Assembly (NCBI RefSeq): GCF_036023875.1
Contig: NZ_CP107931.1
Location: 3,038,001-3,102,000 of the forward strand
Direction of reading: 5' to 3'
Source: Mycobacterium sp. NBC_00419
GTDB lineage: Bacteria > Actinomycetota > Actinomycetes > Mycobacteriales > Mycobacteriaceae
DNA: 64,000 nt
Part shown: positions 1 to 64,000 of the stretch, piece after piece
Position numbering within the stretch: the first letter of the stretch is position 1
How the letters are laid out: every line of letters starts with the position of its first letter
Notes under the pieces: model-generated
The model's input: only the letters and a program-made list of their open reading frames with translations
What the model was told of the DNA's origin: nothing
Databases searched by the model: none
Translations under genes and position numbers: made by a program

Positions 1-2
1 CG

Positions 3-974
3 TCGAACGACAAACCGCACGCCTGGGTCGAGGACGAGGTGACGTTCGAGGCCGACGGACTGACCCTGCACGGCACCTACCGTCATCAGCACGGCGGCGG
101 GCAAGCACCGGCGGCGCTGCTGATCTCCGAGAGCGGCCGCACCGACCGCAACGGCGACAACAACGTCGCTGGTCCGATCGGCAACATGCGCCAACTCGCC
201 GAGTACCTCTCCGACCACGGGGTGGCCTCGCTGCGCTACGACAAGGTCGGCACCGGGCAAACGGGTCTGGGTCCCTACGCCGGCCGCGCCGCCGACGTAG
301 GCAGTGCGATCTACACCGGTGGTGCCAAGGCCGCGGTGCGGTTCCTGGCCGGCCAATCCGGAACCGACAAGAACCGCATCTCGGTCTACGGCCTCGGCGA
401 GGGCACCGTTCATGCGATGTCGGTGGCCGACGACACCTCCGACGGCGCCCCCAAGATCCACTCGCTGGGCCTTCTCCAACCGCTCGGCGGCCGCTACCTG
501 GATCTGATCACCGATCGCGTCAACGGCGATATGGCCGCTGCGGTCAAGAGCGGCCAGAAGAACCAGCAGCAGGCCGACCAGGTCACCGCCGAGTGGAACG
601 CGGCGGTCAACCAGGCCCGCACCGCGGGCACCGTCCCGGCGAAGCTGCCCGAGGGTCTGAGCGCAATTCTCAACCCCGGCAACGTCAAAGCGGTCGTGGA
701 GGCCGACGCCATCGACCCCCTGGCCCTGGCCGCGCGGATTCCCGCCGGCACGCCGGTGTTGCTGACCTGTTCGGACTCCGACGCCCAGGCCAACTGCGCG
801 GACATGCAACCGCTCGCCAGCGCACTGGCCCGCACCGCGCTGCAGTTCGTCCAACTCAAGGGCGTCAACCACGTCCTGCGCGACGACCCCACCGACAACG
901 TCGGCAACTACGCCAAGGGCGGACCGCTCTCGGCGCAGCTGACGGCGGCGCTCGACCAGTTCGTCACCAAGTAG
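3..974 (+). CDS. Alpha/beta hydrolase-fold protein, 5' partial, probable pseudoenzyme
   Basis: The reading frame is open to the window edge and reads sensibly before the GTG at 39, so the true start and any signal peptide lie upstream. The visible part has the order of a serine-hydrolase fold: an N-terminal strand region (LHGTYRHQ), an oxyanion segment (LLISESGRTDRNGDNN), and a conserved RYDKVGTGQTG stretch. The nucleophile elbow is followed by a cap region and a late His (GVNHVLRDD). The elbow reads G-L-G-E-G, where the family has G-x-S-x-G (often GHSEG). The codon is GGC, one base from AGC, so the catalytic serine is absent. The late Asp (CSDSDAQ) and His are still present. It may be a binding protein or a decaying enzyme; substrate unknown. 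Confidence 0.75.
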   Translation, partial: SNDKPHAWVEDEVTFEADGLTLHGTYRHQHGGGQAPAALLISESGRTDRNGDNNVAGPIGNMRQLAEYLSDHGVASLRYDKVGTGQTGLGPYAGRAADVGSAIYTGGAKAAVRFLAGQSGTDKNRISVYGLGEGTVHAMSVADDTSDGAPKIHSLGLLQPLGGRYLDLITDRVNGDMAAAVKSGQKNQQQADQVTAEWNAAVNQARTAGTVPAKLPEGLSAILNPGNVKAVVEADAIDPLALAARIPAGTPVLLTCSDSDAQANCADMQPLASALARTALQFVQLKGVNHVLRDDPTDNVGNYAKGGPLSAQLTAALDQFVTK

Positions 975-1089
975 CCGACTAGTGTTGGCCTGTGGACGAA
1001 TTCCGGTCTGGGGAGCACTGCTCAGAGTGCCCGGTGTACGCGGCGCCACCGACGCGCACCCGTCGTAGTACCGGCCTAGGTTCTCTGTC

Positions 1090-1839
1090 ATGACCGAAGA
1101 CAAGATGCTCGCCCGGATCGCCGCTCTGCTGCGCCAGGCCGAAGGCACCGACAACGCCCACGAGGCCGAGGCGTTCATGGCCGCCGCCCAGCGGCTGGCC
1201 ACCGCCACCTCGATCGATCTCGCTGTGGCACGCTCACATTCGGCATCCCGGACTGCTGCGCAGGTGCCCACCCAGCGGACCATCACCATCGGCGAGCCCG
1301 GTACCAAGGGCCTGCGCACCTACGTACAACTGTTCGCCGGAATCGCCGCCGCCAACGACGTGCGCTGCGACGTCGCCTCGAACTCGACCTTCGTCTACGC
1401 CTACGGCTTCCCGGAGGATATCGACGCCAGCCACGCCCTCTACGCCAGCCTGGTCGTGCAGATGGTCCGCTCGTGTGACGCCTACCTGTCCACCGGTGCG
1501 CACCGGCCGACGCCGACGATCACCGCCCGGCTGAACTTCCAGCTCGCTTTCGGGGCCCGGGTGGGCCGGCGGCTGGCCGAGGCCCGCGAGGACGCCACGC
1601 GTGAGGCCACCAAGGATCGCAGGACCGCACCGGGAACCGCACTTGCGTTGCGCAACAAAGAGGTCGAGCTCCATGACCACTACCGGCAGACCTCCAAGGC
1701 GCGTGGTACCTGGCAGGCCAGCCGGGCCACAGCCGGCTATTCGTCGTCGGCACGGCGGGCCGGTGACAAAGCCGGGCGGCAGGCGCGGCTCGGCTCCAGT
1801 CCCGAACTGCCGGGGCTACGGTCCCGGCTGCGGCGGTGA
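1090..1839 (+). CDS. DUF2786 domain-containing protein (Rv0184-like)
   Basis: A 249-residue soluble protein of unknown function. The first ~45 residues (KMLARIAALLRQAEGT, HEAEAFMAAAQRLAT) match the DUF2786 N-terminal helix pair. The middle is a mixed alpha/beta region and the C-terminal ~70 residues are basic and Arg/Ala-rich, which suggests nucleic-acid or polyanion contact (inference). The stop overlaps the GTG of the next gene (GTGA), so the two are almost certainly co-translated. The same pair is adjacent in M. tuberculosis (Rv0184-Rv0185). No signal peptide or membrane segment is seen. Confidence 0.85.
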   Translation: MTEDKMLARIAALLRQAEGTDNAHEAEAFMAAAQRLATATSIDLAVARSHSASRTAAQVPTQRTITIGEPGTKGLRTYVQLFAGIAAANDVRCDVASNSTFVYAYGFPEDIDASHALYASLVVQMVRSCDAYLSTGAHRPTPTITARLNFQLAFGARVGRRLAEAREDATREATKDRRTAPGTALALRNKEVELHDHYRQTSKARGTWQASRATAGYSSSARRAGDKAGRQARLGSSPELPGLRSRLRR

Positions 1840-2336
1840 GCGCGCGCGACAGTCAGCGCGCCCTCGTCTACGCGGCCGAGGACTTCGTCCGAACGCTCTT
1901 TGATCGCGCAGCCCAACATCATTCGCCCACCATCGACTTCTTCGGCACCCAGCTGACCCTGCCGCCGGAGGCAAAGTTCGGGTCGATGGAATCGGTGCAG
2001 CGTTACGTCGACGACGTCCTCGCCCTGCCGGGGGTGACAGCCCGCTGGCCCCAGCCGGAACCGCTGCGGGTGCGGCCACGCCGGGCCGCTACGGCGGCCC
2101 ACTACGAAAGGCGCGACGGCACAGCCACAATCGCCGTCCCGGATCGCAGCACCGCAGACTGGGCGATGCGCGAGCTGGTGCTGCTGCACGAGATCGCCCA
2201 CCACCTCGACGGCAGCGGCGGACCCGCTCATGGGCCGGGGTTCGTCGCGACGTTCTGCGAACTGGCGGCAGTGGTGATGGGTCCGGAGGTGGGCCACGTG
2301 CTGCGCGTCGTCTACGCCAAAGAGGGCGTGCGGTAG
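1836..2336 (+). CDS. TIGR04338-family putative metallohydrolase (Rv0185-like)
   Basis: A 166-residue protein carrying a zincin-type motif, LLHEIAHHLDG (about residues 110-120), followed by AHGPGF. This gives a plausible HExxH plus third-His metal site. This matches the actinobacterial family annotated as putative metallohydrolase TIGR04338; no substrate is known. There is no signal peptide, so it is probably cytoplasmic. The GTG start overlaps the TGA of the DUF2786 gene, implying translational coupling. The length agrees with the M. tuberculosis counterpart (169 aa as remembered). Confidence 0.85.
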   Translation: MSARDSQRALVYAAEDFVRTLFDRAAQHHSPTIDFFGTQLTLPPEAKFGSMESVQRYVDDVLALPGVTARWPQPEPLRVRPRRAATAAHYERRDGTATIAVPDRSTADWAMRELVLLHEIAHHLDGSGGPAHGPGFVATFCELAAVVMGPEVGHVLRVVYAKEGVR

Positions 2337-2364
2337 CGCCGAGGCCAACGGTTACGCTGCGGCG

Positions 2365-3030
2365 GTGAGCACAACGATCGGCCCTGATGACTGGCAGCCC
2401 GTGGACGAGCTGCTGGACCGCGCACTCCTCGACGACGATGCGGCCCTGGCTGCGGCATTGGCCGACTCGACTGCCGCCGGCCTGCCCGCGATCGAGGTGT
2501 CCCCGCAGACGGCGCACCTGCTCTACCTGCTGGTCCGGATCAGCGGAGCGCGCCGGGTCCTCGAGATCGGGACCCTCGGCGGCTACAGCACCATCTGCCT
2601 GGCCCGCGGCGTCGGGTCCGAGGGCAGCGTGACCACCCTGGAGTACGAACCCCGCCATGCCGAGGTCGCTCGCCGCAACCTCGAGCGGGCCGGGGTGGCC
2701 GACCGGGTGGAGATCGTCGTCGGTGCGGCGCTCGACTCCCTGCCCGGCCTGACCGGTGACTTCGACCTCGTCTTCATCGACGCCGACAAAGAGAACAACA
2801 GCGCCTACGTCCAGTGGGCCGTCGACCTCGGCCGCCCGGGCACCGTCATCGTCGTCGACAACGTCGTGCGCAATGGCCGCATCCTCAGCCCGGCAGCCGA
2901 CGATCTGCAGGCCCGCGCGGTGCGCGACATGCTCGAAATGATGGGCAAGCACCCGCACCTGGACACCGCCGCCATCCAGACCGTGGGCCTCAAAGGCTGG
3001 GACGGCTTCGCCGTCGCCCTGGTGAAATAG
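2365..3030 (+). CDS. Class I SAM-dependent O-methyltransferase (Rv0187-like)
   Basis: A 221-residue O-methyltransferase of the catechol/caffeoyl-CoA type (Methyltransf_3). Motif I is VLEIGTLGGYSTICLARGV (about residues 58-76), followed by the acidic ribose-binding loop TTLEYEPRH. The metal-binding strand is LVFIDADKENN, with VVDNVVRNG after it. These are the divalent-metal and SAM sites of the family; the acceptor is unknown. Start is GTG, 28 bases after the previous stop, so it probably belongs to the same transcript. Length equals the M. tuberculosis homologue. Confidence 0.9.
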   Translation: MSTTIGPDDWQPVDELLDRALLDDDAALAAALADSTAAGLPAIEVSPQTAHLLYLLVRISGARRVLEIGTLGGYSTICLARGVGSEGSVTTLEYEPRHAEVARRNLERAGVADRVEIVVGAALDSLPGLTGDFDLVFIDADKENNSAYVQWAVDLGRPGTVIVVDNVVRNGRILSPAADDLQARAVRDMLEMMGKHPHLDTAAIQTVGLKGWDGFAVALVK

Positions 3031-3113
3031 CGCGTCAGGCCACGAATGTGCGTACCCATACGCGGTCGGCGGCGTGTCGCGGATGAAACCGCACAATCGG
3101 GCGATAGCGCGGC

Positions 3114-5348
3114 TTAACCGGCCCGGGACACCTCGACAGGCAGTGCGTTGAGCACCGCGGTGCCCGACAGCGGATCCAGCAGGGTGCCGTCGTTGAGGCT
3201 GTTGACGTTGACGCCTGGCGACTGCGCCGCCACCGACAGGCGGGTGCCGGGTTCGGTGTGACCCCAGCCGTGCGGCAGTGACACCACGCCGGGGCGGATC
3301 GTGTCGGTGATCTCCACCGGGACCTCGAGCTTGCCGCCCGGACCGGTCACCACCGCGATGTCGTCCAACCCGAGCCGCGCGGCGTCGTCGGGATGGATCT
3401 GCAGGGTGCAGCGATTGGTGCCGCCCGCCAGCGCGGGCAGGTTGTGCATCCAGCTGTTGTTGGAGCGCAGGTGACGGCGACCGATCAGCAGCAGACCCGG
3501 CTCCACGCTCAGCGAGGCGTGCAGCCGCGGAACATCCGACAGTATCTGCTCGGGGGCTAATTCGATTGTGCCCGAGGCAGTTCGAAGCACTTCCGGGATT
3601 CGCGGAGTGAGTGCACCGAGGTCGACGCCGTGCGGGGTGTCCTTGAGTTTCTGCAAGGTCAGGCCGTCGGGCTTGGCGCCGAACCCGTCGCCGAACGGGC
3701 CGAGCCGCAACATCATGTCGAGGCGGCGCTCGTAGCCGGGGCCATCGGGCAGCATCGCCGCCAGCTCCTCGGCCGAGCGGCCGGCCACCGGTGAGGCGGG
3801 GTCGGCGACCTCCTTGCCCAGCGTCGAGCCGATCACCTGGTCGTCGACCAGTGCCGGGTCGGTCGTGGGACCCATGCCGAGCACGATCAAGGCCAGCCGG
3901 GCCAGGATCTCGCACTCGTCGGGCCTGCCGTCCTCCAGCGGGAACACCGGCGGGGAGTAGCGGGCGTTGTTGCGCACCACCGCCCCACTCAGTGCCACGT
4001 CGAAGTGGGCTGCGCGGGTGGGCGGTGGGGGCGGCAGGATGACGTCGGCGTGCCGGGTCGTCTCGTTGAGATACGGATCCACCGACAGCATGAAGTCGAC
4101 CTTGTCGAGGGCCTCGCTCAGCCGGGCGCCGTCCGGCGCCGACAGCACGGGGTTGCCCGCGATGGTGACGACGGCGCGGACCTGGCCGTCGCCGGGTGTC
4201 TCGATCTCCTCGGCCATCGCGACGGTCGGCATCTCGGATAACACCTCGGGATGGCCGGAAACCCTGCTGTGCCAACGCCCCGTTGCGAAGCCGCGCCCAG
4301 GCCGGGGCGGGCGCGGTGCCGAGCCGATCGGTGGGCTGGCGAACATGACCCCGCCGGCCCGGTCCAGATTGCCGGTCAGGATGTTGACGACGTCGACCAG
4401 CCAGCTCGTCACGGTGCCGAACTCGACGGTGGATGTGCCGATGCGGCCGTACACCGCCGCACTCGAGGCGGCGGCGAGTTCGCGCGCCAGCGTGCGGATC
4501 TCCTCGGCGGCAACACCGCAATGCTCGGCGACCGCATCCGGCGGGAAGTCCACCGCTGCGGCGCGGACCTGTTCGACACCGGTCACGTACTGGGCCAGCC
4601 GGCCGAGGTCAACCAGGTCCTCGTCGAAGAGCACGTTGACGATCGCGAACAGCAGCGCCGCGTCGGTGCCCGGGCGCACGGCGAGGTGCCGGTCGGCCAG
4701 TTCGGCGGTTCGGGTGCGGGACGGGTCGATCACCACCAGGCGTCCGCCGCGCTTGCGCAAGGCCTTGAGCTTTCCGGGGAAGTCGGCGGCGGTGGCCAGA
4801 GAGCCGTTGGATACCAACGGGTTTCCACCCATGATGACCAGATAGTCGGTCCGGTCGAGATCGGGAATCGTGAATGCCAGGGGGTTGCCGAAGAGGTATC
4901 CGCAGGAAACGTGTTTGGGCATCTGGTCCAGCGTGCTGGCCGAGTAGACGTGCCGGGTGCCCAGCGACTTGACGACTGCGGGACCGTAGAGCGAACCGGC
5001 GATGGTGTGCGCGTTGGGATTACCGAGATACACCGCCACCGACGACCCGCCGGTGCCGGCGATGACCCGTTGCAGACCTTCGGCGGCGGCGGCGAACGCC
5101 TCGTCCCAGGACGTCTTGACCAGTTCGCCGTCCCTGCGCACCAGTGGCGTGGTCAGCCGGTCGGGGTCGTTGTCCAGTTCCGGAAAGCTGGCCCCTTTGG
5201 GGCAGATGAAACCGTGGCTGAAGACGTCGTCTCGGTCGCCGCGGGCGGAGTCGATCCGTCCCGCGTCGTCGTCGATGGTCAGGACCAACCCGCAGGTGGC
5301 CTCACAGATCGGGCAGATACGCAATGCGGTGCGGCTCACGCACGCCAC
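3114..5348 (-). CDS. Molybdopterin-dependent oxidoreductase (Rv0197-like)
   Basis: A 744-residue protein of the DMSO reductase/formate dehydrogenase superfamily. The N-terminus has the [4Fe-4S] pattern CPICEATC followed by FICPKGAS (residues ~13-50). Further on come molybdopterin-binding segments (NPNAHTIAGS, VIMGGNPLVSNGS, VIDPSRTRTAELAD). The C-terminal cofactor-binding domain includes LPHGWGHTEPG and VNVNSLNDGTLLDPLSGT. No Tat signal is visible, so it is predicted cytoplasmic. It stands alone without obvious electron-transfer subunits; partner and substrate are unknown. The gene is convergent with the O-methyltransferase. Confidence 0.9.
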   Translation of the reverse strand: MACVSRTALRICPICEATCGLVLTIDDDAGRIDSARGDRDDVFSHGFICPKGASFPELDNDPDRLTTPLVRRDGELVKTSWDEAFAAAAEGLQRVIAGTGGSSVAVYLGNPNAHTIAGSLYGPAVVKSLGTRHVYSASTLDQMPKHVSCGYLFGNPLAFTIPDLDRTDYLVIMGGNPLVSNGSLATAADFPGKLKALRKRGGRLVVIDPSRTRTAELADRHLAVRPGTDAALLFAIVNVLFDEDLVDLGRLAQYVTGVEQVRAAAVDFPPDAVAEHCGVAAEEIRTLARELAAASSAAVYGRIGTSTVEFGTVTSWLVDVVNILTGNLDRAGGVMFASPPIGSAPRPPRPGRGFATGRWHSRVSGHPEVLSEMPTVAMAEEIETPGDGQVRAVVTIAGNPVLSAPDGARLSEALDKVDFMLSVDPYLNETTRHADVILPPPPPTRAAHFDVALSGAVVRNNARYSPPVFPLEDGRPDECEILARLALIVLGMGPTTDPALVDDQVIGSTLGKEVADPASPVAGRSAEELAAMLPDGPGYERRLDMMLRLGPFGDGFGAKPDGLTLQKLKDTPHGVDLGALTPRIPEVLRTASGTIELAPEQILSDVPRLHASLSVEPGLLLIGRRHLRSNNSWMHNLPALAGGTNRCTLQIHPDDAARLGLDDIAVVTGPGGKLEVPVEITDTIRPGVVSLPHGWGHTEPGTRLSVAAQSPGVNVNSLNDGTLLDPLSGTAVLNALPVEVSRAG

Positions 5349-5384
5349 TCTGCCCCCGCCCGAGACCCGCTGGCAAGCCCGGGG

Positions 5385-6146
5385 TCAGCCCACCCAGGCC
5401 GGTGACTCCAGCGCCTGGCGCAGGGCGGCCACGATCCTGCTCTGATGGGCCAGGAAACGATCGGTCGGGGCCGGCACCGAGATGGCGACGATGTTGCCGC
5501 CGGCAGCGCGGGCGGCCACACCGGCCGCCGAGATGCCCTCGGTGTGCTCGTCGCGGTCGAAGGCGATGCCGCTGATGCGGACCTCGTCGACCTCGGTGCG
5601 CAATCGTGTCCGGCGGTCGGCCGGCAGCGGGTCCAGCAGCTGGTCGAGTTCGGCATCGTCGAGCAGCGCCATCGCCGCCTTGCCGTTGGCGGTGTCCAAC
5701 AGCGGGAATCGGGCACCGACCGCGGAGACCGCGCGTAAGCGGTGCGCCGACTCGATCTGGTCGATGAACAGCATCTGCCCGCCGCGGAACAGCGAGAGAT
5801 CCACGGTCTCGCCGGTCTCCTCGGCCACCCGCTCCACGGTCGGCCTGAAGGTTGTGGTGATGTGGGCGGCGTTCGCACTGGCCAGGCCGAGTAGACGCTC
5901 GCCCAGGATGATCCGCCCGTCGTCGTCGACCGCGGCGAACCCGACCTCCGTCAACCCGACCAGCAACCGGCGGGTGGTGGACTTGGCCAGGCCGAGCCGG
6001 CTGTGCAGGTCGACAAGCCGCAGCCGGCCGGGTGCCGTCGCGATCTCGTCGAGTGCGGCGGCAGCACGGCGGAGAACCTGGATGCCATCGTCGCGGGCAG
6101 TGGCGGCCCGGCCGTCACGGACAGCGGACGCCTCGGCATCGGCCAT
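5385..6146 (-). CDS. IclR-family transcriptional regulator
   Basis: About 253 residues from the ATG chosen because GGAAGG sits ~8 bases before it; an in-frame extension to 6215 has no such site. An N-terminal winged helix (VDLHSRLGLAKSTTRRLLVGL) is followed by an IclR effector domain (TVDLSLFRGGQMLFIDQIES, DTANGKAAMALLDD). It is divergent from the flavin oxidase/PhlG-like operon with a 94-base gap, so it is the likely regulator of that operon, responding to a pathway intermediate (inference). Confidence 0.88.
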   Translation of the reverse strand: MADAEASAVRDGRAATARDDGIQVLRRAAAALDEIATAPGRLRLVDLHSRLGLAKSTTRRLLVGLTEVGFAAVDDDGRIILGERLLGLASANAAHITTTFRPTVERVAEETGETVDLSLFRGGQMLFIDQIESAHRLRAVSAVGARFPLLDTANGKAAMALLDDAELDQLLDPLPADRRTRLRTEVDEVRISGIAFDRDEHTEGISAAGVAARAAGGNIVAISVPAPTDRFLAHQSRIVAALRQALESPAWVG

Positions 6147-6240
6147 CTGCGGTCCCTTCCCTATTGCTTCACTTCCGCGGTATCGTGCCGCATAACGGAT
6201 CGTACAGGTTCGCATTCCGAATCACGAGGGAGAGGGTCGG

Positions 6241-7581
6241 GTGAGTTCACTACCTGAAGGACGGCATTTCTTCCGTGGCGACGACGGCTACGAGACGGCG
6301 CGCAGCGCCACGGTCTGGAACGCCCGCACGCCGCAGCGCTACCCCGACGTCGTCGTGCAGGCGGTCGATGCGGACGACGTGGTCGCGACCGTGCGCTACG
6401 CCAAGGCCAACGGGCACAAGATCGGGGTTCGCTCCGGCGGCCACAGCTGGGCCGGCAACCACGTCCGCGACGGCGGGGTGCTGCTGGATGTCAGCAGGCT
6501 CGAGGACTCGGAGGTAGACGCCGACACCAGGCGCGCCGTCGTCGGTCCGGGTAAAGGCGGCAGCATCCTGGCCGCCGAACTCGAGGAACTGGGCCTGTTC
6601 TTCCCGGCCGGGCACTGCAAGGGCGTACGGATCGGCGGATACCTGCTGCAGGGCGGCTACGGGTGGAACAGCAGGGTGTGGGGACCGGCATGCGAGAGCG
6701 TCCTGGGCCTCGACGTGGTGACCGCTGACGGCGAGAAGATCTATATCGATGCCGACAATCACGCTGACTTATATTGGGCAGCAAGGGGTTCGGGTCCAGG
6801 ATTCTTCGCGGTCGTGACCGCTTTCCACCTGAAGCTCTATCCCAAGCCGGCGGTCTGCGGCAACGCCATCTACGTCTACCCGACCGACTACATCGACGAG
6901 GTCTACACCTGGGCGCGATCCATCAGCGCCGAGGTGGATCGCCGGGTGGAATTCCAGATGCTGGCGTCAAGGGAGATACCCGCGCTCGGGCTGACGACTC
7001 CCGGCATCACCGTGGTCGGGCCGGTGTTCGCCGACACCGAGAAGGACGCGATCGAGGCGCTCGCGATTCTCGAGACGTGCCCGGTGCGCGACAAGGCGAT
7101 CCTCGCAGTGCCCTATGCCCCAATCGATCTGGCCACCGCCTACGAGGGGGTGATGACCAACTACCCGACCGGGTACCGGTACGCCACCGACAACATGTGG
7201 ACCTCGGCCCCGGCCGAAGACCTGCTCCCGGGTATCCGCCGCATCTTCGAGACGATGCCGCCGCATCCGGCCCACTTCCTCTGGCTGAACTGGGGTCCGT
7301 CACCGCAGCGCCAGGACATGGCTTACAGCCTCGAAGACGAGATCTACCTGGCCATCTACACCGTGTGGAAGGACGCCGCCGACGACGAGAAGTATTCGGA
7401 TTGGGCACGTTCCAACATGGCGAATATGGAGCACCTGCAGACCGGCGTGCAACTGGCCGACGAGAACCTGGGTGAGCGGCCCGCCAAGTTCGTCACCGAC
7501 GAGAACATGGCCAAGCTCGATCGGGTGCGCGCCGCCTACGACCCGGACGGACGTTTCCACAGTTGGATGGGAAGGGTCTGA
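6241..7581 (+). CDS. FAD-binding oxidoreductase, berberine-bridge (BBE) type
   Basis: A 446-residue PCMH-type flavoenzyme with a C-terminal BBE segment (AAYDPDGRFHSWMGRV). RSGGHSWAG places His68, and PAGHCKGVRIGGYLLQGGYG places Cys126. These are the two residues that attach FAD covalently (8-alpha-histidyl and 6-S-cysteinyl) in the bicovalent subgroup. Such enzymes oxidise alcohols, sugars or aromatic substrates with O2. GTG start. The stop overlaps the ATG of the next gene (TGATG), so both act together under the divergent IclR protein. Substrate unknown, possibly an acylated phenolic given the PhlG-like neighbour. Confidence 0.9.
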   Translation: MSSLPEGRHFFRGDDGYETARSATVWNARTPQRYPDVVVQAVDADDVVATVRYAKANGHKIGVRSGGHSWAGNHVRDGGVLLDVSRLEDSEVDADTRRAVVGPGKGGSILAAELEELGLFFPAGHCKGVRIGGYLLQGGYGWNSRVWGPACESVLGLDVVTADGEKIYIDADNHADLYWAARGSGPGFFAVVTAFHLKLYPKPAVCGNAIYVYPTDYIDEVYTWARSISAEVDRRVEFQMLASREIPALGLTTPGITVVGPVFADTEKDAIEALAILETCPVRDKAILAVPYAPIDLATAYEGVMTNYPTGYRYATDNMWTSAPAEDLLPGIRRIFETMPPHPAHFLWLNWGPSPQRQDMAYSLEDEIYLAIYTVWKDAADDEKYSDWARSNMANMEHLQTGVQLADENLGERPAKFVTDENMAKLDRVRAAYDPDGRFHSWMGRV

Positions 7582-8363
7582 TGGGCGCCACATACCTCGG
7601 CTATCGCCACGGTGACGCCGATACGCCATGGGGCTCGTTCTTCAACCCCGAGATGGCCCCGCTGCCGGCCCATATCGTGACCGCACTCGAGCACGGCCCG
7701 CAGGCGCAGGAGGTGTTGCTCGACTTCGATTCTGCCGCAACTGTTCTCGACGAAGGCTACCAGCAGACGGAGAACGGGTACGGCCATCTGCGCGACGGTG
7801 CACTGCACGTATCGGCGCTCACCGACATGCCCGGGGTGACCCCGGCGATGTGGTCGTGGTGGTTCGGCTGGCATGGAAGTGACTCGCGGCGCTACAAGCT
7901 GTGGCACCCGCGCGCTCATGTCTCGGCGCGCTGGGCCGACACCGGTCCCGACGGCAGCTACCTCGGCCGGACATCGCTGATCGAGGAGTACCTGGGCTCG
8001 GCATTCACCAAAGGCGCGATCGCCTTCGTCGAACCGGACCAGCTCGGGCTCGACCCCGCCCGGCTCGGGGACGGCATCGCGGTGTGTGCCCGGCTGGGGT
8101 CCTCCGACGTGCCGGTCGACATCGGCTGGTTCATCCACCACGTCCGTCCCACCGCCGAGGGCTCGGAGATGAGATCACGGTTCTGGATGGGCGGCCGGTA
8201 TGTGGCCCTGCGGGGCGGCAACCGCGTGACCGACCGGGCGATCCGGCCGGTCGCCGCGCGCCAGTTACCCGACGCACGGGATCTGATGGTGCACTGCGCC
8301 CAGGAGATGAACCACCTGGCCGGGTTCCTTCCCGCGATATACGAGCAGTTCGCGGTCCATTAG
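7581..8363 (+). CDS. DAPG hydrolase (PhlG)-family C-C bond hydrolase
   Basis: A 260-residue protein resembling the zinc-dependent phloretin/2,4-diacetylphloroglucinol hydrolase family. WWFGWHGSDSRRYKLWHP carries His98 and His109, with His113 nearby. A C-terminal HCAQEMNHLAGFLPAIYEQF segment carries Glu242. These fit the His/Glu metal cluster known in PhlG. The family cleaves a C-C bond between an aromatic ring and an acyl group. The ATG overlaps the stop of the flavin oxidase and AAGG lies just before it, so it is the second gene of a two-gene operon. Recognition is by motif and fold pattern, not search. Confidence 0.72.
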   Translation: MGATYLGYRHGDADTPWGSFFNPEMAPLPAHIVTALEHGPQAQEVLLDFDSAATVLDEGYQQTENGYGHLRDGALHVSALTDMPGVTPAMWSWWFGWHGSDSRRYKLWHPRAHVSARWADTGPDGSYLGRTSLIEEYLGSAFTKGAIAFVEPDQLGLDPARLGDGIAVCARLGSSDVPVDIGWFIHHVRPTAEGSEMRSRFWMGGRYVALRGGNRVTDRAIRPVAARQLPDARDLMVHCAQEMNHLAGFLPAIYEQFAVH

Positions 8364-8464
8364 TCACCACTTGCGACCCGCCGCGGCCAAATTGACCCGC
8401 CGGTAGGTACCGGGGGCTATGTTCCTGAGCAGAGCCTGAGAACGATGGCGTTAGGGGTCGGGAC

Positions 8465-10240
8465 ATGTCTGTTACAGCGTTTACGGGAGAGCGTCGGGGC
8501 GGCTCGGCGAGGTACGCCAAGACGGTCGCCACGAAGCTGGCGCTGGCCGGTGTCGCCACGGCGACCGCCGCCGCTGTTGCGCTGGGCCCCACCGCGCCGA
8601 TCGCACTCGCCGACGACCCCGGGCCCACCGCAGTGAACATCCTGCAGGACGTCTACACCACCGGTCCGCTGGCCGGCATCCTGGCCGCCGTCGGTCTGGA
8701 CAGCGTCGGGCCCATCTTCGTCGCTAACGTCCCCGGCATCGGCGACATCAACCTGACGCTCATTCTCGACGGGCCGGTCGACAACAACCCGCTCGCCCTC
8801 TATGACACCGTGAACGGTCTGAACTTCCTGAGGCGTACGAACGTTCTGGGATCAGCGCTGAACGCCTACGACCGCGTCGTGTGTACCACCGGCGGAACAT
8901 GCTCGACGCCAAACGAATTCCCCGCAACGCTCGGAATCGGAACGGGCGCGGTCAATCTCATTCAGGCTTACCGCAACGAGATCGCGAGTGTCCAGGGCAA
9001 CACCCCGGCCGGGTACACCCCGTTCGCTCCGGGGCCGATCGAGAAGCAGACCTTCGGGTCGGGCTGCCTGAATTTCAACCCGAACAACTGCCCGAACGTC
9101 CAGGCCACCAACCAAACCAACCAGGCGCTGCTGTTCGTCCAAAACCTGCTGCGGCCCAACGGCGGGATCATGAGCCGGTTCGGCCCGATCCTGAACATCT
9201 TCGGGGTCGACACCACCGTCCCGGGCGCCGGCGAGTACTCCTCGACCCCGAGCGTCTCCCCGCCGGGGACCGGAATCAAGCTCAACACCGCAACGCTCGA
9301 CCTGACGTGGGCCTACGACCCGCTGTCGGACTTCCCGGCCACGCTCAATCCGTTCTCGTTGCTGAACACCGCCTTCGCGGCGCTGCCGACGAATCTGCTT
9401 GGCGGCATTGAACTCAAGGGCTTGGACCTGACCACGGCGGGCGTCAACATCGCCGGAACCCTCGGCATCCTGAGCAGGTTGAGTGCGAACCTCCTGCCCA
9501 TCTCCACTGGACAGGCCTGGTACGGAACCCTGCTGCCCAACGACCTGCCGCTGCTGGAGCCGCTGCGCCTTCCGGTGCGGCTGATCAACGCGGTCACCAA
9601 TGCACTGGGTATTCCGCTCAACCTCGGAACGCCGTTGGCCGACGCCCTGCAGCCGGCCCTGACCATCCTGGTCAACACCGGCTACACCGATGTCCAGACG
9701 CCGACGAACAACGGGCTCTACACCCGCTCCTTCGACACCTCGGACGTCTACACCCCGTTCCTGTCGAAAGCCCCGCTGACCTTCCAGGAGTGGGCGCAGG
9801 TCCCCGGGGATGTGTTGCGCGCCTTGGTCGTCGGATTCCAGGACGCCTTCCCGATTCTCCGATTCGGCCAGCCGGCCCCCACCCTCGTGGTCGACGGCAA
9901 CCACCTGGGCATCAGCTACGCGCCCGCCCAGTCCACCGCGGCGGCGAAGACGGTTCCGGCACCCGCCCCGCAGACGTCGGTACCGGAGGTGACGGCAGGG
10001 TCCAACGAGGTCGCATCCAACGAGGTCGCGGCCGACGACAACACGCCGGCCGATGACAACGAGCCGGCGGCCACCTCGGATGACACGCCCGCGACCCCTG
10101 CGCCGTCGACGGGTGGCACGAAGGCCGCCAAGCCGGGCAAGAAGTCCGCGCAGCACTCAGCAGACTCGTCGTCCGGTTCCGGCTCGGCCCACAAGAGCGT
10201 GGGCGGATCCAAGCGGTCGGCGGGCGCCGACGCGGCCTAG
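8465..10240 (+). CDS. Large exported mycobacterial protein with acidic then basic low-complexity tail
   Basis: A 591-residue protein. A long N-region and Ala-rich hydrophobic core end in PIALADDPG (cleavage near residue 50), indicating secretion. The mature part is rich in Asn, Pro, Leu and Thr and contains [18 protein letters not shown] and [11 protein letters not shown]. This recalls the C-terminal part of mycobacterial PE-PPE-type exported proteins, but no Ser-hydrolase motif is seen. The final ~90 residues are low complexity: a repeated SNEVA with an acidic Asp/Glu stretch, then a Lys/Ser/Gly-rich basic end. The 3' end overlaps ilvD by 4 bases, convergent. Function not recognised. Confidence 0.7.
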
Positions 10241-11934
10241 CCGCAGACCGCTCCGCCGGCGGCCGAACCGACCAGCTTGCGGTACTTGGCCAGCACGCCG
10301 GTGGTGTAACGCGGCGGCGGGGGAGTGAATCCTGCTCGGCGAGCGTCGAACTCGGCCTCATCGACCAGGACGTCGAGAGTCGAGTTGCCCACGTCGAGCC
10401 GGATCCGGTCGCCGTCGGCGACGAACGCGATCGGGCCTGCGTCGACCGCTTCCGGTGCGACGTGACCGACGCACAGTCCGGTGGTGCCACCGGAGAAGCG
10501 ACCGTCGGTCAGCAGCAGCACGTCCTTGCCCAGCCCGGCCCCCTTGATCGCGCCGGTGATCGCCAGCATCTCGCGCATGCCGGGGCCGCCCTTGGGGCCC
10601 TCGTAGCGAATCACCACCACGTCACCGGCGGTGATGGTGCCGTCCTCCAAAGCGTCCATCGCGGCACGTTCACCGTCGAAAACCCTTGCGGTGCCTTCGA
10701 ACACGTCTGAGTCGAAGCCTGCCGACTTGACCACCGCACCCTCGGGGGCCAGCGAGCCGTGCAGGATCGTGATGCCACCGGTCGGGTGGATGGGGTGACT
10801 GAGCGCGCGCAGCACCTTGCCGTCGGGATCCGGCGGGTTGATGTGAGCGAGGTTCTCCGCCATGGTTTGGCCGGTGACCGTCAGCGCGTCACCGTGCAGC
10901 AGTCCGGCATCCAGCAGCGCCTTCATCACCACGGGCACGCCGCCGATGCGGTCGACGTCGAACATCACGTGCTTGCCGAACGGCTTGACGTCGGCCAGGT
11001 GCGGCACCTTGGCGCCGATGCGGGTGAAGTCCGCCAACGACAGCTCCACGTTGGCTTCGTGGGCGATCGCCAGCAGGTGCAGCACCGCGTTGGTGGAGCC
11101 GCCGAACGCCATCACCACGGCGATGGCGTTCTCGAACGCCTCCTTGGTCAGGATGTCGCGGGCGGTGATCCCGCGGCGCAGCAATTCGATGACGGCACGG
11201 CCGCTGGCCCGGGCGTACCCGTCGCGGCGACGGTCGGTGGCCGGCGGTGCGGCGCTGCCCGGCAGCGACATGCCCAGCGCCTCGGCCGCGCTGGCCATCG
11301 TGTTGGCGGTGTACATGCCGCCGCAGGCGCCTTCGCCAGGACAGATGGCGCGCTCGATGGCGTCGACGTCTTCACGCGGCATCAGGCCACGCGCGCACGC
11401 GCCGACCGCTTCGAACGCGTCGATGATCGTCACGTCCATCTCGGTGCCGTCGGAGAGCTTGGCCCGCCCCGGCAGGATCGAGCCGGCGTAGAGGAAGACC
11501 GCGGCCAGATCCAGCCGGGCGGCAGCCATCAGCATGCCGGGCAGGGACTTGTCGCAGCCGGCGAGCAGGACCGAGCCGTCGAGGCGTTCAGCCATCATGA
11601 CGGTCTCGACGCTGTCGGCGATGACCTCGCGCGACACCAGCGAGAAGTGCATGCCCTCATGGCCCATCGAGATGCCGTCGGACACCGAGATGGTGCCGAA
11701 CTCCAAGGGGTAACCGCCGGCTTCGAACACGCCCTCCTTGACCGCCTGGGCGAGTCGTTGCAGCGAGAGGTTGCACGGGGTGATCTCGTTCCACGACGAC
11801 GCCACCCCGATCTGGGCTTTGGCGAAGTCGTCGTCGCCCATGCCTACCGCGCGAAGCATGCCGCGCGCTGCGGCCTTCTCCAGTCCGTCGGTGACGTCGC
11901 GGCTGCGGGGCTTGAGATCAGGCGTTTGGCTCAC
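10237..11934 (-). CDS. ilvD: Dihydroxy-acid dehydratase
   Basis: 565 residues, close to the ~575 usual. It converts 2,3-dihydroxyisovalerate and dihydroxymethylvalerate to 2-oxo acids in branched-chain amino acid synthesis. The Fe-S cysteines are seen in [20 protein letters not shown] and [16 protein letters not shown]. The C-terminal catalytic region includes [20 protein letters not shown]. It corresponds to Rv0189c, next to the ricR locus as in M. tuberculosis. It is divergent from the copper operon with ~80 bases between the starts. Cytoplasmic. Confidence 0.97.
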
Positions 11935-11977
11935 CGGTCAAGTATGCCGTGGTGAGGGGTGGTGGCAAAATCCTTTT

Positions 11978-11998
11978 CGATACCCCTGGAGGGTATCG
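11978..11998. promoter_or_regulatory. RicR/CsoR-type copper operator
   Basis: A perfect 21-base palindrome: CGATACCC, 5 bases (CTGGA), GGGTATCG. The core TACCC-N5-GGGTA is the published RicR regulon motif of M. tuberculosis. It lies 15 bases before the ATG of the DUF305 lipoprotein and two genes before the RicR-like repressor. This implies copper-relieved autoregulation of the operon. Confidence 0.88.
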
Positions 11999-12013
11999 GG
12001 TACGGTGGGCCCC

Positions 12014-12604
12014 ATGAGGTCCACCAGCATCCGCATCGCCGCGGGTATCGCCGCCATCGTCACCGCCTTCGCCGTCTCCTCGTGTAGCAAGACGGAGAAC
12101 CACGCTGAGCACGTCTCGACCACCGCCGCTGCCAGCGACCAGGTCGCTGTCCACAACGACGCCGACGTGATGTTCGCGCAGATGATGATTCCCCATCACG
12201 AGCAGGCCGTGCAGCTGGCGGCGATGGTGCCCGAGCACTCCACCAACGGTGCGGTGATCGCACTGGCGTCGACCATTTCCGCGCAGCAGCAGCCCGAGAT
12301 CAGCGCCATGAAGGCGCTTCTGCTGCAGTGGGACGTCGACCCGCATAAGTCCGCCGACCACGGCAGCATGGGCATGTCGGGCATGGTCGACGACGCCACG
12401 ATGGCCAAGCTCGGCACGCTCAACGGCCAGGAGTTCGATACGTTGTGGCTGCAGTCGATGATCAGCCACCATCAGGGTGCCATCGAGATGGCCAACACCG
12501 AGATCGCCGACGGCAAGAGCCCCGACATGATCTCGATGGCCAAGAACATCGTCAGCGCACAGCAGGCTGAGATCGACCAGATGAAGAAGATGCTGGGAGG
12601 GTAA
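12014..12604 (+). CDS. DUF305 family lipoprotein, RicR-controlled
   Basis: About 196 residues. The ATG at 12014 was chosen because it gives a lipoprotein signal peptide (Arg/Ile-rich start, hydrophobic core, AVSSC lipobox). The in-frame extension upstream would run through the operator. The mature part has two DUF305 half-repeats with MMIPHHEQAVQLA and SMISHHQGAIEMA, and is unusually rich in Met and His (MGMSGM). Such residues suit Cu(I)/Cu(II) binding at the cell surface. It is followed after 0 bases by the RicR-like repressor. A copper-buffering role is inferred from residues and operator. Confidence 0.87.
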   Translation: MRSTSIRIAAGIAAIVTAFAVSSCSKTENHAEHVSTTAAASDQVAVHNDADVMFAQMMIPHHEQAVQLAAMVPEHSTNGAVIALASTISAQQQPEISAMKALLLQWDVDPHKSADHGSMGMSGMVDDATMAKLGTLNGQEFDTLWLQSMISHHQGAIEMANTEIADGKSPDMISMAKNIVSAQQAEIDQMKKMLGG

Positions 12605-12895
12605 GTGACTGGTGCACCGGGCTATTCGGCCGACAAGGACGGGTATGCCAAGCGGCTACGCCGGATCGAGGGTCAGGTCCGCGGGATCGCGAAGATGATC
12701 GACGAGGACAAGTACTGCATCGACATCCTGACCCAGATCAGCGCCGTCAACAGCGCGTTGCAGTCGGTGGCCCTTGGCCTGCTCGACGAACACCTGAACC
12801 ATTGCGTCAGCCACGCCGTTGCCGAGGGTGGCGCGGAAGGCGAGAAGAAGCTGGCCGAGGCCTCGGCCGCCATCGCGCGCCTGGTCCGGTCCTGA
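12605..12895 (+). CDS. ricR: CsoR/RicR-family Cu(I)-sensing repressor
   Basis: 96 residues, all-helical CsoR family. Cys38 (KYCIDIL), His63 and Cys67 (HLNHC) match the C-H-C Cu(I) triad of M. tuberculosis CsoR (C36, H61, C65) with identical spacing. Family members bind TACCC-N5-GGGTA when apo and release DNA on Cu(I). GTG start directly after the DUF305 stop. Position beside ilvD matches Rv0190 (RicR), hence the symbol. The SD is the end of the preceding gene (GGGAGGGTAA). Confidence 0.92.
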   Translation: MTGAPGYSADKDGYAKRLRRIEGQVRGIAKMIDEDKYCIDILTQISAVNSALQSVALGLLDEHLNHCVSHAVAEGGAEGEKKLAEASAAIARLVRS

Positions 12896-12905
12896 CGGCT
12901 GATTT

Positions 12906-13943
12906 CTAGCGACCGGCCGTGCGGTCGAGCCATGCGACCACCACCATGTGGGGCACGGTGAGAGCCAGCAGTAGCCGCAGCACCTCGGCCACCAACCCGG
13001 CGGGATTCGGCGCCACCAGGGTGAACCACCCGAGGATCGCCACCGTCGCGAGTGCGGCCACCGACGGCCAGGCGGCCAGGCGCACGAAACGCGCGATCGC
13101 CGCCCCGCGCCGTCCGATTGCCACCAACTGCGCGCAGCCCGGCTCCACGGTCAGCATCCGGGCGCAATGCCGAAGCGCATGCCAGCCGCCGAACCACACG
13201 GCGAACGCCAGGAGCGGCGGCGCCAGTGCGCCGAGCAGTCCGATCAATACGATGTCGAGGGCGATGGCCCGCCGGCCGGCCCGAAGGGCGCCGGCCACCG
13301 CGACGACAGCAGCGGCGAGCCAACCGGCCGCCAGGGCGATCTGCACCCAACCAGAGCCCAGCCAGACGTCGATTCCGGGCGAGACCGCCGCCGCCACTCC
13401 GATGAGTTGGTCACCGGCACGGGCGAGGGGCAGGATCAGCGCCCCACATCCGGCGACCGTAATAGCAACGGCAACAACAATATTGGGACGCCATCCCGTC
13501 AGCTGGCGGGACACTTCGAGCTCCCCGAGGCCGAAGTGCAGTGCGCTGAGCGCGACGGCGGCGACAAGACCGACAGTGCCGAGCCACGTCATCAGCACCC
13601 ACGCGGTGACCGCCAACGTGGCGTAGACGGCGGCCACCGTGACGACCGAGGTGCGGCCGGTCAGTCGAGTCGCCATCAGATGGTCGACCGCGCCATGCGG
13701 AATGCCTGCCGCGAATCCGGCCGCGGCGAAGCACAGGACGATCGGGCCGATGTCAGCCGGAATCCACGACGCGATTCCGGCCAGCAGCAGCGCGGCCAGG
13801 GTGAGTCTGCGCGACCAGAGTGCGGCCGACTCCAGGGTCTGGATGTCCGCACCAGGCACGGAGCCCCCCGGGAGGTTCACTCCCGGGGGGCTCCCGCCTC
13901 CGCGCCACCATCGCACGCGGGGCCTGCGCGCGACGATGGTCAT
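12906..13943 (-). CDS. blh: Brp/Blh-family beta-carotene 15,15'-dioxygenase
   Basis: A polytopic membrane protein (8-9 hydrophobic segments) with GFAAGIPHGAVDHLMA and FGGWHALRHCARML. These carry the conserved His of the Brp/Blh family, which splits beta-carotene into two retinal molecules. It follows the rhodopsin on the same strand, the usual arrangement, and supplies the chromophore. The start is uncertain. The ATG at 13943 has no good ribosome site and would translate a 14-bp perfect hairpin; GTG at 13859 begins just after the hairpin, behind GGGGGG, and still retains every membrane segment. The function is not in doubt. Confidence 0.88.
   Translation of the reverse strand: MTIVARRPRVRWWRGGGSPPGVNLPGGSVPGADIQTLESAALWSRRLTLAALLLAGIASWIPADIGPIVLCFAAAGFAAGIPHGAVDHLMATRLTGRTSVVTVAAVYATLAVTAWVLMTWLGTVGLVAAVALSALHFGLGELEVSRQLTGWRPNIVVAVAITVAGCGALILPLARAGDQLIGVAAAVSPGIDVWLGSGWVQIALAAGWLAAAVVAVAGALRAGRRAIALDIVLIGLLGALAPPLLAFAVWFGGWHALRHCARMLTVEPGCAQLVAIGRRGAAIARFVRLAAWPSVAALATVAILGWFTLVAPNPAGLVAEVLRLLLALTVPHMVVVAWLDRTAGR
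13861..13893. other. Perfect 14-bp stem, 5-base loop hairpin at the rhodopsin-blh junction
   Basis: GAGCCCCCCGGGAG, loop GTTCA, CTCCCGGGGGGCTC on the plus strand. It is extremely GC-rich and without a T-run on either side, so it is not a classical terminator. In the minus-strand transcript its 3' arm supplies GGGGGG immediately before the GTG at 13859. It could therefore stabilise the upstream rhodopsin message, or hide the blh ribosome site and lower enzyme synthesis relative to opsin (inference). Confidence 0.7.
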
Positions 13944-13980
13944 CGGAGTCTGCCGGACCTAAAGCCGTCGTCGACGGTCC

Positions 13981-14835
13981 TTATTGTCCAGCAACCACTT
14001 TCGGCTTGCTGTTCGACGGCGTCACTGCGTCGTGCCCGTCGTGTTCGTTCTCCTGCGCGGAGAACGCCGGGTCATCGGCGAACGACTTCAGCCGCGCGAT
14101 CTTGTAGATCAGCAGGCCGTAGAGCACCTTGGCCAGGATGTCGGCGATCGAGTAGCCGACCTGCTTGTACACCCACGAGTCCGCGCCGGCCTGCGACAGG
14201 TACAGCGGAATGATGTAGGCGATCGGATAGACGCCCCAGGTAGCCAGCAACAGGATCCGCATCCGGCTGACGGTCTGGCGCACCGCGGGGGGCTGACGAT
14301 CCAGCGACCGGGTGAGTTCGACGAACAGCACGTAGAGGATGTAGAGGAACGGGATCGTCGACAGCAGCCCGAAGACGTTGCGAATGGTGTTGTCACCGCT
14401 GATCTCGCCGGGGTAGCCCAGTGCGATCATCGCGGCCGACGCCGGGATCAGCCGCCACAGCAGTGAGTTGCGCAGTTTGCGAGCCAGGGCCAGCACCACG
14501 ATGAGCTCGGTGAGCAGCAGTGGCACCGTCAGCAGCCAGTCGACGTAGCGGTATCCCTCGTTGAACGATTCGCCCGCGGCTTGGACGTAGGTCCCGCGGC
14601 CACCGGGGGCCTCGGTGACGAACGCTGCCTTGAACGATTCGAAGATGCGGAAGTAGTGGTAGGCGGCGATGCCGCACACGACCGCGGAGATCACCAGAGC
14701 CTGGCGGTACCGGGGTAGCACCCTGGGTTGGGCGACGAAGAGGAAGATCGCGCCGAACAACTGTGCGGCGAGTGTCAGAGACAGGATGTTGTAGACCGTG
14801 TCGTACTGGGCCTGGGTCAGTGCTTCAGGAATCAT
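13981..14835 (-). CDS. Microbial rhodopsin, D-T-E outward proton pump with antenna-site glycine
   Basis: 284 residues with seven membrane helices. Helix C reads YRYVDWLLTVPLLLTE, giving Asp99 (acceptor), Thr103 and Glu110 (donor), the D-T-E set of proteorhodopsin-type proton pumps. Leu107 at the tuning site predicts green absorption. His60 (AYHYFRIF) fits the His partner of the acceptor. Retinal is held by Lys236 (SIADILAKVLYG), with Asp232 as second counter-ion. In helix E, VFGLLSTIPFLYILYVLF aligns with the bacteriorhodopsin VWWAIST segment so that Gly156 replaces Trp138, as in xanthorhodopsin-type pumps that bind a carotenoid antenna. ATG with GAAGGTGA 5 bases before. Confidence 0.95.
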   Translation of the reverse strand: MIPEALTQAQYDTVYNILSLTLAAQLFGAIFLFVAQPRVLPRYRQALVISAVVCGIAAYHYFRIFESFKAAFVTEAPGGRGTYVQAAGESFNEGYRYVDWLLTVPLLLTELIVVLALARKLRNSLLWRLIPASAAMIALGYPGEISGDNTIRNVFGLLSTIPFLYILYVLFVELTRSLDRQPPAVRQTVSRMRILLLATWGVYPIAYIIPLYLSQAGADSWVYKQVGYSIADILAKVLYGLLIYKIARLKSFADDPAFSAQENEHDGHDAVTPSNSKPKVVAGQ

Positions 14836-14884
14836 TTCTCACCTTCACTGTGATGCGAGGCTTACAGAAAGAACCGTACGGTAA

Positions 14885-14899
14885 TGGACTACGAGTCCA
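14885..14899. promoter_or_regulatory. Candidate repressor palindrome in rhodopsin/TetR intergenic region
   Basis: TGGACT-ACG-AGTCCA is a perfect 15-base inverted repeat, 12 bases downstream of the proposed -10 of the rhodopsin promoter. A second related half-site, ATTGGACAAT, lies at 14921-14930 between the -35 and -10. ACCGTACGGT at 14873-14882 is another perfect palindrome. The positions suit a site for the divergent TetR protein. Confidence 0.5.
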
Positions 14900-14910
14900 A
14901 TAGTGGAAAC

Positions 14911-14938
14911 TTATTACAGAATTGGACAATTTTTTCAA
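14911..14938 (-). promoter_or_regulatory. Predicted promoter of rhodopsin gene
   Basis: On the minus strand TTGAAA, 16 bases, TAATAA. This is close to SigA-type -35/-10 elements, set in an AT-rich patch unusual for this window. The -10 lies 76 bases before the rhodopsin ATG. Confidence 0.5.
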
Positions 14939-15001
14939 CCGCTGGTTTCGTAGGTGCGGACACATCAGTTGGTGGGGACACCCGGCGAAGGGCAGGCGTG
15001 A

Positions 15002-15577
15002 GTGGGTGAGGATGCGCGGGTCATCCGCACGCGTGCCGACGTCGCACGCACCGCACTCGACCTACTGACCAGGGAAGGGCCCGACGCCCTCACCCACGCC
15101 CGGATCGCGGGGATCGCCCGCTACTCCAAGACCACGCTGTACGCGCACTGGCCGTCGAGGGCAGATCTGTTCGCGGCCGCGCTCGAAGCCCTCGGCGACA
15201 TGCCGCATCACGAGCCCACCGGAGATCTTCACGCCGATCTGGTCGGCGAGTTGAAGGCCTTCCGGCAGGCGGTGGTGGATCTGCGCCTGGATCGGGTGAT
15301 CTTCGGCCTCGCCCAGTGGTCGACCGTAGAGGCGATGGAGCAGGTCAGGGACCGGGTCAATACCGAGGGCCAGCGGCCCATCCGCGCGATCCTCGAGCGC
15401 GCCTTCGACGGCCCGGACCTCGAAGCGGCGATATCGATGCTGTCCGGCGTGGTTGCCTGTCCGTCGCTGATGTTCGGCGCACTGCCCGACGACGACATCA
15501 TCGAAGCGGCGGTCGGCATCGTTCTCAAGGGCGTGGACGTGGCCGGCCCGCCCAGTGGTGGCTCGGGCCGAGGCTGA
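15002..15577 (+). CDS. TetR/AcrR-family transcriptional regulator
   Basis: 191 residues. The N-terminal helix-turn-helix spans about residues 12-58 (TALDLLTREGPDALTHARIA and YSKTTLYAHWPSRADLF), followed by a ligand-binding C-terminal domain without assigned ligand. GTG start with GAAGGG ~8 bases before. It is divergent from the rhodopsin gene and shares its promoter region with two palindromes, so it is the best candidate for controlling the rhodopsin/blh pair and itself. It could alternatively serve the downstream MFS gene. Confidence 0.85.
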   Translation: MGEDARVIRTRADVARTALDLLTREGPDALTHARIAGIARYSKTTLYAHWPSRADLFAAALEALGDMPHHEPTGDLHADLVGELKAFRQAVVDLRLDRVIFGLAQWSTVEAMEQVRDRVNTEGQRPIRAILERAFDGPDLEAAISMLSGVVACPSLMFGALPDDDIIEAAVGIVLKGVDVAGPPSGGSGRG

Positions 15578-15676
15578 CGACCGGGCGCCGTATCGGCTGC
15601 CTCTCAGCACCGCATCGAACCGGTCTCCGGGGTGCCCCACCAGCGCTGTGGCCGATACCGTGATTCGGTGCCCTCG

Positions 15677-16933
15677 ATGCCCGACCACGCGGGCGTCAGG
15701 ACCGGCGCCTCGCCACCACCGCAGACCACCCCGTGGACTCCACGCGTCACCGTGGCGCTGGCCGTGCTGGCCGCCGCCGCATTCGTCTACGTCACCGCCG
15801 AGATCATGCCGGTGGGGGCCCTGTCGGCCATCGCCCGCGACCTGAAGGTCAGCGAGGCGATGGTCGGCTCCCTGCTGGCCAGCTACGCGCTGGTGGCCGC
15901 CGTCGCGACCGTGCCCCTGGTGCGCTGGACCGCGGCGTGGCCCCGGCGGCGAACACTGCTGTTGACCCTGGCCTCCCTGGCGCTCTCGCAGCTGATCTCG
16001 GCGCTGGCACCGACTTTCGCGGTGCTGGCCACCGGCCGGATCCTGTGTGCGCTCACCCATGGCCTGATGTGGTCGGTCATCGCGCCGATCGGGGTCCGGC
16101 TGGTGCCGGCCAGTTATGCCGGGCGCGCCACCATGGCTGTGTATACCGGCACCGGACTGGCGCTGGTCGTCGGAAGCCCGGTGACCGCGGCGATGAGCGA
16201 GGTGTGGGGCTGGCGGACGGCCGTAGGCGTCATCACGGTCGTCGCGGTCGCCGTAGCGGCGGCGGCCCGGCTGGCGCTGCCGCTGATGCCGATGACGGGA
16301 CGGCATCCCGCAACCGCCGCCGCGATCCGCCACCACCGCAACGGCCGATTGGTGGCGCTGAGCGCGCTGACCCTCGTCGGGGTCACCGCCCACTTCATCT
16401 CCTACACCTTCATCGTCGCGATCATCCGGGACGTGGTCGGTGTGCGCGGGCCGCATCTGGCGTGGCTGCTGGCTGGCTATGGCATCGCCGGGCTCACCGC
16501 GATGGCGCTGCTGGCCCGACCTGGCGATCGTCGACCGAAGACCGCGATCGTGGGCTGCCTTGCGGCTCTGGTGGTGGCCTTCGCCGTGCTCGCCGCTCTC
16601 GGGTTCTTCGAAAGCGGGCGCACCCTCGTGACCGTGCTGACCGGGGTGGCGGCCATCGTGCTGTGGGGTGCGGCGGCGACGGCGATGCCACCGATGCTGC
16701 AATCAGCGGCCATGCGGCACAGCCCGCAGGATCCCGACGGAGCCTCGGGGCTCTACGTGGCGTCCTTCCAGGTCGGGATCATGGCCGGATCGCTGGCGGG
16801 CGGGGTGGTCTATCAAACCGGCGGGATCGCGGCGACGGTGACGGCCTCGGGCGCGCTGATCCTGGCTGCGCTGGTGGTGGTGGCCGCCAGCCGGGACTTG
16901 TTCGCAGTTAGCCCGATCACCAGCGAAAAGTAA
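15677..16933 (+). CDS. MFS transporter (Rv0191-like)
   Basis: About 418 residues with 12 predicted membrane segments, of the DHA1 drug/sugar exporter type. The first helix carries FVYVTAEIMPVGALSAIARDL, typical of the AraJ/CmlA/SotB-like exporters. The loop 2-3 signature is short (RWTAAWPRRR) and helix 5 has TGTGLALVVGSPV. Start at ATG 15677 or GTG 15668; no strong ribosome site is visible. In M. tuberculosis this gene follows ricR directly; here the phototrophy cassette separates them. Substrate unknown. Confidence 0.85.
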   Translation: MPDHAGVRTGASPPPQTTPWTPRVTVALAVLAAAAFVYVTAEIMPVGALSAIARDLKVSEAMVGSLLASYALVAAVATVPLVRWTAAWPRRRTLLLTLASLALSQLISALAPTFAVLATGRILCALTHGLMWSVIAPIGVRLVPASYAGRATMAVYTGTGLALVVGSPVTAAMSEVWGWRTAVGVITVVAVAVAAAARLALPLMPMTGRHPATAAAIRHHRNGRLVALSALTLVGVTAHFISYTFIVAIIRDVVGVRGPHLAWLLAGYGIAGLTAMALLARPGDRRPKTAIVGCLAALVVAFAVLAALGFFESGRTLVTVLTGVAAIVLWGAAATAMPPMLQSAAMRHSPQDPDGASGLYVASFQVGIMAGSLAGGVVYQTGGIAATVTASGALILAALVVVAASRDLFAVSPITSEK

Positions 16934-17077
16934 CGATTGGCGCTCCGAAGGCGACTATCCGCACAGTTCAGCGCGTTGATGAGACCGTTGGAGATGTTCG
17001 CTGGCCAGTCGCGCAGGATTGGCTTACCAGCGCGCTGTGCAACACTGGAGCAAATCGCAATTCTGAGGAGTTTGGTT

Positions 17078-18106
17078 ATGGCGCTGCGGGTGAAGGAAGC
17101 CTTCGCGGCCACGTTGTGCGTGGTCGGGGTGGCTGCCGGAATCAGTCTGGGCAGTGGCTCGGCGATGGCCGATCCGGACCAGGCGCCCGTGGATCCGGCC
17201 GTGATCAACGTCCCGCCGGTGGAGGTTCCGCCCGCGGATCCGGCCATTCCGGTACCGGACCCGGCATTGGCTCCGCCCCCGCCCGTCGACCCGCTGGCTG
17301 TCCCGCCGGCAACCGACCCGGCCGCCGCGGCCCAGGCCGCGCCTGCCGGCTCCGTCAAGGGCCAGAACCCGCTGCCCTACACCGGTGACCCGGTCTTCGC
17401 GCCGCCGTCATTCAACCCCGTTAACGGTGCGCTGGTCGGAGTCGCCAAGCCGATCATCATCAACTTCGCGCGCCCGATCGCCAACCGGGGCCTGGCCGAG
17501 CAGGCCATCCACATCTCGTCGGTGCCCGCTGTGCCGGGTGCGTTCTACTGGACCACCGACACCCAGGTGCGCTGGCGGCCCTACGCCTTCTGGCCGGCCA
17601 ACACCGTCGTCAACATCGACGCCAGCGGCGCCAAGTCGAGCTTCCGGGTCGGCGATGCTCTGGTGGCCACCGTCGACGATAAGACCCACCAGATGACCGT
17701 GACCAAAAACGGCGTGGTGCTGAAGACCATGCCGGTCTCGATGGGCAAGCCCGACGGCAAGCACGAGACCAAGAACGGCACCTATTACGTGCTGGAGAAG
17801 TTCCCCGACATCATCATGGACTCGGCCACCTACGGCGTCCCCAACACCTCGCCCGAGGGCTACAAGCTGAAAGTCCAATGGGCCGTGCGCATCGACAACA
17901 GTGGTGCGTTCGTGCACAGCGCACCGTGGTCGGTCGGCGACCAGGGCAAGCGCAACGTCAGCCACGGCTGCATCAACCTCAGCCCGGACAACGCCAAGTG
18001 GTTCTATGACAACTTCGGCAGCGGTGACCCGATCGTGGTGAAGAACTCGGTGGGCTTGTACAACAACCCCGACGGCGCCGACGACTGGCAGTGGCAGCTG
18101 GCCTGA
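17078..18106 (+). CDS. L,D-transpeptidase, YkuD domain (Rv0192-like)
   Basis: 342 residues from the ATG preceded by GAGGAG. It has a signal peptide ending near [11 protein letters not shown], a Pro/Val/Asp-rich linker (~60 residues), an Ig-like bacterial domain and a C-terminal YkuD catalytic domain. The active site is [11 protein letters not shown], then [10 protein letters not shown] with the nucleophile Cys. The family makes 3-3 cross-links in mycobacterial peptidoglycan and is the carbapenem target. No lipobox, so it is predicted secreted or anchored by an uncleaved signal. Gene order matches Rv0191-Rv0192. Confidence 0.93.
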
Positions 18107-18155
18107 TCGGGGCCTGGCTTGACCTCAAAGGTTAAGCACAGCAACGGACCCCACA

Positions 18156-19598
18156 ATGGGGCTCGTGCCGCCAACCCCGTCACCGACACCGACGCCGGTC
18201 GAACCCACACCCCTTCCGCAGCTGCCCGCACCGGACTTGCACGAATTCACGCACGGGGTTTCCCTACTGGGCGGCTGGCTGCCCCTGACCGTCGAGGTCG
18301 TGACCGTGCTCGCGCTGATCGCGGTGGTCGGCTGGCGCACGCTCCGGTGGCGGCTGCTGTGGCTACCGGTGTGTGTGGGCCTCGGTGTGCTCGGTGCGTT
18401 CGCCGCCCACACGTTCGTCGACTCCGAGGGCTTGGCCTCTGACCCGGCCCCCTTCCGATTGTGGATCTGGACAGCCGTTTTCGTGGCGGCCGTCGCCGTG
18501 GCCGTAGCCGGATGGCGGGGCAGCCCGTGGTGGCGGCGCGGACTTTCGGCGGCGGTGATTCCACTGACGTTGGTAACGGCGCTGCTGGCGCTGAACCAGT
18601 GGGTCGGCTACTACCCGAGTGTGCAGACCGCGTGGGGGGCACTGACCGCCGGTCCCCTGCCGGACCAGGTGGACGCTGCCGACCTGGCCGGCCTGCGTAA
18701 CACCGCACAGTCGACCGGGAAGCTGGTCGAGGTCGACATTCCCTCGGATGCAAGCGGATTCAAGCACCGCAGCGAGTACGTCTACCTCCCGCCGGCCTGG
18801 TTCACCGGGGCCAGCCCGCCGCGGCTGCCGGTCGTCATGATGGTGGCCGGGGAATTCAACACTCCCGCGGACTGGATCCGTACCGGCAACGCGAAACCCA
18901 TGATCGACGGGTATGCGAAAAGCCATGGCGGACAGGCGCCTATCTTCGTCTTCGTCGACTCCGGCGGAAGCTTCAACAACGACACCGAATGCGTCAACGG
19001 CCCGCGGGGCAACTCCGCCGACCACCTCACCAAAGACGTCCGGCCCTACGTCGTCCAGACCTTCGGCGCCGCCGACGACGCGGCGAACTGGGCGGTGGTC
19101 GGCTGGTCGATGGGCGGCACCTGCGCCGTCGACCTCACCGTCATGCATCCCGAACTCTTCAGCACTTTCGAGGACATCGCCGGCGACCACGGGCCCACCG
19201 CGGGCACCAAGGACCAGACCATCAGCCGGCTCTACGGCGGTGACGCCGCGGCTTGGGCCGCGTTCGACCCGCGCACGGTGATGACGCTGCACGGGCCCTA
19301 TGTGGGTGTCGCGGGATGGTTCGAGGACACCGTTCGGCCCGCCAACGGCGCCTCACCCTACGGCGGCGGGCACCGGCCACAGTCGGATGCGCCGTTGGGA
19401 TTCGGCGGCCATGACGAGTTCCGCGACTCCGACGAGGCCGGTGCGGCCGACGACCTGTGCGCGGTCGCGAACACCGTCGGCATCACGTGCTCGGTGCACC
19501 GCATCATCAGCTACCACACCTGGCAGTTCGCCCAGCGGGCGTTCTCCGACGCCCTGCCCTGGCTGGCCGCCCGGATCACAACACCGGGTGCGACCTAG
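18156..19598 (+). CDS. Membrane-anchored esterase, antigen 85/Esterase-D type fold
   Basis: 480 residues. A Pro-rich N-terminus is followed by four hydrophobic helices within residues ~30-170. An extracellular alpha/beta hydrolase domain comes after them. The nucleophile elbow is VVGWSMGGTCAVDL (Ser in G-x-S-x-G). Supporting pieces are VVMMVAGEFNTPADW, FVDSGGSFNNDTECVNG and a late His (RIISYHTWQFAQRAF). This is the layout of mycobacterial membrane esterases related to the mycolyltransferase fold. Substrate unknown. It is convergent with the MFS gene, overlapping by 4 bases. Confidence 0.85.
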   Translation: MGLVPPTPSPTPTPVEPTPLPQLPAPDLHEFTHGVSLLGGWLPLTVEVVTVLALIAVVGWRTLRWRLLWLPVCVGLGVLGAFAAHTFVDSEGLASDPAPFRLWIWTAVFVAAVAVAVAGWRGSPWWRRGLSAAVIPLTLVTALLALNQWVGYYPSVQTAWGALTAGPLPDQVDAADLAGLRNTAQSTGKLVEVDIPSDASGFKHRSEYVYLPPAWFTGASPPRLPVVMMVAGEFNTPADWIRTGNAKPMIDGYAKSHGGQAPIFVFVDSGGSFNNDTECVNGPRGNSADHLTKDVRPYVVQTFGAADDAANWAVVGWSMGGTCAVDLTVMHPELFSTFEDIAGDHGPTAGTKDQTISRLYGGDAAAWAAFDPRTVMTLHGPYVGVAGWFEDTVRPANGASPYGGGHRPQSDAPLGFGGHDEFRDSDEAGAADDLCAVANTVGITCSVHRIISYHTWQFAQRAFSDALPWLAARITTPGAT

Positions 19599-20797
19599 GA
19601 ACGGCGCATGCTCAGCGTTCCGACGGCAGCCGCCGCCAGGCAGGCGAGCGCGACGATGCCGGCGAACCACGGGAAGACGTCGGCCAGTGGCCACTGCGTG
19701 GCCGCCCAGCCGGCAGCGATCGTCGGCAGTGCCATCGCGGTGTAGGCGAGAAGGTAGAACGCCGACATCGTCTCCCCGCGGCGGTTGGCCGGAACCACAT
19801 CGGACAGATGGCGCAACGAGCCACCGAATCCGAGCCCGAACGTCGCCCCGAGTAGCGCGGCCGCGGCGAACACCAGCGGCCAGCGGTGGGTGAGCAGCAC
19901 CGGGATCGTCACCAGCAGGGCGACGGCCATACCCACGTCGCCGATCACCGCCGACCGGCGGGCGGGCAGCCGGGTGGCCACCAACTGCGCCATCGCGGCC
20001 GAGAACGCCGTCACACCGACGACCCCGCCACCGAACACCAGGTTGTGGATGTTGGTCTGCTGGGCTGCCAGGGACGGGTACAGGCTCAGCAGCACCCCGA
20101 GCACCGACCAGGATGCCATCGCACCGAGCGCCGCGAACCAGAAGTCGTCCCGGATCTCTTGCGGCACAGCTGGTTTGCTGATCCTGATGGGTCCACCGGT
20201 GCGGCCGTCGTGGGTCTCTCGCAAACCGAGCACGCCGACGCCGACCACCGCGCACACGACGGCGACCACCGCGTATGGCGTGCGCAACGGGTGTGCGACA
20301 TATTGGGCGAGCAGTGCCGAGCCGACGATCGCCACCGTCATGCCGATGTTGAAACTCACGCCGCTGAGTTGCCCTGAGCGAACCCCGTGGTGGGGCCGCA
20401 GGTCCAGAAGCGCCGCCGCGCCGGCCACCACGATGGAGCCCACCGCCGCACCGTGGATGGTGCGGGCGAGCAGCAGCATGCCGATGTTGTCGGCGATCAG
20501 GAAGATGCCGAGGCCGACGATGAGGGCGGCCAGTGCGCCGAGCAGGACGGGCTTGCGGCCGACGACGTCCGAGATCCGGCCCGACACCAGCACCGCGACC
20601 AGGGCGGCGAACGCGTACACCGCGAACACGATCGTGGTCGCCAGCGGCGAGAGATGCCAGTTCGCCTCGTAGATGCCATACAGCGGTGCCGGCAGCCCGG
20701 AGACCCCGAGCGCAACACCGGACAGCACGAGCAGCAGTGGGTAGGCCCACCTCTGGGTGTCGGCGTGGTTCGTCGGTGTTTCGACGGGACACGTCAT
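19595..20797 (-). CDS. MFS transporter, ArsR-controlled
   Basis: 400 residues and 12 membrane segments. The ATG at 20797 was chosen because GGGAG precedes it and the operators lie just upstream. Helix 1-3 carry SGLPAPLYGIYEANW and VSGRISDVVGRKPVLLGAL, the MFS loop motif. It is divergent from a small ArsR-type regulator whose two presumed operators sit between them. The arrangement suggests an efflux pump induced by its own substrate; the substrate is not identifiable. Confidence 0.87.
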   Translation of the reverse strand: MTCPVETPTNHADTQRWAYPLLLVLSGVALGVSGLPAPLYGIYEANWHLSPLATTIVFAVYAFAALVAVLVSGRISDVVGRKPVLLGALAALIVGLGIFLIADNIGMLLLARTIHGAAVGSIVVAGAAALLDLRPHHGVRSGQLSGVSFNIGMTVAIVGSALLAQYVAHPLRTPYAVVAVVCAVVGVGVLGLRETHDGRTGGPIRISKPAVPQEIRDDFWFAALGAMASWSVLGVLLSLYPSLAAQQTNIHNLVFGGGVVGVTAFSAAMAQLVATRLPARRSAVIGDVGMAVALLVTIPVLLTHRWPLVFAAAALLGATFGLGFGGSLRHLSDVVPANRRGETMSAFYLLAYTAMALPTIAAGWAATQWPLADVFPWFAGIVALACLAAAAVGTLSMRRS

Positions 20798-20813
20798 GAC
20801 CACTCCCAGGTAT

Positions 20814-20831
20814 GTTTGACGATTATCGAAC
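20814..20831. promoter_or_regulatory. ArsR operator, copy 1 (imperfect)
   Basis: GTTTGA-CGATTA-TCGAAC, an 18-base inverted repeat with one mismatch, 17 bases upstream of the MFS ATG. Same layout as copy 2. Confidence 0.6.
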
Positions 20832-20850
20832 TTGCTCGAGAGTACGCTCG

Positions 20851-20868
20851 GTTTGACGGTCATCAAAC
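20851..20868. promoter_or_regulatory. ArsR operator, copy 2 (perfect arms)
   Basis: GTTTGA-CGGTCA-TCAAAC, 18 bases with perfect 6-base arms, 22 bases before the ArsR GTG. It starts 37 bases after copy 1, giving one site for each divergent gene. Confidence 0.65.
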
Positions 20869-20890
20869 CCCTGGTGATGGAGGACACAAC

Positions 20891-21226
20891 GTGACCGAAC
20901 CCGGTGGACCCGAGACGGAGGCGCATCCCGTCGGCGCCCTGCCCCAGGTACTCGCGGCCCTCCAGGACCCGGTCCGCCTGGAGATGATCCGGCGGCTGCG
21001 AAACGCCGGCACCCCCCTGCAGTGCAGCGCGCTCTACGACGGCATCAACAAGTCCACGGCCACACACCACTTCAACATCCTGCGCGAGGCCGGACTGACC
21101 GAACGCCTGGTCTGCGGCGGGCTCATCCACCAGCGACTACGCGGCGCCGAGGTCGACGAGGCACTGCCTGGCCTGCTGCAGTCGGTCGTCGACGGCGCCA
21201 ATCGCGAGGCGAGCACCCCCGCCTGA
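20891..21226 (+). CDS. ArsR-family winged-helix repressor
   Basis: 111 residues. A winged helix spans ~25-90: LQDPVRLEMIRRLRNAG, INKSTATHHFNILREAGLTE, VCGGLIHQRLRG. There is no Cys cluster of the metal-sensing ArsR/SmtB type, so it more likely responds to an organic ligand. GTG start; an in-frame upstream extension runs through the operators and is rejected. It is divergent from the MFS exporter, its probable target. Confidence 0.85.
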   Translation: MTEPGGPETEAHPVGALPQVLAALQDPVRLEMIRRLRNAGTPLQCSALYDGINKSTATHHFNILREAGLTERLVCGGLIHQRLRGAEVDEALPGLLQSVVDGANREASTPA

Positions 21227-21227
21227 T

Positions 21228-21743
21228 TCACCAGCCGCCGCGGTGGACCACCTCGTCGAAGGGCCTGCGGTTGGGCTTGCGGATCGGCACGAGCGGGCGA
21301 TCCGCCGGATAACCCAGGCCGAGCAGGTAGGCGACGAAGTGGTCGTCGGGAATACCGAGGATCTCGCGAGCCCGGTCCTGATCGCCCACCGCCGAATGCC
21401 CGGTCCCGACGCCTAACTCGGTGGCTGCGATCGCCATCGCCATGGTGGCCTGGCCCAGGTCGTACTGATCCATCAGCTTGTTGCGCTCGTCCGGCGGCTC
21501 CGGCATCACCAGTGCGATCGCGGCCTTCGCCGCAGCGATGTGCCCCGCGCCCATCCAGACTGTCGAAAGATCCTGCAACACTGCGCGATCGGTGACGAGC
21601 ACGAAATCCCAGTGCTGGTTGTTTCGTGCCGACGGCGAACGCCAGCCCGCCTCGAGGATCCGGTCGATGTCGGCGTCCGGTATCGGGGTATCGGTGTAGT
21701 TGCGGACGTTGCGCCGCGAACGGATGGCGTCCCAGGCGTCCAC
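21228..21743 (-). CDS. Nitroreductase-family FMN oxidoreductase
   Basis: 171 residues. AIRSRRNVRNYTDTPI (FMN phosphate contact), WRSPSARNNQHWDFVLV and the C-terminal GLGYPADRPLVPIRKPNRRP are typical of the nitroreductase family. NAD(P)H-dependent reduction is expected; substrate unknown. The GTG begins 2 bases after the zmp1 stop, so the two form an operon. Its 3' end almost touches the convergent arsR. Confidence 0.88.
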   Translation of the reverse strand: MDAWDAIRSRRNVRNYTDTPIPDADIDRILEAGWRSPSARNNQHWDFVLVTDRAVLQDLSTVWMGAGHIAAAKAAIALVMPEPPDERNKLMDQYDLGQATMAMAIAATELGVGTGHSAVGDQDRAREILGIPDDHFVAYLLGLGYPADRPLVPIRKPNRRPFDEVVHRGGW

Positions 21744-21745
21744 GG

Positions 21746-23734
21746 TCAGCTCCAGATGCGGACGCGGTGCTGCGGATCCAGATACAGCGCGTCGTCCGGG
21801 TCGACCTCGAACGCGTCGTAGAACGCGTCGATGTTGCGGACCACCCCGTTGCAGCGGAACTCCGGTGGCGAGTGCGGGTCGGTCGCCAACCGTCGAAGCG
21901 CCTCAGCCTCACGGGATTTCGTGCGCCACACCTGAGCCCAGCCGAACAGCACCCGCTGCACCCCGGTCAGGCCGTCGATCACCGGCGCCTCCTTGTCGCC
22001 CAGCGACAGCCGGTACGCCAGCAGCGCGATGGACAGCCCGCCCAGGTCGCCGATGTTCTCACCAACGGTGAAGGCGCCGTTCACATGTGCCTCGCCGTCG
22101 AGTTCGCGCGGCACGAAGGCGTCGTACTGCTCGATGAGTTTCTTAGTCCGCGCCCCGAACTCGGCGCGATCGGCGTCGGTCCACCAGTCGACCAGGTTTC
22201 CGTCACCGTCGTACTTGGCGCCCTGATCGTCGAACCCGTGGCCGATCTCGTGGCCGATCACCGCTCCGATCCCGCCGTAGTTGGCGGCGTCGTCGGCCTC
22301 GGCGTCGAAGAACGGCGGCTGCAGGATGGCGGCCGGGAAGACGATCTCGTTCATCCCGGGGTTGTAGTAGGCGTTGACCGTCTGCGGCGTCATGAACCAC
22401 TCGTCGCGGTCCACCGGGCCGCCGAGCTTGGCAGTCTCCCGGTCCGATGCCACCTGGGCGCCCCGAACGATGTTGCCGTACAGGTCGTTTCGATCGATCA
22501 CCAGCGTGGAGTAGTCACGCCAGGCCTTGGGGTAGCCGATCTTGGCGGTGAACTTGTCGAGTTTGGCCAGCGCCCGCTGCCGGGTCTCGGGCGTCATCCA
22601 CTCCAAGTCGTTGATGCTGACCCGATACGCCTCGCGCAGGTTGTCCACCAGCACGTCCATCCGGGTCTTGGCATCCGGCGGGAAGTGCCGCTCGACGTAG
22701 GCCCGGCCGACAGCGTCGCCGAGGATGCCCTCCACCAGTGACACCGCGCGTTTCCAGCGGTCGCGGATCTGCTCAGTGCCGCTCAGCGTGCGCCCGTAGA
22801 AGCTGAAGTCCTCCTCGACCAGCGCACTGGTCAACGCGGCGGCACGGGCGTGGATCAGCCGCCAGCGCAGCCACCACTTCCAGTCGTCGAGGGACTCGCC
22901 GGCCCACAGCGCGGCGAAGGAGGTCAGGTAGTCGGGCTGGCGGACCACCAACTCGGCCGCCGCTTCGGGGGAGGAGCCCAGCGCGGTGATCCAGCCGGTC
23001 CAGTCGAACCCGGGCGCCTCGTCGGTCAGGTCGGCGAACCGGCGCAGGTTGTAGGTCAGGTCGGCGTCACGGCGCTTCACGACGTCCCAGTGCGCGGCGG
23101 CGAGTTTGGTCTCCAGGGCGACGATCCGGGCGGCCGTGCTCTCCCATTCCCCGGCGTAGTCCTCGCCGTAGACCAGGGTGAACATCCGCGCGATGTGGGC
23201 GGGGTAGGCGCCCAGGATCGAGGCGTGCTGGTCGTCGCGGTAGTACGACTCGTCGGGCAGGCCCAGGCCCGACTGGCTGACGTGGACCAGGTAGCGCGTC
23301 GAGTTCTTCGAGTCGGTGTCGACGTAGACGCCCACGCCGCCGCCGACCCCGGACCGTTGCAGCGCCCCGATCACCGAGGCCAGCGCCGCGCGGTCGGTCG
23401 CGGTGTCGATGGCGGCGAGCTCGTCGAGCAGGGGCTGGACGCCGCGGCTCTCGATGGCGTCCTCGTCGAGGAAGCTGGCATACAGATCGCCGATGCGCTG
23501 CTCGTCGGTGCCGATGCCGGCACCGGACGCGGCCGCCTGCATGATCAGCTCCCGGACCTGCTCTTCGGCGCGGTCATACAGCGAGCGGAACGCCCCGTCG
23601 GTGGCGCGGTCGGCCGGTATGGCGTAGTCGGTCAGCCAGCGCCCGTTGACGTGTCCGAACAGATCGTCCTGGGGGCGTACCGAGGATTCGACATGGGTCA
23701 GGTCGATGCCCGACCGCAAAGTTTCTACCGTCAC
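21746..23734 (-). CDS. zmp1: Zinc metallopeptidase, M13 (neprilysin) family
   Basis: 662 residues from GTG 23734 (AAGGA precedes it), matching the 663 aa of M. tuberculosis Zmp1 (Rv0198c). The zinc site is GHEIGHGFDDQGAKYD, with Glu of GENIGDLGGL as third ligand. NAYYNPGMNEIVFPA is the substrate-binding NAxY motif and the C-terminus ends in a short acidic and Trp-containing segment. No signal peptide is visible although the enzyme is reported extracytoplasmic in M. tuberculosis. Next to the Rv0199/Rv0200 pair as expected. Confidence 0.96.
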   Translation of the reverse strand: MTVETLRSGIDLTHVESSVRPQDDLFGHVNGRWLTDYAIPADRATDGAFRSLYDRAEEQVRELIMQAAASGAGIGTDEQRIGDLYASFLDEDAIESRGVQPLLDELAAIDTATDRAALASVIGALQRSGVGGGVGVYVDTDSKNSTRYLVHVSQSGLGLPDESYYRDDQHASILGAYPAHIARMFTLVYGEDYAGEWESTAARIVALETKLAAAHWDVVKRRDADLTYNLRRFADLTDEAPGFDWTGWITALGSSPEAAAELVVRQPDYLTSFAALWAGESLDDWKWWLRWRLIHARAAALTSALVEEDFSFYGRTLSGTEQIRDRWKRAVSLVEGILGDAVGRAYVERHFPPDAKTRMDVLVDNLREAYRVSINDLEWMTPETRQRALAKLDKFTAKIGYPKAWRDYSTLVIDRNDLYGNIVRGAQVASDRETAKLGGPVDRDEWFMTPQTVNAYYNPGMNEIVFPAAILQPPFFDAEADDAANYGGIGAVIGHEIGHGFDDQGAKYDGDGNLVDWWTDADRAEFGARTKKLIEQYDAFVPRELDGEAHVNGAFTVGENIGDLGGLSIALLAYRLSLGDKEAPVIDGLTGVQRVLFGWAQVWRTKSREAEALRRLATDPHSPPEFRCNGVVRNIDAFYDAFEVDPDDALYLDPQHRVRIWS

Positions 23735-23803
23735 CCAACCATCCTTACCAGAGGTGAGCGGCCGTCGTCCTGGGTGCCGGGCAGGCCCGGTAGCCTCCCC
23801 TGC

Positions 23804-24403
23804 ATGCCCGATGCGGACGAGACGACGTCGGAAAGCACGACCGCGGGCGCGCGGGTGTTCTCCGGTTACGGCGTCGCCTCGGCAGTACTCGGGGCCCTGG
23901 GTGTGGTGGCGATTGTGCTCGGCGGGTTGATCTGGTCGGATCACCGCAGCGCCGCCGACGAGCGCACCTATCAGTCCCGGGTGCTGGCCGCTGCCGCGGA
24001 CTGGACCGGGGTGCTGATCAACATGAATGTCGACAACGTCGACGCCAGCCTGCAGAAACTGCACGACGGCACCGTCGGCGGGCTGAACTCCGACTTCGAG
24101 GCGTCCATCAAGCCGTACCGGGAAGTGGTCAAGACGCTGCAGGCGCGCACCACCGGGCAGATCGAGTCGGTGTCCATCGAGGCGGTCCACCACGATCTGG
24201 ACCCGGCGGCCGGCCAGCGTCCACCCCAGCAGGCCGCGCTGCCGCCCGAGTTGGCCCAGCGCACCGACGACGTCGTCGTCGTTGCCACCTCGGTGAGCGA
24301 AAATGCCGGCAAGAAGCCGACGACCGTGCGGTGGAACCTGCGCCTGGGGGTCTCCGACGTCGACGGAAAACTGTTCATCTCGCGGCTGGAGTCGCTGCGT
24401 TGA
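23804..24403 (+). CDS. Mce-associated-type membrane protein (Rv0199-like)
   Basis: 199 residues: a ~35-residue cytoplasmic start, one membrane helix (VLGALGVVAIVLGGLIW), then an extracytoplasmic domain with a coiled start and a beta-rich NTF2-like end (TVRWNLRLGVSDVDGKLFISRLESL). This is the layout of Mce-associated and OmamA-type proteins, which stabilise Mce lipid importers. The stop overlaps the TTG of the next gene, so the two are coupled. Divergent from zmp1. Confidence 0.88.
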   Translation: MPDADETTSESTTAGARVFSGYGVASAVLGALGVVAIVLGGLIWSDHRSAADERTYQSRVLAAAADWTGVLINMNVDNVDASLQKLHDGTVGGLNSDFEASIKPYREVVKTLQARTTGQIESVSIEAVHHDLDPAAGQRPPQQAALPPELAQRTDDVVVVATSVSENAGKKPTTVRWNLRLGVSDVDGKLFISRLESLR

Positions 24404-25089
24404 GGAACCTGGCCCGCGTACTGGCATTCGACATCGCCGCGCCGTTAGCGGCCATCGCTGCGCTGCTGGGCATCGGTGTGGTGCTGGGCTGGCCGCTGTG
24501 GTGGGTATCGGTGTGCTCGATGCTGTGCCTTCTCATCGTGCAGGGCGTGATCGTCAATTTCGTTCTCTACCGGCGTGATTCGGTGACGGTGGGCACCGAC
24601 GACGACGGGCCCGGGCTGCGGCTGGCGGTGGCGGCCCTGGCCGCGGCGGCATTGGTGGCGGCGCTGGCGGTCGGTTACACCCGATGGACGGTGCCCGACC
24701 GGAACTTCCGCAGCGATACCGCGGAGGTGGTCCGGATCGCCACGGCAGTCGCCGAGGCCACCGCCACCTTCACCCCTGGCGCCCCGACGACGTCGATTGA
24801 CCGGGCGGCCTCATTCATGGCGCCCGACCGGGCAGAGGCGTTCAAGGATGAATTCGGAAAAGCCACAGCCGATCTCGCCAAGCGCAATGTGACCGCGCAA
24901 GCGCAGACCATCTCAGCCGGCCTGGAAGCGCTCGGAACCTCGGCGGCCAGCGTCGCGGTGGTGATGCGGGGCACCCAGATTCAGCCCGGGCAGCCAGCGG
25001 ACACCGCGGTGCTCGCCCTGCGGGTCGGCCTGGTCAAGCAGGACGGCAAGTGGCTGGTGCTCGACGTCGCGCCGATCAACTCCCGATGA
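24400..25089 (+). CDS. Mce-associated-type membrane protein (Rv0200-like)
   Basis: 229 residues from TTG 24400, which overlaps the preceding TGA and reproduces the known length of Rv0200. Three membrane helices lie in residues ~8-105, followed by an extracytoplasmic domain (TAEVVRIATAVAEATATFTP, then a beta-rich end with VGLVKQDGKWLVLDV). It pairs with the Rv0199-like protein and probably forms a complex with it. The 3' end overlaps the convergent CoA-binding gene by 14 bases. Confidence 0.87.
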   Translation: MRNLARVLAFDIAAPLAAIAALLGIGVVLGWPLWWVSVCSMLCLLIVQGVIVNFVLYRRDSVTVGTDDDGPGLRLAVAALAAAALVAALAVGYTRWTVPDRNFRSDTAEVVRIATAVAEATATFTPGAPTTSIDRAASFMAPDRAEAFKDEFGKATADLAKRNVTAQAQTISAGLEALGTSAASVAVVMRGTQIQPGQPADTAVLALRVGLVKQDGKWLVLDVAPINSR

Positions 25090-25501
25090 GACGGGCGTAG
25101 TCCACCTTCAGGCACCGGTCCATGACCACGCGCAGACCGGCCGCCTCGGCCTGCGCCGCAAGGTCTTCGTCCCACAAACCCTGTTGCAGCCACAGGTATT
25201 TCGGCCGCGGGCTCAGCGCAAGGGTGTCGGCCAGCACGGTGGGCAGTTCCTCGGTACGGCGAAACACGTCGACCATGTCCGGCGCCACGGGAAGGTCGGC
25301 CAGGGATGGGTAGGCCGCGGTATCACCGACCGCGGTGATGGTCGGGTTCACCGGGAACAGCTCGTAGTGACTCGCCCGGGCGAGATAGTCGAACACCCCG
25401 TAGCTCGGGCGGGCGGGATTGGCCGACGCGCCGACCACCGCCACGGTGCGGGTGTCTCGCAGAATATTTTGCAGCGCAGCCGAATCCGGGTTGGACCACA
25501 C
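25076..25501 (-). CDS. CoA-binding (YccU-type) protein
   Basis: 141 residues, a single CoA-binding Rossmann domain: TVAVVGASANPARPSYGVFDYL (nucleotide loop), ELFPVNPTI, MVDVFRRTEEL and KYLWLQQGLWDEDLA, with a C-terminal VVMDRCLKVDYARL. This family binds CoA or acyl-CoA without known catalysis. GTG start, 8 bases after the Rv0201c-like stop and in the mmpL11 operon. Confidence 0.88.
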   Translation of the reverse strand: MWSNPDSAALQNILRDTRTVAVVGASANPARPSYGVFDYLARASHYELFPVNPTITAVGDTAAYPSLADLPVAPDMVDVFRRTEELPTVLADTLALSPRPKYLWLQQGLWDEDLAAQAEAAGLRVVMDRCLKVDYARLIGS

Positions 25502-25509
25502 CGGCGGCG

Positions 25510-26010
25510 TCAGCTGTCGCCGTTGGCCCGCTGGGCCCGCATCTTGGCGAAGCGGTCCGAGAGCCTGCGCATCCGGATCATCAGCGACGCGGGCGGGCTG
25601 ACGCTGGCGTCGAGGTAGGTGCTCAGGTCCGCCGGGGCCACCCCGATGCGGGAGGCGAACTCGGGCTCGGTCAGCCCGGAGCGGTCCAGCAGCAGCCGCA
25701 CATGCCGGGCGGCTTCGGCGCGCTCGTTGGACTCCAAATGGTTCCTGGCCCGGATCAACACCTCGGCGAGCGCTTTGGAGATGCCGTACGGCTGGGAGTT
25801 CTCCAGCACCTCCTCGACCTGCCGGGCGGTGCGGCCGAACGGATCACGCTTGACGGCCACCACGATGCGCTGCCAGATGGTGATGTCACCGTTCTCCAGC
25901 GCGGCACGGATGGAGGACGTCGGCCAGAATTCGACCGGACGCTCGTCGAATGTGGTGGACGCGCCCGGCGAGGGTTCGGCATCGGGGCGGGAGTCCGCTG
26001 CCACCGTCAC
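25510..26010 (-). CDS. HTH-containing protein of the mmpL11 operon (Rv0201c-like)
   Basis: 166 residues from the GTG that overlaps the mmpL11 stop (GTGA), matching the ~167 of Rv0201c. The C-terminal half looks like a lambda-type helix-turn-helix (VRLLLDRSGLTEPEFASRIG, APADLSTYLDASVSPP). The N-terminal half has helices with WPTSSIRAALENGDITIW. It may be a DNA-binding regulator, but no antitoxin-type partner toxin is adjacent. Function not established. Confidence 0.82.
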   Translation of the reverse strand: MTVAADSRPDAEPSPGASTTFDERPVEFWPTSSIRAALENGDITIWQRIVVAVKRDPFGRTARQVEEVLENSQPYGISKALAEVLIRARNHLESNERAEAARHVRLLLDRSGLTEPEFASRIGVAPADLSTYLDASVSPPASLMIRMRRLSDRFAKMRAQRANGDS

Positions 26011-28958
26011 CTCGCCTCCTCCAGGATCGCCACTGCCACCGAAAGGCAACGCTGCCTGATCGTCTCCCATTCGGCGCCGGCCTCCGGACCCGCCCACTGC
26101 TCGTCGTCGTCCGACGGGCTGGGGTCGGCAAGCCTGCGCACCAACTGGGTTGAGACCCATTGTCGCTCAGTTCGCTGTGAACAGTAATACCGGTCCATTC
26201 CGGTGAGTACCACCGCAGCGGTCTGGTAATCCATCACATCGACCAGACCGGCGAAGTCGGCGTAGTCGGCGTGGCTGTTGCGGCACAGGATCAGGAACGC
26301 CTGCAGTCGCAGCGTCTCCGCGCAGGTCGGAATCTGCAGCCGGTCACCGGTGGGCAGCTGCACGTTCGTGGTCTCCACCGGGCTGAGCCGCTCGACACCG
26401 GCGCGGGTGACGTCGGCGTCGGTCTCCAGCGCCTCGAGCGCGATGGCCAACCGGCCGCGCCACATCGTCACGGGGTGCACCGGGCGCGGAGCGGCCGTCC
26501 TGGCGGCCAGGTAGGACCGGATCGGCTTGCGCTCGACGGTGGTGGTGGCACCCGCCGGGATTCGCTGAGGCAACGGCCGGGTGGCGTCATCGCTGCCGCG
26601 CACCCTGCCGGCCAGGTCGCCGCCGAGGCTGCCGCACCCGGTGAACGCCATCGGATCGGCGACGCAGACGGCGTCGGGAGCCAGGTCCTTGAGCCGGGCG
26701 GCGCCCTTGACCACCATCTTCAGATCTGCCGACGGCGGCATCAGCGACGAGATGTCGTCGGGGATGACGACGAGATCGCCCAGGTCGACTTTCGGTAGCG
26801 GCTTTTCGAAGTCCACCGACGGCAGGATGCGGTCCAGCCACGGCGGCAACCACCAGTTCCACTGGTCGAACATCGCCATCAGGGCGGGCACCAGGATCAG
26901 CCGGACCACGGTGGCGTCGACGGCGATCGCGACGGCGCACGCCACGCCCATCTGGGCCACCAGCGGCATGCCCGCGAAGGCGAATCCGATGAACACCGCG
27001 ATCATGATCAGTGCCGCGCTGGTGATGGTGCGCGCGCTGGTGGCCACGCCGTAGGCGACCGAGTCGCGGGTGTCGCCGGTCTGCAGGTAACGCTCCCGGA
27101 TGCGGGTGAGCAGGAAGATCTCGTAGTCCATCGACAAGCCGAAGGTCATGGCCAGCACCAGCGGCGGGATCGTGCTGTCGATGGAGGTGATCTGCTCGAA
27201 GCCCAGGCCTTCCAGCCAGCCCCACTGGAACACCATCACCAGGCTGCCGTAGGCGGCCGCGACGGACAGCACCGTCATCAGCACGCCCTTGAGCGCCAGG
27301 AACACCGACCTGATGGCGATCAGCAGCATGACGAAGGCGATCAGCGCGACGAAGACCAGCACCAACGGCTGCTTCTGTGACACCTGGTCGTCGAAGTCCT
27401 TGATCAGCGCGGTCGGGCCACCGACGTCGATCTGCACGCCGGCCGCGGCGGGCACCTTGGGCAGGTTGGCGCGCATCCAGTCGACGGTCTGGCGCGCGGC
27501 CAGGTCCTCGGGGTCCACCGAGAGCACCGCGGAGACCAACGCGCTGCGGTTGTCGTCGGAGAACACCGGCGTGGATACCGACACGATGTTGGGCGCCTTG
27601 CCCATCTCGGCGCTGATCCCCTCTAGCGCCGCGGCGTTCTTGGGATCGGAGGCGCCGCCGCCGGGGAACTCCGCCAGCACCCGCACCGGACCCAGGGAGC
27701 CGGGCCCGAGCGCTTCGGCTGCCGCCGCCACACCGCCGCGGATCTCGTGGGAGGACGGGAACTGCCGCTGCATGCTGTTGCCGAGCACCATGGAGAACGC
27801 CGGGGCGGCCATCAGGAGCAGCACCACCGTCGCCGACAGCGCCGACAGCCACGGACGGCGCATGACCTCACCGACCCAGCGGGTCCAGAACCGGGACTGG
27901 GTGGCGTCGGCACGGCGCGACCACTGCAGCGCGGGCGAGCGTTTGGCCGCGGACCGGCCGAACGTGGCCAGCACCGCCGGGATGAGCGTGGTCGACGTCA
28001 GCACCGCCACCGCGACCGCCAGGATCGCCCCGGTGGCCATGGACCGCAGGATCGGGGTGTCGATGAGATAGATGCCCGTCAGCGACGCGATGACAGTCAG
28101 GCCGGACAGCACCACCGCGAGTCCGGAGGTCGCCATCGCGGCATCAGCCGCCTGCTGCGGGTCGCGTCCGGCGCGCAGTTCCTCCCGGAAGCGCATCAGG
28201 ATGAACAGCGAATAGTCCACGGCCAGGGCGATGCCGAACATCGACACCGTCGAGGTCACGAAGACCGACATCGACGTGATCGTCGACAGGGCGTAGACCA
28301 CTCCCATCGTGATCACCACGGTGAACAGGCCCAGCACCAACGGGATGGCGGCCGCGGCCAGCGACCCGAACACCGCGAGCAAAACAATCAGAACGATCGG
28401 AAGGTTCCAGCGCTCGGCTTCGGCGATGTCGTGCTTGGTGGTGGTCTGGGCGGCGGCGCCGAGCGCGCCCTGCCCGATGACGTAGAGGCGGACCCGGCCG
28501 TTCTCGGTCTGTCCGGGCTGGTCACCCTGGACGCCGATCTTCTGCCGCAGCTGGCGGGATACGTCGACGGCGCCGGTGTTGTTGAAGTCCAGTCGTAGTG
28601 ACACGACGTAGGGGCGGTCCGGTGCGGGTGCCGGCTGAGCCGGGTTGGGCACCACCGACACGCTTGGCACTCCCTTGGCGATCGCCTCGAGCTGGGCCAC
28701 CGCCTTGTTCATGTCCTCGTAGGAGGCATCGGCACGCGGGGCGGCGACCATCGCCAGCGGAGAAGCGCCCTGATCGGGGAAGTGGTCCTCGAGTTGGTAC
28801 TGCACGTGCAGCGACTGGGAACCGTCGACGTCGAAGCCGCCACCGGTGAGCTGGTGAGACTGAGTCAGAGCCAGATAGATCGCCGGCACGAGGGCCAACA
28901 GCCAGCCTGCGAAGACCAGCCAGCGGAATCTGCGCAGGTTGCTGCTCAGACGCATCAT
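26007..28958 (-). CDS. mmpL11: RND-superfamily lipid exporter MmpL11
   Basis: 983 residues with 12 predicted helices and two large periplasmic domains, followed by a cytoplasmic C-terminal region of ~230 residues. The proton-relay segments ALAVDYSLFILMRFREEL (helix 4) and MTFGLSMDYEIFLLTRIRERY (helix 10) hold the Asp-Tyr pairs of MmpL proteins. MmpL11 exports storage-type mycolic esters to the cell surface and is linked to heme uptake with Rv0203 and MmpL3. Divergent from the hemophore genes, as in M. tuberculosis. Confidence 0.94.
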   Translation of the reverse strand: MMRLSSNLRRFRWLVFAGWLLALVPAIYLALTQSHQLTGGGFDVDGSQSLHVQYQLEDHFPDQGASPLAMVAAPRADASYEDMNKAVAQLEAIAKGVPSVSVVPNPAQPAPAPDRPYVVSLRLDFNNTGAVDVSRQLRQKIGVQGDQPGQTENGRVRLYVIGQGALGAAAQTTTKHDIAEAERWNLPIVLIVLLAVFGSLAAAAIPLVLGLFTVVITMGVVYALSTITSMSVFVTSTVSMFGIALAVDYSLFILMRFREELRAGRDPQQAADAAMATSGLAVVLSGLTVIASLTGIYLIDTPILRSMATGAILAVAVAVLTSTTLIPAVLATFGRSAAKRSPALQWSRRADATQSRFWTRWVGEVMRRPWLSALSATVVLLLMAAPAFSMVLGNSMQRQFPSSHEIRGGVAAAAEALGPGSLGPVRVLAEFPGGGASDPKNAAALEGISAEMGKAPNIVSVSTPVFSDDNRSALVSAVLSVDPEDLAARQTVDWMRANLPKVPAAAGVQIDVGGPTALIKDFDDQVSQKQPLVLVFVALIAFVMLLIAIRSVFLALKGVLMTVLSVAAAYGSLVMVFQWGWLEGLGFEQITSIDSTIPPLVLAMTFGLSMDYEIFLLTRIRERYLQTGDTRDSVAYGVATSARTITSAALIMIAVFIGFAFAGMPLVAQMGVACAVAIAVDATVVRLILVPALMAMFDQWNWWLPPWLDRILPSVDFEKPLPKVDLGDLVVIPDDISSLMPPSADLKMVVKGAARLKDLAPDAVCVADPMAFTGCGSLGGDLAGRVRGSDDATRPLPQRIPAGATTTVERKPIRSYLAARTAAPRPVHPVTMWRGRLAIALEALETDADVTRAGVERLSPVETTNVQLPTGDRLQIPTCAETLRLQAFLILCRNSHADYADFAGLVDVMDYQTAAVVLTGMDRYYCSQRTERQWVSTQLVRRLADPSPSDDDEQWAGPEAGAEWETIRQRCLSVAVAILEEAR

Positions 28959-29223
28959 GAACTGCTGGATGGCGATCTCCCCGCATTCTTCTCGGGTTTC
29001 GTGGCTGTGAGCCTACCGCAGGCGGCTGTGCGCCGACCTGCCGTGATCCGCGGAATTAGCTGGATCGAGACCTGCCGGTGCCCGTTCGTTACCGGCGGCG
29101 AACTGGCCGCCGGCTGTCGCTGATGGCAGGATGTGCGGTGCCAGACAGCGGGTCGGGGACCACCGCCGTCGCGACGTGATCGCGGCAGCGGCTGACGATC
29201 GTCGAACCGTGAGGAGCCCCCCA

Positions 29224-29742
29224 ATGCCCTGGCCCATCCCGTCTTCTGCCGCCGGATTGCGGCGCGTTCTGGGCGGCGCGCTGGCCGTCACCGCACTCGG
29301 TGGCGGTGCCGCGCTCGCCCCCATGCCGGCCACCGCGGCCCCGGACCCCTGCGCGGCAAGCTCGATCGCCAAGACCGTTGGGGGTGTGGCGAACAACACC
29401 GGCACGTACCTCGATGCGCACCCGCAGACCAACCAGGCGCTGACGACGATCTCCCAACAACAGGCCGGGCCCCAGACGCTGGTCGCCCTCAAGAGCTACT
29501 TTGACGCCAACCCACAGGCGGCCAAGGAGTTGCAGGCCATCCAGCAGCCGCTGACGAGCCTGTCCACCCAGTGCAAGTTGCCGGTGAGCCTGCCGCAACT
29601 GCTCGGGTTGATGCAGACCGCCCAGACCGCCGGCGCGACTCCCGCCCAGGCGGTCGCCGGCGTCACGACCACGTCGTCGGTGCCGGCTGTCCCGGCTGGA
29701 GTGGGCCCGCTGCCCGGTCCGTCGGCGTCGACGGCGCGGTAG
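29224..29742 (+). CDS. Hemophore-like exported protein (Rv0203-like), copy 1
   Basis: 172 residues from the ATG preceded by GAGGAG. The signal peptide ends near PMPATAAPDP. Cys43 and Cys117 can form the family disulfide. Tyr62 and His66 (TYLDAHPQTN) keep the Tyr-x3-His spacing of the heme ligands reported in Rv0203. A ~55-residue Pro/Ala/Thr-rich tail extends beyond the conserved domain, longer than in Rv0203. It probably carries heme to MmpL11/MmpL3. Divergent from mmpL11. Confidence 0.83.
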   Translation: MPWPIPSSAAGLRRVLGGALAVTALGGGAALAPMPATAAPDPCAASSIAKTVGGVANNTGTYLDAHPQTNQALTTISQQQAGPQTLVALKSYFDANPQAAKELQAIQQPLTSLSTQCKLPVSLPQLLGLMQTAQTAGATPAQAVAGVTTTSSVPAVPAGVGPLPGPSASTAR

Positions 29743-29909
29743 ATCACCGGCGCCCGAGGGTGCGCCGATGTCGGTGCTGAGCAGCTGTGACCGACATTCT
29801 CACGATTGGTTAAGCTCAAGGCAGGAAAGTCCGCAGGGTTTCTGCTTAGCTTTCTTTTGTTGGTAATCCGTACTGACACGGTCTCGCCCAACCCTCAAAG
29901 GAGTCCGAG

Positions 29910-30281
29910 ATGTTGATTTCTGCCCGTCTGGCCCGTCGCGCGGTAGTCGGAGCGATCGGCGCGGGCGCTGCCGCCGGTGCGATCCTGGTTGGCACGGCCC
30001 CTCTTGCGCTGGCCGATCCGCCGCCGAACTGCACTGCCGCTGACCTTGCCGGGGTGTCCGCCGGGGTTTCGGCTGCGACGTCGGCTTACCTGTTCACCCA
30101 TCCTGACGTCAACGCCTTCTTCACCGGCCTCGAGGGTGCGCCGCGTGACACCATCCGCACGGAAGTCCAGAAGTACCTGGACTACAACCCGTCGGTGAAG
30201 GCTGACCTGCAGGGCATCCGCCAGCCGCTGGTCGACCTCAAGAACCGCTGCGGCGGTAGCCCTGATCTCCCAGCCTCCTAG
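29910..30281 (+). CDS. Hemophore-like exported protein, copy 2
   Basis: 123 residues. The signal peptide ends at PLALADPPP. Cys41 and Cys114 frame the domain and Tyr60-x3-His64 (AYLFTHPDVNAF) matches the heme-ligand spacing of Rv0203. The downstream His89 of Rv0203 is not evident; DYNPSVKADLQGIRQPL is the common C-terminal motif. SD AAAGGAG precedes the ATG. Six bases separate its stop from the response-regulator gene, so it is probably transcribed with that two-component system. Confidence 0.85.
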   Translation: MLISARLARRAVVGAIGAGAAAGAILVGTAPLALADPPPNCTAADLAGVSAGVSAATSAYLFTHPDVNAFFTGLEGAPRDTIRTEVQKYLDYNPSVKADLQGIRQPLVDLKNRCGGSPDLPAS

Positions 30282-30287
30282 GCCGCA

Positions 30288-31007
30288 GTGCGGGTAGGTC
30301 AACAGCCCGCGCAAGAAGGCGCAGGCCGCACGGTCCTGATGGTCGATGACGACCCGGACGTACGAACCTCAGTGGCCCGTGGGCTGCGGCATTCAGGTTT
30401 CGACGTCCGGGTGGCTGCGACCGGCAAGGAAGCGCTGCGGTTGCTCTCGACCGAGAACCACGACGCGCTCGTTCTGGACGTCCAGATGCCCGAGCTCGAC
30501 GGGGTGGCCGTGGTGACAGCGCTGCGCGCGTTGGGCAACGACATTCCGATCTGTGTGCTCTCGGCACGCGACACCGTCAACGACCGCATCGCCGGTTTGG
30601 AGGCGGGTGCCGACGACTATCTGACCAAGCCGTTCGATCTGGGTGAGTTGGTGGCGCGGCTGCATGCACTGCTGCGCCGAGCCGCCAGTTCGGCCGAGGG
30701 TTCCGACGCGGTCACGATCGGATCCCTGACCATCGACACCGCCCGCCGGCTGGTGTTCGTCCAGGGTGACCGGGTCGAGCTGACCAAGCGAGAGTTCGAT
30801 CTGCTGGCGGTGCTCGCCGAGAACTCCGGTGTGGTGCTGTCCCGACAGCGGTTGCTCGAACTGGTCTGGGGCTACGACTTCGACGTCGACACCAACGTCG
30901 CCGACGTGTTCATCAGTTATCTGCGGCGCAAGCTCGAACGCGACGGGGTGCCGCGGGTCATTCAGACTGTTCGCGGGATTGGATATGTGCTGCGGGCGGA
31001 GCCGTGA
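30288..31007 (+). CDS. OmpR-type response regulator, PrrA-like
   Basis: 239 residues. Receiver: acidic pocket [10 protein letters not shown], phosphoacceptor Asp64 ([12 protein letters not shown]), Thr/Ser switch (VLSARDT), Lys in LTKPF. The OmpR winged helix has [20 protein letters not shown] and [14 protein letters not shown]. It is very similar throughout to remembered PrrA of M. tuberculosis, so it is a PrrA paralogue or orthologue. GTG start; its stop overlaps the kinase start by 4 bases. Confidence 0.92.
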
Positions 31008-32341
31008 GGTGGCCGGGACGTAGCACCTCGCTGCGCACCCGGGTCGCCATCGCCGCCACGCTGGCCGCCGCGATCGTTGTTGCGCTACTGGCCGTACTGA
31101 CCTCGATCGTTCTTGCGAACAACGATGCGGCACAACTGGATCGGCGCCTGGACTCGATCGTCGACGCGAGCATGTACCCGGAGCAGCTCCAAGACCCCCA
31201 GCACGGTGTGCTGACCACGGGACGATCCCGCTCCACCGGGCAGGTGGTGTTCCAGCGTGGCTTCCAGTTACCGCAGCTTCCGCCCGGCACGGCGACCGTG
31301 GACGTCAACGGCGTCGACTATCGGGTGCGTACCGTGCCGGTCGATCAAGCCGGTGGGATTCTGGTGTCGATCGGCATCCGCGAGGACAGCATTCTGTTGA
31401 GCCGGGCCCGGATTCCGGTGTACATCCTGATCGGTTCGACCGCACTGCTGGTCGCTGCCGGCCTGGGCTGGCTGCTCGCCGGGCCCGCGGTGCGGCCCCT
31501 GCGCCGGCTCACCGAGCAGACTCGTCGCCTCGGTAAGGGCATCGAGCAGATGGAACCCGTGCACGGGGCCAAGGAGGCCGAGGATCTGTCCGAGGCGATG
31601 GCCCAGATGCTGCGCCGCCTCGCCGATGCTCAAGCGGCAACCACGAATTCGCTTCAGGCCGCGCAGGATTTCGCCGCCAACGCCGCCCACGAGTTGCGCA
31701 CCCCCCTGACCGCGATGCGCGCCGATCTGGACACCTTGCGCATCCACGATCTGCCTGCCGAGGAACGGGCCGAGGTGGTGGCCGACCTGTCTCGGGCCCA
31801 GCGGCGGGTGGAGGCCATCATCACCGCGCTGGGTCAATTGGCCTCGGGGCAACTGGCCCGTGTCGAGGACCGCGAGCCGATCGACGTCGCGGAGATGCTC
31901 GACCGAGTGGCGCGGGAGAACATGCGCTCGGACGCCGAGGTGCAGATCACGGTCGAGGCCGACGATCCCGGCATGATCTGGGGCTGGCCGGCGGGTCTGC
32001 GCCTGGCAGTGGACAATCTGGTGCGCAATGCGGTCACCCACGGCATGGCGACCCGCATCGTTCTCACCGCCCGTCGCAGCGCATCTCATCTGGTCATTAC
32101 CGTCGACGACGACGGGCGCGGCCTGCCTGCCGAGGAACACGATGCAGTGCTGGGCCGGTTCGCCAGGGGCAGCACCGCCACGGTGGGTGGTTCAGGTCTG
32201 GGATTGGCTCTGGTGGCCCAGCAGGCCGCGTTGCACGGCGGGACGATCGAACTGGCCGACGGACCACTCGGCGGGTTGCGCGCCACCCTGACGGTATCGA
32301 CAGGGGCGGAGACTGTTGGCGCGCAGGGCAATACGTCCTAG
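31004..32341 (+). CDS. Sensor histidine kinase, PrrB-like
   Basis: 445 residues. TM1 is at ~12-38, then a ~95-residue extracytoplasmic sensor, TM2 at ~138-160, HAMP ([16 protein letters not shown]), HisKA with His229 ([17 protein letters not shown]) and an ATPase domain ([37 protein letters not shown]). Layout and length equal PrrB. The sensor is unlike the rest in conservation and may perceive a different signal. It probably pairs with the RR and, through the operon, with the hemophore. Confidence 0.92.
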
Positions 32342-32715
32342 CTGCGGCGCTTTCCCGCCAACGTGACAGCGGCGCGCCAGCCGAGGAGAAACAGCGCCGT
32401 CACCAGTGAGGCCACCACGACGAAGCTGACCGCAACGCCCTGAGAACTGGCTTTGCGCAACAACATTCCGATGACAACCGTGGATACCCACACGATCAGG
32501 CCGGTCGGCGCCACCGCAGTGGGGGCCCGCCACGCCCGCGCCAGCAGCCAGCCGGTCAACGTTCCCGACAGGAACGGCCACGCGGTCTCGGCGATGCCGC
32601 TCAGCGTCAGGCCTTCTGCGTGGCTGCGGCGCCCGATCGTGCAGAACACCACAACCAGGACGACGTCGGCCGCCAGTGCCGCTGCAACAGAACGGGTTTC
32701 GCTACGACTGTCCAT
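32338..32715 (-). CDS. DUF3054 membrane protein
   Basis: 125 residues with four hydrophobic helices (VLVVVFCTIGRRSHAEG, GIAETAWPFLSGTLTGWL, GLIVWVSTVVIGMLLR, VVASLVTALFLLGW). This is the DUF3054 family of small actinobacterial membrane proteins with no known function. Its start overlaps the 3' end of the M23 lipoprotein gene by 14 bases, so they form an operon; the 3' end overlaps the kinase gene. Confidence 0.85.
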   Translation of the reverse strand: MDSRSETRSVAAALAADVVLVVVFCTIGRRSHAEGLTLSGIAETAWPFLSGTLTGWLLARAWRAPTAVAPTGLIVWVSTVVIGMLLRKASSQGVAVSFVVVASLVTALFLLGWRAAVTLAGKRRS

Positions 32716-33967
32716 ACGTCATCACATCCAGTACCAGTGGGCTGACATCGGTGTGCTCGCTCGGCTCGAAGCCGGGTTGCATCACCGCGGGTTGACCGGC
32801 CTCGAGCTGGTCGAGATCTGCGGCCGAAGCCAGCCGATTGACCAGCCTGAAACCCGTGAGCAGGAAGGGCAGGCCGTTGGAAACCAGCGGGTCCGGACTG
32901 CTCATCACCTGGAAATGCAGGTGCGGCGCACTGGAATTGCCGCTGTTGCCCAGTTGGGCGATGGTCTGATCGGCGGTCAGCGCATCGCCGACCTTGACCC
33001 GTATGCTGCCCGGTTTCAGGTGGGCGTAGAAGGCGTAGTTGCCGCCGCCGATGTCCTGGACGATGTAGTTGCCGCCGTACTGGTCCAGCGTCAGTCCGGT
33101 GGGATTGCTGCCGGGCACCTGGTCGGGCTGGTCGTCCACCACCGTTACCACCGGCCCGTCGGACACCGCGTGGACCCCCGCGCCGTAGTAGGCATAGCTT
33201 GTCAGGTTCGCCCGGTCACCGTTGAAAAGCCTTGCATCGGGCTGTAATTGGACGTAGTCGATGGCGAACCGTTCGGCGGCCCACAGTCCGCTGTTGAGCG
33301 GGTTGACCGCCATCCGGTGATCGGTCATCGCACAGCAGCTGTTTCCGTCGAGCCAGTTGGCCCCGTCCAGCGGCGGGGCGATGGCGATGGGGCTGCGTTG
33401 TGCCACCTTGGTTGTCGCCACCGACTCGCTCAGTGTCGGCGGCAGCAGGGGAGGCGCCGGTGTGGCGACCGAGATCGACACTCGGTGGGTCAGTTCGGTG
33501 GGGTCTGCGGCACCGGTGGTGGGGTCGATGGCGATGTCGATCCACACGAGCGCACTCTGGCCCGGGCCGATCTTGTCGGTCGGCGTGGCGGCGTTGCCGA
33601 CCACTCGTGTCCAGTAGCTGAGTTGATCGCCGCTCAGCGACAGCAGGGTTCGGTCACCGCTGATGACGTCGACCGAATTGAGGGTGACGTCCTGGCCGAG
33701 CATGTTGCTCAGCCGCACCTCGTAGTCGAGATGGGTCTTGCCGTCGGTGCCGGGGACCGGTACCGGTTCGGCGATGACGGATCCGATCACCGGAGTGAAT
33801 TCCGCCGGTTGGCTGGCAGTCGAGGTCGTCGTCGCCGACACCGTCACCGTCGACGGCGAGGTGATCGTCGTCGTGGTGGTGTCCGAACAGGACGCCACCG
33901 TGAACATCGCGAGCGCGCTCACCGCAGCCCACGCCCCCTGCCCCCAACGCCACATAATTGAATCCAA
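32702..33967 (-). CDS. M23/LytM-domain lipoprotein peptidase
   Basis: 421 residues. A lipoprotein signal with lipobox VASC (Cys at ~27) is followed by a Thr/Ser-rich linker and a ~150-residue beta domain (VSIDVATP-like region). The C-terminal M23 domain has CCAMTDHRMAVNP with His, ERFAIDYVQL with Asp, and SAPHLHFQVM with the final His pair. These are the zinc ligands of LytM-type peptidoglycan endopeptidases. The divergence in the first His motif makes activity likely but not certain. Confidence 0.85.
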   Translation of the reverse strand: MDSIMWRWGQGAWAAVSALAMFTVASCSDTTTTTITSPSTVTVSATTTSTASQPAEFTPVIGSVIAEPVPVPGTDGKTHLDYEVRLSNMLGQDVTLNSVDVISGDRTLLSLSGDQLSYWTRVVGNAATPTDKIGPGQSALVWIDIAIDPTTGAADPTELTHRVSISVATPAPPLLPPTLSESVATTKVAQRSPIAIAPPLDGANWLDGNSCCAMTDHRMAVNPLNSGLWAAERFAIDYVQLQPDARLFNGDRANLTSYAYYGAGVHAVSDGPVVTVVDDQPDQVPGSNPTGLTLDQYGGNYIVQDIGGGNYAFYAHLKPGSIRVKVGDALTADQTIAQLGNSGNSSAPHLHFQVMSSPDPLVSNGLPFLLTGFRLVNRLASAADLDQLEAGQPAVMQPGFEPSEHTDVSPLVLDVMTYGQS

Positions 33968-33989
33968 TCACAGTCCGCGCTGCCGCCGG

Positions 33990-35168
33990 TCAGCGTCGGC
34001 GGTCGTCCTCACCACCGGGATCGGGTGGCGGTAGCGGTCCCTGCAGGGCACTGTCGCCGGGGTCGTCGAGCCGGCGTTGATAGGCCGCAGCGTCCTCGGC
34101 GGCGAGTTCGTCGACGACGACGTCTGGATTGAGTGCGCCTTCGGTGCGGAACATGAAGAAGAACACCACCCAGCCGATCGCCGAAATGAAGATCCAGCTG
34201 ACCAGGCGATAGATCAGCATCGCCGAGATGGCGTCGGGCAGCGTCATCCCGCTGGACACCAGACCGGGGACCAGCACGGCTTCCACCACCAGGAGACCAC
34301 CTGGCATCAACGGGATCGACCCGACCGCCCGCGCTGCGGCGTAAGCCACAGTCAACCCGGCCAGCGACGGCTTTCCGCCGGCGGCGTAGGCCGCGAATGC
34401 CAGGCAGGCGACGTCGGCCACCCAGTTGAACAGCGACCAACTGAACGCAACTCCGAGTTCACGGCGGTTCAGGCTCACCGATTCGAGCTGGCTGAGGGTC
34501 TCGCGCCACTTGCGCAGCCCGGTCTCCGGTGGCTTGCCGCGCACCGAGTTGACCCAGCCCAGAACCCTGGCCCCGATCCCGTCGATCAGTTCGGGGCGGG
34601 TCGCCACCGCCTGGGCGAGCAGCAGCAGCGCGATGAAGCCGCCGAGGGTGAACAGCAGTGAGAACGGATTGTTCTTGGCGCCCAACAGGAATGCGCCGCC
34701 GAGGCCCAGCAGGGCCAGGCCCACCACCTGCAGGGCACCCGACATCACCAGCTGCCAGGACGCCACCACCGGCGAGGCGCCCCAGGAGCGCTGCTGGCGG
34801 TAGACGAAGGTCGCCGAGAGCACCGGACCGCCCGGCATGGTGGTGCTCAGTGCGTTGCCGGCGTAGAACGCCGCCTCCGAACGCCACTGGTGCACGATCA
34901 CCCCCGCCGACCGCAGCAGGGTGCGCTGGATCTGGGCGAAGCTGTGCATCGACAGCACGGCGGCCGCGACCGCGGCGAGCACCCACCACCAGTTGGCGGT
35001 CAGCAGGCTCATCCACGCCTTGGCCAGCTGGTCCCACACCAGGGACGCTTCGACGGCCAGGACGATCAGAGCAAGGCCGAGCACCGCCCAACGGAGCCAC
35101 CAGTACTTCCCGCGAGCCGGCGGTTCGTGTTCCTCGCGGGCGGCGTCGACCGGCGCGTCGTAGGACAC
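33990..35168 (-). CDS. YbhN/LPG-synthase-like flippase-domain membrane protein (Rv0204c-like)
   Basis: 392 residues, eight or more membrane helices, of the lysylphosphatidylglycerol synthetase TM family (UPF0104). Signature pieces include AFYAGNALSTTMPGGPVLSA, RAVGSIPLMPGGLLVVEAVL and MLIYRLVSWIF. The C-terminal soluble MprF domain is absent, so it is a stand-alone membrane module, possibly a lipid translocase (inference). Divergent from the AI-2E family gene, as Rv0204c-Rv0205. Confidence 0.88.
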   Translation of the reverse strand: MSYDAPVDAAREEHEPPARGKYWWLRWAVLGLALIVLAVEASLVWDQLAKAWMSLLTANWWWVLAAVAAAVLSMHSFAQIQRTLLRSAGVIVHQWRSEAAFYAGNALSTTMPGGPVLSATFVYRQQRSWGASPVVASWQLVMSGALQVVGLALLGLGGAFLLGAKNNPFSLLFTLGGFIALLLLAQAVATRPELIDGIGARVLGWVNSVRGKPPETGLRKWRETLSQLESVSLNRRELGVAFSWSLFNWVADVACLAFAAYAAGGKPSLAGLTVAYAAARAVGSIPLMPGGLLVVEAVLVPGLVSSGMTLPDAISAMLIYRLVSWIFISAIGWVVFFFMFRTEGALNPDVVVDELAAEDAAAYQRRLDDPGDSALQGPLPPPDPGGEDDRRR

Positions 35169-35241
35169 ATGGTTCAGGGTAACGGCGAAGGATGCTCTCG
35201 ACGGTGTTCGCCGCGTGTCCGCTTGTGGTTAGGCTGACCGC

Positions 35242-36393
35242 ATGCCGGCACGCGCAACCTCAGACGACGATGCTGTCGATCCGCTGATCCGCAAGGCCGC
35301 AGCGTGGTCATGGCGCCTGCTGGTCATCGCCGGGGTCATCGCGGTGCTGCTGTGGCTGGTCGCCAAGCTCCAGGTCATCATCGTGCCGGTGGCGCTGGCC
35401 ACCATGGTGGCCGCACTGATGCTGCCGGCCGTCGACTGGCTCGACCGACGCGGCGCCCCGCGCGGTGGCGCGGTGGCACTGGTGCTCCTCGGCGGCCTCG
35501 GGGTGTTCGGCGGGATACTGACTTTCGTTGTCAGCCAATTCGTTTCGGGCCTGCCGAGCCTGGTTGAAGAGGTCACCCGCAGTATCGACAGCCTCCGTGA
35601 CTGGCTCATCGAGGGGCCCGCGCACCTGAGCCGCGAACAGATCGACAACGCGGGCAACTCCGCGATCAAGGCGCTGCGCGACAACCAGGAGAAGCTCACC
35701 ACCGGGGCGCTGTCCACGGCCGCCACCCTGACCGAGATCGTCACCGGCGCGTTCCTGGTGCTGTTTACGTTGATCTTCCTGTTGCACGGCGGGCGCAACA
35801 TCTACTCGTTCGTGACCAGGATCGTCCCGGCCGGAACCCGGGAACGGGTGCGCGCGGCCGGACGGGCCGGGTTCGGGTCGCTGATCGGCTACGTCCGGGC
35901 CACCTTCCTGGTGGCACTGGTCGACGCAGTCGGCATCGGCACCGGCCTGGCCATCATGGGCGTGCCACTGGCCCTGCCGCTGGCCTCACTGGTGTTCCTG
36001 GGCGCCTTCATCCCCCTGGTCGGTGCGGTGATCAGCGGTCTGCTGGCCGTCATCGTCGCCCTGCTGGCCAAGGGCTTCGTCTACGCCCTCATCACGCTCG
36101 GGCTGATCATTGCGGTGCAGCAGTTGGAGGCCCACATTCTGCAGCCGTTCGTGATGGGCCGCGCGGTCGCGATCCATCCGCTGGCGATCGTGCTCGCCAT
36201 CGCCGCGGGCGGTGTGCTGGCAGGCATCGTCGGGGCACTGCTGGCGGTGCCGTTGGTGGCATTCCTCAACAGCGCCATCCGGGTGCTGGTCGCCGCCGAC
36301 CCCGTTCAGGAGGCCGCCGAACTCGAGGCCGAGGACGCCGGAATCGTGTTGGACGCCGAACCTGACACCGTGCCGCCGAAGTCGGCTAACTAA
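35242..36393 (+). CDS. AI-2E-transporter-family membrane protein (Rv0205-like)
   Basis: 383 residues with about eight helices. The family central region is seen in [39 protein letters not shown] and [20 protein letters not shown]. The name comes from E. coli TqsA, but most members have other roles and the true substrate here is unknown. Convergent with mmpL3 and separated by a hairpin terminator. Confidence 0.88.
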
Positions 36394-36457
36394 TCGCCGC
36401 GGACACTGAACCCCGTCGCCGAGATCGACGAAATGGCGTGAGCCACTCGACCTTTGG

Positions 36458-36479
36458 CGCCCAAACGTTGGTTTGGGCG
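36458..36479. terminator. Bidirectional hairpin between Rv0205-like gene and mmpL3
   Basis: CGCCCAAA, loop CGTTGG, TTTGGGCG. A perfect 8-base stem between the convergent ends, directly adjacent to the mmpL3 stop. No long T-run, as usual in mycobacteria. Confidence 0.65.
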
Positions 36480-36481
36480 GA

Positions 36482-39412
36482 CTAGAGGCGGCCTTCGCGG
36501 CGCAGCAGGTCGGCCGCGCTGACTCCACCGCCGCGGCGCGGACGGTCCTCGCCCTCTTTCTGGCCGCGGGCGTTGAGCTTCTCGGTGGCCACCTCGGAGT
36601 CGCCCGACTCGGGGCGGGCGACCGGGATCGCCCGGGTCTCCTCAGCCGAGATCGAGGGCGGGACGTCCTCGGTGGCAGCCGGCGGTGCCGGGATTGCCGT
36701 CGTCGCATCCTCCGGGGCGGCCATCGAACGGGTCGGTTCGGCCGACGGTTGCGGCGGTGGCGCTGCCGGCGTCTTGCCGCGCAGCTCGCCGAGCCATGAC
36801 TCGATCTCGCGATCCGGGGCGGCGGGCTGATCGGGACGGTTGGATCGGGCTGCCGCCGCGGCGTTGTTCACCGCGTTGCGGACCGCGTTCTTGGCCACCG
36901 TGAACCGGGTGGTGGGTGCGTCGTTGTCCGGCACGCCCTGCGGGTCGGCAAGGCGTGCGGTGCCCGCCGCCGACGGTACGGCGTGCGGCGCGGGCGGGGC
37001 CGGGTACTCGGCGCGGCCCACCGCTCGGGGTGCCGCCCGGCCCCCCGGGTGCGTGGGATCGGGCGCCGGGCGTGACCGGGGTTCGGGTGCCGCGGATGCG
37101 CCGGCGCCGACGAGCGCCTCGGCGGGTTCGCGGACGACGGGACGTTTGCGCTCGTCGGGCAGGTGCGTCTCGCCGAGACCGATCTTGACCTGCAACCGCT
37201 TCATCCAGCGCGGCGCCCACCAGCAGTCGTCGCCGAGCAGCTTCATGATGGCCGGCACCAGGAACATGCGGACGATCGTCGCGTCGAGCAGCAGCGCGAT
37301 CAGCAGACCGAAGGCCAGGTACTTCATCATCACCAGGTCGGAGAACACGAACGCGCCCGCGACCACGGCCAGCACCAGCGCCGCGGCCGTGATGAGCCGG
37401 CCGGTGGTCGCGGTACCGATCCGGATGGCCTCGGTGGTCGACATCCCGCGTTCGCGGGCCTCCACCATTCGCGAGACCAGGAACACTTCGTAGTCGGTCG
37501 ACAGACCGTAGATCACCGCGATGATCAGCCCGATCATGGGCGCCATCAACGGCTGCGGGGTGTAGTTCATCAGCCCCGAACCGTGTCCGTCGACGAACAT
37601 CCAGGTGAGCACACCCATCGTCGAGCCCAACGTGAGCGCGCTCATCAATGCGGCCTTGATTGGCAGCACCAGCGATCCGAAGGCCAGGAACATCAGGATC
37701 GTCGTCGTGGTGATGAGCAGGACGACCATCAGCGGCAGCTTGTCGTACAGGCTGTGGATACTGTCCTGTTCCAGTGCCGGGGTGCCGCCCACGTAGACCG
37801 TGACGCCTCGCGGTGGCGTGAGGGCTCTCAGCTCGGCGATCTTCTTGCTCGCCTCGTTGCGGACGATGAGGCCATTCTGGATGACGCGCACCGACGGATC
37901 CTTGGAGGCGCCGTCGAGGTAGGAGCGTTCCTTCCACATGGCGTCGGGGTTGTTGTCGGGGTCGGTGAACCCGCTGACCGACATCGCCCTGTTGCGAAGC
38001 TCGGCGACCTGCTGATCGGTGACCGGCTGGCCGTCGGTGTTCTTCATGACCAGCGTGATCGGCTCGGTGCGGAAGCCGGGGAAGAGCTTGTCGAACTCTT
38101 CCTGCGCAGTGCGCACCGAGTTGTCCGGCGGCAGGTACTTCTCGCTGATGCCGCCGAGAGCCAGCTTCCCCAGCGGGATGATCAGCACGATCATGAAGAT
38201 GATGATCGGGGCGGCGAACAGGATCGGCCGTTTCATCACCTGGTTGACGAGCTTGCCCCAGAAGCCGTTCTCGACCTCTTCGCGGGTCTTGGTCTTCTGG
38301 GTCTTCTCCGCGAACCAGTCGATGATCCTGCGCGAGAAGGTCCAGTTACGCAGGAACGGCACCCGCAGCAGCGTGCGGACACCGAGCGCGTCGACGTTGG
38401 GACCGAGGATGGCCAGGATGGCCGCTAGGACGGTGATCGACAGGATCGCCGCCAGCATCACCGAGGCGATGATCGCGTAGGTGATCGACTTGAGGAAGCC
38501 CTGCGGGAACAACAACAGCGGCAGCGACGACGCCACGATGATCACCGCTGAGAACACCACTGTGCGTCCCGACGTCATCATCGTGCGCCGGATCGCCGCC
38601 TCGGTCTCGTAGCCTTCGGCGAGCTCTTCTCGGAAGCGGCTGACGATGAACAGTCCGTAGTCGATCGCGATGCCCAGACCGATGAGCGTCACGACGGGCT
38701 GGGCGAAGAAGTGCACCGGCGTGAAATCGGCGATCACCCGCATGATGCCCAACGCGCCCAGGATGGACAGGCCGCCGATGATGGCGGGCAGGCTGGCGGC
38801 GATCACGCCGCCGAAGACGAAGAAGAGCAGCACCGCGACCAGCGGGATGGCGGCCACCTCGGCGCGCTGCTGGTCCTCACCGATGGTTCCGGTCAGCTCG
38901 GCGGCCAGTGGTTGTAGGCCGGCCAGCTTGACGTTGACACCGTCGATGAAGAAGTCCTTGTCGACCTTCTTGAAGTTGTTCAGGATGGTGTCGTCGTCGT
39001 TGCCCTTGAGCTGGATCGACATGAACGCGTGCTTCTTGTCCGCGTCGGCCATGTTGGACAGCAGCTCGGGGCTCTTGAAGTAGCCGATCGACCGCAGCAG
39101 CTCGTCGGGATGGTCCTTCTCGACCTGGGCGAGGTTATCCAGAATCTTCTTCTTGAAGGCCGGGTCGTCGACGGTCTTGCCGTCGGGAGCGGTGTAGATC
39201 GCGATGATGTGGCCGGAGGTGTCGCGCCCGTAGGCGGCGTCGGCGATCAGCGACGCCCGCACCGACGAACTGCCCTCGTCGTAGAAACCACTCTGCGTGA
39301 CGTGCTTGCCGAGGCTGGCACCGTAGATGCCGCCGCCGACGCACAGCGCGACCATGACTGCGATCACGATGTATCGGTAGCGATACACAGTTCGACCCCA
39401 CCAGGCGAACAC
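36482..39412 (-). CDS. mmpL3: MmpL3 trehalose monomycolate transporter
   Basis: 976 residues, longer than the 944 of M. tuberculosis, mainly through a larger Pro/Ala-rich cytoplasmic C-terminus. RND fold with helix-4 Asp251-Tyr252 (GIAIDYGLFIVSRFREEL) and a second pair near residue 640 (GLSTDYEVFLVSRM). These are the proton-relay residues and the site of many inhibitors. It exports trehalose monomycolate and is essential in mycobacteria. GTG start. The gene order Rv0205-mmpL3-Rv0207c-trmB is kept. Confidence 0.97.
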   Translation of the reverse strand: MFAWWGRTVYRYRYIVIAVMVALCVGGGIYGASLGKHVTQSGFYDEGSSSVRASLIADAAYGRDTSGHIIAIYTAPDGKTVDDPAFKKKILDNLAQVEKDHPDELLRSIGYFKSPELLSNMADADKKHAFMSIQLKGNDDDTILNNFKKVDKDFFIDGVNVKLAGLQPLAAELTGTIGEDQQRAEVAAIPLVAVLLFFVFGGVIAASLPAIIGGLSILGALGIMRVIADFTPVHFFAQPVVTLIGLGIAIDYGLFIVSRFREELAEGYETEAAIRRTMMTSGRTVVFSAVIIVASSLPLLLFPQGFLKSITYAIIASVMLAAILSITVLAAILAILGPNVDALGVRTLLRVPFLRNWTFSRRIIDWFAEKTQKTKTREEVENGFWGKLVNQVMKRPILFAAPIIIFMIVLIIPLGKLALGGISEKYLPPDNSVRTAQEEFDKLFPGFRTEPITLVMKNTDGQPVTDQQVAELRNRAMSVSGFTDPDNNPDAMWKERSYLDGASKDPSVRVIQNGLIVRNEASKKIAELRALTPPRGVTVYVGGTPALEQDSIHSLYDKLPLMVVLLITTTTILMFLAFGSLVLPIKAALMSALTLGSTMGVLTWMFVDGHGSGLMNYTPQPLMAPMIGLIIAVIYGLSTDYEVFLVSRMVEARERGMSTTEAIRIGTATTGRLITAAALVLAVVAGAFVFSDLVMMKYLAFGLLIALLLDATIVRMFLVPAIMKLLGDDCWWAPRWMKRLQVKIGLGETHLPDERKRPVVREPAEALVGAGASAAPEPRSRPAPDPTHPGGRAAPRAVGRAEYPAPPAPHAVPSAAGTARLADPQGVPDNDAPTTRFTVAKNAVRNAVNNAAAAARSNRPDQPAAPDREIESWLGELRGKTPAAPPPQPSAEPTRSMAAPEDATTAIPAPPAATEDVPPSISAEETRAIPVARPESGDSEVATEKLNARGQKEGEDRPRRGGGVSAADLLRREGRL

Positions 39413-39460
39413 GTAATCTCCTAACTAAGTCTGTATGACCTGCGCATCGGGTTCTCTTGC

Positions 39461-40159
39461 TCAGACCCGCGATGTCAGTAGCGAGGACAGCGGCCGGAAT
39501 GGCTGTAGCCACGCCCCTTGCTCTGGTAGCGAATCTAGGCCGATTCGCGGCAGCGGCTCGCGGAAAACACCAGGAATGTCTTCCAGGTCGACGAACTCCA
39601 AGGTATCCGACGCTAATGCCCAGCTCGCATGTTCGCGAAATCCGAGCACGGACACCGGGATGCCGGAGCGGGCGATGTCTTCCAGGGGTGCCCGGAACGC
39701 CTGACCGTCGGCCGAGGCCACCATGACGGCCGCCAAGCCTTCGAGGTGGCGCTGTGCGATGTGGGCGAGCATGTCGCTGTCCACGTCGCTGTCTTCGTCG
39801 ATCTTCGGTTTGGCGAAGACCGCGAACCCCACGTTACGCAGCGCCTCGACCCACGGGCGGACGACATCGGCGCTGCCAGGGGCGATGTTGGTGAACACCG
39901 TCGCCTCGGGTTCGACGGTGACGTCCGGATGCCCGGCTGAGATATCGCTGGTGCGGCCGAGCAACCAGCGGCCGAGAGCGTCGAACCGTGGCCGGTGGGC
40001 GGCGGTGGGCCTGCCGCCGAGGATCGAGCCCAGGCCCATGTCGAGGTTCGGTGCATCCCAGACCAACAGCACCCGCTGTGTCGTGGGGCTCGTCACGTCG
40101 CCGGCCGCGGGTGGCACGTCGGGAACGGGCGCGGGTTCCGTTTCTTCCATCACACTCAT
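39461..40159 (-). CDS. NYN domain protein (Rv0207c-like)
   Basis: 232 residues. VLLVWDAPNLDMGLGSIL has the first metal-binding Asp, and DEDSDVDSDMLAHIAQ plus VASADGQAFRAPLEDIA supply the remaining acidic residues of a NYN/PIN-like nuclease fold. The segment LGFREHASWALASDTLEFVDLED closes the domain. It may be an RNA nuclease. Its ATG overlaps the trmB stop (ATGA), so it is coupled to a tRNA-modification gene. Confidence 0.87.
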   Translation of the reverse strand: MSVMEETEPAPVPDVPPAAGDVTSPTTQRVLLVWDAPNLDMGLGSILGGRPTAAHRPRFDALGRWLLGRTSDISAGHPDVTVEPEATVFTNIAPGSADVVRPWVEALRNVGFAVFAKPKIDEDSDVDSDMLAHIAQRHLEGLAAVMVASADGQAFRAPLEDIARSGIPVSVLGFREHASWALASDTLEFVDLEDIPGVFREPLPRIGLDSLPEQGAWLQPFRPLSSLLTSRV

Positions 40160-40911
40160 GGTCGCTTCATCCAGATGAGTTCGCTGACCGCGCTGCCCGC
40201 ATCGTGGGCCTTGCCTTCGTACTTGGTGGTCGGCCGTCGCACCGAAATGGGCAGATCGTCACCGTCGGTGGCCCGGCGCAGCATCGGTTCGGCATCGCCG
40301 ACCTCGGCGATCTGCTCGGCGTAGCCGGCGTGGTCGGTCGCGGCGTGCAGGACACCGCCGGGACGCAACCGGTCGGCGATGAGCGCCACGGTCTCGGTCT
40401 TGAGGAATCTTCGTTTGTGGTGGCGTGACTTCGGCCAGGGGTCCGGGAAGAACACCCGCACCCCGGTCAGCGTGCCGGTGGCGAACATGTTCTCCAGCAC
40501 GTCCATCGCGTCGCCCCGGATCAGCCTGATGTTGGTCACGTTCTCCCGGTCGATCGCGCTGAGCAGCTGTGCGAGGCCGCGCCGGTAGACCTCGACGGCC
40601 ACGACGTCGATCTCCGGCTCGGTCTGCGCCATCGCCAGGGTGGAGGTGCCGGTTCCGCACCCGATCTCCAGGACCACGGGGGCGTGACGGCCGAACCAGG
40701 CGTCGGTATCGAGCAGGCCCATGGGATGGTCCCCGACCCTGGCTTGAGTCCCGACTTCCGGCCAGCGCCGGTCCCACAGATCCTGCTGCGCCTCGGTGAG
40801 GCTGGAACGCCGGGAGCGGAAGCTGGTGACACGCGGATAGTCCTGCGCCGGCCCGAGTGTTTCGGGCGCGGCAGAGCCACCCTGCGCATGCATCCCTCCA
40901 TCGTCGCCCAT
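40156..40911 (-). CDS. trmB: tRNA (guanine-N7-)-methyltransferase
   Basis: About 251 residues from ATG 40911; an open frame continues upstream but is Arg/Pro-rich and unlike the family. It makes m7G46 in tRNAs. The SAM-binding motif is VVLEIGCGTGTSTLAMA, followed by VAVEVYRRGLAQLL, and the TrmB signature is VFFPDPWPKSRHHKRRFL. The C-terminus contains the family's TKYEGKAHD. Stop overlaps the NYN start. Confidence 0.95.
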   Translation of the reverse strand: MGDDGGMHAQGGSAAPETLGPAQDYPRVTSFRSRRSSLTEAQQDLWDRRWPEVGTQARVGDHPMGLLDTDAWFGRHAPVVLEIGCGTGTSTLAMAQTEPEIDVVAVEVYRRGLAQLLSAIDRENVTNIRLIRGDAMDVLENMFATGTLTGVRVFFPDPWPKSRHHKRRFLKTETVALIADRLRPGGVLHAATDHAGYAEQIAEVGDAEPMLRRATDGDDLPISVRRPTTKYEGKAHDAGSAVSELIWMKRP

Positions 40912-41000
40912 AACGACGGGTGTACCCGCATCGTGGTGCAGATTGATACCCAACAGTTGCCTACGCGGGTGGCTCGCGCCCTGCCCGCGCCGATGCCACC

Positions 41001-41930
41001 ATGACCGGCATGGTGGCGAACGCCGGGCCGGCGCATCTGCGCGCTGCCACCCGGGTGGCGGTGGCGGGCCGGGCCGGTTGTGGTCGGCGCACTGTGTCCC
41101 GGGTGCTGAGTGCGGCCGGCGTCGAGGTCGTCGCACCGGATCAAGCCCACGACGTCGGCGTCTACGTACTGGCCGAAACGGCCAAACCGGAGGACCTGGC
41201 CGCCCTGGCCGCTGCGGTGCGGCCGTGTGTCGCGGTGCTCAACAAGGCCGACCTGACGGGTTTCGGTGGCCGCGGTCCCGTGGCGGCGGCCGCCCAGCGC
41301 TGCGAGCGGCTGCAGGGCGGGATCGGGTTACCGGTGCTGCCGCTGGCGGGCCTGGCAGCGCTGGCCGCCCTCGACGACTCCGTGGTGGACGAGGCGGCCA
41401 TGGCGGCGCTGCGGACGCTGATCGCCGAACCGGCCAACCTGGGCTGCACCGACGGATTCGTGGCCGGCGAGCATGCTCTGGCGCCGCACGTCCGGGCGCG
41501 GCTGCTGGCCGGGCTGGATCTGTTCGGGATCGCGCATGCGGTGCGGGCCGTGCGGGACGGCGCCGACCGGGCCGGGGTGCGGGCGGCGCTGCGCCGTGCC
41601 AGCGCAGTGGACGGGTTGTTGTCGGCGATCGACCGGCTGTCCGCGGCCGCACGCTATCGCCGTCTGGTGGGTGGACTCGCCGCCGACAGCCTGGGCGATG
41701 ACGCGGTGGTGGGTGCTCGGATGGCCGCGGCGATCGAGGTGGTGGAAGCCGACGGCATGCGGGTGGACCGCACGGGCACCGAGGAGGCGCTGTTGCGGCG
41801 GGCGCGTGACTGGCAGCGCTACATTCGCGGGCCGGTATCTCGGCTGCATCAGTCGTGCGGCGCGGACATCGTGCGCGGGTCGCTGAGGCTGTGGGAGCGC
41901 GCCGGCGGGGTCCCGGAGCCCGTCCGGTGA
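41001..41930 (+). CDS. Degenerate GTPase-like protein (Rv0209-like)
   Basis: 309 residues. It begins with VAVAGRAGCGRRTVSRVL, at the place of a P-loop but reading GRAGCGRRT, so the catalytic Lys is Arg. LNKADLTGFGG matches the G4 motif NKxD, and VYVLAETAKPEDL is a G3-like strand. The remaining ~170 residues are helical. It therefore looks like a GTPase-fold protein with impaired phosphate binding. Its stop overlaps the GTG of the next gene, which is of the same type. Confidence 0.75.
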   Translation: MTGMVANAGPAHLRAATRVAVAGRAGCGRRTVSRVLSAAGVEVVAPDQAHDVGVYVLAETAKPEDLAALAAAVRPCVAVLNKADLTGFGGRGPVAAAAQRCERLQGGIGLPVLPLAGLAALAALDDSVVDEAAMAALRTLIAEPANLGCTDGFVAGEHALAPHVRARLLAGLDLFGIAHAVRAVRDGADRAGVRAALRRASAVDGLLSAIDRLSAAARYRRLVGGLAADSLGDDAVVGARMAAAIEVVEADGMRVDRTGTEEALLRRARDWQRYIRGPVSRLHQSCGADIVRGSLRLWERAGGVPEPVR

Positions 41931-43375
41931 GCGACGACGCCGTCGACTCCCTGGTGTGGGCACTCGACCCTGCCCTTCCCGCGCCGGCGATCACCCGCCG
42001 CGACGTCGTCCTCGTCACCGGTCCGTGGCTGGCGGGCACCACGAGCGTGACTGACGCGCTGCGCGAACACCTTCCGTCGCACACGGTCGTCGAGTCGACC
42101 GACCTCGGTCCCGGTGAAGCCCCGGCCGCGGTGGTGTTCGTGGTGTCGGCCACCGCACCGCTGTCGGCATCGGATTGTGAGTTGCTCGATGCCGCGGCCG
42201 CCGACACCGACACCGTGATCGGCGTGGTCGCCAAGATCGACGTGCACCGCACCTGGCGCGACGTGCTCGACACCAACCGTGCACTGCTGGCCGCCCATGC
42301 CCCCCGCTACCGCGACATCGTCTGGGTCGGTGCGGCACCGGCACCCGATCTGGGTGAGCCGGTGCTCGGCGATCTCGTCGCCGCGATCTCCGAAGACCTC
42401 GCCCGGCCGAATCTGGAGAGACGAAATCGATTGCGCACCTGGAATAGTCGGCTCTCAGCGTTGGCGATGCGGCTCGAGCGCGATGCCGCGGGAGTGGGTC
42501 GGGAAACCCGGCTGGCCGCCCTCCGCGAGCACCGCGCAGAGGTGCTGCGCCGACGTCGCGTGGACAGAACCGAGCGGGCCATCGCGCTGCGTACCCGGGT
42601 TCAGCAGGCCCGCGTGCAACTGGGGTACTTCGCGCGCGGCCGGTGCACCTCGGTGCGCGCCGAGTTGCAGGAGGACGCGGCATCGTTGGGCCGCCGGCAG
42701 CGGGCGCCGTTCGTCGACGACGTCCGCAACCGGGTCGCCGAGGTGGTCGACGAGGTCGACGAGGGCATCTCGGTTCACCTTGCCGATGTCGGCCACGAAT
42801 TGGACCTTCCCGTCGACGTGCCGGTGGGCCCGCCCCCTGCGGTCGACGTCTCCGGTCCGCCGCTGCGCTCACGTCGCCTGGAGACCCGGCTGATGACCTT
42901 GTTCGGTGCCGGATTCGGCCTTGGCGTGGCGCTCACCGTGAGCCGGTTCTTCGCCGGGGTCGCGCCCCAGTGGACGGCCGCCGGGGCGCTGGGCGCAGCG
43001 GCTCTCGGGGTCGCCCTGACGCTGTGGGTGGTCGGAACGCGGGGACTGCTGCATGACCGGGCTCTGCTCGACAGGTGGGTGATCGAGGTCGTCGCCGGCC
43101 TGCGCGCGGCAGTGGAGGAACGAGTCGCCACCCGTGTGCTGGCCGCCGAGGCGGTGCTGAGTTCGGCCGCTGCCGAGCGGGATGCCGGGGACGCGGCCGC
43201 GCAGGAGAAGACGGTGGCCGCGATGGACCGCGAGATTCGTGAGCACGCCCTGGCCCGTGCGCATGCGACCACTGAGCGAGACAAGCGGCTGCCCGTGATT
43301 CGGCGGGCCATCGACGTCGTGACCGCCGAATTGGCTGCTGCCGACGGACCTGAATCAATGAATCGGCAGATATGA
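41927..43375 (+). CDS. Degenerate dynamin-like GTPase with two membrane helices (Rv0210-like)
   Basis: 482 residues from GTG 41927. LVTGPWLAGTTSVTDAL is a P-loop-like element in which the Lys is Thr, and VVAKIDVHR is the G4-like strand. A helical Arg/Glu-rich region (~160-310) follows, then two close membrane helices (LFGAGFGLGVALTVSRFFAGV and GALGAAALGVALTLWVVG). A C-terminal Glu/Ala coiled coil ends the protein. The layout recalls dynamin-like membrane proteins. It is paired with the preceding GTPase-like gene. Confidence 0.75.
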   Translation: MSDDAVDSLVWALDPALPAPAITRRDVVLVTGPWLAGTTSVTDALREHLPSHTVVESTDLGPGEAPAAVVFVVSATAPLSASDCELLDAAAADTDTVIGVVAKIDVHRTWRDVLDTNRALLAAHAPRYRDIVWVGAAPAPDLGEPVLGDLVAAISEDLARPNLERRNRLRTWNSRLSALAMRLERDAAGVGRETRLAALREHRAEVLRRRRVDRTERAIALRTRVQQARVQLGYFARGRCTSVRAELQEDAASLGRRQRAPFVDDVRNRVAEVVDEVDEGISVHLADVGHELDLPVDVPVGPPPAVDVSGPPLRSRRLETRLMTLFGAGFGLGVALTVSRFFAGVAPQWTAAGALGAAALGVALTLWVVGTRGLLHDRALLDRWVIEVVAGLRAAVEERVATRVLAAEAVLSSAAAERDAGDAAAQEKTVAAMDREIREHALARAHATTERDKRLPVIRRAIDVVTAELAAADGPESMNRQI

Positions 43376-43418
43376 GACTTTCTGAATCGTTCCTGTGAGT
43401 CATCGGACATAATCCCGA

Positions 43419-43446
43419 TTAACCGCGGGTATCTCACCCGCGTTAA
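43419..43446. promoter_or_regulatory. Inverted repeat upstream of pckA
   Basis: TTAACCGCGGGT, loop ATCTC, ACCCGCGTTAA: an 11-base stem with one bulged C, ~80 bases before the pckA ATG. Either an operator or a transcript hairpin; no family match recognised. Confidence 0.5.
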
Positions 43447-43526
43447 CCTTCTTGCAGGGACGACCGTCTCCGCTATTTGCGGCATAAGGCCTGCATCCTG
43501 GCAAGAAAACTACGCAGGAGATACCG

Positions 43527-45353
43527 ATGACTTCAGCGACCATTCCCGGTCTGGACACTGCACCGACCAAGCATCAGGGCCTGCTGGCCTGGGTCCAAGA
43601 AGTCGCTGAGCTCACACAGCCCGACAGGGTCGTCTTCGCCGACGGCTCCGAGGAGGAGTACCAGCGGCTGGCTCAGCAATTGGTGGCCGCCGGAACGTTC
43701 ATTCCGCTGAGCGACTCCGAGGAGCCCAGCTCATACCTCGCGCGGTCCGAACCGTCCGATGTGGCGCGCGTTGAGTCCCGCACCTTCATCTGCTCCGAGC
43801 GCGAAGTCGACGCCGGGCCGACCAACAACTGGATGGCGCCCGCCGAGATGCGGACGCTGATGAGCGAGCTGTACCGCGGGTGCATGCGCGGCCGCACCAT
43901 GTACGTCGTCCCGTTCTGCATGGGCCCGCTCGGTGCCGACGACCCGAAGCTGGGCGTGGAGATCACCGACTCCGAATACGTCGTGGTCTCGATGCGCACC
44001 ATGACCCGCATGGGCCAGGCGGCCCTGGACAAGATGGGCGACGACGGATTCTTCGTCAAGGCGCTGCACTCGCTGGGCGCCCCCCTGGCGGACGGGCAGG
44101 CCGACGTTCCCTGGCCGTGCAACGACACCAAGTACATCTCCCATTTCCCGGAGACCCGCGAGATCTGGAGCTACGGCTCGGGTTACGGCGGCAACGCGCT
44201 GCTCGGGAAGAAGTGCTACTCGCTGCGCATCGCCTCGGTGATGGCTCGCGACGAGGGCTGGCTCGCCGAGCACATGCTGATCCTGAAGCTGATCTCCCCG
44301 GAGAACAAGGCGTACTACATCGCCGCGGCCTTCCCCTCGGCGTGCGGCAAGACCAACCTGGCGATGCTGCAGCCGACCATCCCCGGCTGGCGGGCCGAGA
44401 CCCTCGGTGATGACATCGCCTGGATGCGGTTCGGCAAGGACGGCCAGCTCTATGCCGTGAACCCGGAGTTCGGCTTCTTCGGTGTCGCGCCCGGTACCAA
44501 CTGGAGCTCCAACCCGAATGCGATGCGGACCATCGCCGCCGGCAACACCGTGTTCACCAACGTGGCGATGACCGACGAGGGCGGTGTCTGGTGGGAGGGC
44601 CTCGAGGGCGACCCGCAGCACCTGGTCGACTGGAAGGGCAACGACTGGACCCCGGAGTCGGGCACGCCGGCGGCGCACCCGAACTCGCGCTACTGCACCC
44701 CGATGTCGCAGTGCCCGACGCTGGCGCCGGAATGGGACGATCCGCAGGGCGTGCCGATCTCGGCGATCCTGTTCGGTGGCCGCCGCAAGACGACCGTGCC
44801 GCTGGTGACTCAGGCGCGGGACTGGCAGCACGGCGTGTTCATCGGCGCCACCCTGGGCAGCGAGCAGACCGCGGCCGCCGAGGGCAAGGTCGGTGCGATC
44901 CGCCGCGACCCGATGGCCATGCTGCCGTTCCTCGGCTACAACGCCGGCGACTACTGCCAGCACTGGCTGGACCTGGGTAAGAACGCCGACGAGTCCAAGA
45001 TGCCGAAGATCTTTTTCGTCAACTGGTTCCGTCGCGGTGATGACGGCCGCTTCCTGTGGCCGGGCTTCGGGGAGAACAGCCGCGTGCTGAAGTGGGTCGT
45101 CGAGCGCGTCGAAGGCAAGGCCAACGGTGTGTCCACGCCGATCGGCACGGTGCCGCGGGTCGACGATCTCGACCTGGCCGGCCTGGACGTCGAGGCGGCC
45201 GATGTCCTCGACGCACTGAAGGTCAATGCCGCGGAGTGGCGCGACGAGATCCCGCAGATCGAGGAGTGGTTCGAGTTCATCGGCGAGAAGCTGCCGACCG
45301 GTGTGAAGGACGAGTTCGAGGCGCTCAAGCAGCGTCTCGCTGAAGCGGACTGA
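43527..45353 (+). CDS. pckA: GTP-dependent phosphoenolpyruvate carboxykinase
   Basis: 608 residues, same size as M. tuberculosis PckA (Rv0211, 606). It interconverts oxaloacetate and PEP with GTP, the first step of gluconeogenesis and essential for growth on fatty acids. The P-loop [15 protein letters not shown] contains the reactive Cys; [13 protein letters not shown] is the metal-binding kinase-2 motif. Other markers are [20 protein letters not shown] and [26 protein letters not shown] precedes the ATG. Confidence 0.98.
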
Positions 45354-45371
45354 TTTCGGCCGTACACAGCG

Positions 45372-45415
45372 AGCGAGCCCCGGGGCGCTTCGGCGCACCG
45401 GGGTTCGCTGCTTTT
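45372..45415 (+). terminator. Rho-independent terminator of pckA
   Basis: Stem AGCGAGCCCCGG / CCGGGGTTCGCT (one G-U pair), extended inside by GCGC-TTCG-GCGC with a stable UUCG tetraloop. It is followed by GCTTTTC. It lies 19 bases after the pckA stop. Confidence 0.85.
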
Positions 45416-45560
45416 CGGGCTCGTTTGCGGTGGCCGAAGTTCAGGCGACCCGAACTCAGAATTTTCGGGGCCCTGATCAGGACATTCGAGTACCACGCCA
45501 GAATATTTTGATAGCCCTGCTAAGTTGCCTGATGGGGAGGCGTGGGCTAGCCTTACCCGC

Positions 45561-45678
45561 AGCGAAGGGGAGTAGTTCCTCCCGCGGCCGTCAGGCCGCA
45601 GAGCGGATGGTCGACATACTGGCGGCGGTGCTGCCCGGTCATCCACCGGAGAGTTGATCCGGCGAGCGAGACCTTCGG
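45561..45678 (+). promoter_or_regulatory. yybP-ykoY (manganese) riboswitch aptamer
   Basis: The hallmark conserved pieces appear in order. GGGGAGTAG at 45567-45575 is followed by a GC-rich stem loop, then GTCGACATACTGG at 45610-45622, a further stem, and GGCGAGCGAGACCTTC at the 3' end. These match the RF00080 family pattern, which binds Mn2+ and turns on exporters. It precedes a cation exchanger gene, the expected type of target. Identified by eye only. Confidence 0.8.
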
Positions 45679-45711
45679 CCGACATGAACCGTGTCGACCC
45701 GAAGTCTCGCT
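45665..45711 (+). promoter_or_regulatory. Anti-aptamer hairpin of the Mn riboswitch expression platform
   Basis: AGCGAGACCTTCGG pairs with CCGAAGTCTCGCT (13 pairs, one bulged C). An inner CGACA/TGTCG stem sits in the loop. The 5' arm is the conserved 3' end of the aptamer, so this hairpin and the Mn-bound aptamer exclude each other. Confidence 0.7.
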
Positions 45712-45719
45712 CTGCGTCA

Positions 45720-45740
45720 CCTCGGGTCGCTGAGCCGAGG
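45720..45740 (+). promoter_or_regulatory. Shine-Dalgarno-sequestering hairpin
   Basis: CCTCGG, 9-base loop, CCGAGG. The 3' arm contains most of the GAGGAA ribosome site 5-8 bases before the exchanger ATG, so translation is probably gated. Whether Mn binding opens it is inference. Confidence 0.6.
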
Positions 45741-45747
45741 AACCACC

Positions 45748-46980
45748 ATGACCAGCGTCCTGTCCCGCAACCGCGATACCGCCCCCCTGTCGGGCCAGCG
45801 ACTCCTGTGGCGTTCCCTGAGCATCACCGCGCTGCTGATCCTGCCGGCGATGGTCACCCGGTTCGGCGGACTGCACCCCACTCCGACCGTCTCGCTGCTG
45901 ATCTTCGGAGCCGCCGTCGTCGCCGCCAGTTTCCTGCTGGCATGGGCCGCCGAAGCCGCCCAGATCGACGTCTCGGGTGGCCTCGCGATTGCGGTGCTCG
46001 CGCTCATCGCCGTGCTGCCGGAGTATGCCGTCGACCTGTACTACGCCTACACCGCGGGCCAACACGCCGAGTACACCCAGTACGCGGCGGCCAACATGAC
46101 CGGCTCCAACCGCCTCCTGATGGGCATCGGCTGGCCGGTCGTCGTCCTCGTCAGCCTCTATGTCGCCCGCCGGGTGACAGGGCGTGCGACGACCACCCTG
46201 ATGCTCGATCCGGGCAACCGCGTCGAACTCGGCTTCCTGCTCGTCGCCGGAATCGCGGCGTTCATCATTCCGGCCACCGGCCGCATCACGCTGACCCTGG
46301 GCATCGCCCTGCTGGCCTGGTTCGGCTTCTACCTGTACAAACTGACCCGTGGCGAGGTCGAAGAACCCGAGCTGATCGGCACCGCCGCCGCCATCGGCGC
46401 GCTGGCGGACCGGCGCCGGCGGATTACGGTCGTCGCCCTGTTCGTGATCGCGGCGGGTGTCATCCTCGCCTGCGCGGAACCCTTCGCGGAGAGCATGATC
46501 GGCGCCGGCACCCAACTCGGGGTGGACCGCTTCCTGTTGGTGCAGTGGCTCGCGCCGCTGGCCTCCGAGGCGCCGGAATTCATCATCGCCATCATCTTCG
46601 CGGCACGCGGGAAGGGCACGGCGGCTATCGCCACGCTGATCTCGTCGAAGGTCAACCAGTGGACCCTGCTGGTCGGCTCGCTGCCGATCGCCTACATGGC
46701 CGGCGGCGGTGGGACCGCCCTGGTGCTCGACGGCCGCCAGATCGAAGAGGTGCTGCTGACCGCCACCCAGACGATGATGGGGATCGCGCTCATCCTGGCC
46801 CTGCGGTTCCATCGGCATACGGCGTGGATGTTGTTGGCGCTGTTCATCATTCAGTTCCCGATCACCTCCACGCACGGCCGCATGATTCTTTGCGGCGTAT
46901 ACGCGGTGCTCGCACTCGCGGGCATGGTTGTCAACCGGAAACACCTGCTGGCGACACTCCGTGCGCCCTTCGTGAGGTGA
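45748..46980 (+). CDS. CaCA-family cation exchanger under Mn riboswitch control
   Basis: About 410 residues with ten hydrophobic segments in two halves. Each half has an acidic alpha-repeat: LIAVLPEYAVDLYYAYTAG with AANMTGSNRLLMGIG, and APLASEAPEFIIAIIFAARG with LISSKVNQWTLLVGS. This is the Na+/Ca2+ exchanger-type fold; the two Glu residues coordinate the cation. Ca2+ is the classical ion, but the manganese riboswitch in its leader suggests Mn2+ export here. ATG chosen because GAGGAA precedes it; the more upstream ATG at 45691 lies in the riboswitch hairpin. Confidence 0.87.
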   Translation: MTSVLSRNRDTAPLSGQRLLWRSLSITALLILPAMVTRFGGLHPTPTVSLLIFGAAVVAASFLLAWAAEAAQIDVSGGLAIAVLALIAVLPEYAVDLYYAYTAGQHAEYTQYAAANMTGSNRLLMGIGWPVVVLVSLYVARRVTGRATTTLMLDPGNRVELGFLLVAGIAAFIIPATGRITLTLGIALLAWFGFYLYKLTRGEVEEPELIGTAAAIGALADRRRRITVVALFVIAAGVILACAEPFAESMIGAGTQLGVDRFLLVQWLAPLASEAPEFIIAIIFAARGKGTAAIATLISSKVNQWTLLVGSLPIAYMAGGGGTALVLDGRQIEEVLLTATQTMMGIALILALRFHRHTAWMLLALFIIQFPITSTHGRMILCGVYAVLALAGMVVNRKHLLATLRAPFVR

Positions 46981-47048
46981 AACTTCACTCGGGTGTGACT
47001 TTGCCGCGCTAGCCTCGTGGCGGAGTCGGTCGAGAGAGGTGCTGATCA

Positions 47049-47798
47049 ATGAACAACCTGTTGTCCAGGCGAGCCTGGTTCGGAGTTGCGGGCGCCTCGG
47101 CGGCCGCCGCGGCATTGAGCGCGTGCGGGTCGTCGACCCAGACAGCGACCACGACCACCGTGACGGTGCCGGTGAACGTCCCGGTCACCACCGAGTCGGA
47201 GAAGCCGGACATTTCCGGCCCGGACGAAGCTCTGCAACGGCTGCGCGAAGGCAACATGAGGTTCGCCGGCTCGCAGATGGTGCATCCGGATCAGGGGGCT
47301 GCGACCCGCGTGCGGTTGTCCGAGGCGCAGAGCCCATTTGCGGTCGTGCTGAGCTGTTCGGATTCACGACTGCCGCCGGAGGTCATCTTCGATCAGGGCC
47401 TCGGCGACCTGTTCGTGGTTCGGGTGGCGGGCAACATCGTCGACCCGGCGGGTCTGGGCAGCATCGAGTATGCGGTCGGGCACCTGGGCACCCCGCTGAT
47501 CGTGGTGCTCGGACACGAGAACTGCGGCGCGGTGTCGGCGACGTTGGAGGCGCTACAACCGCCGTTCGAGCAACCCCACGGTGCGGTGGAATCCCTGATC
47601 ACCGCGATCACACCCGCGGTGGCCGTCGCCGAGACCAGGCCCGGCAACCTGCTCCAGAACGCCATCCTGGCCAATATCGAGCAGTCCCGCGACCAGATCA
47701 CGCAGTCCCACGAGTTGGAGAAGCCGCTGGCCTCGGGCGCACTCAAGGTGGTCACCGGCTTCTACGACCTCGGGGACGGCGTCGTCACGCTGACCTGA
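47049..47798 (+). CDS. Secreted lipoprotein beta-carbonic anhydrase
   Basis: 249 residues. A twin-Arg start (LLSRRAWFGVAG) and lipobox LSAC (Cys26) indicate Tat export and lipid anchoring, followed by a Thr/Val-rich linker. The catalytic domain has Cys103, Asp105 and Arg107 (LSCSDSRLPPE) and His156, Cys159 (LGHENCGAVS), the zinc and Asp-Arg dyad of beta-class enzymes. It would hydrate CO2 outside the membrane. Beta-CAs are usually cytoplasmic. SD GAGAGGTG. Confidence 0.9.
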   Translation: MNNLLSRRAWFGVAGASAAAAALSACGSSTQTATTTTVTVPVNVPVTTESEKPDISGPDEALQRLREGNMRFAGSQMVHPDQGAATRVRLSEAQSPFAVVLSCSDSRLPPEVIFDQGLGDLFVVRVAGNIVDPAGLGSIEYAVGHLGTPLIVVLGHENCGAVSATLEALQPPFEQPHGAVESLITAITPAVAVAETRPGNLLQNAILANIEQSRDQITQSHELEKPLASGALKVVTGFYDLGDGVVTLT

Positions 47799-47844
47799 AA
47801 CACCTAGTCGACACCCGTCAATTCGGCTGTCGTAAAGTGCACGC

Positions 47845-49413
47845 ATGCAGATCCGTGAGCACGCCGAGGCCACCCCGGACAAACCCGCCGTCATCCTGTA
47901 TCCGTCGGGTACGACCGTCACGTTCGGCGAGATGGAAGCACGGGCAAATCAGTTGGCCCACTTGTTCCGTCAGGCCGGCCTGCGCGAGGGCGACGCTGTC
48001 GCGATCCTGCTGGAGAACAACGAGCACTTTCACACCGTGATGTGGGCGGCCCGCCGCGCCGGGCTGTACTACGTGCCGATCAACACCCACCTCACGGCAG
48101 CCGAGACCGCCTACATCATTGACAACAGCGCGGCCAAGGCGATCGTGGGGTCGGTCAAGCTCCGCCCCGTGCTCGAAGGTCTCGCCGAGCATCTCCCCAA
48201 CGGCCTGCCGGAACTCCTCATTGTCATCGACGGAGCCGAATCGTCGGCGACAGACGCCTCCAGCGATCTGAACGGGTGGCGTCGCTACCCGGAATGTGTT
48301 GCAGATCAACCTGTTACGCCCATCAGCGACGAGATCGAGGGCGATCTGCTGCAGTACTCGTCGGGAACCACAGGCCGCCCCAAGGGCATCAAGCGGGAAC
48401 TTCCGCACCTGCCGCCCTCGGAGGCGCCGGGTCTGATGACCATGCTGGTCTCGTTCTGGATGAACCCCGACGGGGTGTACCTCAGCCCCGCGCCGCTGTA
48501 TCACACCGCCCCCTCGGTGTGGTCGCTGACGATGCAGGCTGCGGGCATCACCGTGGTCGTGATGGAGAAGTTCGACGCCGAGGGCACCCTGGACGCCATC
48601 CAGCGCTACCAGATCACGCACGGCCAGTTCGTGCCGGTGATGTTCACTCGCATGCTGAAACTGCCGGAGACAGTGCGTAACTCGTATGACGTGTCCGGCC
48701 TGCAGCGCGTCATGCACGCGGCCGCGCCGTGCCCGGTCGAGGTCAAGAAGCAGATGATCGACTGGTGGGGCCCGATCGTCGACGAGTACTACGCCTCGTC
48801 CGAGGCCATCGGCTCCACGCTGATCAGTGCCGAGGAGTGGCTGGCGCACCCGGGCTCGGTGGGTAAGCCGATGGTGGGCAACCTGCACATCCTCGACGAG
48901 GAGGGCAACGAGGTCCCGGCCGGCGAGCCGGGCGAGATCTACTTCGAGAGCCCGAACACCTTCGAGTACCTCAACGACGCCGAGAAGACGGCCTCCTCGC
49001 GACACCCGAAGGGCTGGATGACCGTCGGCGACATCGGCTACCTCGACGACGAGGGCTACCTGTATCTCACCGACCGCCGCCACCACATGATCATTTCCGG
49101 CGGGGTGAACATCTACCCGCAGGAAGCCGAGAACATGCTCGTCATCCACCCGAAGGTGATGGACGCCGCCGTGTTCGGCGTTCCCGACGACGAGATGGGG
49201 CAACGGGTCAAAGGTGTGGTCCAACTCGTCGACCACGACGAGGCCTCCGACGAACTCGCCGAGGAGCTGCTGGTCTGGCTGCGGGAGCGGCTGGCGCACT
49301 ACAAGTGCCCGCGGTCCATCTCGTTCGAGGAACAGCTGCCCCGCACCGACACCGGCAAGCTCTACAAGCAGGAGCTGATCGTCAAGTACTCGGCGCCCAC
49401 GCCCACCGGGTAG
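47845..49413 (+). CDS. fadD4: Fatty acyl-CoA synthetase/AMP ligase
   Basis: 522 residues, ANL superfamily. P-loop YSSGTTGRPKGIKRELP, adenine motif YYASSEAIGSTL, GEIYFES, hinge TVGDIGYLDDEGYLYLTDR and the C-terminal catalytic Lys in RTDTGKLYKQEL. It activates a carboxylic acid to acyl-AMP then acyl-CoA. By position it corresponds to Rv0214 (FadD4), upstream of fadE3. Chain length not predictable. The next gene starts 13 bases after its stop, so an operon is likely. Confidence 0.88.
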   Translation: MQIREHAEATPDKPAVILYPSGTTVTFGEMEARANQLAHLFRQAGLREGDAVAILLENNEHFHTVMWAARRAGLYYVPINTHLTAAETAYIIDNSAAKAIVGSVKLRPVLEGLAEHLPNGLPELLIVIDGAESSATDASSDLNGWRRYPECVADQPVTPISDEIEGDLLQYSSGTTGRPKGIKRELPHLPPSEAPGLMTMLVSFWMNPDGVYLSPAPLYHTAPSVWSLTMQAAGITVVVMEKFDAEGTLDAIQRYQITHGQFVPVMFTRMLKLPETVRNSYDVSGLQRVMHAAAPCPVEVKKQMIDWWGPIVDEYYASSEAIGSTLISAEEWLAHPGSVGKPMVGNLHILDEEGNEVPAGEPGEIYFESPNTFEYLNDAEKTASSRHPKGWMTVGDIGYLDDEGYLYLTDRRHHMIISGGVNIYPQEAENMLVIHPKVMDAAVFGVPDDEMGQRVKGVVQLVDHDEASDELAEELLVWLRERLAHYKCPRSISFEEQLPRTDTGKLYKQELIVKYSAPTPTG

Positions 49414-49426
49414 GCGATCGCCTCGA

Positions 49427-50380
49427 ATGTTCCTCGTCGACCTCTCAGACCCGCCGCCCATTGGCGTGGCCGGCGTACCCGGGGTCGTCGTGGCCGTCGG
49501 GGAATCCTCCTCGCCGGAGGCGGAATTCTGGCTCGACACAGCGACATTCGCACTCACTGACGTCGAACACGAAGACCGCCGGTTCGTCGCGGTGGACTCG
49601 GTTGCCGACACGGTGGCCGAACTGGAGCAGCGGTGCGCACACTGGCCGCACGCGAGCGCGGTCTGCGACGATGTGCTGCGCGCGGTCGATGTCACCGGCT
49701 CGGCGTTCGCGCCGATTGTCACCGAATCGCTGGCCTACTCCACCCTGCAATCCGGTCCGGAGTTCGCCCGGTGGCTGGCACAGCGCGGTCCCGCGCGGCT
49801 ACCGCAGATCGCCGATCCGGTGCTGGCCGAGCGCGACGGATCCACCGTGCGGATCATGTTCAATCGCCCGCAGCGGCACAACGCGTTCACCACGGACGCC
49901 CGCGCGCCGCTGCTCGAATTCCTGACGGTTGCGTTGCTCGACGACACCGTGACCGAGGTGGTGCTCGGCGGAAACGGCCCGTCGTTCTGCAGCGGTGGGG
50001 ATCTCGGCGAGTTCGGAACCTTCGCCGACCCGGCGAGCGCGCACCTGGCCCGGACCCGGCACAGCCCGGCACTGGCCCTCGACGCGCTGACCCGCCGGCT
50101 CGGGCGGGCCTGCCGCGCCGAGATCCACGGCCGCGTCCTGGGCAGTGGACTGGAGATGGCCGCGTTCTGCGGCTGGGTCAACGCCCGGCCCGACGCGGTG
50201 CTGGGTCTTCCCGAACTCGCGCTGGGCCTGATCCCCGGAGCCGGTGGAACGTTGAGCATCACCCGCCGGATCGGGCGTTGGCGCACAGCGTATCTGGTGC
50301 TGTCCGGCCGTACCATCGACCCGGCCACTGCGCTGCGGTGGGGCCTGGTCGACGAGATCAGCTCGAGCGGCGCAGGGTGA
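49427..50380 (+). CDS. Enoyl-CoA hydratase/isomerase-family protein with extra N-terminal region
   Basis: 317 residues. The C-terminal ~190 are a crotonase domain: IMFNRPQRHNAFTTDAR, oxyanion FCSGGDLGEFG, and LPELALGLIPGAGGT with the catalytic-site Glu. The first ~125 residues are not part of the crotonase fold (VAVGESSSPEAEFWLDT, a small alpha/beta-like unit), unusual for the family. It follows fadD4 after 13 bases. The 3' end overlaps the GntR gene by 23 bases, convergent. Confidence 0.85.
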   Translation: MFLVDLSDPPPIGVAGVPGVVVAVGESSSPEAEFWLDTATFALTDVEHEDRRFVAVDSVADTVAELEQRCAHWPHASAVCDDVLRAVDVTGSAFAPIVTESLAYSTLQSGPEFARWLAQRGPARLPQIADPVLAERDGSTVRIMFNRPQRHNAFTTDARAPLLEFLTVALLDDTVTEVVLGGNGPSFCSGGDLGEFGTFADPASAHLARTRHSPALALDALTRRLGRACRAEIHGRVLGSGLEMAAFCGWVNARPDAVLGLPELALGLIPGAGGTLSITRRIGRWRTAYLVLSGRTIDPATALRWGLVDEISSSGAG

Positions 50381-51080
50381 CCCGATATGTGTACTGCTCG
50401 GGCAGGAAGTGGCTCACCGACAGTTCGACGGGCGTACCGGTGGTGTCGGAGTAGAGCCGGTCCACCCGCAGCATCGCATGCCCCGGTTCGCAGTTGACCG
50501 CGTCGGCCACGAGGTCGTCGGCTGGGGCGACACTGATCAGCTGTGCCGCTTCGGCAATCGGCTCCGGCAGGTGCGGCTCGAGGATGCCGATGACGGTGTT
50601 GGTGCCCACGGCACCGGAGAGCAGTTCGGGGGAGTCGATCACCAGTCGGGCCACCGGTTCGGGAAGGTGCACGGTGGTGAGGACGAACGGCACCCCGTCG
50701 TGGAAGCGGCGGAACACCACCGTGTAGACCACGTCGTCGTCCAGGCGCAGTCGACTTGCCGCGTTGACGTCGACGCGGCGCGAAAGTCCCTGCAGGACTT
50801 CCATCGTGGTGTCCTCGGACAGGTTCATCAGGTCCTCGATCGAACCCAGCTGGCGCAGGTATCCGCGACCGGTCGCGTAGGTTCCGCGACCGGGCACCCG
50901 ATACACCACGCCCTCGGCGACCAGGTCCTGGAATGCACGACGGACGGTCTGGCGGGACAGACCGTACTCCGCGACCAGTTCGGACTCGGTGGGCAGCCGG
51001 ACACCCTCGGGGTAGGCCCCGGCCGCGATATCGTCGCGGAGCCGTTGCCGCAGAACCTGATACGCCGGTTCCGGCTTCAT
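50358..51080 (-). CDS. GntR-family (HutC-type) transcriptional regulator
   Basis: About 240 residues from the ATG at 51080. The N-terminal winged helix has LRDDIAAGAYPEGVRLPTES, YGLSRQTVRRAFQDLVAEG and VYRVPGRGTYAT. The C-terminal UTRA-type effector domain has VVFRRFHDGVPFVLTTVHLP and LSVSHFLPEQYTYRVTLRR. It likely regulates the neighbouring acyl-CoA genes; its operator may be the repeated TGTACGGCCATAT in the fadE3 upstream region (inference). Confidence 0.88.
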   Translation of the reverse strand: MKPEPAYQVLRQRLRDDIAAGAYPEGVRLPTESELVAEYGLSRQTVRRAFQDLVAEGVVYRVPGRGTYATGRGYLRQLGSIEDLMNLSEDTTMEVLQGLSRRVDVNAASRLRLDDDVVYTVVFRRFHDGVPFVLTTVHLPEPVARLVIDSPELLSGAVGTNTVIGILEPHLPEPIAEAAQLISVAPADDLVADAVNCEPGHAMLRVDRLYSDTTGTPVELSVSHFLPEQYTYRVTLRRSS

Positions 51081-51114
51081 GGCGCTCAGATACCTCCCAG
51101 GACTGATGTCGGCA

Positions 51115-52269
51115 TCAAATGCCTCCTCTCGCCACGAGCTGTCCGGCGATGACGTTGCGCTGAATCTCGTTGGTGCCCTCACCGACGATCATCAGCGGGG
51201 CGTCGCGGAAGTAGCGTTCGACGTCGTACTCGGTGGAGTAGCCGTAACCGCCGTGGATGCGGACGGCGTTGAGCGCGATCTCCATCGCGGCCTCCGAGGC
51301 GAACAGTTTGGCCATGCCGGCTTCCATGTCGCAGCGCTGCCCGCTGTCGTATCGCTCGGCGGCATGGCGGGTGAGCTGGCGGGCGGCTGTCAGTTTCGTG
51401 GCCATGTCCGCCAGGTAGTGACCGATCGCCTGGTGTTTCCAGATGGGCTGCCCGAAGCTCTCCCGGTCCTGCGCGTAGGCCAGGGCGTCTTCGAATGCGG
51501 CCGTGGCGACGCCCAACGCGCGCGACGCCACCTGGATCCGGCCCGTCTCGAGTCCCTTCATCATCTGCCCGAATCCTCGGCCGGGCTGGCCGCCGAGGAT
51601 CGCCGACGCCGGAACCCGGCAGTCCTCGAAGACCAACTCACAGGACTCGACGCCCTTGTAGCCGAGCTTGGGCAGATCCTTCGACACCGTCAGGCCAGGC
51701 GTCGGATTCTCGACGAGCACCACCGAGATGCCCTTGTGCTTGGGGCTGGCCTGCGGATCGGTCTTGCACAGCAGGGCGATCAGCCCGGATCGGCGGGCAT
51801 TGCTGATCCAGGTCTTGGCGCCGTTGATCACCAACTCGTCGCCGTCGGCGCGGGCGACGCACGCCATGTTCTGCAGATCGGAGCCGCCACTCGGCTCGGT
51901 CAGCGCCATCGTGGCACGCAGTTCGCCGGTGGCCATCCTCGGCAGGTAGGCGCGCTTCTGCTCCTCGGTGCCGAAGATCTCCAGCAGTTTGGCGACCACG
52001 GTGTGGCCGCCCATCGCACCGGCCAGACTCATCCAGCCGCGGGCGAGTTCCTGGGTCACCTCGACATAGCAGGGCATCGAGACCGGGGAGCCGCCGTACT
52101 CCTCGCTGATGGCAAGACCGTAGACACCGATCCGCTTCATCTGCTCGATCCACGCCTCGGGGTAGGTGTTGGCGTGCTCGACGTCGCGGACGCTCGGCTT
52201 GACCTCGCGGTCGATGAAGGCGCGGACTGTCTGCACCAACATGGTCTCTTCGTCGTTGAGTTCGCTCAC
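51115..52269 (-). CDS. fadE3: Acyl-CoA dehydrogenase (Rv0215c-like)
   Basis: 384 residues from GTG 52269. It oxidises acyl-CoA to enoyl-CoA with FAD. Signatures are ALTEPSGGSDLQNM and KTWISNARRSG, the Arg in RIQVASRALGVATAAFEDAL, and IHGGYGYSTEYDVERYFRDA. The catalytic Glu lies in MIVGEGTNEIQRN. Order fadD4...fadE3-Rv0216 follows M. tuberculosis. The divergent intergenic region holds a direct repeat. Confidence 0.92.
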   Translation of the reverse strand: MSELNDEETMLVQTVRAFIDREVKPSVRDVEHANTYPEAWIEQMKRIGVYGLAISEEYGGSPVSMPCYVEVTQELARGWMSLAGAMGGHTVVAKLLEIFGTEEQKRAYLPRMATGELRATMALTEPSGGSDLQNMACVARADGDELVINGAKTWISNARRSGLIALLCKTDPQASPKHKGISVVLVENPTPGLTVSKDLPKLGYKGVESCELVFEDCRVPASAILGGQPGRGFGQMMKGLETGRIQVASRALGVATAAFEDALAYAQDRESFGQPIWKHQAIGHYLADMATKLTAARQLTRHAAERYDSGQRCDMEAGMAKLFASEAAMEIALNAVRIHGGYGYSTEYDVERYFRDAPLMIVGEGTNEIQRNVIAGQLVARGGI

Positions 52270-52292
52270 CGTGGCCGCTCCAAGGTTTGAAA

Positions 52293-52305
52293 TGTACGGC
52301 CATAT
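52293..52305. repeat. Direct repeat TGTACGGCCATAT, copy 1
   Basis: Identical 13 bases to 52350-52362, start-to-start distance 57 bases (~5.5 helical turns). Lies between the divergent fadE3 and the hydratase gene. Candidate operator of the neighbouring GntR regulator. Confidence 0.6.
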
Positions 52306-52342
52306 TGACACACGACTCGGTGAACTGCCAGCATGTGCCACT

Positions 52343-53356
52343 GTGACTTTGTACGGCCATATCGGTGCGGGTGAGGCGGGCGGTCCCTACTTCGACGACC
52401 TCGTCGTCGGCCAGGTCTTCGACTGGGCACCCTCGATGACGTTGACGTCCGGCGCCGCCGCCAGCCATCAGGCGATCCTCGGCGACCGGCTACGACTGTC
52501 CCTGGATGCCGAACTGGCGCACGCCGTCGTCGGCGCCAACGGCCCACTGGCTCACCCGTCGCTGGTGTGCGACGTCGCCATCGGCCAGAGCACCCTGGCG
52601 ACCCAGCGCGTCAAGGCAAACCTGTTCTACCGGGGGTTGACCTTCTATCGCTACCCGGTCATCGGCGACACCCTGTTCACCCGCACCGAGGTGGTGGGTC
52701 TGCGGCAGAACAGCGCCAAGCCCGGTCGTGCGCCGACCGGACTGGCGGCACTGCGGATGACGACCATCGACCAGGTCGGCCGTCTGGTTCTCGACTTCTA
52801 CCGCTGCGCCATGCTGCCGCTGAGCCCGGGTGCGACCGACACCGGACATGCCGACGACCTGACCCGCATCGGCGTGGACCTCGGCGCTGCCCCGGACCCG
52901 ACCGCCGACTGGAACGCGGCGGCATTCCGGGAACGCGTTCCTGGCCCGCACTTCTACCCCGATATCGCCGGTTCGGTACTGCGCAGCACCGGCGACGTGG
53001 TGAGCTCAGCACCGGAACTGGCCCGACTGACACTGAATGTTGCCGCCACCCATCATGATTCGCGGGTCGGCGGTCAACGGCTGGTCTACGGCGGCCACAC
53101 CATCGGGCTGGCGCTGGCACAAGCCGGCCAACTGCTGCCGAATCTTGCAACCGTGCTGGGGTGGGAGTCGTGCGACCACACCGGTCCGGTGCATGAGGGT
53201 GACACCCTTTACAGCGATCTGCACGTCGAGGCGGCTGCACCGCTGCCCGGCGACCGCGGAGGTGTGCTGACGTTGCGATCGGTGGTCTACGCCGTGGCCG
53301 CCGAGGGCGACGACCGCCAGGTCCTCGACTGGCGGTTCAGCGCGCTGCACTTCTAG
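52343..53356 (+). CDS. Double-hotdog (MaoC-like) (R)-hydratase (Rv0216-like)
   Basis: 337 residues. Two hotdog repeats: the first starts GGPYFDDLVVGQVFDWAPS, with AAASHQAILGDRLRLSLDA. The second has GGQRLVYGGHTIGLALAQAG and ESCDHTGPVHEGDTLYS. This is the fold of Rv0216, related to MaoC hydratases of enoyl-CoA thioesters. GTG start is most likely; ATG 52292 is an in-frame alternative that would include the first repeat. Divergent from fadE3. Confidence 0.82.
   Translation: MTLYGHIGAGEAGGPYFDDLVVGQVFDWAPSMTLTSGAAASHQAILGDRLRLSLDAELAHAVVGANGPLAHPSLVCDVAIGQSTLATQRVKANLFYRGLTFYRYPVIGDTLFTRTEVVGLRQNSAKPGRAPTGLAALRMTTIDQVGRLVLDFYRCAMLPLSPGATDTGHADDLTRIGVDLGAAPDPTADWNAAAFRERVPGPHFYPDIAGSVLRSTGDVVSSAPELARLTLNVAATHHDSRVGGQRLVYGGHTIGLALAQAGQLLPNLATVLGWESCDHTGPVHEGDTLYSDLHVEAAAPLPGDRGGVLTLRSVVYAVAAEGDDRQVLDWRFSALHF
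52350..52362. repeat. Direct repeat TGTACGGCCATAT, copy 2
   Basis: Second identical copy. If the hydratase starts at GTG 52343 it lies inside the first codons and both copies would read YGHI in the same frame. This may be a duplicated coding start or a repeated operator. Confidence 0.55.
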
Positions 53357-53365
53357 GTCCAGCAT

Positions 53366-53422
53366 CGAAACCGACGTTCTGCACGTCGGCACTCGCACTT
53401 CCGCGCCGATACGTCGGTTTCG
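53366..53422. repeat. Long-range inverted repeat in intergenic region
   Basis: CGAAACCGACGT at 53366-53377 and its exact complement ACGTCGGTTTCG at 53411-53422. An inner GACGT/ACGTC pairing gives a smaller nested hairpin. Sits between two co-directed genes and may be a terminator or a dispersed palindromic element. Confidence 0.6.
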
Positions 53423-53429
53423 GCGCGGG

Positions 53430-54584
53430 GTGGGCTCGGCCGAAGTGGACAATGAGCGGGTGGACGATTCGGAGACCCGCTGGGCCGCGGTTCTCACCCG
53501 CGCCGAAGCGGTCGCGGCCCGGCTCACCGAGCGGCTCGGGGTGCCCGTCGATGCTGTCGCTGCGCTCACCGGCCGCGCCGCACTGCTCGGACTGCACCGG
53601 GCGGGCCGTATCTCGGCCGGCGGCGCCACCAGGCTGCTGGCGACCGCCGACGGCTGGTGCGCCCTGACCCTGTCACGGCCCGACGACCTCGCCGCCGTAC
53701 CCGCCCTGGTCGAGGCCGACGACCTGACCGCCGACCCGTGGGCGGCGGTCACCGGCTGGGCCGCTGAGCGCAGCAGCGCCGACGTTGTCGAGCGCGCCGT
53801 TCTCCTGGACCTTCCGGTCGCCCGGTTGGCCGAGACCGCACCGGAACCGCCGCGGGTGCTGGCCGCCGGGCCCCGGGATGGCGCGCGTTCGGTGGCCGGG
53901 CTGCTGGTCGCCGACCTGACCTCGATGTGGGCAGGCCCGCTGTGTGGACAGATACTGGCCAGTGCCGGTGCCACCGTCGTGAAAGTGGAAAGCCCGCACC
54001 GACCCGACGGAACCCGCGGCGGCGATCCGGCCTTCTACGACTGGATCAACCACGGGAAGCTTTCCTACGCTGTCGATTTCGACCGGGACGCACCGAGACT
54101 GCGGGCATTACTGGGCGCCGCGGACATCGTCATCGAGGGCTCTCGTCCCGGCGCGCTGGCCCGGCGAGGGCTCGACCCGCAGACCGTGCCCGGCCCACCG
54201 GGGCGGGTGTGGCTGCGCCTGTCCGGCCATGGCGGGGACTGCGGGCGGGTGGCGTTCGGCGATGACGCGGCCGTGGCGGGCGGACTGGTCGCGATGAGTG
54301 CGGCGGGACCGGTGTTCTGTGGCGACGCGATCGCCGACCCACTCACCGGCCTGGAATCGGCTCTGGCGCTGACTGATTCGTTGGCCCGCGGTGGTGGTGA
54401 GGTCATCGATGTGGCGATGTCCCGGGTCGCTGCCAGCTACGCCGCGCTGCCTCCCGAGCGGGCCGCCGCAGGTGAGATCGTGCCGCCACGGCGACCGGCA
54501 CCGGTACCGCGTGCCGCACGCCTGGGCGCAGACAACGCCCATGTCGACCACATCGTCGCCCAAATGAATTCGCTCCCATGCTGA
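53430..54584 (+). CDS. CaiB/BaiF (class III) CoA-transferase with N-terminal extension
   Basis: 384 residues. The class III core begins only at ~155 with VAGLLVADLTSMWAGPLCGQ, followed by VVKVESPHRPDGTRGG, FYDWINHGKLSYAVD and PVFCGDAIADPLTGLES, where an Asp suits the catalytic position. Preceding residues form a helical, Ala/Leu-rich region unlike the usual family start. The total is close to a normal length, so the C-terminal part is correspondingly short and activity is uncertain. Seven bases of its end overlap the next gene. Confidence 0.8.
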   Translation: MGSAEVDNERVDDSETRWAAVLTRAEAVAARLTERLGVPVDAVAALTGRAALLGLHRAGRISAGGATRLLATADGWCALTLSRPDDLAAVPALVEADDLTADPWAAVTGWAAERSSADVVERAVLLDLPVARLAETAPEPPRVLAAGPRDGARSVAGLLVADLTSMWAGPLCGQILASAGATVVKVESPHRPDGTRGGDPAFYDWINHGKLSYAVDFDRDAPRLRALLGAADIVIEGSRPGALARRGLDPQTVPGPPGRVWLRLSGHGGDCGRVAFGDDAAVAGGLVAMSAAGPVFCGDAIADPLTGLESALALTDSLARGGGEVIDVAMSRVAASYAALPPERAAAGEIVPPRRPAPVPRAARLGADNAHVDHIVAQMNSLPC

Positions 54585-55876
54585 TTCAACGCGCGACCCT
54601 GCTCGACGGGCGATCCGTCGACATCCGGGTCACCGACCGCATCGGCGATGTCGGCGCGTCCCTGGCGCCGCAGCCGCAGGAGAGCGTGTTCGACGCCGCC
54701 GGCGGCACCGTGATCCCGGGACTGCACGACCATCACGTACACCTGCGGGCCGCCGCCGCGGCGCTGGACTCCGTGCAGGTCGACCAGGCCCACGCGCACG
54801 ACCGGGCCGGGCTGGCCGCGATACTCGCCGCCGCCGATGTCGGCAGCGACGGCTGGGTCCGGGCCGTCGGCTACCACGAGTCGGTGGCAGGGCACCTCGA
54901 CCGGCACGTCCTCGACGAGTTGGCGCCCCATGTGCCGGTTCGGATCCAGCATCGCAGCGGGGTGCTGTGGATGCTGAACTCCGCGGGCCTGGCCGAAGTC
55001 GGCCTACCCGCTCACCCCGACGGGCGGCTGCGCAGCTACGACGGCTGGTCGGATTCCGTTGCGCGCCGGGACGTCTCGCTGGTGAGCTTGAGCGCTCGGC
55101 TCACGTCCTACGGGGTCACCGGGGTCACCGATGCCACCCCCGACCTGGACGCCGACTCGATCGTGAACCTGACGCAGGCTCATCACCACGGCGAGTTGCA
55201 CCAGCGGGTGCACTGGCTGGCGCCCGGTAAGCGAATCCTGCACGACGACAACCTCGATCTCGACGAGTTGACCGACTGGATCGCCACCCGCCACCGGGAC
55301 GGCCCGGTCGCCGTGCACTGCGTGACGGCCGGTCAACTGGTGGTCACGCTGGCAGCCCTCGACGTCGCGGGTGTGCATCCCGGCGATCGCATCGAGCACG
55401 CCGCGGTGGTGCCTGCCGACACCCTGGCCGATCTGGCCCGCCTGGATCCCGTGGTGGTGACCCAACCGAACTTCGTCGCCGAACGGGGCGACCAGTACCT
55501 GCTCGACGTCCCCGCCGCCGATCAGCAGGGCCTGTGGCGGCTGGCCTCCTTGCTCAGCGCCGGGGTGCGGGTGGCCCTGTCGACCGACCTGCCGTTCGGC
55601 GGTGCCGACCCGTGGGCGGCGATGCGGGCGGCGGTACGCCGGACCACTGGCCGGGGCGCGGTACTCAATGGCAATGAATGTGTCACGCCTGCACAAGCTT
55701 TGGCGATGTTCTGCGGTCATGCCGACCGTCCGGGCGTTGCGCGCACCATCGCGCCGGGACAGCCGGGCGAGCTGTGCGTGCTGGCCGGGTCACCGGACGA
55801 GGTCCTCGACACCCTGGCAGCCGACCAGGTGGTGGCCACCGTCATCGGTGGACACCTGCATGAGGTCAGGAGCTAG
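54578..55876 (+). CDS. Amidohydrolase family protein, YtcJ-like
   Basis: 432 residues. Metal site GLHDHHVHLRAAAAAL, with further elements RIQHRSGVLWMLNSAG, VAVHCVTAGQL, RIEHAAVVPADTL and ALSTDLPFGGADPWAAM. This corresponds to the metal-dependent hydrolase (YtcJ) subfamily. ATG overlaps the CoA-transferase end by 7 bases, so they are co-translated and may act in one pathway. Substrate unknown. Confidence 0.87.
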   Translation: MLIQRATLLDGRSVDIRVTDRIGDVGASLAPQPQESVFDAAGGTVIPGLHDHHVHLRAAAAALDSVQVDQAHAHDRAGLAAILAAADVGSDGWVRAVGYHESVAGHLDRHVLDELAPHVPVRIQHRSGVLWMLNSAGLAEVGLPAHPDGRLRSYDGWSDSVARRDVSLVSLSARLTSYGVTGVTDATPDLDADSIVNLTQAHHHGELHQRVHWLAPGKRILHDDNLDLDELTDWIATRHRDGPVAVHCVTAGQLVVTLAALDVAGVHPGDRIEHAAVVPADTLADLARLDPVVVTQPNFVAERGDQYLLDVPAADQQGLWRLASLLSAGVRVALSTDLPFGGADPWAAMRAAVRRTTGRGAVLNGNECVTPAQALAMFCGHADRPGVARTIAPGQPGELCVLAGSPDEVLDTLAADQVVATVIGGHLHEVRS

Positions 55877-56162
55877 TGCGCCAACTGGATTGAGGGCTGC
55901 GACTGAGAAGGTCACGCAGTCGCTTGGCTCCGCGGTCGGACAGCGGTCGAGACGACAGCGCGTAAGCGGCGGCTTGGTCGGGGGTTGCTCGCTGCGGTGC
56001 TGATCAATTCGATTACCTCAAACGGCATGCCATTGAAGCAATTACCCGCAGATCCTCACCCACCGTCTGACGATCCGCAGCATCGCCGTCCACGCTGCTG
56101 TTGCCGGGGCCCACTGCTCGTTGGGCTTGTGACTGCCGTTGCTCGGCGTCGAAGTACCGCAT
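55877..56162. other. Intergenic segment at island edge, possible gene remnant
   Basis: No complete gene is seen. On the minus strand a frame ending near 55870 reads like a coding tail (LSSRPLSDRGAKRLRDLLSR), but no start or family was recognised. It may be the relic of a gene broken when the following accessory segment was gained. Confidence 0.3.
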
Positions 56163-56969
56163 TCAGTGGGTGAGTTGGGCCGTCGTGGGAGCCTGCCAAA
56201 TGAGCGTGTGGTCTGGGTCCAGTTGTTGTGCGGAGGTGCTGGGTCGGCTGACGCAGTTGTTGTGGGCCGGCTGGGCACGTCGTCCCCAGGAGTCGTCGCC
56301 GATCCACGGCGGTAGTCCGAAGGGGAGGTCAGCTGCCGGAATGCGCTGGTAGTCGGATTCTTCGAAGGTGGCGCCGTAAGTGGGTCCGGTGGGGTCGCCG
56401 TCGGCATCTGGGGTGATGGCGGCGCGGAGTTGAGGCAGGGCTGCCCGCCACTTGTTGAGGAGCAGCGTCTCGTCGTGGTTCGACGGATGAGGCAGCTCGA
56501 ACAGTGCGACGTTGGGCCTGGTCGTCCATAATTTGACCGCTGCTGAGGCATTCGCGCCGAGGGCCACGATCACTTCAAGGTTGGGCGTTACGAGCATGTC
56601 GTAGAAGTGATTACGCCATGCGAGCTGTTGCGGATCGGAAAGCACGGGCTTTGCTTGGCTGACGTTCGACGGGTGTACGGCCACTGGGTAGGCGTTGACG
56701 AGGATGTAGGAGCGGGTGAGGCCGATTTTGGTCAGCAAGCCTTGAGTGCGTTGGCCGGCATCTCCGATGAGCGTGCGACCGACGAGCCTTTCGGTCGGCC
56801 CCGGATCAGAGCCAATACCGAGTAGTCGTGCGCTTCCGTCGAGGCGGCCCCTGTAGAAGACGGGACCCCAGTCGTACCAGAAATAGGGTCGATACTGCGG
56901 TGCGATTTCGGGCAGTGTCGCGAAGTGCTCCGCGAATGGTTGTGGCGGGCCGCCATCGAATCTGGTCAT
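56163..56969 (-). CDS. Uracil-DNA-glycosylase-superfamily-like protein
   Basis: 268 residues. LLGIGSDPGPTERLVGRTLI resembles the active-site entry of the family (a QDPxP-type loop), GDAGQRTQGLLTKIGLTRSY the following helix, and LFELPHPSNHDETLL the HPS-type loop near the end of the fold. The last ~80 residues are Gln/Thr/Asp-rich and not part of the domain. Key catalytic Asp/Asn cannot be assigned surely. SD GAGGAAT. GC is lower than the flanks, in an accessory segment. Confidence 0.65.
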   Translation of the reverse strand: MTRFDGGPPQPFAEHFATLPEIAPQYRPYFWYDWGPVFYRGRLDGSARLLGIGSDPGPTERLVGRTLIGDAGQRTQGLLTKIGLTRSYILVNAYPVAVHPSNVSQAKPVLSDPQQLAWRNHFYDMLVTPNLEVIVALGANASAAVKLWTTRPNVALFELPHPSNHDETLLLNKWRAALPQLRAAITPDADGDPTGPTYGATFEESDYQRIPAADLPFGLPPWIGDDSWGRRAQPAHNNCVSRPSTSAQQLDPDHTLIWQAPTTAQLTH

Positions 56970-57079
56970 GATTCCTCTATTCCGCGTCTACCAGCATGAT
57001 CGGGTTCCCTTGATTTGTCTATAACTCGGCGCGATGGCTTCTCCGGGAGTAAGACTGGCCAGATCCCGGGAGGTTGAAC

Positions 57080-58513
57080 GTGACTAAGACCAGCAAATCC
57101 AACCTGTTCATGAATGCCTACCTGCAAGGCATGCCTCGCGCGCTGACGACCTCCCCGCGGCGACCTGACGCCGATCGTGAGGTAGTCGGGTTGGAGGACC
57201 TCGACGCTGTTCTTGCGATGCCACAGCAGGCTGTCGCCATCGGCGGAACGGTGATCTCGCCCGACGGAGCATTGCCCGGCTGGGTGACCGTCGCGGGCGG
57301 CGTCATCACCGCGATCAGTGCGACCCGCCCCGACGACGCAGCGATCACGCTAGACACCGATGGCATCGTCATGCCTGGAATGCTGGATCTGCACGGGCAT
57401 CCGGAGTTCAACATCTTTGCCCCCTGGGAACCGCCCAAGACCTACGTCAACCGTTACGCATGGCGCGGCAGCGCGCCCTACAAGGAATTGATCCGCGATC
57501 CACAGAACCAGCTGATTGGCACTGTACCGACCGGATATCAGTTGCGGTACGCCGAAATTCGGGCATTGGTAGGTGGCGTCACAGCCATTCAGGGTGCAAG
57601 CCTCAAAACTCAAGGTTCCTACGAGTCGATGGTGCGCAATGTAGACGGCGTGGTCTTTGGTGAGCACAAAGCCCGCGCCGTGATCGACTTGCCTTCAAGC
57701 CTGGACTCTCCTCGCGGCGGCTCGGCATTCAAGAATGTCCTCGATGAGATCGAGGCCGGCCAGGTGACGGCGTTCTACGTTCACCTCGCCGAGGGCAAGC
57801 GCGACAACGAACGCTCGCAGAAGGAGTTCGATCATCTGGTGCAGATGGGCGGCCTGACCGCGGCGACGATCATCATTCACGGCACCGCGTTGACCCGCGA
57901 CCAATTCCAGCAAGCGAAAGACGCTGGCGCGAAGCTTGTCTGGTCGCCACAGTCCAATCTGCGATTATACGAAGAGACCACACGCGTCGCGGACGCTCTC
58001 GACGTCGGCCTGCCCGTGGCTTTGGGTGCCGATTGGCTTCCAAGCGGATCTCAGAGCCTGCTGGCAGAAATGAAGGTCGCTCGCGAAGAGCTCGAGAATC
58101 AGCAACACCCCATCGCCGCCAAGGATCTAGTCGCCATGGTTACCTCAGGGGCCGCCGACATCGCCGGCCTAGGAGGCAGCCTGGGACGCTTGGAGGTCGG
58201 GCGCCCCGCCGATCTTGTGGTGATGGCAAGCCAGGACGACGACGCATACGAATCGATCTGCCAGTCAACGCCTGCCGCAGTCGAACTCGTCATGATCGGC
58301 GGCGACGTCGTCTACGGCCAAGACACGTCCGTGACGGAGCTGGTCGGTGATGACGCTGCCAACCGGTATGAAAAGACCCGGGCGTGGGGTCGGAAAATGC
58401 TGCTCGACACCAGCTACACCGTGAGGCCAGCAGACAAGGCAGCTCCAACATTGTTGGCCATCCGACAATCCCTGACCAGCGTCTACCGGCCCGTCGGGCC
58501 GATCTGGGCCTGA
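57080..58513 (+). CDS. Amidohydrolase family protein (cytosine deaminase/ATZ-like)
   Basis: 477 residues from GTG 57080 (GGGAGG just upstream). Order: a short beta-strand domain (VISPDGALPGWVTVAGGVIT), then MLDLHGHPEFNIFAPW with the metal HxH, IIIHGTALTRDQF with a metal His, and GADWLPSGSQSLLAEM with the catalytic Asp. GRLEVGRPADLVVMAS returns to the composite-site strand. This is the imidazolonepropionase/amidohydrolase 1 layout. Substrate not predictable. Lies in the accessory segment. Confidence 0.85.
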   Translation: MTKTSKSNLFMNAYLQGMPRALTTSPRRPDADREVVGLEDLDAVLAMPQQAVAIGGTVISPDGALPGWVTVAGGVITAISATRPDDAAITLDTDGIVMPGMLDLHGHPEFNIFAPWEPPKTYVNRYAWRGSAPYKELIRDPQNQLIGTVPTGYQLRYAEIRALVGGVTAIQGASLKTQGSYESMVRNVDGVVFGEHKARAVIDLPSSLDSPRGGSAFKNVLDEIEAGQVTAFYVHLAEGKRDNERSQKEFDHLVQMGGLTAATIIIHGTALTRDQFQQAKDAGAKLVWSPQSNLRLYEETTRVADALDVGLPVALGADWLPSGSQSLLAEMKVAREELENQQHPIAAKDLVAMVTSGAADIAGLGGSLGRLEVGRPADLVVMASQDDDAYESICQSTPAAVELVMIGGDVVYGQDTSVTELVGDDAANRYEKTRAWGRKMLLDTSYTVRPADKAAPTLLAIRQSLTSVYRPVGPIWA

Positions 58514-58529
58514 GCCGCCGGGCGCACTG

Positions 58530-59357
58530 TCAGGAGCCGATGCGGGCGATCGCGGTGCTCGCCAGGCCCTCAAGGGTCTCGCAGGGCAGTGGTCCGTCCA
58601 CCGCGTAGATACGATTGCCGGCAAGCAGTACCGACACCCGCCGCAACATTCCGCTTTCGCGCTGGGTGCTGACACATTTCGCAGATCCGGGCATGCCATG
58701 TGCCTCGGCGGTCTGATTGTCGGCACCCAGGCCCGCCATGTCGAAGTCACTTCGAGCATCGACAGGGAAGCTACCGGACAGGTCGAGTTGTGAGGTGATC
58801 ATCTTGCCGTCGGCGTTGTAGGTACAGAACGGCGAGAGTGATCCTTCCTCGTCATCGCCCGGGAGGATACTCGGCGTTTGTCCACCGAGAGCGTTGGTAG
58901 CTTCCGCAGAAGTGATCCAGTCACAAGGCTGAAGGACCGGCGGCGCAGTCGGGTCGAACGGCACGACATGGAGCGTGATGACGTCGGCGGCTCCAGCAAG
59001 GGCGCCGGGTGCGGGCGAAATCTCGGTGATGCGATAGTTGCCGATGCTGCCGCTCTCAACGTCGCGCCCATCGGGGGGAAACGCGTGGAAGTTATCCCAG
59101 CAGCCCAGTGGGCCGATCTCCGCGTCGAAGAGAATGGTGCCCACGACCTGAGGAACCGGCCGCGGCCATGTCTGTGCGGCACAGAGCTGTTCGAGGCTAG
59201 TCGGCTGAGACCCTGTAGCGGCGGGTGCGGATGACGTTGCCGTCGACGCAGCGCCCGCTGGGGCCAGCGGTGCAGCCTTCGGACTGCCGGTGCTGCATCC
59301 TGCGACCACCACAAGCGCTGCGATTGAACTGCCGACAAAAAGAGCTTTACAGGCCAG
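58530..59357 (-). CDS. DUF3558-like lipoprotein, non-canonical start
   Basis: About 275 residues if translated from CTG 59357. Only GTG codons at ~59309-59312 exist in the lipobox-proximal frame, which would leave a 4-5 residue signal. From the CTG the N-terminus reads as a proper lipoprotein signal (ACKALFVGSSIAALVVVAGC), so either a rare CTG start or a frame error upstream is implied. Mature part: Ser/Ala/Pro linker, then Cys-rich beta domain (GCWDNFHAF, QPCDWITSAEATNALGG, FCTYN) typical of DUF3558. Confidence 0.7.
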   Translation of the reverse strand: MACKALFVGSSIAALVVVAGCSTGSPKAAPLAPAGAASTATSSAPAATGSQPTSLEQLCAAQTWPRPVPQVVGTILFDAEIGPLGCWDNFHAFPPDGRDVESGSIGNYRITEISPAPGALAGAADVITLHVVPFDPTAPPVLQPCDWITSAEATNALGGQTPSILPGDDEEGSLSPFCTYNADGKMITSQLDLSGSFPVDARSDFDMAGLGADNQTAEAHGMPGSAKCVSTQRESGMLRRVSVLLAGNRIYAVDGPLPCETLEGLASTAIARIGS

Positions 59358-59409
59358 ACGCTACCGCCACCTGCGCACATTAAGATGCGAGCCTATCGCG
59401 ACAATCCAG

Positions 59410-59670
59410 TCCGTTCGGCGGACCGGGTTGGGACGTCGTCTTCTAGCGGAAATACGCCAGGCCGTCGCCGCCGACCTGCCGCTAGTTGCAGAGACGGACG
59501 CTGACGGAGTTGGCTACTGCGCCTCGTCCGGCTTCACCATCACGCCCCTTGGCGAGAAGTATCCCGGTGTGCAGAGATTCCGTGCACGTCTGACGGCCAT
59601 CCCTGCCGGAACAAGAACTGATCACCCCCAGATCTTTAGAAGCGAGGGAAGGCTGGCAGTCGACGTTTGA
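59410..59670 (+). pseudogene. GNAT acetyltransferase remnant (C-terminal half)
   Basis: The translated frame contains RRTGLGRRLLAEIRQAVA, a truncated acetyl-CoA loop (R-x-x-G-x-G), and SSGFTITPLGEKYPGVQRF, the conserved end of GNAT domains. The preceding ~40 codons do not form the N-terminal strands, and they overlap the DUF3558 start region on the other strand. It is a partial gene, probably a decayed remnant at the island edge. Confidence 0.6.
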
Positions 59671-59765
59671 GGGCAACCTGACTCAGATGCGGTCGCTCAG
59701 GACCCTAGCGAGGCAGTCGAGAGGAACCCAATACTGTGAGTCCCGGTCGCCATTCCATTGCCGCC

Positions 59766-60923
59766 TCAGTGCGGCAGATCCCGGAACGCGGTAGTGCGGT
59801 AGGGCTCAGGCTCTTTCGGCAATCCGAGAACGCGTTCGCCGACGATGTTGCGCTGGATCTGGTCGGTGCCGCCGCCGATCGAGGTGAAGTAGGCGTTCAG
59901 GGCGCGGAACGTCACCGCATCGCCGACCGGATTGTCCGGGCCCGCCAGCATCGACTCCGGCCCGATGATCGTGGTCTGGACCCGGGCCGTCTCGTGCAGG
60001 ATCCGCGACATCGCGATCTTGCCGAGCGCCAGCAGGGTGGCCGCCTCGACGCGGTCGGTGGTGGCCTTCGCGCGCTGGGTGTTCCACCGGTTGACCGCCG
60101 CGTACGCCTCGACCCTGGCGATCTCCTGGCGGATGTGCGCGTCGGCAAGGTTGCCCGCGTTGCGCGCCATCGCGATCAGACTGTCGTTGTCGGCCTGCGG
60201 CTTTCGTGCGGACCGGGCCGTGCGGGCGAGGTCGCCCATCAGCCGGCGTTCGTAGGCGAGTGCCACCTGCAGCACCGACCAGCCGCCGCCGGGTTCACCG
60301 ACCAGGTTCGCATCGGGGACCCGGGCGTCGGTGATGAACACCTCGTTGAACTCCGACTCCCCGGTGATCTGGTGAATCGGCCGGATCTCCACTCCGGGCT
60401 GGCGCATCGGGAACATGAAGAAGCTGATCCCGTTGTGCTTGGGCACATCCCAGTCGGTGCGGGCCACCAGCAGCCCGTAGTCGGCGGACTTTGCGAACGA
60501 CGTCCACACCTTCTGGCCGTTGATCACCCAGTCGTCGCCGTCGCGCTCGGCCCTGGTGCGCAACCCGGCCAGATCAGATCCCGCTCCCGGCTCGGAGTAC
60601 AGCAGGCACCACTTCGTCTCGCCGCGGATCGACGGCGGGATCAGGCGGAGTTTCTGCTCGTCGGTGCCGAGGTCGTGCAGGGTGGTGGCGAACAGGTTCG
60701 CCCGGTCATGTCCAGTTCCGGGCGCGCCGACGGCGGCGAATTCGGCTGCCACGATCCGGGATTGGGGATCGGTCAGGCCGCGTCCCCACCACTGTGGCTC
60801 CCAGCTCGGGACCGCCCAGCCGGCGTCGAATACCAGCTGCGCCCAGCGGCCGCGCTCGATGGCCGGATCCCAGTTGGCGGCCAGCCACGCCCGGACTTCG
60901 TCGCGCACGTCGTCGTCGGTCAT
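59766..60923 (-). CDS. Acyl-CoA dehydrogenase (second subunit-like, FadE)
   Basis: 385 residues. LYSEPGAGSDLAGLRTRAE, QKVWTSFAKSADYGLLVAR and IHQITGESEFNEVFI are the FAD/acyl-binding pieces; GGGTDQIQRNIVGERVLG is the C-terminal end. The position of the catalytic Glu is held by GGGTDQIQRN, with Asp in place of Glu. That is common in one half of mycobacterial heterotetrameric acyl-CoA dehydrogenases. Its ATG overlaps the preceding fadE stop, which forms such a pair. Confidence 0.87.
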   Translation of the reverse strand: MTDDDVRDEVRAWLAANWDPAIERGRWAQLVFDAGWAVPSWEPQWWGRGLTDPQSRIVAAEFAAVGAPGTGHDRANLFATTLHDLGTDEQKLRLIPPSIRGETKWCLLYSEPGAGSDLAGLRTRAERDGDDWVINGQKVWTSFAKSADYGLLVARTDWDVPKHNGISFFMFPMRQPGVEIRPIHQITGESEFNEVFITDARVPDANLVGEPGGGWSVLQVALAYERRLMGDLARTARSARKPQADNDSLIAMARNAGNLADAHIRQEIARVEAYAAVNRWNTQRAKATTDRVEAATLLALGKIAMSRILHETARVQTTIIGPESMLAGPDNPVGDAVTFRALNAYFTSIGGGTDQIQRNIVGERVLGLPKEPEPYRTTAFRDLPH

Positions 60924-62035
60924 GACTGTGCCTCCCGCAGCCGGATGTAGCGTTCGCGGTGCCAGGCCGGGTCGCCGAAGATCTGCGCATCGGTGCGTGC
61001 CCGGCGCAGATACAGGTGGGCCGGGTGTTCCCAGGTGAAGCCGATACCGCCGTGGGCCTGGATGTTGTTGGCAGCGACAGACACGAAGGCGTCCGAGCAG
61101 AATGCCTGGGCCAGAGCAAGATCGGCCAGCCGGTCGGGGTCGCCGGCGTCGAAGGCCGCCGCGACATGACGGGCCGCCGACAGCGCGGACTGCGCCTCGA
61201 GCAGCATGTCGGCACACATGTGCTTGATGGCCTGGAAGCTGCCGATCGCGCGACCGAACTGGAAGCGCGTCTTGGCGTAGTCAGCCGCCATCTGCATGAC
61301 GTGCATCGCCGCGCCGGCCTGCTCGCCGAGCAGCGCCACCGAGGCCCGGTCCAGCGCCGCATCCAGTGCGGCCGCACCGGCGTCGATCGAGCCGACCAGC
61401 CGGGCCGGGGTCTGCTCCAGCGTGAGCCGGCCCTGTCTGCGGGTCAGGTCGATGGTGGCCAGCGGGGCGACGGTCAGCCCCGGCGCATCGTGCTCGACGG
61501 CGAACACACCGGTGTCGGCGGTGACGTAGAACCGCTGCGCCGCCGTCGCGTCGAGCACGTAGGTCTTGCTGCCCGACAGGCGCCACTGGGGGCCGTCCGG
61601 CGTGGCGGTGGTGGCAGGTGCAGCAGGTGGTCGCGCCGACCCCGCCTCGGCGAAGGCGACGCCGGTGATCAATTCACCGGTCGCGATCCGCGGCAGGACG
61701 TCGGCTTTCTCATCCGGATCATCAAGGGCGATAAGGAGATTCGGCGTCAGTACCGCGGTGGATAGGTACGGTGCGCACAGCAGTGCCGCACCCATCCGCT
61801 CGGACACCACACCCAGTTCCACGGCGCCGGCACCGGCCCCGCCGAACTGTTCGGGGATCGCCAAACCGAGGATGCCCATCGCGGCCAGTTCAGCCCACAG
61901 CGCAGGGTCGTAGCCGCTGTCCCCGGCCATCAGCCGGCGGACCTCAGCCTCCGGTGACCGCTTGGCCAGCAGGTCGGCGACGGCCTCACTGAGATCGCGC
62001 TGTTCGGTGCTCAGCGTCGGTGACGCGGCGCTCAT
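60920..62035 (-). CDS. Acyl-CoA dehydrogenase (first subunit-like, FadE)
   Basis: 371 residues. IPEQFGGAGAGAVELGVVSE is the N-terminal domain motif, VAFAEAGSARPPAAP replaces the usual serine-containing FAD loop, and RFQFGRAIGSFQAIKHMCAD and AHGGIGFTWEHPAHLYLRR follow. It overlaps lipW-like (ATGA) upstream and the next fadE (ATGA) downstream. Such pairs act as alpha2-beta2 enzymes on sterol or branched acyl-CoA side chains (family knowledge; substrate here unknown). Confidence 0.87.
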   Translation of the reverse strand: MSAASPTLSTEQRDLSEAVADLLAKRSPEAEVRRLMAGDSGYDPALWAELAAMGILGLAIPEQFGGAGAGAVELGVVSERMGAALLCAPYLSTAVLTPNLLIALDDPDEKADVLPRIATGELITGVAFAEAGSARPPAAPATTATPDGPQWRLSGSKTYVLDATAAQRFYVTADTGVFAVEHDAPGLTVAPLATIDLTRRQGRLTLEQTPARLVGSIDAGAAALDAALDRASVALLGEQAGAAMHVMQMAADYAKTRFQFGRAIGSFQAIKHMCADMLLEAQSALSAARHVAAAFDAGDPDRLADLALAQAFCSDAFVSVAANNIQAHGGIGFTWEHPAHLYLRRARTDAQIFGDPAWHRERYIRLREAQS

Positions 62036-62916
62036 GACAGGTGGGGGCGCAGGCTGGCGCACTGGCTGTCGAAGAACGCCCGGGATATCGAGGCCTTCGG
62101 CACGATCCCGTCGAAGCCGTGGAATGCGCCGGGCACCACGTGCACCTCGCACGGCACCCCGGCGTCGGTCAGTCGCTGCGCGTACGCCAGGTCCTCGTCG
62201 TGGAACAGGTCCAGCGTGCCCACCCCCAGCCAGGCCGGCGGCAGCCCGGCGAGGTCGGTGCGCCGAGCGGGCACAGCCGCCTGCGGGTCGGCCCCGCCGA
62301 GGTAGGACTGCCAGCCGTGGCGGTTACTGGTCGCGTTCCACAGGCGGTGCCCCGCGTCGTGAAGATGGGCGCCGACGGTTCGGTCGTCGAGCATGGGATA
62401 GACCAGCACCTGGAACACCGGTTTGAGTTCGCCGCGGTCACGGGTCAGCAGTGCCAGCGCAGCCGCCAGGCCGCCGCCGGCGCTGGCGCCGCCGATCGCG
62501 ATGCGGTCGCGGTCGACGCCGGGCAGCGCGGCCAGCCAGGTCAGCGCGCTGTAGCAATCGTCCAGTGGCGCGGGGTAGGGATGTTCGGGAGCCAACCGGT
62601 AGTCGACAGAGGCGACCGTGATGCCCAGCGCGGCGACGAACCGGCGGCACAGCGCGTCGTCCTGGGCGGCGGTGCCGATCACGTAGCCGCCGCCGTGAAT
62701 CCACAGCAGTGCGGGCGTGGACGCGGTCGCTCCGGTGGGCCGGTAGAGACGCACGCCGACGCCGGAGGGCAGGGTGAGCACCTCGACGCCCTCGTTGTCG
62801 ACGCGCTGCAGGCTGGTCAGCTTCCGTATGAACGGAGTCGTGAATCCGGAGATGAGCTTGCGCGGGACGTACCGCGCCGCACTGCGCAGTTCGGGGTGGA
62901 TGTCGGTGTTGGACAC
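62032..62916 (-). CDS. Alpha/beta hydrolase, hormone-sensitive-lipase family (LipW-like)
   Basis: 294 residues. HSL motif LLWIHGGGYVIGTAAQDD supplies the oxyanion hole, IGGASAGGGLAAAL the nucleophile Ser, GTLDLFHDEDLAYAQ the Asp and VPGAFHGFD the His. An esterase for short acyl esters is expected. Position and size agree with M. tuberculosis LipW (Rv0217c, 302 aa). It starts a three-gene minus-strand operon with overlapping starts (lipW, fadE, fadE). Confidence 0.87.
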   Translation of the reverse strand: MSNTDIHPELRSAARYVPRKLISGFTTPFIRKLTSLQRVDNEGVEVLTLPSGVGVRLYRPTGATASTPALLWIHGGGYVIGTAAQDDALCRRFVAALGITVASVDYRLAPEHPYPAPLDDCYSALTWLAALPGVDRDRIAIGGASAGGGLAAALALLTRDRGELKPVFQVLVYPMLDDRTVGAHLHDAGHRLWNATSNRHGWQSYLGGADPQAAVPARRTDLAGLPPAWLGVGTLDLFHDEDLAYAQRLTDAGVPCEVHVVPGAFHGFDGIVPKASISRAFFDSQCASLRPHLS

Positions 62917-63013
62917 CCGTCAAGTATGGCCCGTGCTGCAACAGTGCCGCGGCTGACCCCTGGTGAGACGACCCTTGATCGCGGGTGGGTCGAGACGTAT
63001 CGTGAGGTCCGCT

Positions 63014-63038
63014 ATTACGGAACTACGCGTAGCGTAAT
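63014..63038. promoter_or_regulatory. Palindromic candidate operator before the monooxygenase
   Basis: ATTACG (63014-63019) and CGTAAT (63033-63038) flank CTACGCGTAG, a perfect 10-base palindrome at 63023-63032. It lies between lipW-like and the monooxygenase start, 26 bases before the GTG, so it could govern either gene. Confidence 0.5.
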
Positions 63039-63063
63039 TGCCGATCGGTGAGAGGAACCCGGT

Positions 63064-64000
63064 GTGACGCACAATCCCTATGCCGGCCAACCGTTCACGA
63101 CGTCCGACGAGCAGATCGCCGCCGCGTTGGAGCACGTCAGCATCCCCACCTTGCTGCTGTCGCTGGTGCACATCACCGGCGATCCCCGCTACATCCGCGA
63201 GTTCGCCCAGGCCGGCCTGTTCCTCAACGAGGTCCAGGGATTCATGTCGGAGGAGGACAAGGCCAAAGCCCGCGCGCTGGCGTTGCCGGTCATCATCGAC
63301 TACCGCGACCGCGGCTGCCCTGGTCCCGTTGTGCTGGCACCAGACCTGGTTCAGGAGATGCTCGACTGGGCGGCCTGCGAGCACGTCGACGCCGAGTACC
63401 AGCCGATGGTCCTCGAAGAGATGGACCTCGAGGGCGTCGACCCGCGCCGGCCGGCCGCACTCGACCCCGCTGACACCGCGGATTTCCCCGTCGTCGTCAT
63501 CGGCTGCGGCGAGTCGGGTCTGCTGGCCGCGGTCCGCCTCAAGCAGGCCAACATTCCGTTCACCGTCATCGAGAAGAACGCCGGACCCGGCGGAACCTGG
63601 TGGGAGAACAGCTATCCCGGCGCCCGCGTCGACGTCGCCAATCACTTCTACTGCTACAGCTTCGAGCCGTCCAACAACTGGTCGCACTTTTTCGCCGAGC
63701 AGCCCGAGCTGCGGGCCTACTTCGAGGCGGTACTCGAGCGCCACGGCCTCGACGACAACGTCCGCTGGCAGACCGAGGTGGTCTCGGCGGTCTGGAACGA
63801 CGCCGACGGAACCTGGCTGGTCACCGTTCGCGGCGCCGACGGCGTCGAATCCGAGATCCGGGCACGTGCGGTCATCACCGCGGTCGGCCAGCTCAACCGG
63901 CCGCAGATTCCCGACATCGAGGGCGCCGACACCTTCGAGGGCCCGGCCTTCCACTCCGCTGCCTGGGACCACTCCGTCGACGTCACCGGCAAGCGGGTCG
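63064..64000 (+). CDS. Flavin monooxygenase, Baeyer-Villiger type, 3' partial
   Basis: The gene runs past the window end. GTG start after GAGAGGAAC. An N-terminal ~140-residue extension (ATR-type, LEHVSIPTLLLSLVHITGD) precedes the FAD domain: VVVIGCGESGLLAAVRL, then ENSYPGARVDVANHFYCYSF. At the end of the visible part FEGPAFHSAAWD fits the Baeyer-Villiger fingerprint FxGxxxHxxxW. It converts ketones to esters or lactones using NADPH and O2. Mycobacterial members oxidise cyclic and steroid ketones; substrate unknown. Divergent from lipW. Confidence 0.9.
   Translation, partial: MTHNPYAGQPFTTSDEQIAAALEHVSIPTLLLSLVHITGDPRYIREFAQAGLFLNEVQGFMSEEDKAKARALALPVIIDYRDRGCPGPVVLAPDLVQEMLDWAACEHVDAEYQPMVLEEMDLEGVDPRRPAALDPADTADFPVVVIGCGESGLLAAVRLKQANIPFTVIEKNAGPGGTWWENSYPGARVDVANHFYCYSFEPSNNWSHFFAEQPELRAYFEAVLERHGLDDNVRWQTEVVSAVWNDADGTWLVTVRGADGVESEIRARAVITAVGQLNRPQIPDIEGADTFEGPAFHSAAWDHSVDVTGKRV

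What the first reader, a model, noticed from the sequence alone, without database searches (positions are those of the whole stretch)
12906..15577. Rhodopsin, retinal synthase and TetR cassette inserted between ricR and its usual neighbour
In the M. tuberculosis arrangement as remembered, the copper repressor (Rv0190) is followed directly by the MFS gene (Rv0191). Here a complete light-driven pump cassette (rhodopsin plus Blh) and a divergent TetR gene lie between them. Rhodopsin is not a standard mycobacterial trait. With a beta-carotene-producing host this gives retinal-based phototrophy that could add to proton-motive force under nutrient limitation. The carotenoid genes are not in the window and must be elsewhere.
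Basis: partly seen in the sequence, partly recalled or inferred. Interest (0 to 1): 0.85.

Follow-up and report, generated by a model that had tools for sequence, protein, structure and literature searches.

The report
Mycobacterial rhodopsin cassette with sunscreen-type regulator
This environmental mycobacterium carries a compact gene set for a light-driven proton pump and its retinal pigment, and the regulator beside it belongs to a family that elsewhere sits next to UV-sunscreen genes with the same kind of DNA boxes, which suggests a common sunlight programme in these bacteria.

Summary
The cassette is real: rhodopsin (13981-14835, -), Brp/Blh retinal synthase (12906-13943, -) and a divergent TetR gene (15002-15577, +) lie between ricR and the Rv0191-like MFS gene. 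The rhodopsin has the key residues of a xanthorhodopsin/actinorhodopsin-type proton pump, including the antenna glycine. The genome holds crtE/crtI/crtB-type genes and a lycopene cyclase elsewhere. Rhodopsin in mycobacteria is not new (reported 2015) and is patchy: 32 of 396 genus genomes. A recent insertion is not supported: silent-site divergence of the cassette matches its flanks.

The new part is the TetR. Of 67 relatives found in those 396 genomes, 13 sit beside rhodopsin, 39 beside mycosporine-type UV-sunscreen clusters, 11 beside a second cytochrome-b gene (qcrB2), 4 elsewhere. In three loci rhodopsin, Blh and qcrB2 follow the TetR in one run. Of 17 outside the genus, 16 are sunscreen-linked. 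In the genus the three classes share palindromic boxes (GTTCAYTARTGAAC) mostly stepped by exactly 19 bp; outside it, mostly one box is seen. Three boxes precede the window's rhodopsin. Best reading: a retinal-phototrophy operon under a regulator probably derived from a sunscreen regulator. Binding, inducer and light response are untested.

The parts
13981..14835 (-). rhodopsin gene, 284 aa, xanthorhodopsin/actinorhodopsin-type proton pump
   Evidence: PF01036; nearest solved relatives RlActR 9hfk, GR 6nwd, psXR, Kin4B8, XR 3ddl; H60, R96, D99, T103, E110, G156, D232, K236
12906..13943 (-). blh, beta-carotene 15,15'-dioxygenase of the Brp/Blh family; the true start may lie downstream of 13943
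   Evidence: TIGR03753 over cut-off; His/Asp set H83, D87, H88, H136, H255, H259, H332, D340 invariant in 12 sequences
15002..15577 (+). TetR-family regulator, divergent from rhodopsin
   Evidence: PF00440; 67 genus hits classified by neighbour; tree
14874..14891 (.). operator-like box 1, nearest the rhodopsin start (core 14876-14889)
14893..14910 (.). operator-like box 2, 19 bp from box 1 (core 14895-14908)
14912..14929 (.). operator-like box 3, 19 bp from box 2 (core 14914-14927)
13854..13899 (-). strong GC-rich hairpin at the rhodopsin-blh junction, inside the 5' end of the blh frame
   Evidence: fold -52.8 kcal/mol over 66 nt; z -8.5
12605..12895 (+). ricR, left flank
   Evidence: NF052430 183.7 bits
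12017..12604 (+). CopM/DUF305 gene before ricR
15632..16933 (+). MFS gene (Rv0191-like), right flank
   Evidence: PF07690; adjacent to ricR in empty-site genomes
16937..18106 (+). L,D-transpeptidase gene (Rv0192-like)
   Evidence: PF03734
10237..11934 (-). ilvD (Rv0189c-like)
   Evidence: PF00920 and PF24877

Best explanation
The three genes form one functional unit for retinal-based light use. Shown from sequence: a rhodopsin with the DTE set (D99/T103/E110), H60, Schiff-base K236 and the fenestration glycine G156; a Blh with its conserved His/Asp residues; and crtE/crtI/crtB-type genes plus a lycopene cyclase elsewhere in the genome. Inferred: beta-carotene is cleaved to retinal by Blh, retinal loads the rhodopsin, and light drives protons out, adding to proton-motive force; a carotenoid antenna is possible. 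Also shown: the TetR belongs to a subfamily whose members lie next to sunscreen (mycosporine-type) clusters, rhodopsin cassettes or qcrB2, and in this genus the three classes share a 19-bp-stepped palindrome array in the shared promoter region. Inferred: the TetR represses itself and rhodopsin-blh by binding this array, and an unidentified signal, plausibly produced by sunlight, releases it. The rhodopsin cassette thus probably took over a regulator of a family used for UV sunscreen.
For: Pump residues and relatives. Blh residues. Carotenoid genes. Constraint between this species and DL592: rhodopsin 93% identical in protein, 121 of 155 fourfold sites identical. TetR contexts in the genus, 67 of 67 hits classified: MAA 39, rho 13, qcrB2 11, other 4; three further named rho loci bring. 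Outside the genus 16 of 17 MAA, 1 rho. Boxes: the MAA-built model on rho loci scores mean 17.35, dinucleotide-shuffled mean 5.12, highest of 30 shuffled means 6.77; 15 of 16 rho loci exceed all 187 control upstream regions, and 33 of 39 MAA loci with the rho-built model exceed all 391. Neighbouring boxes are 19 bp apart in 19 of 27 (rho), 76 of 83 (MAA) and 13 of 17 (qcrB) pairs; 38 bp in 14 of the remaining 19. In 272 stretches held (3.2 Mb, many overlapping) every array of two or more boxes lies at a promoter of this TetR.
Against: No expression, light or binding data exist here. The seed palindrome was chosen by eye after looking at upstream regions of all three classes, so the cross-class test is not fully blind, and the classes share TetR ancestry, so shared boxes are not independent origins. 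Outside the genus 15 of 16 MAA loci show one box over threshold and no array, and one shows none. One rho locus (L053) has no good box; L224 and L225, TetRs of the same branch without rhodopsin, have none. Only 7 of 11 qcrB loci exceed their control maximum, possibly because mispredicted gene starts put controls over the array, which I did not check. The array is absent from the genome's own crt loci, so pigment supply is not visibly co-regulated. The cyclase passes only a subfamily model, so beta-carotene as product is inferred. 22 of 35 rhodopsin places in the genus had no such TetR in the stretch fetched, some at contig ends.
Confidence: 0.7

Rival explanations
1. The rhodopsin acts mainly as a light sensor that talks to the TetR rather than as an energy pump.
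For: A proton-pumping rhodopsin of Gloeobacter is reported to bind a helix-turn-helix regulator and to change gene expression with light (PMC11217422, abstract and outline). Here a TetR is linked to rhodopsin in 16 loci.
Against: The residues of an efficient proton pump are conserved, and most TetRs of the subfamily sit beside sunscreen genes with no rhodopsin near, so the TetR works without one.
Confidence: 0.12
2. The boxes are not a TetR operator but an element for another factor, conserved because tetR and its promoter are inherited together.
For: Shared ancestry of all loci; mostly a single box outside the genus.
Against: Boxes are palindromic and rigidly phased; rhodopsin loci without this TetR have no array; two TetRs of the rhodopsin branch without a rhodopsin neighbour also lack the array.
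Confidence: 0.15
3. A recent horizontal insertion into the ricR-MFS gap of this lineage.
For: Empty site in 18 of 31 relatives compared; rhodopsin predicted as horizontally transferred in other mycobacteria (PMC4524478, passages); same cassette at several other sites.
Against: Same site occupied in ENV421, which nests with empty-site genomes; fourfold-site identity to ENV421 is 0.67/0.53/0.43 for rho/tetR/blh and 0.65/0.55/0.52 for ilvD/MFS/esterase. The lower values are near saturation, so an old transfer between the two lineages is not excluded.
Confidence: 0.25
4. A decaying passenger cassette without function in this strain.
For: Patchy distribution and absence in close relatives.
Against: Intact frames, key residues in place, and fewer protein than silent changes against DL592.
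Confidence: 0.05

Closest known systems
Actinorhodopsin of Rhodoluna lacicola (PDB 9hfk) and xanthorhodopsin-type pumps (GR 6nwd, Kin4B8 7ytb/8i2z, XR 3ddl)
   Same: 46-55% identical over the core, same pump residues, same fenestration glycine. An actinorhodopsin reported as dual-chromophore is in PMC8113403 (passages).
   Different: Mycobacterial branch, linked to Blh and a TetR; antenna binding unknown.
Proteorhodopsin genes in M. chlorophenolicum, M. chubuense and M. rufum (PMC4524478, passages)
   Same: Same rhodopsin clade and the same tetR-rho-blh cassette in the first two (L071, L070).
   Different: Other chromosomal site; the passages that I read speak of rhodopsin synteny and transfer, not of the TetR or an operator.
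Actinobacterial mycosporine-type clusters with HAD and TauD genes (PMC11888242, section 36)
   Same: Same gene set in the locus checked: DHQ-synthase-like, O-methyltransferase, ATP-grasp, D-Ala-D-Ala-ligase-like, TauD, HAD.
   Different: That section does not mention a TetR; the window's genome gives no match for the cluster's ATP-grasp protein.
Gloeobacter rhodopsin and its regulator GvTcR (PMC11217422, abstract and outline)
   Same: A proton-pumping rhodopsin tied to a helix-turn-helix regulator.
   Different: There the rhodopsin protein is reported to bind the regulator; here only gene linkage and operator-like boxes are shown. Relation of the two regulators was not tested.

Membership tests
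Xanthorhodopsin/actinorhodopsin-type proton pump | Schiff-base lysine and D-T-E set | tested here: met
   K236, D99, T103, E110, aligned with XR and GR
Xanthorhodopsin/actinorhodopsin-type proton pump | glycine at the XR G156 fenestration position | tested here: met
   G156 in the FGLLSTIP stretch, invariant in 15 sequences
Xanthorhodopsin/actinorhodopsin-type proton pump | rhodopsin fold | tested here: met
   AlphaFold2 model, mean pLDDT 76.6; best Foldseek match GR, E 1.3e-17, TM 0.76/0.86
Xanthorhodopsin/actinorhodopsin-type proton pump | light-driven outward proton transport; carotenoid antenna | not testable with these tools
   needs spectroscopy and a pH assay
Brp/Blh beta-carotene dioxygenase | family model over cut-off and conserved histidines | tested here: met
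   TIGR03753 126.4 over 95.25; His/Asp set invariant in 12 sequences; that these are the metal ligands is recalled
Complete retinal supply | phytoene synthase, desaturase and lycopene cyclase in the genome | tested here: met
   PF00494 233.9 bits; TIGR02734 517 bits; PF05834 187 bits and TIGR01790 230.3 over 209.5; crtE by PF00348 and position only
Complete retinal supply | heterodimeric CrtYc/CrtYd cyclase | tested here: not met
   no TIGR03462 match in the genome; a CrtL-type cyclase is present instead
TetR regulator of its divergent operon | TetR DNA-binding domain | tested here: met
   PF00440 35.6 over 24; all-helical model, nearest Ms6564 and other TetRs
TetR regulator of its divergent operon | operator in the shared promoter, bound in vitro | tested here: inconclusive
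   box array found and tested across classes; binding not testable here

The most novel reading that the evidence does not exclude
Mycobacteria and their family share a sunlight regulon: one TetR subfamily with a 19-bp-stepped palindrome array controls UV-sunscreen synthesis, retinal phototrophy and, in some species, an alternative cytochrome b of the bc1 complex placed directly behind rhodopsin and Blh, so that light capture, shielding and respiratory electron flow are switched by the same signal.
Probability: 0.35. Interest if true: 0.82.

Novelty: new variant of a known kind. Interest (0 to 1): 0.62.

Why it matters
Mycobacteria are usually treated as strict chemoheterotrophs (recalled). 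A proton pump with its own pigment synthesis and regulator in about 8% of the sampled species of the genus makes light a possible energy source. The regulator gives a handle: a defined, short box array that can be tested by gel shift and reporter, and that ties rhodopsin to UV-sunscreen genes and a second QcrB. It makes directly testable how non-photosynthetic actinobacteria sense and answer sunlight.

Tried and rejected
A first box pattern with wrong spacing gave scores mostly no better than shuffles and was replaced by the 14-bp palindrome, chosen by eye. Genus-wide co-occurrence of rhodopsin and TetR is strong (17 of 32 rhodopsin genomes against 37 of 364 others) but partly reflects TetRs at sunscreen clusters, so neighbour classification was used instead. 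In one search only the best 8 candidates per genome were scored, so TetR paralogues may be missed. A CrtYc/Yd cyclase was sought and not found. The own genome has one qcrB only and no match to the sunscreen ATP-grasp query (the tool warns that an empty answer alone shows little; a homologue of that query from L193 matched the 39 MAA loci). The array was sought in the own crt loci and not found. The G055 rhodopsin with a 674-aa open frame looked like a fusion; it is an ordinary rhodopsin in a long frame with a Blh-like frame overlapping behind it (read by eye). The TetR model gives no ligand: nearest solved structures are SCO0332 (2zb9) by sequence and Ms6564 (4jl3) by fold. Papers on a TetR linked to sunscreen or rhodopsin genes in mycobacteria were sought (25 of 43 listed; 3 of 3; 15 of 41; 20 of 48; 15 of 44; 6 of 6; 15 of 52; 15 of 18; 1 of 1); I saw none in the listings, but only open-licence full texts are searched, lists were cut, and I opened five papers only (passages of PMC4524478, PMC2889829 and PMC8113403, section 36 and passages of PMC11888242, outline and abstract of PMC11217422). 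Rows dropped: the rhodopsin tree kept rows of at least 60% identity and 200 residues, one per distinct sequence, 85 of the 106 loci with a match. The loci L224 and L225 stay unclassified.
Full report
What is there. Between ricR and the Rv0191-like MFS gene lie blh (12906-13943, -), a rhodopsin gene (13981-14835, -) and a divergent TetR gene (15002-15577, +). Rhodopsin and blh are a likely operon with 37 bases between them; blh runs tail to tail into ricR. The window is 3038001-3102000 of a single 5.6-Mb contig, and the genome has one PF01036 gene.

The rhodopsin. By sequence the best solved relative is 9hfk (283.8 bits), then Gloeobacter rhodopsin, psXR, Kin4B8 and xanthorhodopsin; one search names 9hfk as the Rhodoluna lacicola actinorhodopsin. 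H60, R96, D99, T103, E110, D232 and K236 are in place, and G156 aligns with the xanthorhodopsin glycine that opens the carotenoid site. A paper on another actinorhodopsin makes the same point for its Gly145 (PMC8113403, passages). The AlphaFold2 model is moderate (mean pLDDT 76.6).

Retinal supply. Blh is over the TIGR03753 cut-off and keeps H83, D87, H88, H136, H255, H259, H332 and D340, invariant in 12 sequences. At about 714-720 kb of the genome lie a crtI (517 bits), a crtB (234 bits), a polyprenyl synthase in the crtE position, a UbiE-like methyltransferase and a further FAD desaturase-like gene. No CrtYc/Yd domain was found, but a CrtL-type lycopene cyclase is at 2730506-2731579 (187 bits; TIGR01790 230.3 over 209.5). 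Beta-carotene is therefore likely, not proven.

Distribution. PF01036 rings in 32 of 396 genomes of the genus, 22 of 361 of good quality, at 35 places. Named carriers include M. chubuense DSM 44219, M. chlorophenolicum, M. bohemicum, M. helveticum, M. lacusdiani and strain ENV421. Proteorhodopsin in M. chlorophenolicum, M. chubuense and M. rufum, missing by synteny in two other strains and called horizontally transferred, is in PMC4524478 (passages).

Age of the site. Of 31 ricR loci compared, 3 carry the cassette, 18 have ricR and the MFS gene adjacent, 10 show no MFS match in the stretch held (the 31 are the loci of the 30 best RicR hits among the 198 genomes, one per genome, plus DL592). 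On the ilvD-ricR tree this genome and DL592 pair (100/100) beside empty-site genomes, while ENV421 nests with empty-site genomes (99/97). Yet the three rhodopsins are one clade (SH-aLRT 97, quick tree). Fourfold-site identity between this genome and ENV421 is 0.67, 0.53 and 0.43 for rho, tetR and blh, against 0.65, 0.55 and 0.52 for ilvD, MFS and esterase. So the cassette looks no younger than its surroundings; repeated loss, or an old exchange, fits better than a fresh insertion. A two-gene tree cannot settle this.

The regulator. TetR relatives (E at most 1e-25) occur in 54 of 396 genus genomes, 67 hits, with 8 candidates per genome scored. I fetched all 67 and three more named rhodopsin loci. 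By neighbour, the 70 are MAA cluster 39, rhodopsin 16 (13 of the 67), qcrB2 11, other 4. The MAA genes were checked against families in one locus, L194: DHQ-synthase-like, O-methyltransferase, ATP-grasp, D-Ala-D-Ala-ligase-like, TauD and HAD, the set described for Actinomycetota in PMC11888242 section 36; the other 38 rest on tblastn matches. In L059 (M. bohemicum), L062 (M. helveticum) and L081, rhodopsin, blh and qcrB2 follow the TetR in one run at the fabG1-inhA site. In the family, 23 of 301 genomes have a relative, 17 of them outside the genus: 16 beside an MAA cluster, 1 beside rhodopsin. On the TetR tree the 16 rhodopsin and 11 qcrB2 rows with 2 others form one branch (SH-aLRT 95, quick tree without bootstrap) apart from the 39 MAA rows (it holds no rows from outside the genus but L066). 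The rhodopsin and qcrB2 regulators thus look like an offshoot of a sunscreen regulator; the root is not inferred by the tree.

The operator-like array. Seeds of GTTCANTANTGAAC with at least 9 of 12 matches occur in 16 of 16 rho, 39 of 39 MAA and 11 of 11 qcrB upstream regions. Cross-class scores: MAA model on rho 17.35 against 5.12 shuffled; on qcrB 21.1 against 3.4; rho model on MAA 17.0 against 4.2. The seed was picked by eye over all classes, so this is not a blind test. Against upstream regions of other genes in the same loci, 15 of 16 rho, 33 of 39 MAA and 7 of 11 qcrB loci exceed the highest control. Spacing of neighbouring boxes is 19 bp in 108 of 127 pairs and 38 in 14 (summed by me); this regular step was not used in finding the boxes. 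In the window three boxes at 14874-14891, 14893-14910 and 14912-14929 give tandem scores 27.1 and 24.2; the next best tandem in 64 kb is 8.3, which includes box 1, and 1.9 outside 14801-15000. In 272 held stretches (3.2 Mb, many overlapping) arrays of two or more boxes are found only at promoters of this TetR; rhodopsin loci without the TetR have none, though a few have a single weaker box. Exceptions: L053 has no good box, L224 and L225 have none, and outside the genus only the Rhodococcus rhodopsin locus has an array, while 15 of 16 MAA loci show one box and one shows none.

Mechanism. The TetR probably sits on the three boxes between 39 and 94 bases before the rhodopsin start, blocks rhodopsin-blh and its own gene, and leaves on a signal. 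Because its kin stand beside sunscreen genes, the signal is plausibly tied to sunlight or photo-oxidation; this is inference. A strong hairpin follows rhodopsin in the blh 5' end (-52.8 kcal/mol; z -8.5); of 13 cassettes folded at this junction 10 have z below -2 and 3 do not (-0.9 to -1.4). It may lower blh relative to rhodopsin; weak evidence.

Verdict. Rhodopsin in mycobacteria is known. The tie between rhodopsin, UV-sunscreen and qcrB2 loci through one TetR subfamily and a phased box array was not seen in the paper listings and is the part worth following.

Noticed in passing
L193-L199, L203-L205 and most of L218-L255 (39 loci): Mycosporine-type sunscreen clusters with a divergent TetR of the same subfamily stand in 39 loci of the 396 genus genomes searched.
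   Followed up: partly
L059:8781-13115, L062:7119-11412, L081:9277-13648: Rhodopsin, blh and a second cytochrome-b gene (qcrB2) stand in one run behind the TetR at the fabG1-inhA site; 11 loci have only tetR and qcrB2.
   Followed up: partly
window 13854-13899 and L042, L050 equivalents: A strong hairpin at the 5' end of the blh frame; similar hairpins fold in two relatives with base changes (weaker by z in L050). The annotated N-terminus may not be translated.
   Followed up: partly
G126, G139, G382: Three small or incomplete mycobacterial genomes carry two PF01036 genes each; one type is only about 29% identical to the window's rhodopsin.
   Followed up: no
L252:5351-7300: A TetR of the subfamily stands divergent to an FAD amine-oxidase/desaturase-like gene (named by eye) with a single weak box between.
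   Followed up: no
L224, L225: TetRs nested among rhodopsin-linked ones, without rhodopsin and without the boxes; possibly remnants of a lost cassette.
   Followed up: no
L063:10052-11853: A distant rhodopsin (33%) with an overlapping Blh-like frame behind it.
   Followed up: partly
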